In this document: piece after piece, positions 1-47,657 of the stretch
How positions within the stretch are numbered: the first letter of the stretch is position 1
Layout of the letters: the number at the start of each line of letters is the position of its first letter
Assembly (NCBI GenBank): GCA_030537315.1
Contig: JAUNNZ010000015.1
Span: forward strand, 1-47,657
DNA length: 47,657 nucleotides
Direction: 5' to 3'
DNA from: Bacteroidia bacterium
Lineage (GTDB): Bacteria > Bacteroidota > Bacteroidia > Bacteroidales > UBA932
Made by a program: the position numbers and the translations under genes
Notes under the pieces: generated by a model
Told to the model about the DNA's origin: nothing
The model's input: only the letters and a program-made list of their open reading frames with translations
Databases searched by the model: none

Positions 1-1
1 A

Positions 2-364
2 AATATCATTGAAGGTGAACCGGAGCCTGCAGTCCAGCCCGAGCCTGCAGTTCAGCCCGAGCCTGCCGCTCAACCTCAACCTGAACCTGAGCCAGAGCCT
101 GAACCTGAACCTGTTTCTGTTCCGGAGCCGGAAATCATAGAGGAAGAAATTACCGTCCCAGCCGCAGTTGCCCCAAAAACCGTCTCAGAGGAAGACGAAG
201 AGCCTGCCACCGGAAAGAAATTCAATTTCTGGGTATTCCTTCTGGTGCTTATCGGCATCGCTTTCGTGGCGGCTGCAGTATTTATGATCCTCGCTGTGGT
301 GGCACCTGACTTCATCGATTCACTTCTCTATACCCCTGAAGAATTAAGAATTATCAATTACTGA
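2..364 (+). CDS. C-terminal part of a Pro/Glu-rich single-pass membrane protein (5' end outside window)
   Basis: The reading frame is open from the left edge and stops with TGA at 362-364. The visible 120 residues start with imperfect repeats of Glu-Pro-Ala-Val-Gln-Pro that pass into a Glu-Pro run. An acidic linker follows, then one hydrophobic membrane segment of about 25 residues (around nt 220-305) and a short tail ending YTPEELRIINY. Bacteroidales encode HU-like DNA-binding proteins with a Pro/Glu-rich linker and a C-terminal membrane anchor, and this tail resembles them from memory, but the N-terminal domain is outside the window so the identity is a guess. The stop codon overlaps the ATG of the next gene (TGATG), which suggests translational coupling with the Nudix gene. 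Confidence 0.65.
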   Translation, partial: NIIEGEPEPAVQPEPAVQPEPAAQPQPEPEPEPEPEPVSVPEPEIIEEEITVPAAVAPKTVSEEDEEPATGKKFNFWVFLLVLIGIAFVAAAVFMILAVVAPDFIDSLLYTPEELRIINY

Positions 365-933
365 TGCTTGACTTGACTTACCCCGCCGGACCGGCCCCGG
401 TCATCAGAGGCGCCAAGCTGTCCAGGGCATCGGAGATGCTGCCTATCGTAGAAGAGAGCGGCTCAGTGACTGCGCAGGCACCGAGAAATTATTGCCACAA
501 CGGTTCCAAGGTGCTTCACCCTGTCATACACCTTCACATAATCAATCGTGACGGGCAGATCTATCTTCAGAAAAGAGGGCCCCATAAAAAGATTTTCCCC
601 CTCCGCTGGGATACTGCCGTCGGAGGTCATGTCACGTATGGCGAAACCATCATAGAGTCTCTGTTCCGCGAGGCTGGAGAAGAATTGGGCTTCCTCAATT
701 TCAATCCATACCAGTATGGAACATACGTTTTCGAATCCAGGATAGAGCGGGAACTGATCTATGTCTTCGCCGCTGTCGGCAATTTCGAGCTCAAACCGGA
801 CAATGACGAGGTTGTGGAAGGCCGCTGGTGGAGCATGGATGAAATCGAATCAAGGATAGGGAAGGGTGTTTTTACTCCGAACTTCGAGAGCGAATATATA
901 AAAGTCAAGGATTATCTGTTGTCACTGCTGTGA
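364..933 (+). CDS. Nudix hydrolase, isopentenyl-diphosphate-isomerase-like subgroup
   Basis: The 189-residue protein has a complete Nudix box: GGHVTYGE, then REAGEELGF, fitting Gx5Ex7REUxEExGU. This motif binds the divalent metal and hydrolyses a nucleoside diphosphate linked to another group. The N-terminal part (MLPIVEESG through the LHP segment) resembles the Idi/YfcD-type Nudix proteins common in Bacteroidota, whose substrate is usually unknown. The ATG at 364 overlaps the upstream stop and is preferred by coupling. Family members often begin near MLPIVEE, so the internal ATG at 436 is a real alternative. The end overlaps the next gene by 4 bp (GTGA), so it is the second gene visible of the peptidoglycan-related operon. 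A link to nucleotide-activated sugars is inferred from the neighbours only. Confidence 0.88.
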   Translation: MLDLTYPAGPAPVIRGAKLSRASEMLPIVEESGSVTAQAPRNYCHNGSKVLHPVIHLHIINRDGQIYLQKRGPHKKIFPLRWDTAVGGHVTYGETIIESLFREAGEELGFLNFNPYQYGTYVFESRIERELIYVFAAVGNFELKPDNDEVVEGRWWSMDEIESRIGKGVFTPNFESEYIKVKDYLLSLL

Positions 934-2990
934 TTCACGACATACAAAAATTCATAAAAGACCAGTTGAGCGTGTGGCCTCTCGCCGCCGCAAATTTCCG
1001 CGCACTCAAGAAAATAAAGACCAGGCCCGTGAAGGTGGGCGGTCTCGAATGTCTTGTCCAGTTCAACCCGGAACGGGTCGCGTCTTCGACTGCCAACACC
1101 GATCCTGAGGCCATAGCCGCACGCAAATGTTTCCTCTGCGACGGAAACCGCCCTCCGGAGCAGTTCCACCTGAAATTCGAGGGCCGGAAGGGCCGCGGTT
1201 ACAACATCCAGGTCAACCCTTATCCGATCTTTCCGGCCCATCTTGTCATCGTCCGCGACAAACATCTGCCGCAGGCCATATGGCACCATTTCCCTGATAT
1301 GCTGGATTTTGCCCAGCAGTATCAGGACTATACGGTATTTTACAACGGCCCCGGCAGCGGCGCTTCCGCTCCGGACCACCTGCATTTCCAGGCGGCGCCT
1401 CGTCACCTGATGCCTCTGGAAGAGGCGGTTGACGCATTCCTGGACAATCCCGGCGAGCCCCTCGGCAAAGTCAAGGACGCAACTCTCTACCGTTTCAACG
1501 GCTTCTGCAACGGCGTTTACGCCCTCAAGGCATTGACGTCAAAATCCCTCGCCAAGCTATTCTATCAGCTGCTTGACTGCGTGGAATGTGAGGATAACCC
1601 TGAAGAACCGAAATTCAATCTGTTCGCATACGTCAAAGGCGCGGAGTACCGCACCTTTGTCGTGATGCGTGACAGGATACGTTCGCATCACTACTACTCC
1701 GACGGCCCCGACCACCTGACAATCAGTCCGGGAGCGGCTGATATGGCCGGAATGTTCGTCGCCCCTTTCCGTGAGGATTTCGACAAGGTCACTGAGGCGC
1801 AACTCGAAGAGATGCTCTCCGAGGTCGCGATTTCAGATGAGCAGCAGCGGATGATAGAATGGCGCCTGACCCGTACCCAGCCGAAGATTGACGTCGGCCT
1901 GCTCACCGCCGATGAAATCACTTTTGAGATTGTCTCGGACGGTGCCGGCCCGCAGAAGGTCCGCTGGTGCGACGGCCGCATAGCATACAACGGAATGCTC
2001 TACGACGAGCTTTTCTTTGACTCGCGCACGCGCTCGACGCTGTTCGCCGAGCCGTCCTTCATACTCCACGACGTCGTCATCGGCATAGACTTCCACTGGC
2101 AGCAGAAACGTACGCTCAAGTTCGCCGGCGGCCTGAAGTTCATCGTTGACGGCGACAAGATAGTTGCCATCAACCATATAGGGATGGAGAACTATCTCCT
2201 CAGCGTCATCTCCTCCGAGATGAAGTCCACCTGCCCGCTGGAAAGCCTGAAGGCACACGCGGTCATTTCGCGCAGCTGGCTTCTGGCAAACCTGAAGATA
2301 CACGGCATATTCGACGTATGTGCGGATGACCATTGCCAGCGCTACCAGGGGCTTACGATGGCCGCAGGCAACAACGTGCGGCGCGCCATCGACGAAACCT
2401 GGGGCGAAGTCCTGCGCTATGAAGGGGAACTATGTGACACGCGCTACTCGAAGTGCTGCGGCGGCAGGACAGAACTTTTCAGTACCTGCTGGGAGGATAA
2501 GGACTACCCGTACCTGGCGGTGGTGGACGACCCGTTCTGCGATTGCGAGAACAAGGAGATCCTTGCTACCGTGCTGAACGACTACGATACCGAGACCCGT
2601 GACTTCCATGACTGGACGGTGAAGTATACCAGACGGGAACTCTCCGAACTCGTGAAGTCCAGAACCGGAATCGATTTCGGTGAGATCCAATCGCTTGAGC
2701 CTGTGGAGACAGGCCCTTCCGGACGTATAAAGTATCTTAGGATTGTAGGAACCAGACACACTGAAACCATAGGAAAAGAACTGAAGATACGTCGCGCTCT
2801 CAGTGACTCCCACCTCAAAAGCTCCGCTTTTACAGTCACCGTTGAAGGGGACTGTTTCGTGCTGAAAGGCAAGGGCTGGGGACACGGGGTTGGCCTGTGC
2901 CAGATAGGCGCGGCCGTGATGGCATCCGAAGGCTATTCATACCGTCAAATCCTTAACCACTATTATCCTGGTGCAGAAATTGAAAAATAG
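930..2990 (+). CDS. DUF4922-type HIT/GalT-like domain fused to a SpoIID/LytB domain
   Basis: This 686-residue protein starts with GTG inside the Nudix stop (GTGA). Residues about 40-330 look like a HIT/GalT-superfamily nucleotide transferase or phosphorylase: a CFLC pair at C67/C70 and the histidine-triad-like DHLHFQA with H150, H152 and Q154. Residues about 340-686 are a SpoIID/LytB domain. The segment around E430 (SSEM) is where the catalytic glutamate of the SpoIID lytic transglycosylase lies, and the C-terminal motif GWGHGVGLCQIGA is present. No signal peptide or membrane segment is visible, so a cytoplasmic location is likely, which is unusual for a glycan-cleaving domain. The next two genes encode an AmpG-like permease and NamZ, so a role in processing imported muropeptides is inferred. 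The fusion is recognisable; its reaction is not known to me. Confidence 0.85.
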   Translation: MIHDIQKFIKDQLSVWPLAAANFRALKKIKTRPVKVGGLECLVQFNPERVASSTANTDPEAIAARKCFLCDGNRPPEQFHLKFEGRKGRGYNIQVNPYPIFPAHLVIVRDKHLPQAIWHHFPDMLDFAQQYQDYTVFYNGPGSGASAPDHLHFQAAPRHLMPLEEAVDAFLDNPGEPLGKVKDATLYRFNGFCNGVYALKALTSKSLAKLFYQLLDCVECEDNPEEPKFNLFAYVKGAEYRTFVVMRDRIRSHHYYSDGPDHLTISPGAADMAGMFVAPFREDFDKVTEAQLEEMLSEVAISDEQQRMIEWRLTRTQPKIDVGLLTADEITFEIVSDGAGPQKVRWCDGRIAYNGMLYDELFFDSRTRSTLFAEPSFILHDVVIGIDFHWQQKRTLKFAGGLKFIVDGDKIVAINHIGMENYLLSVISSEMKSTCPLESLKAHAVISRSWLLANLKIHGIFDVCADDHCQRYQGLTMAAGNNVRRAIDETWGEVLRYEGELCDTRYSKCCGGRTELFSTCWEDKDYPYLAVVDDPFCDCENKEILATVLNDYDTETRDFHDWTVKYTRRELSELVKSRTGIDFGEIQSLEPVETGPSGRIKYLRIVGTRHTETIGKELKIRRALSDSHLKSSAFTVTVEGDCFVLKGKGWGHGVGLCQIGAAVMASEGYSYRQILNHYYPGAEIEK

Positions 2991-4242
2991 GAATCCCTGG
3001 ACATGGGTACCCACACTGTATCTGCTTGAGGGCCTGCCGTACGCCATCGTGAACACTGTGGCTCTGGCTGTCTTCAAGGATATGGGTGTGGACAATGGCA
3101 CGTTGGGTCCGTTGACCACGCTTATCAGCCTTCCGTGGCTTATAAAGCCGCTCTGGAGCCCATTCATGGACATATTCCGCAGCAAGCGGTGGTGGATACT
3201 GCTCACCCAGACGCTGATGGCAATCGTCGTGGCCCTGACGGCCATTCTGCTGCCGTTCTGCAGCATGACACTGCTGCTTATCCTTTTCACGATAGTCGCA
3301 TTCGCGTCGGCCACCCACGACATTTCGGCCGACGGGTACTATATGCTGGCGCTTGACCGTCAGCGCCAGTCATCCTTCGTCGGCATCCGCAACACTTTTT
3401 ACCGCGGCGGCCTTGTACTTGGCCAGGGTCTGGTGGTGATGCTTGCGGGCTGGCTTCAGAAACGCAGCGGAGACGTGCCGCGTGCCTGGTCGCTGGTGCT
3501 TGCCGGCTGCGCCGTCATCATTGCCATCATTGCGGTTTATCATATTTTCTGCATGCCAAGACCCGCAGATGATGAAGACAAGCGCGACAAGCGTACTGCG
3601 CAGCAGATATTTGCCGAGTTCGGCGAGTCGTTCCGCACTTTCTTCATGAAAACGGGCGTGTGGTGGGCGATAGCTTTCATGCTGCTGTATCGTTTGCCTG
3701 AGGCTCTGTCGCTGAATCTGCTTTATCCTTTCTTCAAGGACGGGGCTGAGGTTGGCGGACTGGCCGCGGGGACCGAGATGTATGGTCTGGTGTACGGCAC
3801 GTTCGGCGTTGTGGCACTGCTGCTGGGTGGAATCCTCGGCGGAGTGTACGCTTCGCGCAAGGGACTCCGCCGTGTGATGTGGCCCATGGCCCTGGCGCTC
3901 GCGCTGCCTTGTGCGGTTTATCTGATAATGGCTGTGACACGACCTGAAAGTGTTTGGGTGATAGGTGGTTATATCGTCCTTGACCAATTTGGGTACGGTT
4001 TCGGATTCACGGCCTATACGCTTTTTATGATGCAGTTCGTGGATGGCCCGCTGAAGACTTCGCATTATGCGATCTGTACGGCGTTCATGTGGCTGTCGAT
4101 GAAACTTCCGGCACTTGTAGCCGGCTATATCCAGCAGGCCGTGGGCTATGTCGGATTCTTCACGATCGTGATGGTTTCATGTCTCGGCACGGTTGGTGCA
4201 GTGGTTATTGCTAGAAACAAAATATTGAAAGAAGATGCGTAG
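2971..4242 (+). CDS. MFS transporter, AmpG-like (candidate muropeptide permease)
   Basis: The protein has 423 residues with about twelve hydrophobic segments and begins WVPTLYLLEGLPYAIVN, typical of the AmpG branch of the major facilitator superfamily. AmpG imports anhydro-muropeptides across the inner membrane for peptidoglycan recycling. GTG at 2971 is used here; a TTG three codons later is also possible. The start overlaps the SpoIID-fusion gene by 20 bp and the end overlaps namZ by 8 bp, so translation is probably coupled. Sitting between a SpoIID-domain protein and an exo-muramidase favours a cell-wall fragment as the substrate. Substrate specificity cannot be read from the sequence. Confidence 0.85.
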   Translation: MQKLKNRNPWTWVPTLYLLEGLPYAIVNTVALAVFKDMGVDNGTLGPLTTLISLPWLIKPLWSPFMDIFRSKRWWILLTQTLMAIVVALTAILLPFCSMTLLLILFTIVAFASATHDISADGYYMLALDRQRQSSFVGIRNTFYRGGLVLGQGLVVMLAGWLQKRSGDVPRAWSLVLAGCAVIIAIIAVYHIFCMPRPADDEDKRDKRTAQQIFAEFGESFRTFFMKTGVWWAIAFMLLYRLPEALSLNLLYPFFKDGAEVGGLAAGTEMYGLVYGTFGVVALLLGGILGGVYASRKGLRRVMWPMALALALPCAVYLIMAVTRPESVWVIGGYIVLDQFGYGFGFTAYTLFMMQFVDGPLKTSHYAICTAFMWLSMKLPALVAGYIQQAVGYVGFFTIVMVSCLGTVGAVVIARNKILKEDA

Positions 4243-5476
4243 AGTTCTGCTTTTGGCGATTGCGGCATTGATGCCGGTCCTTATGTGCGCACAGGTGCGT
4301 CCCGGCATCGAAGTTCTCCGCGACTGCGGCTTCGAAGGCTTGCAGGGCAAGCGTGTGGGGCTGGTGACCAACCCCAGCGGAGTTGACTGTGACCTTCGCT
4401 CGACCATTGACATACTTGCGGAAGCCCCGGGAGTTAACCTGGTGGCGCTGTATGCGCCGGAACACGGAGTGCGCGGCGACATCTATGCCGGAGGGAAGGT
4501 TGAGTCCGGAAAGGACGACCATACGGGCTTGCCGGTGCATTCTCTCTATGGTTCCACCAGACAGCCGACGAAGGAGATGCTGAAAGGTGTCGATATTATG
4601 GTCTATGACATCCAGGATGTCGGCACGCGCTCATATACTTTCATCTCCACCTTGGGACTTGTGATGCGCACCTGCGCGGAGATGGGCATCCCGGTGATGG
4701 TGCTCGACCGTCCGAATCCGTTGGGCGGCCTGAAGGTCGAAGGGCCGCTGGTGCGGGACGGATTCCATTCATTTGTCAGCCAGTACAAGATTCCGTACGT
4801 GTACGGCCTTACGGTTGGCGAGCTGGCTATGCTGATCAACGAGGAGGGGCTTAACTGCGGCCAGAACGGCAAGGCAGCGCCGTTGAAATGCAAACTGACG
4901 GTCATACCTATGGAGGGCTGGACACGTGATATGCTCTTTGAGGATACCGGCCTGCCGTGGGTGCTCCCATCCCCGAATATCCCGTATCCGGAAAATGCCA
5001 TCGGCTATCCTTCCGCCGGCCTTTGCGGCGAGCTGTATAATTATCTGAACATCGGCATAGGCTACACTATGCCTTTCGGCACGTTCGCCGAAGAATGGGT
5101 GGACGCCGACAAGCTGAAGGCAAAGCTTGACAGCTACAATCTTCCGGGAGTGGCCTGGCGCACCATCCACTACAAGCCGATTTCAGGCAGGCTGAACGGG
5201 AAACTGATACACGGCGTGCAGTACTATTACACGGATTATGAGGCGGCGGACATTACTCTGACGCAGTTCTATGTAATGCAGGCGGTATATGAACTGTATA
5301 AGAAAAATCCTTTCACCGATGCCGGCGACAGGCTTGCGATGTTCAACAAGGTCTGCGGCTCCGACTATGTGAGCGCCAACTTCGGGCGTACTATGAAAGT
5401 ATCAAGCATCGCCTCCTATTGGACAGCTGACGTGGACGCTTTCAGGAAACTTGCCCGCAAGTATCAATTGTATTGA
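4235..5476 (+). CDS. namZ: DUF1343 exo-beta-N-acetylmuramidase (NamZ family)
   Basis: The protein has 413 residues and an N-terminal signal sequence: basic start, hydrophobic core, then LMCAQ. Cleavage after Ala is the simplest reading, although a Cys is present that could be lipidated. The family (DUF1343, formerly YbbC-like) was shown in Bacillus subtilis and Tannerella to release MurNAc from the non-reducing end of peptidoglycan. Family hallmarks seen are YAPEHGVRG, VYDIQDVGTRSYT, VLDRPNPLGG and the GYPSAGLCGE region. It should act in the periplasm. It is the last gene of the operon: a strong terminator follows within 6 bp. The upstream transporter and SpoIID fusion fit a peptidoglycan-salvage role. 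Confidence 0.9.
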   Translation: MRRVLLLAIAALMPVLMCAQVRPGIEVLRDCGFEGLQGKRVGLVTNPSGVDCDLRSTIDILAEAPGVNLVALYAPEHGVRGDIYAGGKVESGKDDHTGLPVHSLYGSTRQPTKEMLKGVDIMVYDIQDVGTRSYTFISTLGLVMRTCAEMGIPVMVLDRPNPLGGLKVEGPLVRDGFHSFVSQYKIPYVYGLTVGELAMLINEEGLNCGQNGKAAPLKCKLTVIPMEGWTRDMLFEDTGLPWVLPSPNIPYPENAIGYPSAGLCGELYNYLNIGIGYTMPFGTFAEEWVDADKLKAKLDSYNLPGVAWRTIHYKPISGRLNGKLIHGVQYYYTDYEAADITLTQFYVMQAVYELYKKNPFTDAGDRLAMFNKVCGSDYVSANFGRTMKVSSIASYWTADVDAFRKLARKYQLY

Positions 5477-5481
5477 TTGAC

Positions 5482-5507
5482 AGACCGCAAATTGCGGTCT
5501 TTTTTTT
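5482..5507 (+). terminator. Rho-independent terminator after namZ
   Basis: Arms AGACCGC (5482-5488) and GCGGTCT (5494-5500) pair perfectly around an AAATT loop and run into eight T residues. It closes the namZ operon and lies directly upstream of the murI -7 element. Confidence 0.9.
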
Positions 5508-5514
5508 ATCTTTG
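5507..5514 (+). promoter_or_regulatory. Bacteroidota -7 promoter element of murI
   Basis: TATCTTTG matches TAnnTTTG exactly and ends 6 nt before the murI ATG, so the transcript would start at or within a few bases of the start codon. No good -33 TTTG is seen at the usual spacing. Confidence 0.6.
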
Positions 5515-5520
5515 TATGTT

Positions 5521-6291
5521 ATGGCTGTGATAGGCGTTTTCGATTCGGGCTCAGGAGGCCTTTCCGTTCTGAAGGAAGTCAGAAAAGTGCTTCCGGAGGA
5601 GCGTTTTGTCTATTACGCCGACAATGCGCATTGCCCTTACGGGGAGAAGAGTCAGGGGTATATCCAGGACCGGGCGCGTGCGATTACGGATTTGCTGATC
5701 GCGAAAGGTGCGGAGGTGGTGGTGATTGCATGCAACACGGCAACGGCCGCGGCGATTGCCACGCTGCGCGAAGAGTATGACATCCCGTTCATCGGGATGG
5801 AACCGGCGGTCAAGCCGGCCGCTCTTGGTACCAGATCGGGCGTGATAGGCGTTCTGGCGACCGCAGGGACCCTCAGTGCCTCGAAGTATCTTAACACCAA
5901 GGGCCGTTTCGAGGATGACGTGCGAATAGAGGAACGCGTCGGTCGCGGGTTCGTGGAACTTGTGGAGAGCCTGACCCTTGAGGGACCGGAGGCGGAGAGG
6001 GTGGTGAGAGCAAGCCTGGTCCCGTTGCTGGATGCCGGCGCTGATACGATTGTGCTCGGCTGCACCCATTATCCATTCCTTCTGCCTGCGATGCAGAAGG
6101 TTGCGGCGCTGACGCCGCGGCTCGGTGCAAACCAGGAAGTCCGCTTCATCGATCCGGCACCGGCCGTAGCAAGACATCTGCTTGAAGTGATGCGTGAGAA
6201 AGGGATTGCGGAGACTAATCCGAACCCGGGAACCGAGCTTCTTGCATCTGGCAGCGACAAGACATTAAAACAGTTATTCGAATTGATATAG
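5521..6291 (+). CDS. murI: Glutamate racemase
   Basis: MurI converts L-glutamate to D-glutamate for peptidoglycan precursors in the cytoplasm. The 256-residue protein starts MAVIGVFDSGSGG; an in-frame extension back to 5473 would run through the terminator and promoter, so ATG at 5521 is chosen. Both catalytic cysteines are present: C71 in ACNTATAA and C181 in GCTHYPFL. DSGSGG near the N-terminus and YPYG-like NAHCPYG are also family features. It has its own promoter after the namZ terminator and is followed with no gap by prfB. The position after a cell-wall salvage operon is functionally suggestive, although the transcripts are separable. Confidence 0.96.
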   Translation: MAVIGVFDSGSGGLSVLKEVRKVLPEERFVYYADNAHCPYGEKSQGYIQDRARAITDLLIAKGAEVVVIACNTATAAAIATLREEYDIPFIGMEPAVKPAALGTRSGVIGVLATAGTLSASKYLNTKGRFEDDVRIEERVGRGFVELVESLTLEGPEAERVVRASLVPLLDAGADTIVLGCTHYPFLLPAMQKVAALTPRLGANQEVRFIDPAPAVARHLLEVMREKGIAETNPNPGTELLASGSDKTLKQLFELI

Positions 6292-7359
6292 ATGATTACC
6301 CAGGAACAGATTAAGGATTTGCGACTGAGAGTCGATACGCTTGCGCGATGCCTGAACATCGACGCCAGGCGTGCCGAGGTTGAGCAGAAGACAAAGGAGA
6401 GTCAGGCCCCAGGATTCTGGGACGATCCGAAGGCTGCGGAGGCATTCCTCAAGAAACTTAATTCGGTGAAGGTGTGGGTCACCGCCTACGATGCATTGGC
6501 ACAGGCGGCCGACGATGTGGATGTCCTGATGGAACTTGACCCGGAAGGGGAGGACATCGACAAGGCTTTCGCGGATGCCATTGCGAAAGTCGAGGACCTC
6601 GAACTGAAGAATATGCTTGGCGGTGAAGGCGACAACCTGGGTGCCGTCCTTACCATAAACTCCGGTGCCGGAGGCACGGAGGCAAATGACTGGAGCGCTA
6701 TGCTTATGCGAATGTACAGCAGATGGGGCGAGCGCAACGGATACAAGATGACGACGACAGAATTCATCGAGGGCGATGAGGCCGGCATCAAAAGCTGCAC
6801 GGTAAGCTTTGAAGGCGATTATGCCTACGGCTATCTGAAGGCTGAGTCCGGTGTGCACCGCCTGGTGCGCATCAGTCCGTTCAATGCACAGGGTAAGCGT
6901 CAGACCACCTTCAGCAGCGTGTTCGTCTATCCGCTGGTGGATGACTCCATCAACATAGAAATCAATCCCACCGATCTTGAATGGGATACCTTCCGTTCAG
7001 GAGGTCACGGTGGCCAGAACGTGAACAAGGTCGAGACGGGTGTGCGCGTAAAGCATATCCCGACCGGCATAACCGTTGAAAATACCGAGACGCGCAGCCA
7101 GCAGGACAACCGCCAGCGCGCCCTGCTCATCCTGAAATCACGCCTCTACGACATCGAGCTCAAGAAGCGCCAGGCCAAGCAGGCAGAACTGGAAGGGCAG
7201 AAGAAAAGCATCGAATGGGGCAGTCAGATCCGTTCCTACACCCTTCATCCGTACAAGCTGGTGAAAGACCACCGTACAGGATTCGAAACCGCCGACACCC
7301 AGGGAGTGCTGGACGGCGACCTCAATGCATTCATGAAAGAATATTTAATGAACAACTAA
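6292..7359 (+). CDS. prfB: Peptide chain release factor 2
   Basis: RF2 recognises UGA and UAA stops and triggers peptide release. The 355-residue protein has the anticodon-like SPF tripeptide (ISPFNAQG) typical of RF2, and the catalytic GGQ at residues 240-242 within [16 protein letters not shown]. The ATG follows the murI stop immediately. Most bacterial prfB genes need a programmed +1 frameshift at a CTTTGAC site near codon 25. Here the corresponding place reads CTG AAC ATC (codons 21-23) in one continuous frame, so the autoregulatory frameshift is absent. The fumarase gene follows after 4 bp. Confidence 0.97.
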
Positions 7360-7363
7360 CAAT

Positions 7364-8989
7364 ATGGCAGATTTCAAATATGCGCCGATGTTCCAGCTCG
7401 GCGAAGACAAGACAGAGTATTATAAGATTCCCGGTTCAGAGCAGTACGTGAGCACTGCTGAATTCGAAGGCAAGAAGATTCTCAAGATCCGGAAGGAGGC
7501 TTTGACGGTTATGTCAAACACCGCATTCCGTGATGTCAGCTTCCTCCTCCGCCGCAGCCACAATGAACAGGTCGCAAAGATTCTCCGCGACCCTGAGGCA
7601 TCGGAGAACGACAAGTATGTAGCCCTCACCTTCCTCCGCAACGCGGAGATTGCCGCCAAGGGCAAACTCCCACTCTGCCAGGACACCGGCACCGCCATCA
7701 TCCACGGTGAGAAGGGACAGCGCGTATGGACCGATTTCGACGACAAGGAGGCACTTTCCCTCGGCGTCTTCAAGACCTACACAGAGGAGAATCTCCGCTA
7801 CAGCCAGAATGCACCTCTCGATATGTACAAGGAAGTCAACACAAAATGCAACCTCCCTGCACAGATCGACATCGATGCCGAGGAAGGCGATGAATACCGC
7901 TTCCTCTGCGTGACCAAGGGAGGCGGCTCCGCCAACAAGACATATCTCTACCAGGAGACAAAGGCACGCATACAGAACCCGGGCACCCTCGTTCCTTTCC
8001 TCGTTGAAAAGATGAGGAGCCTCGGCACCGCTGCCTGCCCTCCTTACCACATCGCTTTCGTAATCGGCGGCACCTCGGCCGAGAAGAACCTCCTCACCGT
8101 CAAGCTTGCCAGCACGCACTATTATGACGGTCTGCCGACCACGGGAGACGAGACTGGCCGCGCATTCCGCGACGTGGAGCTCGAGAAGCAGCTTCTCGAG
8201 GAAGCTTACAAGATCGGACTCGGCGCACAGTTCGGAGGCAAATATATGGCACATGACGTACGCGTCGTACGTCTGCCACGCCACGGCGCAAGCTGTCCTA
8301 TCGGACTCGGCGTAAGCTGCTCCGCAGACAGGAACATCAAGGCAAAGATCAATGCGGACGGCATCTGGATCGAGAAGATGGACGACAAGCCGTACGAGCT
8401 CATCCCGGAGGAACTCCGCAATGCGGGCGAAGGCGACGCCGTCAAGGTGGATCTCAACAGACCTATGTCAGAGGTCTGCAAGCAGCTCTCACAGTATCCT
8501 GTAAGCACCCGTCTCAGCCTTAACGGCACCATCATAGTAGGCCGCGACATCGCTCACGCGAAACTCAAGGCACGCCTCGATGCGGGAGAGGACCTTCCTC
8601 AGTACATCAAGGACCATCCGATCTATTATGCCGGTCCTGCCAAGACTCCTGCCGGAATGGCCTGCGGTTCAATGGGACCTACCACGGCCAACCGTATGGA
8701 TCCGTACGTGGACGAATTCCAGGATCACGGCGGTTCAATGATCATGCTTGCCAAGGGTAACCGTACCCAGCAGGTGACCGATGCCTGCAAGAAGCACGGC
8801 GGTTTCTATCTCGGCTCAATCGGTGGCCCTGCCGCCATCCTCGCACAGGAGAACATCAAGTCCATCGAATGCGTCGAGTATCCTGAACTTGGTATGGAAG
8901 CCATCTGGAAAATCGAGGTCGTTGATTTCCCTGCATTCATCCTCGTGGATGACAAGGGTAATGATTTCTTCAAGACAATAGGATTGTAG
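7364..8989 (+). CDS. Class I (iron-sulfur) fumarate hydratase
   Basis: This enzyme interconverts fumarate and malate; in anaerobic Bacteroidales it works mainly in the reductive branch towards succinate. The 541-residue length and sequence match the FumA/FumB type with fused alpha and beta parts. C105 (LCQDTGT), C225 (AACPPYH) and C319 (GVSCS) coincide within one position with the three 4Fe-4S ligands of the Escherichia coli enzyme. The C-terminal half has [18 protein letters not shown] at 7364, 4 bp after prfB; the next gene starts 4 bp after the stop, so it probably belongs to a long murI-to-flavoprotein transcript. Codon use is highly biased, consistent with strong expression. Confidence 0.96.
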
Positions 8990-8993
8990 ATTA

Positions 8994-11900
8994 TTGAAAA
9001 AGTGGATTAAAATAGTCCTGTTCTCAATATTGGGACTGGTGGTCGTATTCCTGGTGGGGCTTCAGGTGTTGCTCCACTCCAGGGTTACGACCAACTTCGT
9101 GAACAAGCTGGCGTCAGAGAATATCGATGGCACAATCAGGTTCACGGACCTCCACTTCAATGTTATAAAGAGTTTTCCGAACCTTCGCGTGAACATTGAT
9201 TCGCTCACGCTGACTTATCCTCACGACCGTTATTCCCGCTATGATGTCGCCGGACGTCACGACGCCCGTCTTGACGCCGGCCGCGGAGAGGTTGAGGACA
9301 CGCTTGCGGCGTTTTCCAATTTCAAGGCGGAGTTCAACTACTGGCAGCTGCTGGAAGGCCACATCTCCCTGGGCAAGGCTGAGCTTGAGAATTTCGTCGT
9401 GTATGCACACGCGTATGACGACAGCACAGCCAACTGGCAGCTTTTCCGTACTGCGACGCAACGCGACACCGCGAAGGCGGCGAGCGAGCTGCCTTGGATA
9501 ACCCTCGGCCGCATAGCGGTCAAGGAGAGCCCGCGGGTTGTATATACTGACCAGAAAGGCTCAATCTATGCAGACCTTGGCTTCAAGGAGTTCGCGATAG
9601 GCGGCAAGTACAAGTTTTCGCCGGAGATAATCAAAATACGCAAGGCGGCACTCGATATCGATTCCCTGCAGTTCGACGTGAAATTGGGAGCGGATGACTA
9701 TAAGTTCGCGCTGGATTATTTTGAGGTTGACGAGAGCATCTTCCACGTTTTCGACGTGAAGATGGGGGCTGAGGCCCTGGCTATAAATTCAAAACTCGGG
9801 CGTTTGAACATTCCGCTCCGTATAGACGGACGCGTCGGGTTCAACCACACGGCGGACTACAACAAGTTCGTGATTCCGGAGATGGACGCACGGATAGCCC
9901 ATATCCCATTGGCGCTTAAGGGAAATACGACCCTGTACAAGGACAGCACCATACTTTCCGCCAAGCTTGACGTCCTGGACTGTCCCGTCGATACGTTGCT
10001 TGCGGAATACGTCTCGCACTTTGCCGGCTTCGCCGACAAGATATCGACAAATACCAGGCTCGCCCTTTCCGTGGAGGCTGACGGAACATTGTCCGATACT
10101 ATGTTCCCGGCAGTTAAGGCTGCGGTAAAGATCCCGGGCGGGAATGTCTGCTACAGGCCGTCCGGACTCAATGCTTCCGTCAAGCTGGATGCAGCGGCGG
10201 AACTGACCAGAAAGAATCTTGTCAATGTTTCGGTAAACGAACTGTTTGCCGAAACCAACGGACTGAAAGTCAATGCAGGCGCCACTGTAAAGGACCTGCT
10301 CGGCAAAGACCCGCATTACAAGCTGAGTGCTGTGGGGAATGCGATACTGGATTCGCTTATGCGCATGCTGCCGGCTTCGCTTGGCATATCGAAAGCGTCG
10401 GGCGACATCAACCTTGACGTCCACGCGGAAGTCAGCCAGTCAGAACTTGATAACTATAAGTTCGACAAGGCGAAGATCAACGGCCGCATCAACGGCACCA
10501 GCCTGGCTGTAGCAATGCCGAAAGACACGATAGATGCTTCCGTGTTCAATCCTGACATTGAATTTAACACAGATGCGGGAGCGATTGACTTCAGAGCCTG
10601 CTTCGACAGCGTCTATTTCAATATGGGGCGCAGGGTGACCGCCCGCTTGCGCGAGATGAAGAACTATGCCACCTTGTCGCAGGTTGAGGTGCGCGGGACC
10701 AGCACTCCGTGCCTGACTTTCAGCAGCGACAACAAAAGAGCGTTCGTGAAACTCGGCTCCAACCGTTTCAGGGCTCAGACTTTCGGTGTGTCATTGGCCG
10801 CCAGGCATCGCGTCAAGCGTCAGCCAGGCGAGCGAGGCGCAGCACCTGAAGGCGGGCGCAGGCCTGGTCTGGATTCTCTCCGCCGCAGCCGTCCCGACCG
10901 AGCCATCTCTGAATTTGTCAGCCGGGACATATCTTTCAGGGCGGATTCTGCCGCCGCCGCATTCCTGCGGGAATGGTCTCCTTCAGGAAAAGTGTCCTTC
11001 GGCAGGGTTGCGTTCACTTCGCCGCAGCTGCCTTTGAGGACCAGAATGCAGAATGTTGAGGCGTCGTTCGATGACAACAATGTGGTCATCGACTCTCTGC
11101 GCGTGCAGTCGGGAACTTCCGACCTGTTCGCAAAAGTACACGTCAAAGGCATCAGGCGTATGCTGATGCGCGGCAGGGGAATGCTTGATGTGGATGCCGC
11201 ATTCAGGTCGGACAGGCTGAACATAAACGAACTGGTGGCCTCTTTCAATAGGGGCAAGAAAGATGACAGGGTGGTCTCCGCCGCAGATGAGCATGATGAA
11301 AGCTTTGTCGTGGATTCAATCCAGAATGCGCAGATAGACTCTTTGAAGATCAAACTGATCGTTGTCCCAGGCAACGTCAGGGCCAATATTTCTGTTGATG
11401 CTGACCAGGTGGATTTCGCCGAGGTTGTTGCCGAGCCGTTGTCAATCAAGGCCAGGATGCAGGACAGGAAGGTTCAGATTGCGGATGCGAGTTTGAAGAC
11501 CAATTTCGGAAATGCCGGAATCAATGCCTTCTATTCAACCCAGAGTATGAAAGACATCTCAGCCGGTGTGGATTTGAAACTTTCTGAGGTCTCTGCCGCG
11601 AGGATCATCCATATGCTGCCTGCAGTGGACGATATGATGCCGGCGCTGAAGACTTTCGACGGGAATTTCAAGCTCGAGCTTTCGGCAACATCCAGACTTG
11701 ACGAGAACATGAATCTGGTTATGCCTACGCTTGACGGCGTGCTGGATGTTTACGGAACCGATCTGGAAATCAAGGATATCGGTGATAATCTCATAAAATG
11801 GACAAAGCTTCTGGGACTCAGAAGTTATCGTGACATCAGCATCTCTGACCTGACCGCCAGCGTGGTGGCGCACGACAACAGGCTCGAGGTGTTCCCGTTC

Positions 11901-12401
11901 GAACTTTCAGTTGAGAAATACAAGGTCGCGATGTATGGCGCGATGGATTCCAACAATGTGCTGAACTCCCATATTTCAGTCCTCAAGTGCCCGCTCCTGA
12001 TACGTCCGGGATTCAATCTTATAGGCACGCCTCCGAAACTCAAGTTCTCTCTTGGCAAGCCTAAATACGTTGACGGCTCCGTGCCTGTATTCACTCAGGA
12101 ACTTGATGATGTGCAGGTCAATATGGTGAAATCCATTCTGGACATCTTCAATATCGGTATGAACGATGTCCGCAGATATAATGCGGAGAATCTGGACAAA
12201 CTCTACGAAAAGACAAGGATGGCCGGTTTTGACCCGAGCATGGGTGCAGGCGAGCTGACTATGGAGGAACGTATGGAGTTCGACGACATGGTACTCGACT
12301 CGATGATGTTGGAGGAAGAGGAGGAAATCGAGGAGATGGAGAACAAGGAACTCGACAGGATTCTCGAAGAATCAATCAACGATATCAACAATGCATTATG
12401 A
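8994..12401 (+). CDS. AsmA-family inner-membrane-anchored periplasmic protein
   Basis: The 1135-residue protein starts with TTG and has one N-terminal membrane segment (IKIVLFSILGLVVVFLVGLQV). The long remainder is rich in beta-strands of the AsmA/TamB type (for example VVIDSLRVQSGTSDLFAKV and the C-terminal AsmA-like region VYGTDLEIKDIGDN). AsmA-like proteins form hydrophobic grooves between the membranes and are implicated in phospholipid transport or outer-membrane homeostasis; I infer the same here. Oddities are a polar Arg/Gly/Pro-rich segment near residues 605-635 and a very acidic, Glu-rich C-terminus. The end overlaps serB by 4 bp (ATGA). No motif would prove a function. Confidence 0.85.
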   Translation: MKKWIKIVLFSILGLVVVFLVGLQVLLHSRVTTNFVNKLASENIDGTIRFTDLHFNVIKSFPNLRVNIDSLTLTYPHDRYSRYDVAGRHDARLDAGRGEVEDTLAAFSNFKAEFNYWQLLEGHISLGKAELENFVVYAHAYDDSTANWQLFRTATQRDTAKAASELPWITLGRIAVKESPRVVYTDQKGSIYADLGFKEFAIGGKYKFSPEIIKIRKAALDIDSLQFDVKLGADDYKFALDYFEVDESIFHVFDVKMGAEALAINSKLGRLNIPLRIDGRVGFNHTADYNKFVIPEMDARIAHIPLALKGNTTLYKDSTILSAKLDVLDCPVDTLLAEYVSHFAGFADKISTNTRLALSVEADGTLSDTMFPAVKAAVKIPGGNVCYRPSGLNASVKLDAAAELTRKNLVNVSVNELFAETNGLKVNAGATVKDLLGKDPHYKLSAVGNAILDSLMRMLPASLGISKASGDINLDVHAEVSQSELDNYKFDKAKINGRINGTSLAVAMPKDTIDASVFNPDIEFNTDAGAIDFRACFDSVYFNMGRRVTARLREMKNYATLSQVEVRGTSTPCLTFSSDNKRAFVKLGSNRFRAQTFGVSLAARHRVKRQPGERGAAPEGGRRPGLDSLRRSRPDRAISEFVSRDISFRADSAAAAFLREWSPSGKVSFGRVAFTSPQLPLRTRMQNVEASFDDNNVVIDSLRVQSGTSDLFAKVHVKGIRRMLMRGRGMLDVDAAFRSDRLNINELVASFNRGKKDDRVVSAADEHDESFVVDSIQNAQIDSLKIKLIVVPGNVRANISVDADQVDFAEVVAEPLSIKARMQDRKVQIADASLKTNFGNAGINAFYSTQSMKDISAGVDLKLSEVSAARIIHMLPAVDDMMPALKTFDGNFKLELSATSRLDENMNLVMPTLDGVLDVYGTDLEIKDIGDNLIKWTKLLGLRSYRDISISDLTASVVAHDNRLEVFPFELSVEKYKVAMYGAMDSNNVLNSHISVLKCPLLIRPGFNLIGTPPKLKFSLGKPKYVDGSVPVFTQELDDVQVNMVKSILDIFNIGMNDVRRYNAENLDKLYEKTRMAGFDPSMGAGELTMEERMEFDDMVLDSMMLEEEEEIEEMENKELDRILEESINDINNAL

Positions 12402-13615
12402 TAGAAATCATTCAGGTTAACATCTTTGGCGAGGACAAACCCGGTTTGACCTCGGAGCTGATGGGCATTCTGTCCAAGCATGGTGCTTTCGTGCTTGACA
12501 TAGGCCAGGCAAATATCCACAAGTCCCTGACAATGGGTATCCTTATCAAGACCACGACAGATGAGTCCGGCTTCATAATGAAGGACCTTCTTTTCAAGGC
12601 AAGTGAGCTGGGCGTCCAGATCCGTTTCACCCCTATTGAGCGCGAAGCGTATGATGCATGGGTGGCACGCCAGGGGAAGAACCGCTATATCATCACGCTC
12701 CTTGGACGCGTGGTCAATGCGGCCCAGATAGGCGATGTTGCCGGCGTCATTTTCAAGAATGGCCTGAATATCGACGCCATCCGGCGTATGACGGGAAGAA
12801 TGCCTCTCGACGGCGTTGACGAGTCGTCGGCGCGTTCCTGCATCGAGATTTCGGTGCGAGGTGCGCTGGATGATGAGAACAACGCCAAGTTCCAGCGGGA
12901 ACTGATGAGCCTGCCGGAGGTTGGCCTTGACATTTCCTTCCAGAAAGATGACATTTACAGACGCTCACGCCGTCTGATCTGTTTCGATATGGACTCTACC
13001 CTTGTGCATACGGAGTGCATAGACGAGCTGGCGGAAAGGGCCGGAGTGGGTGATCAGGTGCGCGCGATAACTGAGAGCGCGATGCGCGGTGAAATCGACT
13101 TTGTCGAGAGTTTCACGCGTCGCGTTGCCCTGCTCAAGGGGCTCGATGAATCCGTGATGAAGGAGATTGCTGAGAACCTTCCTTACAACGAAGGCCTCGA
13201 GCGTATGATGAAAGTCCTGAAGAGAGTCGGATACAAGACAGCGATTCTGTCAGGTGGATTTACATATTTCTGCAAATACCTCCAGCAGAAGTTCGGTTTC
13301 GATTACGTCTATGCCAACGAACTTGAAATTGAGGACGGCAAGCTTACAGGACGTTATGTTGGAGACGTCGTCGACGGCAAGCGCAAGGCTGAGCTGCTGA
13401 AGCTGCTTTGCCAGGTTGAGGGTATCAACCTCGCTCAGGCCGTTGCCGTAGGCGACGGTGCAAACGACCTGCCTATGATTTCACTTGCAGGTCTCGGCAT
13501 TGCATACCACGCAAAGCCGAAAGTGAAGGCAAATGCGAAGCAGGGCATCTCCACCATAGGCCTTGACGGCATACTCTACTTCCTCGGCCTCAAGGATTCG
13601 CATATAGATCCGTAA
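12398..13615 (+). CDS. serB: Phosphoserine phosphatase with N-terminal ACT domains
   Basis: SerB catalyses the last step of serine synthesis, removing phosphate from O-phosphoserine. The 405 residues comprise two ACT-like regulatory domains (about 1-185) and a HAD hydrolase domain. HAD motif I is CFDMDSTLV with nucleophile D197 and D199; ILSGGF and the VGDGANDLPMI motif follow. The long N-terminal extension compared with the short E. coli enzyme is common in Bacteroidota and suggests amino-acid feedback. The ATG overlaps the asmA-like stop (ATGA) and its stop TAA overlaps the next ATG by one base, so translation is coupled on both sides. Confidence 0.95.
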   Translation: MIEIIQVNIFGEDKPGLTSELMGILSKHGAFVLDIGQANIHKSLTMGILIKTTTDESGFIMKDLLFKASELGVQIRFTPIEREAYDAWVARQGKNRYIITLLGRVVNAAQIGDVAGVIFKNGLNIDAIRRMTGRMPLDGVDESSARSCIEISVRGALDDENNAKFQRELMSLPEVGLDISFQKDDIYRRSRRLICFDMDSTLVHTECIDELAERAGVGDQVRAITESAMRGEIDFVESFTRRVALLKGLDESVMKEIAENLPYNEGLERMMKVLKRVGYKTAILSGGFTYFCKYLQQKFGFDYVYANELEIEDGKLTGRYVGDVVDGKRKAELLKLLCQVEGINLAQAVAVGDGANDLPMISLAGLGIAYHAKPKVKANAKQGISTIGLDGILYFLGLKDSHIDP

Positions 13616-14151
13616 TGCTTTCGAAGAAAGAAATAAGGGCTGAGATGAAAAGGCGTGAAAGCGCCTTTTCGCTTTCCGATGCTGCAGTCGCAGAGGTATG
13701 GGCGTCCGTTGAGGCAAGCGCGGAGTTTGCAGCGGCACATACGGTCCTGGTCTATATGGATATTCCGGGGGAGGTGCCGACTTTGGAGTTTATCGAGCGA
13801 TGGCGGGGGCTCAAACGAATCTTGATTCCTCTGGTTGTGGGCGATGAACTTGAGCTATGCGAGTATGACCCTTTACATCTGGTTGAAGGTTATAAAGGGA
13901 TAAAGGAGCCTTCCGCCGATGCCGTGCGGGTTCCGCCTTCGGAGGTGGATCTGGCGCTTGTGCCGGGCGTCGCTTTCTGCGAGCGCGATGGCAGACTTTG
14001 GCGTCTGGGACGCGGAAAGGGCTTCTATGACAGGCTGCTGCCGCAGATGGACTGTCCGAAATTCGGCATATATTTCCCTTTCAGACTTGTTGATGAATTA
14101 CCGCTGGACTCTTGGGACCAGCCTTTACAAATAATGACACAAAATGGCTGA
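13615..14151 (+). CDS. 5-formyltetrahydrofolate cyclo-ligase
   Basis: The enzyme uses ATP to convert 5-formyl-THF to 5,10-methenyl-THF, returning the storage form of folate to the one-carbon pool. The 178-residue length is normal. It opens with KKEIRAEMKRRESAFS, typical of the family, and carries the diagnostic LGRGKGFYDRLL near residue 145 together with LVPGVAFCERDGRLWRLG. The ATG overlaps the serB stop by one base and the end overlaps the next gene by 8 bp. The serine-synthesis neighbour makes sense because serine supplies one-carbon units to folate. Confidence 0.93.
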   Translation: MLSKKEIRAEMKRRESAFSLSDAAVAEVWASVEASAEFAAAHTVLVYMDIPGEVPTLEFIERWRGLKRILIPLVVGDELELCEYDPLHLVEGYKGIKEPSADAVRVPPSEVDLALVPGVAFCERDGRLWRLGRGKGFYDRLLPQMDCPKFGIYFPFRLVDELPLDSWDQPLQIMTQNG

Positions 14152-14881
14152 TAGTATTAACAGAAGACAGGCTGTCAAGGCTATGGGAATGGCTGCGGCG
14201 GCCGTCGCGGTCGGTGGCGCTACGGCGCTTGAATCCTGCGCGACCAATAACACAATCAAGAAAATGAACGTATTGCTCATCAATGGCAGTCCCCGCAAGA
14301 ACGGAAACACCAACAGGCTTCTTGAAGAAGTGGCCTCTCAACTCTCAAAGAACGGAATCTCCAGTGAAATAGTGCATATCGGCAACGGCCACGTGCACGG
14401 ATGCGCAGCCTGCGGCCAGTGCTTCCGCAATGGCGGGAAATGCGTCTTCGACGATGACATCTGCAACACTCTGATTGACAAGATGGCTCAATCGGATGCG
14501 CTTGTCGTCGGTTCTCCGGTCTATTACGGCGTGCCTGCAGGCCAGGTGCTGTCCATCATCCAGAGGATGGCATATGCCGGCGGCGCGCAGATGCAGGGCA
14601 AGCCTGCCGCGGCTGTGACGGTTTGCCGCCGCGGCGGCGCGACCTCTGCCTTCCAGGCACTCCAGATGCCTTTCCAGATGCTGAATATGCCGATTGTGAC
14701 TTCACAGTATTGGAATATTGGATATGGCGGCGGAGTCGGGGAGGTTGAGCAGGATGCGGAAGGCCTTCAGACGATGCGCACCCTTGCCGATAACCTTTCC
14801 TATATGCTCAAGCAGTTTGCCACCGGTTCTGCGAAGAAGCCGGAAAAGGAGCAGGGAGTATGGACTAATTTCATCAGATAA
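14144..14881 (+). CDS. Exported iron-sulfur flavoprotein (NADPH-dependent FMN reductase family)
   Basis: The 245 residues start with a twin-arginine-type signal (NRRQAVKAMG with a long Ala/Val-rich core), followed by LESC at residue 32, which could be lipidated. The mature part has the flavodoxin-like FMN loop INGSPRKNGNTNRLL. A compact cysteine cluster, HGCAACGQCFRNGGKC, fits CX2CX2CX6C, the pattern that binds a 4Fe-4S cluster in iron-sulfur flavoproteins. SPVYYGVPAGQ is the second FMN-binding stretch. I infer a periplasmic redox protein that folds with cofactor before Tat export. It is the last gene of the long murI transcript as read here; no clear terminator is seen. The electron donor and substrate are unknown. 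Confidence 0.82.
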   Translation: MADSINRRQAVKAMGMAAAAVAVGGATALESCATNNTIKKMNVLLINGSPRKNGNTNRLLEEVASQLSKNGISSEIVHIGNGHVHGCAACGQCFRNGGKCVFDDDICNTLIDKMAQSDALVVGSPVYYGVPAGQVLSIIQRMAYAGGAQMQGKPAAAVTVCRRGGATSAFQALQMPFQMLNMPIVTSQYWNIGYGGGVGEVEQDAEGLQTMRTLADNLSYMLKQFATGSAKKPEKEQGVWTNFIR

Positions 14882-14993
14882 AGCAGTGTTGACTTTTTTC
14901 ACACGTCACGCGTTGTCAGTATTGGCCGCTATGCTTGTCCTGCTATGTCATCCATAAGGTAGTTGGAATCTCAAAAATAATCCGGCCTTGCTA

Positions 14994-15026
14994 TTGACTC
15001 GTACCCTACGGCATTGTATATATTTG
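14994..15026 (+). promoter_or_regulatory. Promoter and candidate operator of the MerR-family gene
   Basis: The -7 element TATATTTG is at 15019-15026 and a TTGAC lies at 14994-14998, a 22-base gap from the TTG. Inside the gap is a small dyad CGTA-ccc-TACG (15000-15010). MerR proteins bind dyads in such spacers, so autoregulation is plausible. Confidence 0.5.
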
Positions 15027-15042
15027 CAGAAAATAAGCGCTT

Positions 15043-15876
15043 ATGAGTACGAACAAGTTGAAAATAGGGGAGTTCTCACGCCTCGGCAGAGTTACGGTTC
15101 GCGCACTGCGGCATTACGAGGAGATAGACCTTCTTGTGCCGGAGATAGTGGACCGTGCAACCGGCTACCGCTACTATTCCGTCAGCCAGTTGCAGAAAAT
15201 CCAGAGCATAACGACACTAAAAGGCCTCGGGTATTCGCTGGAGGAGATAAGGGATCTGTGGGAAGATGACACACATTTCCCTTCGGTAGAATCTCTTGAA
15301 GAGAAGATTGCGGAGTGCAAGAAAGAACTGTCGGTGCTGAAGGAACGGGAACGTATGCTGAAGGCGGTCGTGGCTTCCCAGAAAAAATTACACAAAATGG
15401 AAAAAGTCTATTTCGAAACGCTGCCTGCAATCACTGTGGCCAGCCACCGCACAATCATTCCTTCATATGATGCCCTCGGGCTCCTTTGCTATGAGGTCAT
15501 CGGCCCTGAAATGGCCCGTCTGGGCTGCGAATGCCCTGAGCCGGGATACTGCTACACCATAGAGCACGGAGGGTATAAACCTCAGGATATCGATATCGAA
15601 TACTGCGAGAAAGTATCGGCTAAGTGTACGGATTCTGATATCATCAAATTCAAGGACATACCTGAAGTGCCGATGGCAGCCTGCCTGAAGGTGTTCGGAA
15701 CTTATGACAAACTTCATCAGGCATACGCAGACCTTTTCGCATATCTTGAAAAAGAAGGCTACAGCATTGAAGGATCTCCGCGCGCCTGCTACATCGACGG
15801 CATCTGGAACCAGGAAGACCCGGACAAATGGCTCACCATCATCCAGGTCCCGGTCACGGTCACAAAAGGGAAGTAG
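15043..15876 (+). CDS. MerR-family regulator with GyrI-like effector domain
   Basis: The 277-residue protein begins with a MerR winged-helix domain (KIGEFSRLGRVTVRALRHYEEIDLL, about residues 6-75) with the typical RYYSVSQL wing. A coiled-coil segment of about 40 residues follows, then a GyrI-like ligand-binding domain in the C-terminal half. This BmrR-like layout senses small hydrophobic or cationic compounds and distorts the promoter spacer to activate transcription. It stands alone: its own promoter precedes it and a strong terminator follows, so its targets other than itself cannot be named. The flavoprotein gene ends 161 bp upstream and may or may not be related. Confidence 0.92.
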   Translation: MSTNKLKIGEFSRLGRVTVRALRHYEEIDLLVPEIVDRATGYRYYSVSQLQKIQSITTLKGLGYSLEEIRDLWEDDTHFPSVESLEEKIAECKKELSVLKERERMLKAVVASQKKLHKMEKVYFETLPAITVASHRTIIPSYDALGLLCYEVIGPEMARLGCECPEPGYCYTIEHGGYKPQDIDIEYCEKVSAKCTDSDIIKFKDIPEVPMAACLKVFGTYDKLHQAYADLFAYLEKEGYSIEGSPRACYIDGIWNQEDPDKWLTIIQVPVTVTKGK

Positions 15877-15894
15877 CGCCCCGCCCAGACACTG

Positions 15895-15925
15895 AAAAGG
15901 CCCAGCCATTCCGGCTGGGCCTTTT
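15895..15925. terminator. Bidirectional terminator after the MerR gene
   Basis: A perfect 13-bp stem (15895-15907 with 15913-15925) around ATTCC, with AAAA on one side and TTTT on the other. It can serve the MerR gene on + and the two-gene unit at 16017-17080 on -. Confidence 0.92.
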
Positions 15926-16016
15926 CGAGTGCCCGTTCTATGCTGAATTTCGAACCCTTCCGGTGGATTTCGAGCTATTTATGGCAGCATTTTCTTATGA
16001 GACTTAGTTGCCGATT

Positions 16017-16412
16017 TCAGTCCAAAAACGGATGTTTTTCCCGCTTTTTTCTTCGCTGCTCACGATTATCTTTCTCGCATTCAAGCACCTCTACCACAGC
16101 ATCCGTCATCTCCGTCGGCCAGGTTTCTCCGACCGGTTCAGGCTTTATCCAGGGGCAAAGCTTTTCATAATCTTCATCGAACACTATAGTATAGGGCGGG
16201 CCACATCGGTCAATAACCTCCATATAGAGTTTTCTTCCCTTGCCAATCAGAATTTGCGCGTGCCAGTTGTTATCGTCGCAATCCTTTAACTCATCAAAAA
16301 TCTCTTTGTTGATTTCATACAGTTTTAAACCATCTGCTGAGAATGAAGCCGTATAGAGATTTTTTTCCTCGTTGTAACAGGCTTTCCAGCCGCTTCCTTC
16401 TTTAAATTGCAT
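16017..16412 (-). CDS. Hypothetical protein, probably acquired from Firmicutes
   Basis: The 131-residue soluble protein begins MQFKEGSGWKACYNEE, is rich in Asp, Glu, Lys and Trp, and ends in a basic stretch and HPFLD. I know no function for it. Its ATG has a textbook SD, AGGAGG at 16420-16425 with a 7-nt spacer, which is foreign to Bacteroidota where the ribosome's anti-SD is normally unavailable. The gene is clearly richer in A+T than its neighbours. It lies 17 bp after the upstream gene, so the two form a unit. I infer recent transfer from a low-G+C gut Firmicute. Confidence 0.8.
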   Translation of the reverse strand: MQFKEGSGWKACYNEEKNLYTASFSADGLKLYEINKEIFDELKDCDDNNWHAQILIGKGRKLYMEVIDRCGPPYTIVFDEDYEKLCPWIKPEPVGETWPTEMTDAVVEVLECEKDNREQRRKKREKHPFLD

Positions 16413-16419
16413 AACTGCA

Positions 16420-16425
16420 CCTCCT
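16420..16425 (-). promoter_or_regulatory. Canonical Shine-Dalgarno of the 131-residue gene
   Basis: On the minus strand AGGAGG is followed by GTGCAGTT-type sequence and the ATG at 16412, leaving a 7-nt spacer. Such an SD is rare in this genome and marks the gene as foreign in origin. Confidence 0.85.
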
Positions 16426-16429
16426 GAAT

Positions 16430-17080
16430 TTATAGTCTTTCGTTGGAAATCTTCAAAAAACGTTTCAACGCATCGTTTGCAAGAATCTGATCAGTCACAC
16501 GTTCCGAAAATTTTTCTGCAAACATTTCTATAGTACAATTGACGTAAAAGTCCGGGGACAAAGTTTTAACGAACTCGCCACCTCCCATGCTGCCTGCGGA
16601 AATACCGGGAGTATAACAGTCATATAAGATATCCGGCGGCGCATTCAGATGGAATCGCAGGGTAATGATATCGTTTTCACAAGCAATCTTTATTTCGTCA
16701 TCAGCAATATGAATATCGCTGTGAAGGAACGTTAAACCATTTGCTTTTGCAAAACTTTCAGCAAATGTGTCATATTCTCCGCGAATAAGTACATTCCTGT
16801 CCCGGAGCTGTTTCAAAAGATTAGGCGAAACGGCTGCATCTGTAACCGTTCGACTGAAAATCAGACAATCTACATGTGAGAAAGCATCAAGAAATCCTTC
16901 TTTGATTTCCGTTATACCTTCACAGACATTGAGCGTATTAAATTGTTTCGTCCATTCTTTACCACTCTTCTCCTTGACGACGAGATCCTCAGGAGAGAGA
17001 AATCCTTTGCCATTTACCTCTAGAAGTCCACCGTAATGGTTGATATAGGTAATATTATCATTGTGTTCTGAAAAATACAT
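16430..17080 (-). CDS. Hypothetical protein, first gene of a probable transferred pair
   Basis: From the ATG at 17080 the protein has 216 residues (MYFSEHNDNITYINHYGG at the start). Its middle contains hydrophobic strands with a leucine-rich-repeat-like rhythm (ITEIKEGFLDAFSHVDCLIF). The C-terminal part has GISAGSMGGGEF and FAEKFSERV. No catalytic motif or signal peptide is seen. A longer frame starts at 17146, but the SD-like AGGAGAGGA at 17087-17095, 6 nt before 17080, decides the start. G+C is about 40 percent in sampled lines, against mid-50s around it. Function unknown; partner of the gene at 16017-16412. Confidence 0.78.
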   Translation of the reverse strand: MYFSEHNDNITYINHYGGLLEVNGKGFLSPEDLVVKEKSGKEWTKQFNTLNVCEGITEIKEGFLDAFSHVDCLIFSRTVTDAAVSPNLLKQLRDRNVLIRGEYDTFAESFAKANGLTFLHSDIHIADDEIKIACENDIITLRFHLNAPPDILYDCYTPGISAGSMGGGEFVKTLSPDFYVNCTIEMFAEKFSERVTDQILANDALKRFLKISNERL

Positions 17081-17086
17081 ATGCGT

Positions 17087-17095
17087 TCCTCTCCT
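17087..17095 (-). promoter_or_regulatory. SD-like sequence deciding the start at 17080
   Basis: AGGAGAGGA reads on the minus strand with 6 nt to the ATG. It offers two overlapping anti-SD matches and supports the shorter start. Confidence 0.7.
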
Positions 17096-17146
17096 CTTTT
17101 TTGACTCCCGAGTCATATCCGTCTTCCTTCCTGAATTCCTCGGCAA

Positions 17147-17187
17147 ATTATAATTTATTATCGCTGTAAATATAACGAATTTACAGC
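17147..17187 (-). promoter_or_regulatory. Candidate promoter and dyad upstream of the transferred pair
   Basis: A perfect 9-bp inverted repeat, GCTGTAAAT (17163-17171) and ATTTACAGC (17179-17187), has a 7-nt spacer. An exact TATAAT hexamer for leftward transcription lies at 17147-17152. No convincing -35 is seen and the Bacteroidota TAnnTTTG is not exact. The dyad could be an operator for a repressor that is not encoded here. Confidence 0.45.
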
Positions 17188-17270
17188 ATACAGAATCTAC
17201 ACAAAGACTTATATGAACCCAGCCGCAAACTCGTCAAGATTGAGAGATGTTTCATTCTTCGGCGATTGAT

Positions 17271-17317
17271 TTTTTTGTTCTAACGGTATACCACTGACCT
17301 ACCGTTAGAACAAAAAA
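17271..17317. terminator. Long bidirectional hairpin terminator
   Basis: An 18-bp perfect inverted repeat (17271-17288 and 17300-17317) has an 11-nt loop. Its ends are runs of T and A, so it would act as a terminator in both directions. It probably ends the leftward rpsU/tRNA-Leu transcript. Confidence 0.85.
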
Positions 17318-17521
17318 TGCACTTGGAGCGAAGCGATGGCGGCATCAGCCGCCGTGCCGGAGGCAGGGAGCGATGCGACCGACGGAGGCACCGGCAGGAA
17401 CGAAGTGGAGGCCGCTTACCCCTAAAAGGGGTCGGCCGCAGGCCGGGGGTTGAGAGGACGAAGTCCCACCACAAGCACGAGACGAAGAATGGCAGCCATC
17501 GGGCTGCCATTCGAAGTGAAG
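17318..17521. repeat. G+C-rich non-coding stretch, possible dispersed repeat
   Basis: These 200 bp have no convincing gene. The sequence is G+C-rich with recurring GGAG-GA-like words (GGAGCGAAGCGAT, GGGAGCGATGCGA, GACGGAGGCACCGG). It contains small perfect hairpins: AATGGCAGCC-atcg-GGCTGCCATT (17488-17511 region), ACCCCT-aaa-AGGGGT and CGGCC-gca-GGCCG. ORFs crossing it are low-complexity shadows. It lies between tRNA-Leu and the terminator on the transcribed minus strand, so it may be a 3' trailer or an inserted repeat element. The remaining 17188-17270 shows nothing I can name. Confidence 0.45.
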
Positions 17522-17601
17522 TGCGGGCGGTGGGACTCGAACCCACACGCCGGAGCACAAGATCCTAAGTCTTGCTTGTCTACCAATTTCAACACGCCCG
17601 C
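17522..17601 (-). tRNA. tRNA-Leu (anticodon UAG)
   Basis: The 80-nt minus-strand sequence folds as a class II tRNA. The acceptor GCGGGCG pairs with CGCCCGC and the discriminator is A. The anticodon stem CAAGA/TCTTG encloses CTTAGGA, giving anticodon UAG for CUN leucine codons. The T arm is GTGGG-TTCGAGT-CCCAC and a longer variable arm lies before it, as expected for leucine. No CCA is encoded; the next bases are CTTC. It sits about 6 nt after the rpsU terminator tail. Confidence 0.95.
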
Positions 17602-17607
17602 AGAATG

Positions 17608-17631
17608 AAAAGGCCGCGAAAAATCGCGGCC
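17608..17631 (-). terminator. Terminator after rpsU
   Basis: On the minus strand GGCCGCGA and TCGCGGCC form a perfect 8-bp stem around a 4-nt loop, followed by TTTT. It lies 21 bp after the rpsU stop and only 6 nt before the tRNA-Leu 5' end. Confidence 0.85.
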
Positions 17632-17651
17632 CTTTCTATCTTGCAGAGTGA

Positions 17652-17846
17652 TTACTGCTCGTCCTCGAGACGCAGGTGCTGAACGTAGATAGCTTTCTGC
17701 ATCGCTTTACGCTTGATGACTGAAGGCTTCTCGAAGTTCTTGCGGGCGCGCATTTCACGGACGGCGCCGGTCTTCTCGAACTTTCTCTTGAATTTCTTAA
17801 GAGCCCTTTCGATGTTCTCACCTTCTTTTACTGGAACGATAATCAT
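17652..17846 (-). CDS. rpsU: Ribosomal protein bS21
   Basis: The 64-residue basic protein starts MIIVPVKEGENIERALKKFKRK and matches bS21 over its length. bS21 binds near the 3' end of 16S rRNA on the small subunit. In Bacteroidota ribosomes, bS21 with bS6 and bS18 holds the anti-SD so that SDs are not read. The leader carries AAGGGGGTGAT at 17854-17864, which can pair with the anti-SD over 11 bases, so low bS21 could unmask translation of its own message. The -7 element TACCTTTG is at 17881-17888 with TTG 19 bp further. A terminator follows. Confidence 0.97.
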   Translation of the reverse strand: MIIVPVKEGENIERALKKFKRKFEKTGAVREMRARKNFEKPSVIKRKAMQKAIYVQHLRLEDEQ

Positions 17847-17853
17847 GCTTTAA

Positions 17854-17864
17854 ATCACCCCCTT
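17854..17864 (-). promoter_or_regulatory. Extended Shine-Dalgarno of rpsU
   Basis: AAGGGGGTGAT on the minus strand can form 11 consecutive pairs, one of them G-U, with the conserved 16S 3' sequence 3'-UUCCUCCACUA. It ends 7 nt before the ATG. It is a likely translational autoregulatory site. Confidence 0.75.
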
Positions 17865-17880
17865 TTTTCTAAATGGACTG

Positions 17881-17910
17881 CAAAGGTAGAAAATTATTTC
17901 AATATATCAA
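17881..17910 (-). promoter_or_regulatory. rpsU promoter
   Basis: TACCTTTG (17881-17888) matches the -7 consensus and TTG (17908-17910) sits 19 bp upstream. Both lie at or inside the 3' end of the sirtuin gene, so rpsU can be transcribed independently. Confidence 0.7.
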
Positions 17911-18601
17911 CAATTTCCTTCATCCCTTCAGTCGCCACCTTTTTGATATGCCTGATCCTGTCGTCAAAGACCGTAACGTCGGCAGGGTCGATGATATAAA
18001 TGGGGATTTCAGGCCGCGCATAGCGGTATAGTCCTGCGGCTGGATAAACGTGAAGCGAAGTGCCGACTATCACTACTACATCTGCCTGGGAGACCAAGTC
18101 GATGGCGCGCGCCATCTTCGGGACGGCCTCGCCGAAGAAAACGATATGCGGGCGGTATTGCGAGCCGTTGGGAGCCTTGTCTCCCAAAGATACCGGCTCA
18201 TATCCGCAGTCGACGACAAATCTTTCCGAAAAGCCGTCTTCATCGTTGAAAGTGTTCTCCGGTCGGATTTTGGTCGCTTCGCCGTGCAAATGGATCACGT
18301 GCGTCGACCCTGCACGCTCGTGCAGGTTGTCGATGTTCTGGGTGATCACGTCTACGATGAAACGATCTTCAAGTCCGGCAATAAGCCTGTGCGCCTCGTT
18401 GGGCCTGACTTCGGCCAGCTTTGCCCTCTGCATGTTATGAAAGTCGAGGACCAGCTTGCGGTTGCGGTAATAGCCTTCGATGGAAGCGACCTCCATAGGG
18501 TCGTAATTGTCCCAGAGACCGCCGTTGTCACGGTAGGTTCCCAGGCCGCTCTCGGCGCTGACTCCGGCGCCGGTGAGAACGGCAATCCTTTTCTTTGTCA
18601 T
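17894..18601 (-). CDS. SIR2-family NAD-dependent protein deacylase
   Basis: Sirtuins remove acyl groups from lysines using NAD. The 235-residue protein has the NAD-binding motifs TGAGVSAESGLGTYR, TQNIDNLHERAG and HLHGE, and later VGTSLHVYPAAG. The usual four zinc-binding cysteines are missing: the region between HGE and PHIVFFGE holds only one Cys, a feature of some short Bacteroidota sirtuins. At the place where CobB has Tyr and Arg for succinyl-lysine, this protein reads FHNMQR, so desuccinylase activity is uncertain. The ATG overlaps the stop of the ATPase gene upstream (ATGA), so the two are co-translated. Confidence 0.9.
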   Translation of the reverse strand: MTKKRIAVLTGAGVSAESGLGTYRDNGGLWDNYDPMEVASIEGYYRNRKLVLDFHNMQRAKLAEVRPNEAHRLIAGLEDRFIVDVITQNIDNLHERAGSTHVIHLHGEATKIRPENTFNDEDGFSERFVVDCGYEPVSLGDKAPNGSQYRPHIVFFGEAVPKMARAIDLVSQADVVVIVGTSLHVYPAAGLYRYARPEIPIYIIDPADVTVFDDRIRHIKKVATEGMKEIVDILK

Positions 18602-19755
18602 TCAGGAATCTTGAAATATGTCTTGCGTGTCCAGTACTCGAACAGAGGATCCAGGAATTGAGGGTTGTCATTGTCGTCGAAGGTGATGATCTCCTTCTTG
18701 CAAAGGGCATCCTTCAGACGGCGGACGTTGGCCGAAGAGTTGAGGCCGTACCGGCTGATGACGTCCGACGAACTGAACTTGTTGTGCCCGTCGACTATCG
18801 CGCGCAACAGGTTCATCTGGAAATTGGTGAGGCTGTTCATCGTGGAGATGAAGCGTGGCTCGTGGATCGCGATGAGCGACTCCAGCGCCTCCTTGAGAGT
18901 CGGTTCCATCACATAACCCTTCGACAGGGAATCGCAGATGAAACAGAAATGATTTATGTAATATATGTTGTCCTTGAACAGGTGGCATATCCCAAGCATA
19001 AGTTCGCGGTCGAGGACCTTTCCGGAGGAGAGGAAGCACTTGACCGAGTGGTCTATGATGTCCCTGGTCTCGAGAGGTTCAAGGTGAAGCGCGCTGACGC
19101 GGCGGTAAAACAGTTTCCGCTGGGTGAATATATCCTTCATCGCGTTGACCTCGGAGCCTGTGAAAACGTAGGCGCAACAGCCGCGGAAATCTTCTTCGAG
19201 CGTATCGAAAATATTGTGGAGCAATCCGCAGATGGAGTCGGGATCTTCAGTGAAATTTACGTTTTGAAACTCTTCGAATACGATTATCGCCTTGCTGGAT
19301 TTGTCCTTTGCAAGCTTGTATGGCAGCTTGAAAACCGCCTCCAGGTCATTGTTGTCTATGTCCCAATTGGTGGAGAGAATATCCCCTCCGGAGACAAAAG
19401 CTTCGGGATCGAACACGAAATGTGTGCCTGAGAGGTATCTTTCAACGTTTGCAGTATGCTCTCCGTGAGTTTTACCGAAGGCGGCAAGGACTGCGGAGCC
19501 GAAACGCAGCGCAAGTTCGGCGCTGCTGCGCACCGGAAGCAATGAACAGATGACGGGAGTGAAGTTCACGCCCGAAATGCTCATATTGTAAAATGTGTTC
19601 ATAATGAATGAAGTCTTTCCGGCCTTGGGCGGCTCGAAAATGGCCACATTTTCTCCCTGTTCGATCAGATTACGGAATATTTTTGTTTCCGAAACTCGGC
19701 CGAAGAAATTTTTCCCGGTCACGAACTTGTTGAAGATAAATTGGTTATTGTCCAT
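18598..19755 (-). CDS. AAA/STAND-type ATPase with C-terminal winged helix
   Basis: From ATG 19755 the protein has 385 residues. The P-loop is FEPPKAGKTS, with Glu (residue 41) where Gly is usual, then GK-T at 46-48. A Walker B-like strand is AIIVFEEFQNV, and a sensor-like segment is YVFTGSEVNAM. The C-terminus, KFSSSDVISRYGLNSSANVRRLKDAL, looks like a winged helix-turn-helix. This is the layout of archaeal-type/STAND ATPases, whose roles are mostly unknown. A TTG start at 19800 is possible, but the promoter TTTG-N20-TACCTTTA places the transcript start downstream of it. It overlaps the sirtuin gene by 4 bp. Confidence 0.82.
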   Translation of the reverse strand: MDNNQFIFNKFVTGKNFFGRVSETKIFRNLIEQGENVAIFEPPKAGKTSFIMNTFYNMSISGVNFTPVICSLLPVRSSAELALRFGSAVLAAFGKTHGEHTANVERYLSGTHFVFDPEAFVSGGDILSTNWDIDNNDLEAVFKLPYKLAKDKSSKAIIVFEEFQNVNFTEDPDSICGLLHNIFDTLEEDFRGCCAYVFTGSEVNAMKDIFTQRKLFYRRVSALHLEPLETRDIIDHSVKCFLSSGKVLDRELMLGICHLFKDNIYYINHFCFICDSLSKGYVMEPTLKEALESLIAIHEPRFISTMNSLTNFQMNLLRAIVDGHNKFSSSDVISRYGLNSSANVRRLKDALCKKEIITFDDNDNPQFLDPLFEYWTRKTYFKIPE

Positions 19756-19769
19756 GGTAACAATTTTGT

Positions 19770-19777
19770 TAAAGGTA
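19770..19777 (-). promoter_or_regulatory. Promoter of the ATPase-sirtuin unit
   Basis: TACCTTTA differs from TAnnTTTG at one base; TTTG lies 20 bp upstream. It supports ATG 19755 as the start. Confidence 0.5.
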
Positions 19778-19826
19778 AAAACAATATTGTTATCCACCAA
19801 ATATCCGGCAAAAAAAACGACATTTT

Positions 19827-19857
19827 TTTGCAGAAAGCAGAAAAATACCTAAATTCG
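19827..19857 (+). promoter_or_regulatory. rplU promoter
   Basis: TTTG (19827-19830), 19 bp, then TAAATTCG (19850-19857), one mismatch from the -7 consensus. A start near 19862 leaves a leader of about 90 nt. Confidence 0.6.
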
Positions 19858-19875
19858 CGGTCCGAAATATTAGAT

Positions 19876-19947
19876 GACCGCTAAGCCATTGATAAAGAGC
19901 TGCCCCGAGTGACAGACGCTTACGGCCGAAACTTTTAACAAAGTTTT
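19876..19947 (+). promoter_or_regulatory. Structured 5' leader of rplU
   Basis: GACCGCTAAGC (19876-19886) pairs with GCTTACGGCC (19918-19927) as an eight-pair stem with one bulged C. It encloses about 30 nt containing GCTGCCCCGAG. A second hairpin, AAACTTT-taac-AAAGTTT (about 19930-19947), ends just before ATG 19952. A leader of this kind in front of r-protein genes often mediates autoregulation. I do not recognise it as a named family. Confidence 0.5.
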
Positions 19948-19951
19948 ATTT

Positions 19952-20263
19952 ATGTACGCAATCGTTGAAATTGCAGGTCAGCAGTTCAAAGTAGAAGCTG
20001 GCAACGAAATCTTTGTCCAGAGACTTTCTCAGGCCAAGGGTGCTGATGTAGAGTTCGACAAGGTGCTTCTCCTCGACAATGAGGGTGCAGTCAAGGTCGG
20101 TACTCCTTATGTAGAAGGCGCAGTCGTAAAGGCTACCGTTCTCGATGATGATGCTAAGGCAGACAAGGTTCTTGTTTTCAAGAAGATCCGTCGCAAGGGC
20201 TTCCAGAAACTCAACGGCCACCGTCAGAAGCTTACCAAGATTAAGATTAACGAAATCGCTTAA
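19952..20263 (+). CDS. rplU: Ribosomal protein bL21
   Basis: The 103-residue protein starts MYAIVEIAGQQFKVEAG and ends GHRQKLTKIKINEI, matching bL21 of the large subunit along its full length. It is the first gene of the rplU-rpmA operon, with rpmA 13 bp downstream. There is no SD before the ATG; a hairpin and an A/T-rich stretch precede it instead. Codon use is highly biased. Regulation through the structured leader is plausible. Confidence 0.98.
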   Translation: MYAIVEIAGQQFKVEAGNEIFVQRLSQAKGADVEFDKVLLLDNEGAVKVGTPYVEGAVVKATVLDDDAKADKVLVFKKIRRKGFQKLNGHRQKLTKIKINEIA

Positions 20264-20276
20264 AGATTAGAAAGTT

Positions 20277-20537
20277 ATGGCACACAAGAAAGGTCAATCA
20301 AGTTCTAAGAACGGTCGCGAGTCACAAAGCAAGCGCTTGGGTCTCAAGAAATTCGGTGGCGAGGTCGTTAAGGCCGGCAACATTATCGTACGTCAGAGAG
20401 GTACAGTCCACAATCCTGACAAGAACGTCGGTATGGGCAAGGACCACACTCTTTATGCACTCGTGGATGGCACGGTAAAGTTCACCCGCAAGAAAGAGGA
20501 CAAATCTTACGTATCGGTTATCCCGTTTGAGAACTAA
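20277..20537 (+). CDS. rpmA: Ribosomal protein bL27
   Basis: The 86-residue basic protein begins [16 protein letters not shown], the bL27 N-terminal tail that reaches towards the peptidyl-transferase centre. It has no Firmicutes-type leader peptide. [24 protein letters not shown] is the family core. It is the second gene of the rplU operon and is followed by a strong terminator. Confidence 0.98.
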
Positions 20538-20566
20538 TCTCGAAGGGGATTCAATTATGGATTCAG

Positions 20567-20602
20567 GGACTTGCACTTCGAGAAAAGTGTAAGTCCTTTT
20601 TT
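20567..20602 (+). terminator. Terminator of the rplU-rpmA operon
   Basis: A 12-bp stem (20567-20578 with 20585-20596, one G-U pair), 6-nt loop, then six T residues. It ends 17 bp before the serS ATG. Confidence 0.92.
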
Positions 20603-20618
20603 AATATCAATCAAGCAT

Positions 20619-21890
20619 ATGTTGACACTCAAAATGCTTCGCGACGACCCGCAGGCGGTTGTCGAGAAATTGAAAATCAAGAATTTCGACGCGCAGCCGA
20701 TAGTGGACAAGGTCCTTGAGCTCGACGCACGCCGCCGCGCTCTCCAGACCGAGAGCGATGCCCTTCTCGCAGAGCAGAAGCAGCTTGCAGCCGAGATAGG
20801 CGGACTTATGAAGCAGGGCCTTAAGGAGAAGGCCGAGCAGGTAAAGGCAAAGGTTGCGGAACTCAAAGCCAAGTCGGGTGAGCTCATCGAAAAGATGGAC
20901 GCCGCCGCAAAGGATATGGAGAGCAGCCTCGTCCTTATGCCTAACATCCCTTGCAGCCTCATCAAGCCTGGCAAAGGTGCAGAAGACAATGAAATAGTCA
21001 AGATGGGCGGCCCGGAGGTCAATCTTCCTGAAAACGCTCTCCCGCATTGGGAACTTGCCAAGAAATATGACATCATAGATTTCGACCTCGGTGTCAAGAT
21101 CACCGGTGCCGGATTCCCGGTTTACAAGGGCAAGGGTGCAAAGCTCCAGCGCGCTCTCATCAACTTCTTCCTCGACTGTAACACTGCAGCCGGTTACAAG
21201 GAGGTTGAACCTCCTGTGATGGTCAACAAGGAGTCCGGATTCGGCACGGGCCAGCTTCCTGACAAGGAAGGCCAGATGTATCACGCTGAAGTTGACGACT
21301 TCTATATGGTTCCTACGGCAGAGGTGCCTGTGACCAATATTTTCCGTGACGTTATCCTCGCTGCTGACGAGATCCCTCAGAGGCTTACCGCCTACACTCC
21401 TTGCTTCCGCCGCGAGGCCGGTTCATACGGCAAGGACGTCCGCGGTCTCAACCGCCTGCATCAGTTCGACAAGGTCGAAATCGTGCGCGTGGAGAAGCCG
21501 GAAGACAGCTACAAGGCTCTTGACGAAATGGTCGCCCACGTCGAGTCACTCGTGAACAAACTCGGTCTGAAGTATCGCATCCTCCGTCTTTGCGGCGGCG
21601 ATATGAGCTTCACCTCCGCCATCACATACGACTTCGAACTCTGGAGCGCAGCTCAGCAGCGCTGGCTCGAGATTTCTTCAGTTTCCAATTTCGAAACCTA
21701 CCAGGCCAACCGTCTGCATCTCCGCTATCGTGATGCAGAGGGCAAGACTCAGCTGGCCCATACCCTCAACGGCAGCTCCCTCGCGCTTCCGCGCGTTGTC
21801 GCCGCCCTTCTTGAAGACAACCAGACTCCGGACGGAATCGTGATCCCTGAGGTTCTCCGTCCATATACAGGATTCGACAAGATTGACTAA
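20619..21890 (+). CDS. serS: Seryl-tRNA synthetase
   Basis: SerRS charges tRNA-Ser with serine. The 423-residue protein starts MLTLKMLRDDPQAVVEKL; an in-frame extension back to 20571 crosses the terminator and is rejected. An N-terminal coiled-coil arm (about residues 25-105) binds the tRNA. Class II motif 2 is CFRREAGSYGKDVRGLNRLHQF, and motif 3 is the LNGSSLALPR region. The stop lies inside the start of ruvC (8-bp overlap), so the two are coupled. Confidence 0.98.
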   Translation: MLTLKMLRDDPQAVVEKLKIKNFDAQPIVDKVLELDARRRALQTESDALLAEQKQLAAEIGGLMKQGLKEKAEQVKAKVAELKAKSGELIEKMDAAAKDMESSLVLMPNIPCSLIKPGKGAEDNEIVKMGGPEVNLPENALPHWELAKKYDIIDFDLGVKITGAGFPVYKGKGAKLQRALINFFLDCNTAAGYKEVEPPVMVNKESGFGTGQLPDKEGQMYHAEVDDFYMVPTAEVPVTNIFRDVILAADEIPQRLTAYTPCFRREAGSYGKDVRGLNRLHQFDKVEIVRVEKPEDSYKALDEMVAHVESLVNKLGLKYRILRLCGGDMSFTSAITYDFELWSAAQQRWLEISSVSNFETYQANRLHLRYRDAEGKTQLAHTLNGSSLALPRVVAALLEDNQTPDGIVIPEVLRPYTGFDKID

Positions 21891-22443
21891 AGAAAGCAGA
21901 ACAATACTCGGAATAGATCCCGGAACCAACGTGCTTGGTTTCGGGGTCATCCGTGTAGATGCTGCAGGCAGGCCGAACTATGTGGATATGGGTGTTGTTG
22001 ACCTCCGCAAGATTGAATCGGCTTACGATAAGTTAGAAGTGATAAATGAAAAGGTCGGTGCTTTGTGCGACCTTCACCATCCGGATGATATGGCGATAGA
22101 ATCGCCGTTCTATGGCAAGAATGCCCAGGTGATCTTCAAGTTGGGAAGAGCACAGGGGGCAGCGATGATTGCAGGCATCAGCAGAGGGGTCAGAATCTAT
22201 GAGTATGCCCCGAGAAAAGCCAAGATGGCTATCTGCGGGAATGGCGCCGCATCAAAAGAACAAGTTTCTTTGATTGTTCAGAGGACTCTTGGCATAGAAA
22301 TTGAAAACAAGTTCCTGGACGCAACGGATGCGCTCGCGCTCGCGATGTGCCACTATTATCAACTCACAAGCCCGCTGGCCAGCACTACTGCGGCGACATC
22401 TTGGGAGAAATTCATTGCGGCCAATCCGGATAGGATAAAATAA
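21883..22443 (+). CDS. ruvC: Holliday junction endonuclease RuvC
   Basis: RuvC cuts Holliday junctions during recombination repair together with RuvAB. The 186-residue protein has the four acidic residues in their usual settings: GIDPGT (D12), AIESPF, and DATDALALA near the C-terminus. The start is TTG at 21883, overlapping serS by 8 bp; no ATG or GTG precedes the GIDPG motif, so TTG is the best choice. The start codon and overlap suggest modest, coupled translation. The outer-membrane gene follows after 18 bp. Confidence 0.95.
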   Translation: MTKESRTILGIDPGTNVLGFGVIRVDAAGRPNYVDMGVVDLRKIESAYDKLEVINEKVGALCDLHHPDDMAIESPFYGKNAQVIFKLGRAQGAAMIAGISRGVRIYEYAPRKAKMAICGNGAASKEQVSLIVQRTLGIEIENKFLDATDALALAMCHYYQLTSPLASTTAATSWEKFIAANPDRIK

Positions 22444-22461
22444 AAACAAATAATACAAACT

Positions 22462-25400
22462 ATGATTCGTATCAAACCCCTTGCACTGATCTGCTCATTG
22501 TTCATCAGCGTAATGGCGTTCGCCCAGAACCAGGGCGACGTAAATGCCGTTCTTATTGACGCGACGACGGGCGATCCTGTGCCATTTGCTACAACTTCAC
22601 TTACGAAAACAGGCCAGACCAAGCCGGCAAAGTATGTGCTCAGCTCAGAGTCCGGCGTTGTTTCAATTGAAAAAGTCCGCAACGGAGAATATACCTTCAA
22701 GGCGGAGCTCCTTGGCTATAAGCCTTATGAAAAGGTCATCAAAATTGACGGCAAGCTCGTCGATCTCGGTGAGGTCAGGCTTGAACTGGATGCAGAGACC
22801 CTTGAATCCGCAGCTGTTTCAGCGGTAGGTAACCCTATCATCATCAAGAAGGACACCATCGAATACAATGCATCTTCATTCAAGACGACAGAGAATGATA
22901 TGCTCGAGGACCTCCTCAAGAAACTCCCGGGCGTAGAAATCGATGACGACGGCAGCGTCACGGTGAACGGTGAGACCATCACCAAGATCACCATCGACGG
23001 AAAGACATTCTTCCTTGATGACCCTCAGGTCGCTCAGAAGAACCTCCCGGCAAAGCTTATCAACAAACTCAAGGTCATCAAGAAGAAGTCAGAGCAGGCC
23101 GAATTCACCGGCATCGATGATGGCGAGGAAGAGAACGTCATCGACCTCTCTGTCAAGCCGGGTATGATGAACGGTATCATAGGCAACCTGCAGGCAGGTG
23201 TGGGTCACGATATCCCTTCCGACAACAATACGATGAATGACACCCGCTTTGCGGGCAACGGCTTCCTCGGCAAGTTCACCAGCAAGGCCAACGTCAGCCT
23301 CATCCTGAACGCCAACAATACCAACAACCAGGCAGCTACAGACCGTTCCGGCAATATGATGGCCGGCATGATGGGCGGTGGCGGAATGGGCGGTGGAATG
23401 ATGATGGGCGGCATGATGGGTGGCATGATGGGCGGCGGAATGGGCGGCGCCACTATGGCCGGCATGATGGGCGGCGGCGGTATCTCCACCTCATATATGG
23501 CCGGTCTCAATGCTGCGGCAGACCTCTGCGATGACCGTATGGAACTCGGTGGAAACTATATGTTCAACCATAACAACCGCGTCTCCAAGTCAGACCAGTA
23601 TCAGGAAACCAAGTATGAGGATTATACCTCCATCTCAAATACCCAGGCTGACAACACCAACCTCTCCATGGGCCACAACTTCGGTCTCAGACTTGAGCAC
23701 GAATTCTCCGAGAATACGTCGATAGTATTCCAGCCTCAATTCAATTTCGGCACCGGAAGCTATGCGCAGAAACAAACGGCTACGACTGATTATGACCCTA
23801 TCAGTGGAAACAGATATAAGGTGAATGAGTCAGTCTCTGACAATGGCGGCGACAACAAGAACTTCAGCACAAGCGGTATGTTCATCTTCCGCCAGCGTCT
23901 CGGAATCCCGGGCCGTACCCTTACCGCCCAGGTACGATACAGTTTCTCCAACAACGAAACCGATGGCTATAACAAGAGTACGACCACTTCTTACCAGGGT
24001 GAGAACAAGATGGTTCAGGATATCAACCAGACCTTCAATCAGACACAGAAGAGCTCTCAGGTATCCGGCCGCGCGACATATACCGAGCCTATGGGTGATT
24101 ACTTCTATCTTGAGGCCAACTACTCATATAACTGGAACAAGTCGGTTTCTGACAAGCAGACCTTCGATATGAACAAAGGCGGAGCCCTTGACCTTGCTTA
24201 TACCAACAACGTCATCAATGAGACCAGGAGGCAGGAATTCGGCGGCAACGTCCTCTTCCAGAAGCCTACCTTCCGCGCCCAGCTCGGTTTCTCCGCAATC
24301 CCGACACACACCATCAACACTACCACCAACGGTGGCGTCGCTGTGGATCCTATCGATGACAAGAGATGGAACTTCGCACCTCAGGCGCGTATCGATGCCG
24401 ATATCAATGACAACGCCAATATCCGCGTATTCTACCGCGGCCAGTCAAATCAGCCTCAGACCTCTCAGTTGATGCCGGTTCCTGATATCTCCAACCCTTT
24501 GCAGATTTCCTTCGGTAACCCACACCTTACTCCTTATTTCAATCACAATGCAAATGCGGAGTACCGTTACAGCAACCGTCAGGCATTCTCTTCATTTACA
24601 GTCCGAATCAACGGTTCGTTGACACAGAATCCTATCTCCAGTGTTTCATGGCAGGGAGATAACGGTGCGCGTTACTCAATGCCGTTCAATGGAAAGAACA
24701 CAGGCAGTGCGGGTATCAACACCTTCTTCAACACTCCTATCGCGAAGTCAAACTTCTCCATCAACAATCAGTTGAGCGCGAACTGGTCACAGAGCTCATC
24801 CTTCCTTGCCAACAAGGTCGATATGAGCGTTTACCCGGATCCTATGACTCACTATTATGATTTCATGGAAGAGTTCTACGAGGATCACAAGAATCTGAAT
24901 GATTGCGATGACTTCACAGCGTATGATACCCATACCATCAGTGTAAACGAGCGTATTCGTATGTCCTATCGCTCAGATGCAATTGAAATCACCCTCGGCG
25001 GCAGCACCCGTATGAACAAGACCCTTTATACCATCGATTCAATGCAGGGAACAACACGCTGGACCAACCGCATCGAAGGAAGTTTCCTCTGGACCTGGGA
25101 TGCTCCCGGCATCACCTTCAGCACAGACTGCAACTATCGCTGGTACATCGGCACCGAGCAGAAGCCTGTATGCACACTCAATGCGGAGATCACCAAACTT
25201 CTGTTCAAGAAGCAGGCTACCCTTTCTCTCAGGGCATATGACATCCTCGGCCAGCAGAACAACTTCTCTATCAGCGATACCCAGAATATGCACACTGAGA
25301 CCCTCAGCAACACTCTCGGACGCTACATCATCCTTTCATTCACCTGGCGCTTCGGATCATTCGGACGCGGCAACGGAATGTTCGGCGGTGGCAGAGGCCC

Positions 25401-25485
25401 TATGGGCGGTGGCAGAGGTCCTGGCATGGGCGGCCCAGGTATGGGTGGCCCAGGCATGATGGGCGGTGGCAGACCAAGAATCTAA
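22462..25485 (+). CDS. Outer-membrane beta-barrel protein (TonB-receptor-like) with Met/Gly-rich segments
   Basis: The 1007 residues start with a signal peptide (core ALICSLFISVMAFA, then Q). A carboxypeptidase-like regulatory domain (about 25-110), a plug-like region (MLEDLLKKLPGVEIDDDG) and a long barrel rich in alternating aromatic strands follow. This is the TonB-dependent-receptor-like OMP family common in Bacteroidota. Residues 299-340 (nt 23356-23481) consist almost only of Met and Gly, with 16 Met. The tail at 967-1007 is Gly/Met/Arg/Pro-rich. Methionine-rich surface segments can bind copper or other soft metals, so a metal role is a speculation worth testing. A terminator follows. 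The ligand cannot be named. Confidence 0.85.
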   Translation: MIRIKPLALICSLFISVMAFAQNQGDVNAVLIDATTGDPVPFATTSLTKTGQTKPAKYVLSSESGVVSIEKVRNGEYTFKAELLGYKPYEKVIKIDGKLVDLGEVRLELDAETLESAAVSAVGNPIIIKKDTIEYNASSFKTTENDMLEDLLKKLPGVEIDDDGSVTVNGETITKITIDGKTFFLDDPQVAQKNLPAKLINKLKVIKKKSEQAEFTGIDDGEEENVIDLSVKPGMMNGIIGNLQAGVGHDIPSDNNTMNDTRFAGNGFLGKFTSKANVSLILNANNTNNQAATDRSGNMMAGMMGGGGMGGGMMMGGMMGGMMGGGMGGATMAGMMGGGGISTSYMAGLNAAADLCDDRMELGGNYMFNHNNRVSKSDQYQETKYEDYTSISNTQADNTNLSMGHNFGLRLEHEFSENTSIVFQPQFNFGTGSYAQKQTATTDYDPISGNRYKVNESVSDNGGDNKNFSTSGMFIFRQRLGIPGRTLTAQVRYSFSNNETDGYNKSTTTSYQGENKMVQDINQTFNQTQKSSQVSGRATYTEPMGDYFYLEANYSYNWNKSVSDKQTFDMNKGGALDLAYTNNVINETRRQEFGGNVLFQKPTFRAQLGFSAIPTHTINTTTNGGVAVDPIDDKRWNFAPQARIDADINDNANIRVFYRGQSNQPQTSQLMPVPDISNPLQISFGNPHLTPYFNHNANAEYRYSNRQAFSSFTVRINGSLTQNPISSVSWQGDNGARYSMPFNGKNTGSAGINTFFNTPIAKSNFSINNQLSANWSQSSSFLANKVDMSVYPDPMTHYYDFMEEFYEDHKNLNDCDDFTAYDTHTISVNERIRMSYRSDAIEITLGGSTRMNKTLYTIDSMQGTTRWTNRIEGSFLWTWDAPGITFSTDCNYRWYIGTEQKPVCTLNAEITKLLFKKQATLSLRAYDILGQQNNFSISDTQNMHTETLSNTLGRYIILSFTWRFGSFGRGNGMFGGGRGPMGGGRGPGMGGPGMGGPGMMGGGRPRI

Positions 25486-25505
25486 CATCCAATCTATATG
25501 CAAAG

Positions 25506-25533
25506 AGTCCGCGAGCCTTTCGCGGACTTTTTT
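25506..25533 (+). terminator. Terminator after the outer-membrane barrel gene
   Basis: AGTCCGCGA and TCGCGGACT (25506-25514, 25520-25528) form a 9-bp stem with a GCCTT loop and a T tail. The downstream -7 element begins two bases later. Confidence 0.93.
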
Positions 25534-25534
25534 G

Positions 25535-25542
25535 TATATTTG
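25535..25542 (+). promoter_or_regulatory. -7 element of the LysE-type gene
   Basis: TATATTTG matches the consensus and ends 6 nt before ATG 25549, predicting a transcript with almost no leader. Confidence 0.6.
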
Positions 25543-25548
25543 CAAGTT

Positions 25549-26172
25549 ATGATTATTGAAGTGCTAAAGTCGATGCTGGTAGGTGTATGCGCGGCGGCTC
25601 CCGTGGGTCCCGTGCTGATAATGATACTCCAGCGGACGATGTGTCACGGCCGCAAGGCCGGATTGATTGCAGGCGCCGGCTCCGCCGCCGCCGATGCGGT
25701 CTGGGCTACGCTTGGCGCGTTTGCCCTTGCGTTGGTTCAGAACTTCGTGGACACACACAGAGGCCTTATACTCGCAATCGGAGGCCTTCTCATAGCTGCT
25801 ATCGGTTGTGCGATGTTCTTCAAGGATTCGACGGGTGACCTGGGCAAGGAACAGCCTTCGGCAAAAAGAAGGATCGGCTTTGCAGTGCAGACCTTCCTGT
25901 CTGCGATGTCAAACCCCGCGGCGCTTGCCGTGATGCTCGCGTTGCTCGCAATGTTCAAGCTTGATGCGACCAATGCCACCATCCCTGTATGGATGGTCAT
26001 CCTCGGCGTGGGACTGGGTGAGTTCATTTATTGGGCTCTGATCACCTTCCTGGTATCAAAGTTCCTGAAGGTAACTGCAAAGACATTGAAGATAATCAGC
26101 AAAGTCGCCGGCGCGGCTGTTGTCGGTATCGGCATTTTCCTGGCAATCAAAGGTTTATTAATGATAATATAA
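25549..26172 (+). CDS. LysE-family exporter
   Basis: The 207-residue membrane protein starts MIIEVLKSMLVGVCAAAPVGPV, which has the N-terminal proline/glycine signature of the LysE/RhtB superfamily. About six hydrophobic segments are visible. Members export amino acids or related small molecules; the substrate here is unknown. An in-frame extension back to 25498 crosses the terminator and promoter and is rejected. Its TAA overlaps the next ATG by one base, so it is probably co-transcribed with the PASTA protein, rluD and lnt. Confidence 0.9.
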   Translation: MIIEVLKSMLVGVCAAAPVGPVLIMILQRTMCHGRKAGLIAGAGSAAADAVWATLGAFALALVQNFVDTHRGLILAIGGLLIAAIGCAMFFKDSTGDLGKEQPSAKRRIGFAVQTFLSAMSNPAALAVMLALLAMFKLDATNATIPVWMVILGVGLGEFIYWALITFLVSKFLKVTAKTLKIISKVAGAAVVGIGIFLAIKGLLMII

Positions 26173-27005
26173 TGGGAGTAAAAAAGATCGACACCAAGAA
26201 GGTGAAGCAGAAGGCAGGCAAGTATGCAAAAAGCTGGGTGGCAAAGAACATTGTCCTCGGAATCGCATTCGTTCTGGCTGTGGTGCTGTCAGTATCGTTG
26301 CTGCTTTCCCTGATTACCCAGCATAACAAGGAAATCAACGTCCCTGATTTCACTAATCTGACCTATTCTGAGGCAAAACGCCTTGCGTCTCACAGCAATG
26401 TGAAGATCGTTGTCAGTGATTCCCTATATGTGCGCAGGCTCAAGCCGGGAGTGGTTTGCTCCCAGACACCTGAAGCAGGCGCAAAGGTGAAGCGGGGCCG
26501 TAAGATCCGCCTTACAACGAACACGATAATGCCGAAGCAGGTTTCGATGCCTTCGCTTGTCGGTTTCTCTATGAGGCAGGCCCGTGCCGAAATAGTCAGG
26601 AACGGTCTTGTCCTCGGCAGGCTTATTTATGTTAACGACATCGCTACCAACAATGTGCTCCACCAGCAGTTCAACGGTAAGGATATTCTCCCTGGTGAGA
26701 AGATTACCAGCGGATCCGTCATCAATCTGGTTGTAGGACTTTCAAACAGCGAGAGCAGGACTTTCGTGCCTAATGTCATAGGACGGACATACCAGAGAGC
26801 GGTAGATAACATCCAGGACAATTCACTCAATATCGGAAAGCTCTCTTTTGACGCTTCGGTCGAGAACTATGCCGATTCCGTTATGGCTGTAGTATATGCC
26901 CAGAAGCCGGAGTCGGACTCCAAAAATTATGTCCGCAAGGGCTCCGAAGTCACCCTTTTCCTGACGGCGGATCCCGACAAGATCGCCGGCATCAACAAGA
27001 AATGA
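26172..27005 (+). CDS. PASTA-domain membrane protein
   Basis: The 277 residues begin with a short basic cytoplasmic tail (MGVKKIDTKKVKQK) and one membrane helix (about 27-48). Three PASTA repeats follow, starting near NVPDFTNLTYSEA, MPSLVGFSMRQA and VPNVIGRTYQRA. PASTA domains bind muropeptides or cell-wall glycan. There is no kinase domain, unlike the Firmicutes PASTA proteins. Family proteins precede rluD in many Bacteroidota. The longer frame from 26031 lies inside the LysE gene; ATG 26172 overlaps its stop. The end overlaps rluD by 4 bp. Confidence 0.92.
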   Translation: MGVKKIDTKKVKQKAGKYAKSWVAKNIVLGIAFVLAVVLSVSLLLSLITQHNKEINVPDFTNLTYSEAKRLASHSNVKIVVSDSLYVRRLKPGVVCSQTPEAGAKVKRGRKIRLTTNTIMPKQVSMPSLVGFSMRQARAEIVRNGLVLGRLIYVNDIATNNVLHQQFNGKDILPGEKITSGSVINLVVGLSNSESRTFVPNVIGRTYQRAVDNIQDNSLNIGKLSFDASVENYADSVMAVVYAQKPESDSKNYVRKGSEVTLFLTADPDKIAGINKK

Positions 27006-28018
27006 TGGAAGAAGAACTCTTTGAACATTTCAGGCTGGTGGCAGACCAGGGACAGGCGCCTATGCGTATAGACGTCTATATGGCCACGCATCTGGAGGAC
27101 ACCTCCCGCAGCCGTATCCAGCAGGCCTTCAAAGAGGGTTATGTCCACGTCGGCGACAACGTGGTCAAGGCCAATTATATCGTCCGTCCGGGCGACGTCA
27201 TCCGTTTTGTGATGCCGTACCGCCGCCGCGGACTTGAGATACTTCCTCAGGACATTCCCCTGAATATCGTCTATGAGGACGACGACGTGCTTGTCGTCAA
27301 CAAGCCGGCCGGAATGGTTGTCCATCCGGGACACGGACATTTCGAAGGCACTCTGGTAAATGCGCTCTCGCACCATCTGGGCATTTCGCAAGGCCCTGAT
27401 GCCGAAGACGAGAGGATGGGCGTGCTTGTGCACCGCATAGACAAGGATACCAGCGGTCTGCTGGCCGTTGCGAAGAATGGCCCCGCTCAACTTCATCTTG
27501 CAAAACAGTTCTTCGACCACTCCATCGACCGCCGTTACCAGGCGATAGTCTGGGGCGATGTCAAGGAAGATGAAGGAACGGTAGAAGGCAACATTGGCCG
27601 TGACGTCAACGACCGGCTGCGTTTCAAGGTGTACGAAGATGAGGACAAGGGCAAGCGCGCAGTCACGCATTACCGCGTGCTGGAGCGCTTCGGCTTCGTC
27701 ACTCTAGTGGAGTGCAAGCTGGAAACCGGCCGCACGCACCAGATCCGCGTGCATATGGGGAGTCTGGGGCATCCTATTTTCGGTGATGACCGGTACGGCG
27801 GCCGCGAAATCCGCAAGGGAACCATTTATGCCAAATATCGTCAGTTCATTCAGAACTGTTTTGAGATATGCCCGCGTCAGGCGCTTCACGCCAAGACGCT
27901 GGGATTCGTGCATCCTCGCACAGGCGAGTGGCTGCAATTCGATTCAGAGCTGCCGGAGGATATGACCGCCCTCCTGGACAAATGGCGCAAGTACTGCGGT
28001 CAGATGCCGGAAGAATGA
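27002..28018 (+). CDS. 23S rRNA pseudouridine synthase, RluD/RluA family
   Basis: The enzyme turns uridine into pseudouridine in RNA; RluD modifies helix 69 of 23S rRNA, and this member is most like it. The 338 residues comprise an N-terminal S4 RNA-binding domain (about 17-75) and the catalytic domain. The signature HRIDKDTSGLL carries the catalytic aspartate D147, and LETGRTHQIRVHM is conserved further on. The ATG overlaps the PASTA stop (ATGA) and its end overlaps lnt by 4 bp. The exact target uridine cannot be told from sequence alone. Confidence 0.95.
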   Translation: MMEEELFEHFRLVADQGQAPMRIDVYMATHLEDTSRSRIQQAFKEGYVHVGDNVVKANYIVRPGDVIRFVMPYRRRGLEILPQDIPLNIVYEDDDVLVVNKPAGMVVHPGHGHFEGTLVNALSHHLGISQGPDAEDERMGVLVHRIDKDTSGLLAVAKNGPAQLHLAKQFFDHSIDRRYQAIVWGDVKEDEGTVEGNIGRDVNDRLRFKVYEDEDKGKRAVTHYRVLERFGFVTLVECKLETGRTHQIRVHMGSLGHPIFGDDRYGGREIRKGTIYAKYRQFIQNCFEICPRQALHAKTLGFVHPRTGEWLQFDSELPEDMTALLDKWRKYCGQMPEE

Positions 28019-29616
28019 GAAAGCTGTTCCTTTGGTCAATGGTGCTGCTTTTTGTGGTGCTGTTGAGTCTGCCCTGGCTGGTGCCTCACTGCGGCGCGTT
28101 CGCGCTTTTCGCATTTGTCCCTCTGCTCTGCGCGGATGCATTTGCCTCTGAGTTGAAAATCAAGCATTTCTGGCTGTATGTCTTTGCAGCCTTCACGGCT
28201 TGGAATGCTGCGACGACCTTCTGGGTCTGCAATGCCACCATAGGTGGCGGAATCGCGGCGATTCTGGTGAACGCCGCCGTGATGACAATGATCTGGAGTC
28301 TTTTCCGGCTGGCCAAAAAGAATATGGCTGGAGTCCTGCCGTACATCTTTTTAGCTGCAGCCTGGATTGCGTGGGAGCGATTCTATTTCAGCACTCAGAT
28401 TTCCTGGCCTTGGCTGACTTTGGGAAATGCCTTCGCCCAGACTACGGGTCTTGTCCAATGGTATGAATATACCGGCGTGATGGGCGGCTCGCTGTGGGTG
28501 TGGGCTTCAAGCCTTGGTGTGTTCGGGATAATAGTCGCCAGCTCGGATGGATATTGGTCAAGGATGAAGCCTGTGGCTTCCATAGCCGCAATTCTTGGTG
28601 TCGTTGCCGTGATTGCAGGACCTATGATCCTTTCCGCATCAATGTACAGGAACTTTGAAGAGAAGTCCGAAGGAACCATTGATTTCGTCATAGGTCAGCC
28701 GAACTTCGATCCTTATCAGAAATTCCAATCCCTCACCCAGGCTCAGCAGAATGCAGTGCTGCTCGACCTTTTTGAAAAGGGTGCCGATTCAGGAAAGCAA
28801 TGCGTCTTCCTTGCTCCTGAGACATTCACTTCTGATATTATTCTGGGGCAGCAGGAGAGTTCGCCGACCGTTATGGCTTTCCGCAATTTCCTGTTGGATC
28901 ATCCCGGGTCCGAGATACTTTTCGGTGCATCCACATATGACCTTTATGATACTCACGCAGCTCCGAGCATTCTGGCCAGACCATATGCAAAGGGGTGGAG
29001 CGTGAATCACAACAGCGCCATCCTTGTTGACAATGCCGACAAATTCGAAATATTCCACAAGAGCAAACTGGTCGTAGGCGCCGAGTCAACACCGTTCCCG
29101 AAAGTGTTCGTCCCTCTTGACAACTGGCTTTCTTCACTGATGGGTGTAGGTGGTCTGATGGGCCGTTGCGTCGGCCAGCCACAGATATCTCTTCTTGATT
29201 TTCAGGGAGACAAACCTCTGGGATGTGCCGTATGCTATGAATCCGTTTACGGAGAATACTGTACGGGTTATGTGAAGGCGGGAGCCAGGGCGATGACAAT
29301 CATCACCAATGATGCCTGGTGGGGCGATACTCCCGGGTATCGCCAGCATTGCAGCTACGCACGCTTGCGCGCGATTGAGTTGCGGCGCGACTTCGCCCGT
29401 TGCGGCAATACGGGTATTTCCTGCTTTATCGACCAGAAGGGCGATATCCTGCAGAAGACTGCATATTGGGAGCCGGCCGTGATCTCAGGCCAGCTCAACC
29501 TTCGTTCGGACGAGACTTTCTTCGTGCGCTACGGTGACGTGGTGGGCAGGGTCTGCACGCTGATGTTTCTCCTGCTCGCTCTTATGCTGCTTGTCAAGCT
29601 GTTTACAAAACGTTAG
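28015..29616 (+). CDS. lnt: Apolipoprotein N-acyltransferase
   Basis: Lnt adds the third acyl chain to the N-terminal cysteine of lipoproteins at the periplasmic face of the inner membrane. The 533-residue protein has about six N-terminal membrane segments and a nitrilase-fold domain. The predicted catalytic triad is present: E269 (APETF), K349 (FHKSKLV) and C407 (VCYESVYGEY). NDAWWGDTPGYRQH and RAIELRRDFAR are typical. A C-terminal membrane helix follows. A longer frame from 27868 lies within rluD and is rejected. It is the last gene of the LysE-PASTA-rluD transcript and its stop overlaps the ung stop on the other strand. Confidence 0.94.
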   Translation: MRKLFLWSMVLLFVVLLSLPWLVPHCGAFALFAFVPLLCADAFASELKIKHFWLYVFAAFTAWNAATTFWVCNATIGGGIAAILVNAAVMTMIWSLFRLAKKNMAGVLPYIFLAAAWIAWERFYFSTQISWPWLTLGNAFAQTTGLVQWYEYTGVMGGSLWVWASSLGVFGIIVASSDGYWSRMKPVASIAAILGVVAVIAGPMILSASMYRNFEEKSEGTIDFVIGQPNFDPYQKFQSLTQAQQNAVLLDLFEKGADSGKQCVFLAPETFTSDIILGQQESSPTVMAFRNFLLDHPGSEILFGASTYDLYDTHAAPSILARPYAKGWSVNHNSAILVDNADKFEIFHKSKLVVGAESTPFPKVFVPLDNWLSSLMGVGGLMGRCVGQPQISLLDFQGDKPLGCAVCYESVYGEYCTGYVKAGARAMTIITNDAWWGDTPGYRQHCSYARLRAIELRRDFARCGNTGISCFIDQKGDILQKTAYWEPAVISGQLNLRSDETFFVRYGDVVGRVCTLMFLLLALMLLVKLFTKR

Positions 29617-30281
29617 AGCTGCCAGTTGACCGGCTCTTTGCCTTCGCTGACGAGAATCCCGTTGGTGCGGGAGAAGTGGCGGCAGCCGAAGAATGCGCCG
29701 CGGGCGAGCGGTGACGGGTGCGCCGCTTCAAGGACGTGATGTCTTGACAGATCCACGAGCGGAGCCTTCGTGCGGGCGAAATTGCCCCAGAGAAGAAATA
29801 CCACTCCTTCGCAGCGGTCTGATATCAGCTTGATGACAGCATCGGTGAATGTCTGCCAGCCGATGGCGCTGTGCGAGGTCGGCTCACCGGCTCTGACGGT
29901 GAGGACCGCGTTCAGAAGAAGCACGCCCTGTTGTGCCCAGGACTCAAGGTTCGGCTTGCCGGACATCCTGATGCCCAGGTCGTTTTCTATTTCCTTGAAG
30001 ATGTTTTTGAGAGACGGGGGAGCGGGTACGTTGTCAGGGACGGAGAATGACAGTCCCATAGCCTGGCCCGGTCCGTGGTATGGGTCCTGGCCGAGAATGA
30101 CGACCTTGACCTTGTCGAGAGGACACAGGTCGAACGCCTTGAAGATCTGGCTGCCCGGAGGATATATTGCCTTGCCGGCCTGCTTCTCCCCGTGGAGGTA
30201 GTTCACCAGATTGGCGAAATATGGCTTGTCGAATTCTGTCTGTAGGGCTTCACGCCAGCTTTCTTCTATTTTGACATTCAT
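29613..30281 (-). CDS. ung: Uracil-DNA glycosylase
   Basis: Ung removes uracil from DNA, starting base-excision repair. The 222-residue protein has the catalytic water-activating loop GQDPYHGPGQA (D66), the NLESWAQQGVLLLN segment and HPSPLA with H188. Length is normal for the family. It faces lnt: the two stops share bases in TTAG at 29613-29616. It is divergent from coaD, with a leftward element TATCTTTA (30285-30292) one base from the -7 consensus and 3 nt from its ATG. Confidence 0.97.
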   Translation of the reverse strand: MNVKIEESWREALQTEFDKPYFANLVNYLHGEKQAGKAIYPPGSQIFKAFDLCPLDKVKVVILGQDPYHGPGQAMGLSFSVPDNVPAPPSLKNIFKEIENDLGIRMSGKPNLESWAQQGVLLLNAVLTVRAGEPTSHSAIGWQTFTDAVIKLISDRCEGVVFLLWGNFARTKAPLVDLSRHHVLEAAHPSPLARGAFFGCRHFSRTNGILVSEGKEPVNWQL

Positions 30282-30304
30282 AACATAAAGATATAAAATT
30301 ATTG

Positions 30305-30312
30305 TAACTTTG
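30305..30312 (+). promoter_or_regulatory. -7 element of coaD
   Basis: TAACTTTG matches the consensus and ends 7 nt before ATG 30320. The leftward ung element at 30285-30292 is 12 bp away, so the two promoters are tightly back to back. Confidence 0.6.
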
Positions 30313-30319
30313 TGATGAT

Positions 30320-30790
30320 ATGAAAAGCATTGCGTTATTTCCAGGATCCTTCGATCCGTTCACTGCCGGTCACCTGAACATACTGGGCAGGGCTTTGACC
30401 ATGTTTGACGAAGTCGTGGTCGCCATCGGTATCAATCAGGACAAGAGAGGTTTCTTCGACAACGACCAGAAGATGGACATCATCAGGCAGGCCACCAAGG
30501 GTATGAAGGGTGTGCGGGTGATAGAATATGACGGCCTTACAGTTGATATCTGCAAGCAGTTGGATATTCATCATATAGTCCGTGGCGTGCGCAATATGCT
30601 TGATTTCGAGAATGAGCGCGCAATAGCCGACGCCAACCGCCGCATGGCCCCTGACATCGAGACGATCATAATCCCTACGGCCCAGGAGTTCGCCCATATT
30701 TCATCATCAGCCGTAAGGGATATCCTCAAACATCACGGTGACACATCGATGTTCGTTCCCGAAGGCGTTGTGCTCCCGCCTGTCAAATGA
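30320..30790 (+). CDS. coaD: Phosphopantetheine adenylyltransferase
   Basis: CoaD makes dephospho-CoA from ATP and 4'-phosphopantetheine, the penultimate step of coenzyme A synthesis. The 156-residue protein has the nucleotidyltransferase motif GSFDPFTAGHLNI near the N-terminus and the family's HIVRGVRN and FAHISSSAVRDI segments. Its end overlaps the next gene by 4 bp (ATGA), so the thioredoxin-like gene is co-translated. Confidence 0.97.
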   Translation: MKSIALFPGSFDPFTAGHLNILGRALTMFDEVVVAIGINQDKRGFFDNDQKMDIIRQATKGMKGVRVIEYDGLTVDICKQLDIHHIVRGVRNMLDFENERAIADANRRMAPDIETIIIPTAQEFAHISSSAVRDILKHHGDTSMFVPEGVVLPPVK

Positions 30791-31617
30791 TGAAGCGGAT
30801 TGCCTTCATAGCGGCGTTCCTATTGTCTGCGGCTTCCGCCTTCGCGCAGGAGCTTGACTCCCTTGAGTTTGAACGCTATCGCGGTCTGGACAGTCTCCTG
30901 ACCCAGTTCTATTATACCCTTGAACGAGAAGACCCGGAGGTGAAAGGCGTCGAGTTCGACGGACTTATTGAAACCTGCAAGGATTCCCTGACGCGTCAAC
31001 ACGTGACGCTCCAGATATTTGACCATTACCGTTTTTCGCGCCTTATGGGCGATGAGACGGTGGCCGTCCACATCTTCGACAACTGGCTTGCCAACGGACG
31101 CGTGAAGACGCGCAGCGAGTTCGAGATGATGGATGCCGAACTGTTTGCGAATTTCAACCGGGAGTCGCTGATCGGAATGGATGCGCCGCGCATCGAGCTT
31201 TTCAAGCCTTGCGGCGGCGGGAAGGCCATCCCTTCGGAGGGCCGTATCAGTGTTCTTTTCTTTTATGATACTTCTTGCGCCAAGTGCCGCCTGGAGGCGC
31301 AGGTGCTGCCGACCATCGTGAAGGAAGTGGATTTTCCGTTTGACTTCTATGCCATTTATGTAGGGACGGACAGACGTGACTGGAATGCGTTCAGGCGCAA
31401 TTTCCGCCTGAACAACAAGAATATCAGGCTTATCCATCTCTGGGATCCCGAGATTGATTCCGGTTATCAGAAGGCGTACGGCGTCACAGGTACGCCGAGA
31501 CTTTTTGTCGTGGAGCCTGACGGCGTGATCATCGGCCGCAGGCTGGAGATGACAAACCTGATGGAAATGTTCCCTGTGCTCAGGGCAGTCTGGGAGACCT
31601 ATGAGAAATACAAATAA
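30787..31617 (+). CDS. Secreted thioredoxin-like protein (DUF5106/TlpA-like)
   Basis: The 276-residue protein begins with a signal peptide (core IAFIAAFLLSAASAFA, then Q). The first half is helical and rich in acidic residues. The second half is a thioredoxin fold with DTSCAKCRLE, giving a CxxC at C164 and C167. The cis-proline region is GVTGTPRLFVVEPDG. Such proteins act as thiol-disulfide oxidoreductases in the periplasm; partners are unknown. The ATG overlaps the coaD stop, but a functional tie to coenzyme A synthesis is not obvious. Confidence 0.85.
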   Translation: MMKRIAFIAAFLLSAASAFAQELDSLEFERYRGLDSLLTQFYYTLEREDPEVKGVEFDGLIETCKDSLTRQHVTLQIFDHYRFSRLMGDETVAVHIFDNWLANGRVKTRSEFEMMDAELFANFNRESLIGMDAPRIELFKPCGGGKAIPSEGRISVLFFYDTSCAKCRLEAQVLPTIVKEVDFPFDFYAIYVGTDRRDWNAFRRNFRLNNKNIRLIHLWDPEIDSGYQKAYGVTGTPRLFVVEPDGVIIGRRLEMTNLMEMFPVLRAVWETYEKYK

Positions 31618-31622
31618 TTCAT

Positions 31623-31630
31623 TATATTTG
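31623..31630 (+). promoter_or_regulatory. -7 element of the small RHH-like gene
   Basis: TATATTTG matches the consensus and ends 4 nt before ATG 31635. It lies right after the stop of the thioredoxin-like gene. Confidence 0.6.
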
Positions 31631-31634
31631 TGTT

Positions 31635-31868
31635 ATGGCACGAAAAACCAAGAAATTCGCAGGCGTTGACCCCGCTTATCTCGACCGTCAGAAAGAGTCC
31701 CTGATGAGAACACATCGCAAAACGGTATTCTTCAATCAGCAGGAACTTGCGGCCATTGACGAATATTGCCGCCGCTTCAAGGTGTCCTCACGGTCGGCGC
31801 TGATCCGCAGTTCGGTTATGAAGCACGTTCTTGAAGGGTTGGAAGAGAATCACCCTACATTGTTCTAG
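31635..31868 (+). CDS. Small ribbon-helix-helix-like protein
   Basis: The 77-residue protein has a basic N-terminus (MARKTKKFAG). A segment KTVFFNQQELAAIDEYCRR then SSRSALIRSSVMKHVLEGLEE has the strand-helix-helix pattern of ribbon-helix-helix DNA-binding proteins. It resembles small conserved Bacteroidales proteins that I know only as hypotheticals. It has its own promoter, with only 4 nt between the -7 box and the start codon, and shares a terminator with rng. DNA binding is inferred from the fold pattern only. Confidence 0.8.
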   Translation: MARKTKKFAGVDPAYLDRQKESLMRTHRKTVFFNQQELAAIDEYCRRFKVSSRSALIRSSVMKHVLEGLEENHPTLF

Positions 31869-31875
31869 ATAAAAA

Positions 31876-31901
31876 GAAAGGCTCTCGTCAGAGGGCCTTT
31901 C
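31876..31901. terminator. Shared terminator of the RHH-like gene and rng
   Basis: GAAAGGCTCTC (31876-31886) and GAGGGCCTTTC (31891-31901) form an 11-bp stem with one T-G pair and a GTCA loop. The last codons and stop of rng (to 31888) lie inside it. Confidence 0.85.
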
Positions 31902-33444
31902 CTTTTTCATCGTAGAATTCATTTTGCAGGATGCTGAAGTTCGTGTCTTCACACAGGTCCAGCTTGCATTTGTACTTGCGTTTCCATTTCCTGACATAGG
32001 AGTTGAACCCTTTTGTCAGATAGGCGCCCAGGATAGGGCTGACCTTAAGCGTAAGCTTCTTTTTTCCGGCGTCCACGAGGTCGGCGAGCTTGCGCTCGAT
32101 CTCCTCGTCAATGACAACGGTGGAGGCTATCTTGCCCGTACCGTGGCAAAGCGGACATTTCTCTGTAGTGTTGATTTCAGTCACGGGGCGGATGCGCTGC
32201 CTTGTCAGTTGCATCAGACCGAATTTGGTGAGCGGGAGCACGTTGTGTTTGGCTCTGTCATTCGCCATCAGCTCCTGCATATACTTGAAGAGGGCGTTGC
32301 GGTGCTCCTGGGTGTCCATATCGATGAAATCGACTATGACTATGCCTCCCATATCGCGGAGGCGGAGCTGGCGGGCAATCTCTTCTGCAGCAAGCTTGTT
32401 GACCTCGAAGCAATTCTCTTCCTGGTCAGTGGTCTTGGCACGTATGCCGCTGTTGACGTCAATCACGTTCAAGGCTTCTGTCGTCTCGATCACCAGATAG
32501 GCGCCCTGCTTCATCGGCACGATCTTTCCGAATGAACTCTTGATCTGGCGGGTGACCTCGAAATGGTCGAAGATGGGTTCCTTGCCGTCATAGAGTTTCA
32601 CGATCTTCTCCTGTTCCGGGGAGATCTGGGAAACATACTGTCGTGTCTCCTGATAGACCGACTCTTCGTTTACATAGACGTTGGTGAACGTCTCGTTCAG
32701 AAGGTCACGGATGATAGCGGTGGTCTTTGAAGTCTCTGAAAAGAGCAGACCTACGCCCTTGCTTTTGGCAATCTTTTTCCACGAGCTTTCCCACTTCTCG
32801 ATGAGGGCTTTAACTTCGTTCACCAATATGGCGGCGTTTTTGCCTTCTGCAGCAGTGCGTATGATGGCACCGTAGTTGCGTGGGAGAATGCTACGGACGA
32901 GTGTCTCGAGCCTTTTTTTCTCCTCGTGGGAGGAGATTTTCTGCGAAACGCTGACCTTTTCTGCAAAAGGCAGCAGTACAATGTTGCGTCCTGCCAAAGA
33001 AATCTCAGCAGTCAGTCTGGATCCTTTGGTAGAAATCGGCTCCTTCACGACCTGCGCAATCACCATCTGGCCCACCTTCAGGTGGTCTTCGATGCGGCCC
33101 TCCTTGGCAAGGATAGGCCCAAGCTTTATATTTGAATAAAGCGAAGCCAGGTCCCTGTTCGGGTTGGTCTCTCTCACGAACGTGTCGAACGCGTTGAAAT
33201 AGAGGCCGAGGTCGAGGTAGTGAATGAAAGCTTCCTTGTCGTCACCGATATCTACAAAAGCGGCATTCAGAGCGGGGAGCAGTTTCTTGACTCTTCCGAG
33301 CAGAACGTCTCCGACTGAAAAACCCTGACCCTGGCTGGACTCGCGGTTGTATTCGATAAGGCGGTGGTTTTCAAGCAACGCGATTCGAATCTCTGAGGAC
33401 TGCACGTCCACCACAAGATCTTTTTCTGTCTTCTCGGTTTCCAT
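31888..33444 (-). CDS. rng: Ribonuclease G/E family protein
   Basis: RNase G/E cleaves single-stranded RNA in rRNA maturation and mRNA decay. The 518-residue protein has an S1 domain near the N-terminus (VGDVLLGRVKKLLPALNAAFVDIG). The catalytic aspartates lie in IVDFIDMD, and NVIDVNSG is conserved nearby. The zinc-link motif is CPLCHGTG. It lacks the long C-terminal scaffold of E. coli RNase E, so it is closer to RNase G. The ATG at 33444 lies 13 bp after the terminator tail of the upstream HU unit, in an A/T-rich stretch. The 3' end is embedded in the shared terminator. Confidence 0.95.
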   Translation of the reverse strand: METEKTEKDLVVDVQSSEIRIALLENHRLIEYNRESSQGQGFSVGDVLLGRVKKLLPALNAAFVDIGDDKEAFIHYLDLGLYFNAFDTFVRETNPNRDLASLYSNIKLGPILAKEGRIEDHLKVGQMVIAQVVKEPISTKGSRLTAEISLAGRNIVLLPFAEKVSVSQKISSHEEKKRLETLVRSILPRNYGAIIRTAAEGKNAAILVNEVKALIEKWESSWKKIAKSKGVGLLFSETSKTTAIIRDLLNETFTNVYVNEESVYQETRQYVSQISPEQEKIVKLYDGKEPIFDHFEVTRQIKSSFGKIVPMKQGAYLVIETTEALNVIDVNSGIRAKTTDQEENCFEVNKLAAEEIARQLRLRDMGGIVIVDFIDMDTQEHRNALFKYMQELMANDRAKHNVLPLTKFGLMQLTRQRIRPVTEINTTEKCPLCHGTGKIASTVVIDEEIERKLADLVDAGKKKLTLKVSPILGAYLTKGFNSYVRKWKRKYKCKLDLCEDTNFSILQNEFYDEKGKAL

Positions 33445-33456
33445 CTTTTTTTAATT

Positions 33457-33487
33457 AAAAAAAAGCCCGCCGGATCTCCCGTCAGGC
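33457..33487 (-). terminator. Terminator after the HU and 29-residue gene unit
   Basis: On the minus strand an imperfect stem beginning GCCTGACGGG and ending CCGGCGGGC is followed by eight T residues. It separates this unit from rng. Confidence 0.8.
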
Positions 33488-33496
33488 CTTTTTCGA

Positions 33497-33586
33497 CTAC
33501 TTCTTCTTGTGTCTGTTCAGACGCAAGCGCTTCTTGCGCTTGTGTGTAGACATCTTATGTCTTTTATGCTTCTTTCCGTTTGGCAT
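33497..33586 (-). CDS. 29-residue very basic protein, candidate ribosomal protein
   Basis: A short gene on the minus strand encodes 29 residues, starting MPNGKKHKRHKMSTHKRKKR and ending in three lysines. About two thirds of the residues are Lys, Arg or His. It lies 11 bp after the HU stop and is followed by a terminator, so it is co-transcribed with HU. I recall near-identical small open frames at the same place in other Bacteroidales. The composition is that of a ribosomal-subunit peptide buried in rRNA. A Bacteroidota-specific large-subunit protein, bL38, has been described; whether this is it I cannot verify. Most gene callers would miss it because of its length. Confidence 0.8.
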   Translation of the reverse strand: MPNGKKHKRHKMSTHKRKKRLRLNRHKKK

Positions 33587-33597
33587 ATGCTGTAAAA

Positions 33598-33879
33598 TTA
33601 TTTATTGGTCTTAACGGCTGCTACGAAAGTCTTGGATGGCTTGAATGCCGGAATATCGTGTGCAGGGATTGTCATGGTGGTCTTCTTGGTGATGTTGCGG
33701 GCTGCCTTCTGGGCGCGATGCTTGATGATGAAGCTGCCGAAACCACGAAGATATACAGGGTTGCCCTTGACGATGGAACCCTTGATGCTTTCCATAGAAG
33801 CTTCGAGGACTGTCTGAACAGTCACTTTCTCAATACCGGTTGCTTTTGCAACCTCGTTGACGATTTCTGCCTTTGTCAT
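33598..33879 (-). CDS. HU-family DNA-binding protein
   Basis: The 93-residue protein begins MTKAEIVNEVAKATG and has the HU core RGFGSFIIKHRAQKAARNI followed by PAHDIPAFKPSKTF. HU bends DNA and organises the nucleoid. An excellent promoter is present: TTTG (33952-33955), 19 bp, TATTTTTG (33925-33932), 45 bp before the ATG. The 29-residue basic gene is downstream in the same transcript. It is divergent from lon. Confidence 0.96.
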   Translation of the reverse strand: MTKAEIVNEVAKATGIEKVTVQTVLEASMESIKGSIVKGNPVYLRGFGSFIIKHRAQKAARNITKKTTMTIPAHDIPAFKPSKTFVAAVKTNK

Positions 33880-33924
33880 GGTAAAAATATCTTTAGCAAT
33901 TAATATTCAATCATTTTGGGAGTG

Positions 33925-33955
33925 CAAAAATAAGTTTTAGTTTTCTATTTTCAAA
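33925..33955 (-). promoter_or_regulatory. HU promoter
   Basis: TTTG-N19-TATTTTTG on the minus strand is the full Bacteroidota consensus, the best promoter in the window. Confidence 0.8.
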
Positions 33956-34045
33956 ATCAATTTGAAGTTTTTGGCAGTGGCATGGAGATTGTCTATATTA
34001 GCATACGGATAATTATGTCCATTGACGCTGACATTTTGACAAAAT

Positions 34046-36448
34046 ATGAGACAAGATAACGAATTTACATTCCCTGCAGGCGCTGAGGTAAGCATTATTC
34101 CGGTTATGCAGGGCGACCCGAATATCAAGATCGACGAGTCGGAACTGCCTGATGTCCTGCCGGTTCTCGCACTCCGCAACGCTGTCCTGTTCCCAGGCGC
34201 GGTATTTCCTATCACCATAGGCCGCGAGAAATCGATAAAGCTGATCCAGGATGCCGAGAAGAACAACTTCTTCATCGGTGCGGTGCCTCAGATAGATGTA
34301 ATGGTGGAAGATCCTCAGCAGGAGGACCTTTTCCCTTACGGCACCGTGTGCAAGATACTCAAGACCCTTGAGATGCCTGACGGCACCACTACCGCGATTC
34401 TGCAGGCATACAAGAGACTCGCTCTTGACAGCGTGATCGGATTTGAGCCATATATCACCGCACGCGTGCACTATCTCCCTGAAATACTTCACGATTCAGA
34501 GCATAGTACTGACATAAAGGCAATCGCGGATTCTCTCAAGGACAAGGCGATCCAGGTGCTCCGCGCGTCCAACATGGGCACGCGGGAGACTATCGGCGCA
34601 TTGAAAGCCATAGACAATTTCCGCTTCCTGGTCAATTTCATCGCCACTACCATCGATTTCGAGAACTTCGACGGCAAGATGGACCTCCTTCAGTATGACG
34701 ACGTCAAGTCCCGTGCACTCAAGCTCCTCTCCCTTCTTGAAGTTCAGGTGGAGCTTATGAAAATCAAGCAGGAAATCAACCAGAAGGTCAAATCCGAAAT
34801 CGACCAGCAGCAGCGCGAGTATTATCTCAACAACCAGCTCCGCACGATTCAGGAGGAGCTTGGCATGGATGACGGCGAAGAGTTCGACAAATTCCGCGAG
34901 AAGGCGGCCACGAAGAAATGGCCTGAGGAAGTGGCGAAGACATTTGAAAAAGAGCTTTCCAAGCTTGAGAAATACAACCCTTCATCACCGGATTACAGCG
35001 TCCAGTACAATTATCTGGAGTTTATGCTTGATCTTCCGTGGGGTGAGATGAGTGAGGACAATCTGGATTTGAGCCATGCGCAGAAGGTGCTTGACAAGGA
35101 CCATTATGGGCTGGACACCGTCAAGGACAGAATCATAGAATATCTCGCAGTACTCAAGCTGAAGGGCAATATGAAGTCGCCTATCCTCTGCCTTTACGGC
35201 CCTCCGGGCGTGGGCAAGACATCTCTCGGAAAGAGCATCGCCAAGTCCCTCGGCCGCAAGTACGTGCGCATCGCCCTCGGCGGCATGCACGACGAGGCTG
35301 AAATCCGCGGCCACCGCAAGACATACGTTGGTGCCCTTCCGGGACGTATCCTGAACGGACTCGTCCGTGCCGGTACCTCGAATCCTGTCATCGTGCTTGA
35401 CGAAATTGACAAGTTGTCATCGGATTTCAAGGGCGATCCGTCATCGGCATTGCTTGAAGCTCTCGACCCTGAGCAGAACGGCACCTTCCACGACAACTAT
35501 CTTGACATCGACTATGATCTGAGCAACGTGCTCTTCATCACCACGGCGAACAGCACTTCGCCTATACAGCCGGCCCTCCTCGACCGAATGGAACTGATCA
35601 ATGTCACCGGCTATCTCGCGGAAGAGAAGCAGGAGATCGCAAAGAAGTTCCTGGTGCCAAAGCAGCTTGACGAGCACGGCATAGACAAGAAGGCGCTCAA
35701 GATAGACAACAAGGCTGTCAAGAAGATAATCGACGAGTACACCCACGAAAGCGGCGTGCGCGGTCTTGAGAAGCAGATCGCGAAGATCGCCCGCGTCACC
35801 GCGAAGAAGATAGCCCTCGGACAGGAGTATCCGTCAGTTATCCTCCCGGAGCATCTCAAGGAATATCTCGGCCTGCCTACCAATTTCCATGACCTCCAGA
35901 AGGGCAACGAAGCTCCCGGCGTAGTCACAGGCCTCGCCTGGACTCAGATGGGTGGAGAAATTCTCTTTGTTGAAAGTTCGGTTTCAGGAGGCAAGGGTGT
36001 GATGACCATGACAGGTAACCTCGGTGACGTGATGAAGGAGTCCGCCACCATCGCATACCAGTATATCAAGGCTCACCCTGAAATGGCAAAAATGGACTCC
36101 AAGACCTTCGGCGAGAAAGATATCCACGTGCATGTGCCGGAGGGTGCGACGCCTAAGGACGGTCCGTCCGCCGGTATCACAATGGTGTCATCCATGGTTT
36201 CAGCCCTTCGCGGAGAAAGCGTGAAGAAAGGCCTGGCGATGACGGGTGAAATGACACTTCGCGGACGCGTGCTTCCGGTAGGCGGCATCAAGGAGAAGAT
36301 CCTTGCCGCAAAGCGTGCCGGAGTCAACACTATCGTCATCTCCGAGGATAACAGAAAAGATATCGAAGACATCAAGGACGTTTACATAAAGGGGCTCACG
36401 TTCCATTATGTCCAGAACATCGCTGACGTGATAAGCTTCATTTTCTAG
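34046..36448 (+). CDS. lon: ATP-dependent protease Lon
   Basis: Lon unfolds and degrades damaged and regulatory proteins in the cytoplasm. The 800-residue protein has the N-terminal substrate-binding domain ([18 protein letters not shown]), a coiled-coil region and the AAA module. Walker A is GPPGVGKTS at G385-T392. The C-terminal peptidase has catalytic S708 in PKDGPSAG and K751 in GGIKEK. ATG 34046 is chosen as the first Met of the frame. No exact -7 element is visible upstream; stress control cannot be judged. It converges on the DUF1593 gene with a 24-bp gap. Confidence 0.97.
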
Positions 36449-36472
36449 CATATCCTGCGCTGTCTCAACGCA

Positions 36473-37891
36473 TCATATGGCCTCAATGATCACGCGTCGG
36501 TATGAGACGAGGTTGAACGGGCCGTCATCGTGGACTTCACAGACAAGGTGGAAAGTCCGGCCGCGCAAGGCGGACGGTATCGTCACGGTGACCTTCGGAC
36601 ATGAATCCGATGACAGTTCAGGGTATTCGACAACTCCCGGAAACTCCTGGAACCACCACTGATAGTGCAGCATGTCTCCATCAGGGTCGAATGATTCGGA
36701 AGCATCGAACTTGTAGGACCGTCCTGACAATGCACAGATATGGATCGGCTCCAGCCCTTCGATGCCATTTATCATTGCAACCGGGTTATGGTTGCCGCTT
36801 CCGGTTGCAGCCCACTCCATCCTTGAAGCGAAATCGTTGAACTCATCGGGATAGAATTTGTTTTCATAGAAATTGGATATCTCTTTGAGTCCCTGCTGCC
36901 AGTTGGTCCAGCAGGAGGTCTCGCCGTCAGGCGAAATACCGAATTCGTGGACGCCGCCCCAACCGGCCTGGGCCGGGTCATCGGGGTCGTTCAGGCCGTT
37001 TGGCATAGCGTTGAGGAAACTGGGCGTGTCGCCTTCGACGCCCCACAGGTAGTCCGGATAGACCTTGCCCATCTCTCCGTGCCCCTGTATGTGCTCCCGG
37101 TATAGTTCCCAATTGTTCTTCCCCAGTTCATTCTGGTTAAGCCAGGCGCTCTCGTCCCATACAAGCATCAGGTCTTCGGGGAACTCCCGGCGCAGCCACT
37201 GGTGAGAACTATATGCGCGGTCCATCCGCATCGCCCAGACCATATCCTGATCCGTTATGGTGTACAGACGGAATTTGTGCAGGAACACGCGCAGCTCATC
37301 CGGCGTGCGTTCCTGCTTCACCCGCCATACCGCCTGAGCAAAGGTGTTGGCGCTTCCCCAGGCGCAAAGGTAGATGGGGCGGTCATCATCTTCATCCGCC
37401 AGACGGATGAGAAGATCGCTTCCCGCTGTGTCATTGTCTTCACCGATGACGCCGATGCCGGCACGTGGACTGCCCATCACCGCTCTGCTGCGTATATATT
37501 CCGCACTCGGCCAGTAGCCGAGCTCCTGACAGCCCTGCTCCTCTTCAGAAGAAAGGAACCCGGCCTGTCCTGAACGCTTCATAAGATTCAGGACATCTGT
37601 TTCGTAGCCATCGATAACGCGGTACAGATAGTCTGCCCATTCGGCAGGATATGGGTCGCAGTTCCAACCGACAGTGGTAATTATGCCCTCGATCTCAAAC
37701 CTGTCGGCATAAGCCATCAGGCGCACCGCCGACTCGTTATCATCCGGCTCCACTTCCGCAGGGCCGATATCGGTCATCACTACGAGCCTGGGTTTCAGCG
37801 TGACATTGCTTTCATTGCTTTCAGAGCAACTGGAAAACAGCAATATCCCCAATGCCAGTGGCAGCCAGTTCATATGTTTACAAGACCTCAT
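36473..37891 (-). CDS. DUF1593 lipoprotein (nucleoside-hydrolase-like, Sde182 type)
   Basis: The 472 residues begin with a lipoprotein signal ending LLFSSC (C22 from the first Met; a second Met at residue 7 is possible). The N-terminal domain has RLVVMTDIGPAEVEPDDNES, a nucleoside-hydrolase-like metal site. The C-terminal domain (about 365-472) is PKD/Ig-like (DASESFDPDGDMLHYQWWFQ). This layout matches the DUF1593 family, some members of which bind cellulose. I infer a surface or periplasmic glycan-related role. It is the last gene of the long minus-strand run from tyrS. Confidence 0.85.
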   Translation of the reverse strand: MRSCKHMNWLPLALGILLFSSCSESNESNVTLKPRLVVMTDIGPAEVEPDDNESAVRLMAYADRFEIEGIITTVGWNCDPYPAEWADYLYRVIDGYETDVLNLMKRSGQAGFLSSEEEQGCQELGYWPSAEYIRSRAVMGSPRAGIGVIGEDNDTAGSDLLIRLADEDDDRPIYLCAWGSANTFAQAVWRVKQERTPDELRVFLHKFRLYTITDQDMVWAMRMDRAYSSHQWLRREFPEDLMLVWDESAWLNQNELGKNNWELYREHIQGHGEMGKVYPDYLWGVEGDTPSFLNAMPNGLNDPDDPAQAGWGGVHEFGISPDGETSCWTNWQQGLKEISNFYENKFYPDEFNDFASRMEWAATGSGNHNPVAMINGIEGLEPIHICALSGRSYKFDASESFDPDGDMLHYQWWFQEFPGVVEYPELSSDSCPKVTVTIPSALRGRTFHLVCEVHDDGPFNLVSYRRVIIEAI

Positions 37892-37909
37892 GACAGCATT
37901 GGTGAACGG

Positions 37910-38584
37910 CTAACTTCTGTTATTTGCTATAGCTATGTAGTAGAGGAGAGTGGCGAGGGATCCGATGGCTGCGATGACGTAGGTGTAAGCGGCCCATTTG
38001 AGGGCATCTGCAGCCATAGGCTTGGTGCTGCCGTCCACTATGCCGGAGCTTTCCAGCCATGCGACGGCGCGCTGGCTCGCGTTGATCTCGACAGGGAGGG
38101 TGACAAAACTGAAAAGTGTTGTCATTGCGAAGAGTATGATTCCCAGATACAGAAGGGACGGGGTGAACTGGATAAGGATGACGCCTGCGAGCAGGACCCA
38201 TTGCACGGTCTTGTTGGCAAAGCTGACAACGGGAACCAGGGCTGTGCGCAGCTTCAGCGGACCATAACCTTTGGCGTGCTGGATGGCGTGTCCCGTCTCA
38301 TGGGCGGCGACTGCGATGGCAGCGATAGAAGGGGAGTCATATACTCCTTCGCTCAGGTTGACGGTCATATCCTGAGGGTTGAAGTGGTCGGTGAGCTTGC
38401 CCGCCACACTCTGCACTGTGACGTTGCTGATGCCATTGCGCTCAAGCATGAGCCTGGCGACGTCGGCGCCCGTCAGTCCGTGAGGGGAAGGGACCTTGGA
38501 ATACTTGTTGAACTTGCTTTGCAGGACTTGCTGGATGATGAACGAAAGCACCATCACAACACCCATTATTATCCAGATAGACAT
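37910..38584 (-). CDS. Membrane zinc metallopeptidase (YugP family)
   Basis: The 224-residue protein has an N-terminal membrane helix and two or three further hydrophobic segments. The zinc site AAHETGHAIQHA gives the HExxH motif with H95, E96 and H99. NASQRAVAWL is conserved in the family. Members are neutral zinc metallopeptidases of unknown substrate. It lies 3 bp after the DUF362 gene. Confidence 0.92.
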   Translation of the reverse strand: MSIWIIMGVVMVLSFIIQQVLQSKFNKYSKVPSPHGLTGADVARLMLERNGISNVTVQSVAGKLTDHFNPQDMTVNLSEGVYDSPSIAAIAVAAHETGHAIQHAKGYGPLKLRTALVPVVSFANKTVQWVLLAGVILIQFTPSLLYLGIILFAMTTLFSFVTLPVEINASQRAVAWLESSGIVDGSTKPMAADALKWAAYTYVIAAIGSLATLLYYIAIANNRS

Positions 38585-38587
38585 ATT

Positions 38588-39712
38588 CTATATCTTTATC
38601 AGTTCGTATTTGCGTGAGCCGATGCCGATCTTCTCTGCGTGATCGAGACAGGCGCGCCAGTTGATTGACGGGCGGCTGTTCTTGAAGTGGTCGTGATGGT
38701 CGACGAAATCAGGCGCCGCCATATTGTCGCCGAGCTGGCTGTTAGGCAGCGGGGTGGCTGCAAGGCAGGCGTCCACGCAGGCCTGGTCGAGCGCAAGCGG
38801 GTCGAATGATGCAAACATACCGATGTCAGGAAGGATAGGCGCATCGTTTTCCTGGTGGCAGTCGCAGTTCGGAGATACGTCCACGATCAAAGAGATGTGG
38901 AAGTTCGGGCGTCCGTCAACGACGGCCTTCGTGTATTCGGCGATGCGGCAGCCCAGCAGGTCGTTTGCGAGATAATCCTTGAAGCTGATAGCATCGAAGT
39001 TGCAGGCGCCTATGCAGCGGCCGCATCCGACGCAATTCTCCGAAATGGTCATCTTGCGGCTTGTCTCATCGAAAACGAGACCGCCGTTTGCGCATTCCTT
39101 CTGGCATCTGCGGCATCCGCGGCAGAGGTCGGGGTCGATGCTGGCCTTTCCGCCGCAGTGCTGGTCTTTCTTGCCCGCACGCGAGCCGCAGCCCATTCCC
39201 AGGTTCTTGAGGGCTCCGCCGAAACCGGTCTCCTCGTGTCCCTTGAAATGAGAAAGGCTGATGATGATGTCGGCATCCATAATGGCGCGGCCGATGTGGG
39301 CGTTCTTGACATACTCGCCGCCCGCAACCGGGACGTCGATGTCGTCAGTGCCCTTGAGCCCGTCACCGATGATGATAGGGCAGCCGACGGTGAGAGGTGT
39401 GAATCCGTTCTGCCAGGCGCACTCAAGGTGCTCCAGGGCGTTTTTGCGGAATCCTGGGTAAAGTGTGTTACAGTCTGTGAGGAACGGCTTTCCGCCGAGG
39501 CTCTTGACGACATCCACAACGGCGCGGGCGTAATTAGGGCGAAGGAAACTGAGGTTCCCGAGCTCGCCGAAATGCATCTTTATGGCGACGAACTTGCCAT
39601 CCATATCGATGTCGCCTATACCGGCAGTTTTGATAAGTCTCTTGAACTTATCAGGCTGAGGCTCTCCATACATAGGGGAGCGGAAATCAGCAAAATATAC
39701 TTTTGATGTCAT
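38588..39712 (-). CDS. DUF362 protein with two 4Fe-4S clusters
   Basis: The 374 residues contain a DUF362 region (IKMHFGELGN through LSHFKGHEETGFGG) and a ferredoxin-like pair of cysteine motifs, CRGCRRCQKEC and CVGCGRCIGAC. The layout suggests an electron-transfer protein binding two 4Fe-4S clusters. The reaction is not known for this family. An element TATATTCG upstream (39719-39726 on +, reading leftward) is one base from the -7 consensus, so an internal promoter may exist. The next gene begins 3 bp later. Confidence 0.9.
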   Translation of the reverse strand: MTSKVYFADFRSPMYGEPQPDKFKRLIKTAGIGDIDMDGKFVAIKMHFGELGNLSFLRPNYARAVVDVVKSLGGKPFLTDCNTLYPGFRKNALEHLECAWQNGFTPLTVGCPIIIGDGLKGTDDIDVPVAGGEYVKNAHIGRAIMDADIIISLSHFKGHEETGFGGALKNLGMGCGSRAGKKDQHCGGKASIDPDLCRGCRRCQKECANGGLVFDETSRKMTISENCVGCGRCIGACNFDAISFKDYLANDLLGCRIAEYTKAVVDGRPNFHISLIVDVSPNCDCHQENDAPILPDIGMFASFDPLALDQACVDACLAATPLPNSQLGDNMAAPDFVDHHDHFKNSRPSINWRACLDHAEKIGIGSRKYELIKI

Positions 39713-39739
39713 AGTAAGCGAATATACAAAAAAACTTCG

Positions 39740-40120
39740 CTAATCCATAGAGTCCATCAGGTCGTCCAGGATGCGGCGGTCCTTTTTCGTAGGCCTGCCG
39801 GTGCCCCTGTCGCGCTGGTAGAGAATGGTCTCGCGCGGAGCGTGCATCTTGGCCAGTTCGGATTCAGGTGTCAGGTTCTCGGCATAGTCGGGAACGAGGG
39901 CTGCGCCCATACGGTTCTCGCTCAATGCGAGAACTTTGTATGTGAAAAGCGCGGATCCTTTGCGAACTTCGATGACTTCGCCGATCTTGACGGCCTTCGC
40001 CGGTTTCGCATTCACGCCGGCAACCTTTACCTTGTTGCCGTTGCAGGCTTCCGTGGCTTCGCTGCGTGTCTTGTAAACGCGGATGGCCCACAGATATTTG
40101 TCAATTCTGACGCTGTCCAT
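39740..40120 (-). CDS. S4-domain RNA-binding protein, Hsp15-like
   Basis: The 126-residue protein begins MDSVRIDKYLWAIRVYKTRSEA, an S4 RNA-binding domain. The C-terminal tail is basic (GRPTKKDRRILDDL). Hsp15 of E. coli binds stalled large subunits carrying peptidyl-tRNA and helps recycle them; the same role is inferred. It is 3 bp after the DJ-1 gene in the tyrS-led run. Confidence 0.9.
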   Translation of the reverse strand: MDSVRIDKYLWAIRVYKTRSEATEACNGNKVKVAGVNAKPAKAVKIGEVIEVRKGSALFTYKVLALSENRMGAALVPDYAENLTPESELAKMHAPRETILYQRDRGTGRPTKKDRRILDDLMDSMD

Positions 40121-40123
40121 AGG

Positions 40124-40696
40124 CTACAAGTACATTGCGTGGCGTACTGCTTCGACAGTCTCTCCGTCCTTGATGAAACCGAGAATCTCCAGGGCGAAGG
40201 AAACGGCGTGGCCGGCTGAACGGCCCGTGATGATGCGTCCGCTGCGGACGGCAGGCTTCGGCGTGAACCTCGCCCCCTTGTCTATGAGATAATTCTCGAA
40301 TCCGTCGAAACAGGTGAACTCCACACCGTCGAAATTCTCAGCGAGCTGGCTGAGAACAAGTCCCGGTGCAGCACAGATTGCGGCCACTGTGCCCCCTGCG
40401 GCATAATGCTCCTTCATCGCCTTGATGAGGGGTTTGCAACTTGCAAGATTGCGGGAACCAGGCATTCCGCCGGGGAAGATCATTACGTCCTTCGCTGTGG
40501 TGCCGGTGTGTGAAATCTCCATTTCTGACAGAAAATTCTCAACGCCTATCGTAAGGCCGTGTGACGATTGCACGAATGGCTCATCGGAAATGGCTATGAG
40601 ATTCGTGCGTATCCCGCCCCTGATGAGAGCGTCGTTGGTGCCGAGAGCCTCGATATCCTCGAAGCCGTCAGCGAGAAAAATATTAACACCTTTCAT
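40124..40696 (-). CDS. DJ-1/PfpI family protein
   Basis: The 190-residue protein has the class-I glutamine-amidotransferase-like fold of DJ-1/YajL. The reactive cysteine is C108 in AAICAAPGLVL, with E16 in GFEDIEA as the usual partner and FPGGMPGSRNL as the loop. Members act as chaperones or on glyoxal-type damage; the exact role is disputed. Its start follows the phosphomannose isomerase stop by 25 bp. Confidence 0.93.
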   Translation of the reverse strand: MKGVNIFLADGFEDIEALGTNDALIRGGIRTNLIAISDEPFVQSSHGLTIGVENFLSEMEISHTGTTAKDVMIFPGGMPGSRNLASCKPLIKAMKEHYAAGGTVAAICAAPGLVLSQLAENFDGVEFTCFDGFENYLIDKGARFTPKPAVRSGRIITGRSAGHAVSFALEILGFIKDGETVEAVRHAMYL

Positions 40697-40721
40697 TTTC
40701 CGGTTATCAGTTTATTAGTGT

Positions 40722-41837
40722 CTAGCTTTCGTGGTGGCAGTGGCAATGGTCGTGCCCGCATCCGCATTCATCGTCATCATCGCAGTCGCAATCGTCGTCA
40801 TCGCAGTCGCAACCGTCATCGAGGTGTGCTGCGACGTCCGGGTTGATGTACGGGTCCACGTCCTCGTGATGGACCGTGGTCTCCAGAATGACTGTGGAAC
40901 GGTCAGCGGGAACGAGCAGGAAATCCGGGCATTCTGCAGGGACAAGCATAGTTTCACCGGCCTTTATGCTAAAACTGGCCGTCTGTTCGAGAATCTGCAG
41001 CTGCACTGAAGCCTCGCCCGCTATGCAGGTGTAGAGAATGAACGATTCGAACTTCTCGCTGTAGATGTGAAGAGGGTCGGTAAGGTTGAGCTTTGTGATG
41101 TTGAACTGCGGGAGTTCTATCAGCTTGCCCACTATTTCTTCCTCGTGATGATGATGTCCGCAGCAGCAGTGTTCGTGTTCATCTGCGGAAAATTTCTTGT
41201 AATTGATGAAATCCAGGGCGTCTGTGATTGTCAGAGCGCTGTCGAACTCAACGTCTGAGACCGTCTCACCCCATCCGCACAGACAGAAATCAAGAGGGGA
41301 GGATTCTGAAATCTCGACGATTTTCAAATCTCCGGCCGCGGCGTGCGGTGTACCCGGAGCTATGTGAAGGACCTGGCCGGCGTGGACTGCAATGATATTC
41401 AAAATATCCTCCACACTGTTGTCGGCGCACTTGGCAAGCAATTCGGATGCGTCGGTGTCCTTGCGGAACCCGAGCATCACGCGCGCGTCTTTCCCGGCCT
41501 CGGTGATGTACCATATTTTCTCCTTGCCGAGGAAGTCATAGCGCTGCTGGGCGACTTCGTCGTCCGGATGGACGCGCAGCGGCATACGGCCCTTGACATC
41601 AAGCATCTTCACGCATACTGGGAACTGGCGGCCGTAGTAATCGAAGATGTTTTCCCCGACTACGCGGTCGACGTACATGTCCATGATCTCTCCCAGGGTG
41701 TTGCTGGCAAGCCAGCCTTCTTTCACGAGAGAGTCGCGGTAGCCGAGGTCGGCAACCCTGAAATCTTCGGATCCCCAGTTGTATTCGTCCTTCAAGGAAC
41801 AGAACTTGAACGGGTACAAGCTTTTTTCTTCTTCCAT
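40722..41837 (-). CDS. Class I phosphomannose isomerase with metal-binding-like segments
   Basis: The enzyme interconverts mannose-6-phosphate and fructose-6-phosphate with a zinc ion. The 371-residue cupin protein has LRVHPDDE (H90) and HIAPGTPHAAAGDLKIVEISESS, both typical of type I isomerases. Two parts are unusual. Residues 219-234 (nt 41136-41183) are a Glu/His/Cys cluster with three consecutive Cys and four consecutive His. Residues 340-371 (nt 40725-40820) are a tail of Asp, Cys and His. These could bind zinc or other metals and either load the enzyme or store metal. The tail's low complexity argues for care, but the frame is intact. It begins directly after the lolE-like stop. Confidence 0.88.
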   Translation of the reverse strand: MEEEKSLYPFKFCSLKDEYNWGSEDFRVADLGYRDSLVKEGWLASNTLGEIMDMYVDRVVGENIFDYYGRQFPVCVKMLDVKGRMPLRVHPDDEVAQQRYDFLGKEKIWYITEAGKDARVMLGFRKDTDASELLAKCADNSVEDILNIIAVHAGQVLHIAPGTPHAAAGDLKIVEISESSPLDFCLCGWGETVSDVEFDSALTITDALDFINYKKFSADEHEHCCCGHHHHEEEIVGKLIELPQFNITKLNLTDPLHIYSEKFESFILYTCIAGEASVQLQILEQTASFSIKAGETMLVPAECPDFLLVPADRSTVILETTVHHEDVDPYINPDVAAHLDDGCDCDDDDCDCDDDDECGCGHDHCHCHHES

Positions 41838-43031
41838 CTATTTGAGTTTTGGTACGCTGCAAAGCGAAATGATGAAGCCGATTGCGCCGACTCCGAGCGC
41901 AGTCCACAGCACGTCCGCAGCCTTCAGGACCACAGGATATGCCTGAACAAGAAAACCTGCCGGCATCTTGACGATGCCGAACCGCTGCTGAAGCAGCGCA
42001 ATTCCCACTCCCGCCACCAGGCCGACCGCCAGTCCGGATAGTGACACCAGCCAGCCCTCCAGTACGAATATCTTTCTTACAAGGCCATCTGTGGCACCCA
42101 GGGCCCGCAGGGTGGCTATGTCTTCCTTCTTTTCAATGATCAGCATCGACAGGGATCCGAAGATGTTGAACGCGATGATTACCACGACGAAAATGAGTAT
42201 GAGATAAATCGCGAATTTCTCGTACTTCATCATCTTGTAGATTGCGGGATGCTGCTGATATCTGTCCTGGATGAGATATGTGCCGGCAATCTGGAGGCTT
42301 GATGCAAATTTCTTCGGGTTGACCCCGTCTTTGAGTGTGACTTCCAGTGAACTGACCATATCGTCTTCCAGTTCGAAAAGCTGTCTGGCGAAATCGTATG
42401 ACACCAGTATCAGCTCGGAATCCATGTCGGAACTGATGCTGAAAAGGCTGCCCGGCCAGATTCTGACAGAGTTAAGGGATGCGGTCGGATTGAGGGTGGA
42501 AATCTTCGCTCCGCGTTTCGGATAATAAAGTTCAAGCGGAGTGACGAACCAGGTGTGTGCGCCTAGGCTGGAAGCCAGCGACGACCCTATGGAACATAAT
42601 GGAATCTCCCCTCTGGAAAAACCCGCCTCACCCTCTATGATGTGATCTGTAAAGGTGCTGTTTTCCCCGAATATCCCGTCCATACCCTTCAGGACCGCTA
42701 TGCCCTGCTTCCCTTCGTAATTCACGAAAATGTTGTCCTGGACATTCAGGTGGACATCTTCCACACGCCCGTCATCGAACAGGACGTCCAGCGCGGGGTC
42801 ATCCGCGCTGAAGAATCTGCCTTTTGAGGCGGAGACGCGGATGTCGGGATCAAGGTCGGACAGGTTTTTCTCAACGATCCCGTCGAATCCGTTGTAAACT
42901 GAGAGAATAAGAACAAGAGCCGCCGTTCCTATGGCCATGCCGATGGAACTGATCGCTGAAATTACGTTTATTACGTTGTGGGATTTCTTTGCGAACAGGT
43001 AACGGCCGGCGATATGAAGCGGCAGGTTCAT
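41838..43031 (-). CDS. FtsX-like ABC permease, LolC/LolE family
   Basis: The 397-residue protein starts MNLPLHIAGRYLFAKKSHNVINVISAIS, typical of lipoprotein-releasing LolC/E subunits. It has one N-terminal membrane helix, a large periplasmic domain and three C-terminal helices with FGSLSMLIIEKKEDIATLRALGA. LolCDE extracts lipoproteins from the inner membrane for the outer membrane. The ATPase partner is not in the window. Its start overlaps the rbfA stop by one base. Confidence 0.92.
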   Translation of the reverse strand: MNLPLHIAGRYLFAKKSHNVINVISAISSIGMAIGTAALVLILSVYNGFDGIVEKNLSDLDPDIRVSASKGRFFSADDPALDVLFDDGRVEDVHLNVQDNIFVNYEGKQGIAVLKGMDGIFGENSTFTDHIIEGEAGFSRGEIPLCSIGSSLASSLGAHTWFVTPLELYYPKRGAKISTLNPTASLNSVRIWPGSLFSISSDMDSELILVSYDFARQLFELEDDMVSSLEVTLKDGVNPKKFASSLQIAGTYLIQDRYQQHPAIYKMMKYEKFAIYLILIFVVVIIAFNIFGSLSMLIIEKKEDIATLRALGATDGLVRKIFVLEGWLVSLSGLAVGLVAGVGIALLQQRFGIVKMPAGFLVQAYPVVLKAADVLWTALGVGAIGFIISLCSVPKLK

Positions 43032-43377
43032 TATTTCTTCAGGAGCTCGTCGATGTGCTCGGCGTAGTCGAGAGTGGTGTCAAGGAAGAATGTAAGTTCC
43101 GGAACTATGCGCAGCTGTGAGGCTACCTTGCGTCCAAGCTCTCCGCGGATTTCACTCATCTTCTCGTTCAATGTGCCCATGACGCTGTCCGCCTTGCTTG
43201 AAGGGAAAATGCTGACGAAGACCTTGGCGATGCCGAGGTCCGGACTGATTCTGACTTCGCTGACGGTCACCATTGCACCGCCGAATACAGCCATGCCCTT
43301 GCTGCGGATGATCTCGGCAAGGTCACGCTGGAGCTCGCGGGCCACTTTCAGCTGTCTTGTGCTTGCAGGCTTGTCCA

Positions 43378-43378
<1 letters not shown>
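43031..43378 (-). CDS. rbfA: Ribosome-binding factor A
   Basis: RbfA helps mature the 5' end of 16S rRNA on the small subunit. The 115-residue length and KH-like sequence match: RQLKVARELQRDLAEIIRSKG, VTVSEVRISPDLGIAKVFVS, and the C-terminal RIVPELTFFLDTTLDYAEHIDELL. It overlaps tyrS and the lolE-like gene by one base each (TAATG), so it is coupled to both. Confidence 0.97.
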
Positions 43379-44667
<1,289 letters not shown>

Positions 44668-44689
44668 CTTCTTATTTATTAATATCTCG

Positions 44690-44706
44690 CAAAATTACTA
44701 AATTTG
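44690..44706. promoter_or_regulatory. Back-to-back -7 elements of tyrS and tpiA
   Basis: The top strand reads CAAAATTA-C-TAAATTTG. The left half is the leftward element TAATTTTG for tyrS; the right half is the rightward element TAAATTTG for tpiA. Only one base separates them, so two polymerases could hardly bind at once. Confidence 0.7.
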
Positions 44707-44739
44707 TGCCTCAATCGAAATACCAAAACACCTATTTAT

Positions 44740-45495
44740 ATGAGAAAGAAAATTGTTGCTGGAAACTGGAAGATGAACACTACAGTTCCTGAGGGTATCG
44801 AGCTTGCAAAGGCAGTCGTTGCCAAGTCCGCCGAGGTCCCTGCTGACGTAAAACTTATTATCGCTACTCCTTTCACCCACCTCTACCCTGTAGCAGAGGT
44901 TGTAAAGGGCACTCCTGTGGCTCTCTCAGCAGAGAACTGCGCAGACAAGGAGAAGGGCGCATACACCGGTGAGGTCGCTGCCAACATGCTTGCATCCGTA
45001 GGCTGCGAGTACACGATCCTCGGACATTCCGAGCGCCGTCAGTACTATGGCGAGACCGATGAGAAACTTGTCGAGAAGACAAAGCTCGCTCTCGCAAATG
45101 GTCTCAAGGTCATCCTCTGCGTAGGCGAGAACCTTGACGAGCGCGAGGCAGGCAAGCACTTCGACGTCTGCGAGGCCCAGATCAAGAACGTTCTCTATAA
45201 CTTCACTGCAGAAGATATGAAGAACATCGTCATCGCATACGAGCCGGTATGGGCTATCGGAACAGGCAAGACCGCTACCTCAGAACAGGCAGAAGAAATC
45301 CACGCATTCATCCGCAAGGTCGTTGCCGACAAGTTCGGTGCACAGGTGGCTGAAGATACCACCATTCTCTATGGCGGCAGCTGCAAGCCTTCAAATGCAA
45401 AGGAACTCTTCGCTCAGAAGGATATCGACGGTGGTTTGATCGGTGGCGCCGCCCTCAAGGCGGATGATTTCATCGCCATCGCGCTTTCTTACTAG
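44740..45495 (+). CDS. tpiA: Triose-phosphate isomerase
   Basis: TpiA interconverts dihydroxyacetone phosphate and glyceraldehyde-3-phosphate in glycolysis. The 251-residue barrel protein has GNWKMN with the catalytic lysine, the histidine in LGHSERR, and the catalytic glutamate in [11 protein letters not shown]. The upstream Met at 44704 lies inside the promoter and is rejected; ATG 44740 gives a normal length and a leader of about 30 nt. Codon bias is strong. Its stop overlaps the stop of the lipoprotein gene on the other strand (CTAG). Confidence 0.98.
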
Positions 45496-45902
45496 TCAAA
45501 GAAACGGACGACCGCTCCAAGTTTGTTCTGGCCGTTCCAAAGCCATATTCTATCACCCTCAAGCCGTACGGCTTCGAGGGTGATACTGTTTTTGGAGTCC
45601 ACCTTGGATCCCGAGGTCCAGGTGACGTTGCCGCTGACTTTCTGACCTACCTCTGACGGAATGGCGCTGAGGACGACTTCGTAGTATTCGGACATGGTGT
45701 CCGTGCCGGCCCTGAACGTGCGGGTGTCACGGCTGCAGAACAGCTGGCAGGTGTCCGGGGTGTAGTTGAAGCAGATGGATCCGTAGATCTGCATATGCAG
45801 ATCGTCAACCTGCGAGAAGCCCTCGTATGGAGTCGTGGGATTGCAGCCTGAGGAAAACATCAGGCCTGCCAGGACAGATATCAACAACGCCAGCTTTTTC
45901 AT
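45492..45902 (-). CDS. Small hypothetical lipoprotein
   Basis: The 136 residues start with a lipoprotein signal (core [13 protein letters not shown]) with cysteine at residue 20 in FSSGC, fitting the lipobox. The mature part has two cysteines (TCQLFCS) and looks like beta-strands ([26 protein letters not shown]). No family is recognised. It overlaps the upstream protease gene by 4 bp, so the two are probably co-expressed, and may form an outer-membrane-associated pair. Confidence 0.8.
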
Positions 45903-47551
45903 TTTACGTGGATTTCTTTCATCAATACTTCCCGGGTTGAGTCGGTATGCGTAATTTCCGCCTTCAGATTCATGTCGCGTGCAAGCGTCAGGTATCCGTC
46001 GGCATCAGGATTTATGCGGTTCTTGCCATCGTACCATACGATGGAACTGACGTTTTTCGCGTTGATGACGCGAAGAGGGAAGCGTGTCCCGCGCATAAAG
46101 CTTCCGTCTGCGTTCCGTTCGGCGTAGTTGAGGTAGATGTATGGTTTGGCGTTGTCGCGGAAAACTTTCGTCGTGACGGTCTGAGTTGCGAAATACCCTG
46201 ATTCCAGATCGGTGAACGTGAATACATAGGTGCTGTATGGTTCGAGGCCTTCGACGGTGATAAAGCCATCATCCGTGATGACGGATCCCAGCGTTTCTCC
46301 GCCAATGCTCCAGCTGACTGCCGTGCTCGGGTTTTCAAGAGAACTGTCCTTTGACCATCTGAACATCACTGCATCCTGGAACACTACGGGATCCTCGATG
46401 GTGAATGGTCTGATGACGCTGAAGGAAACCTTTCCGTCGGCACGGGACTTGATGCCGGTGACGGCGAAGGGCGATTCCTTTCCGGACCAGTCCATGAAGG
46501 CTGGAGTGGAGCTTGAGGCGAAGCAATCATTCCCGGCCTGAGGGAAGAAAACCCGGGATACGCTTTCGGCTTCGGGGATGCACGGAATTGCATAAGCGTT
46601 CTGGTGCTCCGCTTTGCAGTTCACTTTGTCTTCATTCCAGAAAGGCATCTGCCTGTCAGATCTGTCGATATGGTAGATTACGAGACCCTTTCCGCCAATG
46701 AAGGCATCACGGCCACTGTTGTCGCGGGCCTCGAAAAGGAAATATTCACCGTCCCTGCCTGTCTCCGCCTTGAGGTATTTCCGACTCTTGCCCATAGGTT
46801 CGAGCAGGTATTCGCCGGGAACCATCTCAACGGCTTCCCCCAGCCCCAGCAGTTCGAGGTCAAGCGCGTTGAAATAAGGAGGAGTGCGGCCTTCGTCATT
46901 TAAGTTCCCTTCGTCCATCAGGGCCAGCGTGCCCCACATTGCACGGGACAGACCACCGCTTTTCCCGTCGGTGTCGTAATAATCCGGAAGTCCCAGCAGA
47001 TGGCAGAATTCGTGGCAGAGGTTGCCGATTCCGGTAAGCCTGGCGCCCTCGCCGCCCCTTGACCATAATTCGTTGACGGTAATGTATCCGTCAACTTTGA
47101 CGCCTCCCGTCTGAAGGACGGCGTTATGGTTCTTCAGTCTGTCCTGTTGCGGCCAGATGTTGTCTTCAGAAGTCCCGTCGGCCTCGCTCAGGCCGGCGGT
47201 GAGAATGATGACGGCATCTACAAAGCCGTCGCCGTCATTGTCGTATTCGGAAAAATCGATGGAGTCTCCGGCCTGTCTGCAGGCTTCGACGACGCCTTCG
47301 TACAACATCTTGTCATGGGCGTCCGTGGCGTTCTTTCCGTAGTATGAAAGGTTTTTCGGGAGGGTGGCGACTGGAGCGAGATCGAATTCGAAAGTTCTTG
47401 TGCCCCCGTATTGCTCGTTGAAATACTCCGCCGTGTTGTCAAGCATGGCTTTTACTTCTTTCTGGCTCGAGGTGAACCGGCAGTCCTGGAACTGTGCCGG
47501 GATTGCGATGACCTTGAATGAGGCGAGCAGAAATGCTATGCAGAGATTCAC
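45899..47551 (-). CDS. M6-like secreted zinc metalloprotease
   Basis: The 550-residue protein has a hydrophobic N-terminus (LCIAFLLASFKVIAIPAQ) that could be a short signal peptide. The zinc site is CHEFCHLLGLPD, with H180, E181, H184 and D190 of the HExxHxxGxxD type. An EF-hand-like calcium loop (DNDGDG) is at 104-109, and an immunoglobulin or fibronectin-like domain is near the C-terminus (TVEGLEPYSTYVFTFTDLESG). These fit M6-type (immune-inhibitor-A-like) peptidases. The usual long propeptide is absent. A stop codon lies directly before ATG 47551. Targets are unknown. Confidence 0.85.
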   Translation of the reverse strand: MNLCIAFLLASFKVIAIPAQFQDCRFTSSQKEVKAMLDNTAEYFNEQYGGTRTFEFDLAPVATLPKNLSYYGKNATDAHDKMLYEGVVEACRQAGDSIDFSEYDNDGDGFVDAVIILTAGLSEADGTSEDNIWPQQDRLKNHNAVLQTGGVKVDGYITVNELWSRGGEGARLTGIGNLCHEFCHLLGLPDYYDTDGKSGGLSRAMWGTLALMDEGNLNDEGRTPPYFNALDLELLGLGEAVEMVPGEYLLEPMGKSRKYLKAETGRDGEYFLFEARDNSGRDAFIGGKGLVIYHIDRSDRQMPFWNEDKVNCKAEHQNAYAIPCIPEAESVSRVFFPQAGNDCFASSSTPAFMDWSGKESPFAVTGIKSRADGKVSFSVIRPFTIEDPVVFQDAVMFRWSKDSSLENPSTAVSWSIGGETLGSVITDDGFITVEGLEPYSTYVFTFTDLESGYFATQTVTTKVFRDNAKPYIYLNYAERNADGSFMRGTRFPLRVINAKNVSSIVWYDGKNRINPDADGYLTLARDMNLKAEITHTDSTREVLMKEIHVK

Positions 47552-47601
47552 GCGGTTAAGTATTATAGTGTGAATATAGCATTTAATAAGGGAAAATGCA
47601 A

Positions 47602-47635
47602 AGGGCCGGCAACCTCGCGGCTCGCCGACCCTTAG
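47602..47635. terminator. Possible hairpin near the right edge
   Basis: AAGGGCCGGC and GCCGACCCTT can pair with one mismatch. There is no clean T run, though leftward the sequence continues TTTGCATTTT. It may end a leftward transcript from beyond the window. Confidence 0.35.
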
Positions 47636-47657
47636 ACGTGTACTAAAACCTAAACCT

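Follow-up and report, generated by a model that had tools for sequence, protein, structure and literature searches.

An extended Shine-Dalgarno sequence ahead of rpsU in a Bacteroidales family and its probable role in bS21 autoregulation

The rpsU locus and its complementarity to the 16S rRNA tail

The stretch of DNA analysed here, referred to as the window, comprises the 47,657 nucleotides of contig JAUNNZ010000015.1 from a Bacteroidia bacterium whose family, designated f1 in our comparisons, we take to be GTDB UBA932. The rpsU gene and the elements around it all lie on the minus strand:

17894-18601, minus strand: Sir2-family gene, upstream neighbour of rpsU (Pfam)
17881-17888, minus strand: TAnnTTTG box TACCTTTG, with 34 nt between the box and the rpsU ATG
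17864-17854, minus strand, 5' to 3': AAGGGGGTGAT, the first-noted Shine-Dalgarno (SD) match, read from the sequence
17856-17867, minus strand: extended SD AAAAAGGGGGTG, pairing with the genus 16S tail over 12 consecutive positions (duplexfold, -17.0 kcal/mol)
17847-17855, minus strand: 9-nt spacer from helix to ATG, read from the sequence
17652-17846, minus strand: rpsU, ribosomal protein bS21, 64 aa (ORF; Pfam PF01165, Ribosomal_S21, 66 bits)
17612-17631, minus strand: terminator-like GC-rich hairpin between rpsU and the tRNA (palindrome listed on the plus strand only)
17521-17601, minus strand: tRNA-Leu, downstream of rpsU (ARAGORN; Rfam)

On the minus strand the hairpin is followed, by eye, by TTTTCATT, and rpsU looks monocistronic. 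The TAnnTTTG box, presumably the Bacteroidota promoter -7 element, recurs in 121 of 123 SD-bearing family leaders, in 96 of which 30-34 nt lie between its end and the start codon; since 34 nt separate box and ATG in the window, the rpsU leader would be short (about 30 nt) and mostly made up of SD and spacer. A Sir2 match is found somewhere in 66 of the rpsU loci compared.

No 16S gene was found in the rpsU-bearing assembly (1,900,915 bases, 60 contigs, 82% complete), and the tail used for pairing is that of the genus, ACACCUCCUUUUU (GGAACACCUCCUUUUU), which differs from the E. coli tail. A tail pattern asking for CCUCC within 3 mismatches matched 18 of 61 genomes; the 16S end reads GGAACACCTCCTTTTTGGAG in all 12 same-genus genomes whose tail was read, and the CCUCC anti-SD is kept in all 12, as read with a pattern that itself asks for CCUCC with at most 3 mismatches. 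A pattern leaving nt 1543 free matched 77 of 199 family genomes and all listed copies carry T there, while the tails read in other Bacteroidales families (f4, f15, f19, f24, f25, f41) are of the TTTCT type.

With the genus tail as partner, the window leader gives 12 consecutive pairs including one G.U (AAAAAGGGGGUG, 17867-17856, -17.0 kcal/mol by ViennaRNA duplexfold) in a helix that ends 9 nt ahead of the ATG and that, with its one G.U, is among the weakest in its genus; against a C1543 tail the same leader forms 10 pairs (-15.6). A sequence-only reading of the window had placed an 11-pair match at AAGGGGGTGAT, 17854-17864, and had called the spacer slightly long. Sequence and position are borne out, on the minus strand, and an E. 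coli-type tail does give at least 11 pairs, but with the genus tail the helix has 12 and is shifted upstream: the final AT of AAGGGGGTGAT adds no pairs (A.A mismatch) and five A upstream extend the helix. The spacer, for its part, is ordinary, with 9-13 nt from G run to start in 121 of 123 family leaders, and the same distance is 8-12 nt in all 10 other-family rpsU leaders that have the core. At -17.0 kcal/mol with the genus tail, the pairing is stronger than the -13 kcal/mol criterion for rpsU. Pairing energies here are from duplexfold and those of McNutt et al. 2023 from free_scan; two f164 leaders give -20.8 by duplexfold, near the published Flavobacterium johnsoniae value close to -20.

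Genome background and folding of the leader

The own genome was scored over 94 pieces including the window (1,657,500 of 1,900,915 bases, or 87%, with 2775 N; assembly completeness 82%). ORFs were taken as the longest of at least 60 aa with at most 30% overlap, and 1406 of 1479 were scored, the 73 others having run from a piece edge or lacked upstream sequence; starts were set mechanically, each gene being allowed its most favourable ATG over a range of 30 codons, a choice that benefits the rivals of rpsU. Within this 87% of the assembly, rpsU ranks first among the 1406 scored ORFs at -17.0, followed by the leaders of an nqrA-like gene (named by eye, -14.9), a 131-aa orphan (-14.6) and rpsR (-14.1), and of 1406 mock windows two reach -13 and none reaches -14. 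A chance match of the rpsU leader is ruled out by the genome background. No leader stronger than -14.6 had appeared in a first pass over 662,673 bases and 532 ORFs of at least 100 aa.

Over the 1281 ORFs of at least 100 aa, mean pairing before starts is weaker than in mock windows (-3.06 versus -3.82), as expected if SDs are mostly unused. The strong end is in excess, with 27 leaders at -11 or stronger versus 13 mock windows. Given this excess and the other fairly strong SDs (nqrA-like, orphan, rpsR), control may be less exclusive here than in Flavobacteriales.

The orphan ORF lies in the window itself (16017-16412, minus strand); it has no Pfam match, and its SD, AGGAGGTG, is the third strongest. 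Its neighbour at 16430-17146 (minus strand) has no Pfam match either, and at E 1e-4 no relative of either was found among the other loci, mostly short flanks. A second small SD group in this SD-poor genome comprises L394:4366, L394:7294 and L296 (-12.2 to -14.9), genes named by eye that we take to resemble Na+-NQR or Rnf subunits.

Other ribosomal protein operons are governed by a regulatory RNA fold or a protein-binding leader, and the same could be imagined for rpsU, with bS21 as the ligand. In the window leader the SD can pair with codons 2-4, and its mean unpaired probability is 0.21 (not predicted free); in the best folds of 111 leaders at least 4 of the 7 core bases are paired in 94 and at least 2 core bases pair with coding sequence in 81. 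Such control is nonetheless barely credible, as the leaders gain no folding stability over shuffled sequences (mean z -0.05 over the 111 distinct leaders; +0.69 for 22 SD-less leaders), the Rfam search of the window sees only tRNA, and the leader is only about 30 nt long. With z about 0 versus shuffles, a conserved leader fold is ruled out.

Distribution among relatives and covariation at 16S nucleotide 1543

We compared 61 genomes (the own, 36 of the same genus and 24 from other families of the order), of which 55 yielded rpsU: the own, 32 same-genus and 22 other-family. All 32 same-genus leaders pair at -17.0 to -19.3, and none of the 22 from other Bacteroidales families passes -13, the best reaching -10.6. 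Of 583 named loci the best 80 were kept; they include Ca. Cryptobacteroides (Bacteroidales per NCBI) and Ca. Cacconaster, names that suggest Cryptobacteroides or a close relative as the genus of the window, and 79 of them lie below -13, the exception being Porphyromonas loveana; the genus set and the named loci overlap in some genomes (L042/L133, L049/L156). An SD-plus-start pattern matches 253 of 299 family genomes, some by chance (11 of 299 for the reversed pattern), and overlooks leaders with GTG starts, ML starts or a different spacing. No rpsU was found in 23 of the 46 genomes that it missed; in the remaining 23, there are 12 with an SD below -13 that has a GTG start (seven cases), another spacing or other bases, one with a broken core (-10.9) and 10 with none, one of which, L258, is a possible contaminant by tree position. 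The SD-less genera are g33 (8 of 8 genomes with rpsU found) and g48 (1 of 1), so the control is not needed by every relative. Lack of the match in close relatives, which the sequence-only reading had named as refuting its proposal, is seen in two genera of the family and in none of the 32 genomes of the genus.

Outside the family, an order-wide pattern was noisy, matching 68 of 385 genomes; when all 77 match rows were read, only two proved to be bS21, both from genus g184 of family f41 (6 f41 genomes sampled), with leaders at -21.4 as scored with the tail of other f41 members. Because these matches are also rpsU, at least two Bacteroidales families carry the extended rpsU SD. A class-wide pattern (8 of 296) was too strict to give a frequency and supplied comparison leaders from four families.

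Several observations accompany this distribution. GTG is the rpsU start in the SD-bearing family members L022, L108, L253, L256, L260 and L263-L266, which may reflect a weaker requirement for ATG behind so long an SD. Three other-family loci, L041, L053 and L055 (f20, f4, f2), as well as L031 and L011, have rpsU leaders with AGAAAGAGGTAT-like runs (-10.1 to -10.6) that look like weaker or eroded extended SDs and bear on gain versus loss. Assembly CAMKRY01 holds two different rpsU copies (L119, L155), both with extended SDs, likely through contamination. Viral bS21 is represented by five loci (39-44% identical), and the 386-kb viral contig L324 (IMGVR_UViG_3300028591_000070) carries a bS21-like gene with the SD AAGGAGGTGAT (-20.1 with the C1543 tail). 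In a bS21 tree of 74 of the 168 sequences (64 columns, most forks unresolved), 34 family rows of SD-bearing genera form one open group (89/77) apart from other SD rows, and the SD-less g33 and g48 form another (98/97); transfer from Flavobacteriales is not supported by this tree.

For a base-by-base comparison we assembled 135 family leaders (the own, 32 genus, 79 named and the 23 misses), of which 123, mostly from one genus, have the core GG[AG]GGTG; the other 12 were left out. Opposite nt 1543, 119 of the 123 carry A, three G and one T, and the family tails read have U1543, tails and leaders being compared as sets, not paired genome by genome. In other families the base is G in 8 of 10 leaders and A in 2 of 10. 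C1543 was read directly in four G-leader genomes (G781, G813, G842, G724), the f41 tail (C1543) was taken from two other members (G605, G702) and no 16S tail was found for f127; both A leaders belong to the distant family f140, where the tail could be read in one genome and has U1543. As there are two independent switches at most, this natural covariation is suggestive and not a statistic, yet it backs pairing between the rpsU leader and the 16S tail, and it argues, from natural sequences, that nearly the whole tail, up to close to its end, takes part in the pairing.

The frequency of A in the leader is 97-100% opposite nt 1540-1543, 69% opposite 1544, 35% at the next position and then 74% and 66%; because A-richness returns past the tail, part of the A run may be background. 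The purine run could accordingly be kept for SD-less initiation or by a constraint on transcription start, with pairing incidental, and the A-richness beyond the paired stretch and the adjoining promoter box fit that explanation. We regard it as highly improbable, since none of the 22 other-family leaders reaches -13, leader and 16S change in step at nt 1543 in two lineages, the core varies only from A to G at one place (in 123 leaders, by the definition of the set) and rpsU ranks first in its own genome. Complementarity to the 16S tail, first rank in the genome and conservation across the genus and much of the family are established properties of the rpsU leader, and its pairing with the tail in the cell is supported by the covariation.

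Probable autoregulation by bS21

In F. johnsoniae, rpsU is the preferred message of ribosomes that lack bS21, and an rpsU'-gfp fusion yields little protein from wild-type ribosomes and 3-5 times more from bS21-deficient ones, Tyr54 of bS21 being said to redirect the 16S tail, which is modelled to U1544 (McNutt et al. 2023, PMC9976891; further background in PMC8710568 and PMC10783764). Tyr54 is present in the window bS21 and in 167 of the 168 bS21 sequences compared, the remaining one being cut short. The window bS21 matches chain 7jil_z (phmmer, E 4.7e-22), and bS21 and bS18 align with the 7jil chains over most of their length, a whole-chain comparison that does not resolve single contact residues. 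We consider it probable, by analogy with F. johnsoniae, that the rpsU leader serves as an extended SD through which bS21 regulates its own synthesis by the same mechanism. In complete ribosomes the 16S 3' tail would be held in the bS21/bS18/bS6 pocket and could not read SDs, as suggested by Tyr54, the similarity to the 7jil chains and F. johnsoniae; in 30S subunits without bS21 the tail would be freed and could zip with the rpsU leader over about 12 pairs, and bS21 synthesis would start and last until bS21 is replenished. Release of the tail on bS21 loss, raised rpsU translation and the response to bS21 level are modelled here on F. johnsoniae.

The leader could also act as a strong constitutive ribosome-binding site that keeps bS21 output high whatever the bS21 content of the ribosomes. 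Sequence by itself would look the same under feedback and under mere strength, and the genome has other SD genes; the weaker-than-mock average of SD-like pairing before starts, the retention of Tyr54 in bS21 and the higher rpsU'-gfp yield of bS21-deficient F. johnsoniae ribosomes (PMC9976891) nevertheless make this explanation unlikely.

The autoregulation that we favour would closely resemble that of F. johnsoniae, where the rpsU SD likewise forms 9-13 pairs, is stronger than the -13 kcal/mol limit and ranks first in the genome, SD-like pairing is depleted elsewhere and bS21 carries Tyr54 (PMC9976891); the published test takes rpsU as strongest among ribosomal protein genes, and here it was ranked among all scored ORFs. 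The differences are that the order here is Bacteroidales, that the tail ends in UUUUU and not UUUCU, with a matching A in the leader, that pairing in the genus and named loci (-17.0 to -19.6) is weaker than in the f164, f127, f117 and f41 leaders (-19.9 to -21.4), and that rpsR also keeps a fairly strong SD. Leaders of rpsR (bS18) pair at -9.3 or stronger in 15 of 15 genus loci scored (two without a start were dropped) and in 10 of 14 from other families. SDs of rpsR in Bacteroidales were described by Jha et al. 2021, as cited in PMC9976891 and PMC8710568, and they too belong to a gene whose product takes part in holding the 16S tail, but their core is shorter, their pairing weaker and their occurrence not limited to the family of the window. 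Chryseobacterium and relatives, with the alternative anti-SD UCUCA and compensating rpsU SDs, offer another case in which 16S tail and rpsU leader change together (PMC9976891, PMC8710568); there the CCUCC core is changed, whereas here the change lies outside the core, at nt 1543.

According to McNutt et al. 2023 (PMC9976891), rpsU is the winner below -13 in about 80% of Flavobacteriales, nearly all Sphingobacteriales, all Chlorobia, about half of Chitinophagales and about 20% of Cytophagales, and no Bacteroidales meets the rpsU criterion. The sequence-only proposal that the rpsU pattern extends to this order, where that survey had no case, is upheld by the 32 of 32 genus leaders. As the survey sampled complete-level genomes of species representatives, it probably missed the Bacteroidales trait because complete genomes left out a mostly uncultured family. 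In literature from 2020 on, with preprints and most subscription papers outside the search, only work of the McNutt et al. group joined rpsU, Bacteroidales and the anti-Shine-Dalgarno, and within the same bounds no paper was found on Cryptobacteroides together with Shine-Dalgarno.

Finally, we tentatively suggest, at somewhat short of even confidence, that bS21 feedback evolved in one Bacteroidales family, or was kept there despite loss in most of the order, and that the 16S tail co-evolved with one mRNA, U1543 replacing C1543 together with an A in the rpsU leader and, seemingly, separately in f140. If so, selection on the final 16S nucleotides beyond the anti-SD core would come chiefly from a single gene. 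The published absence of the rpsU criterion in Bacteroidales is contradicted as a general rule, the trait is present throughout a group of gut and rumen bacteria that is for the most part uncultured, and a single family that holds both SD-bearing and SD-less genera provides a natural test.
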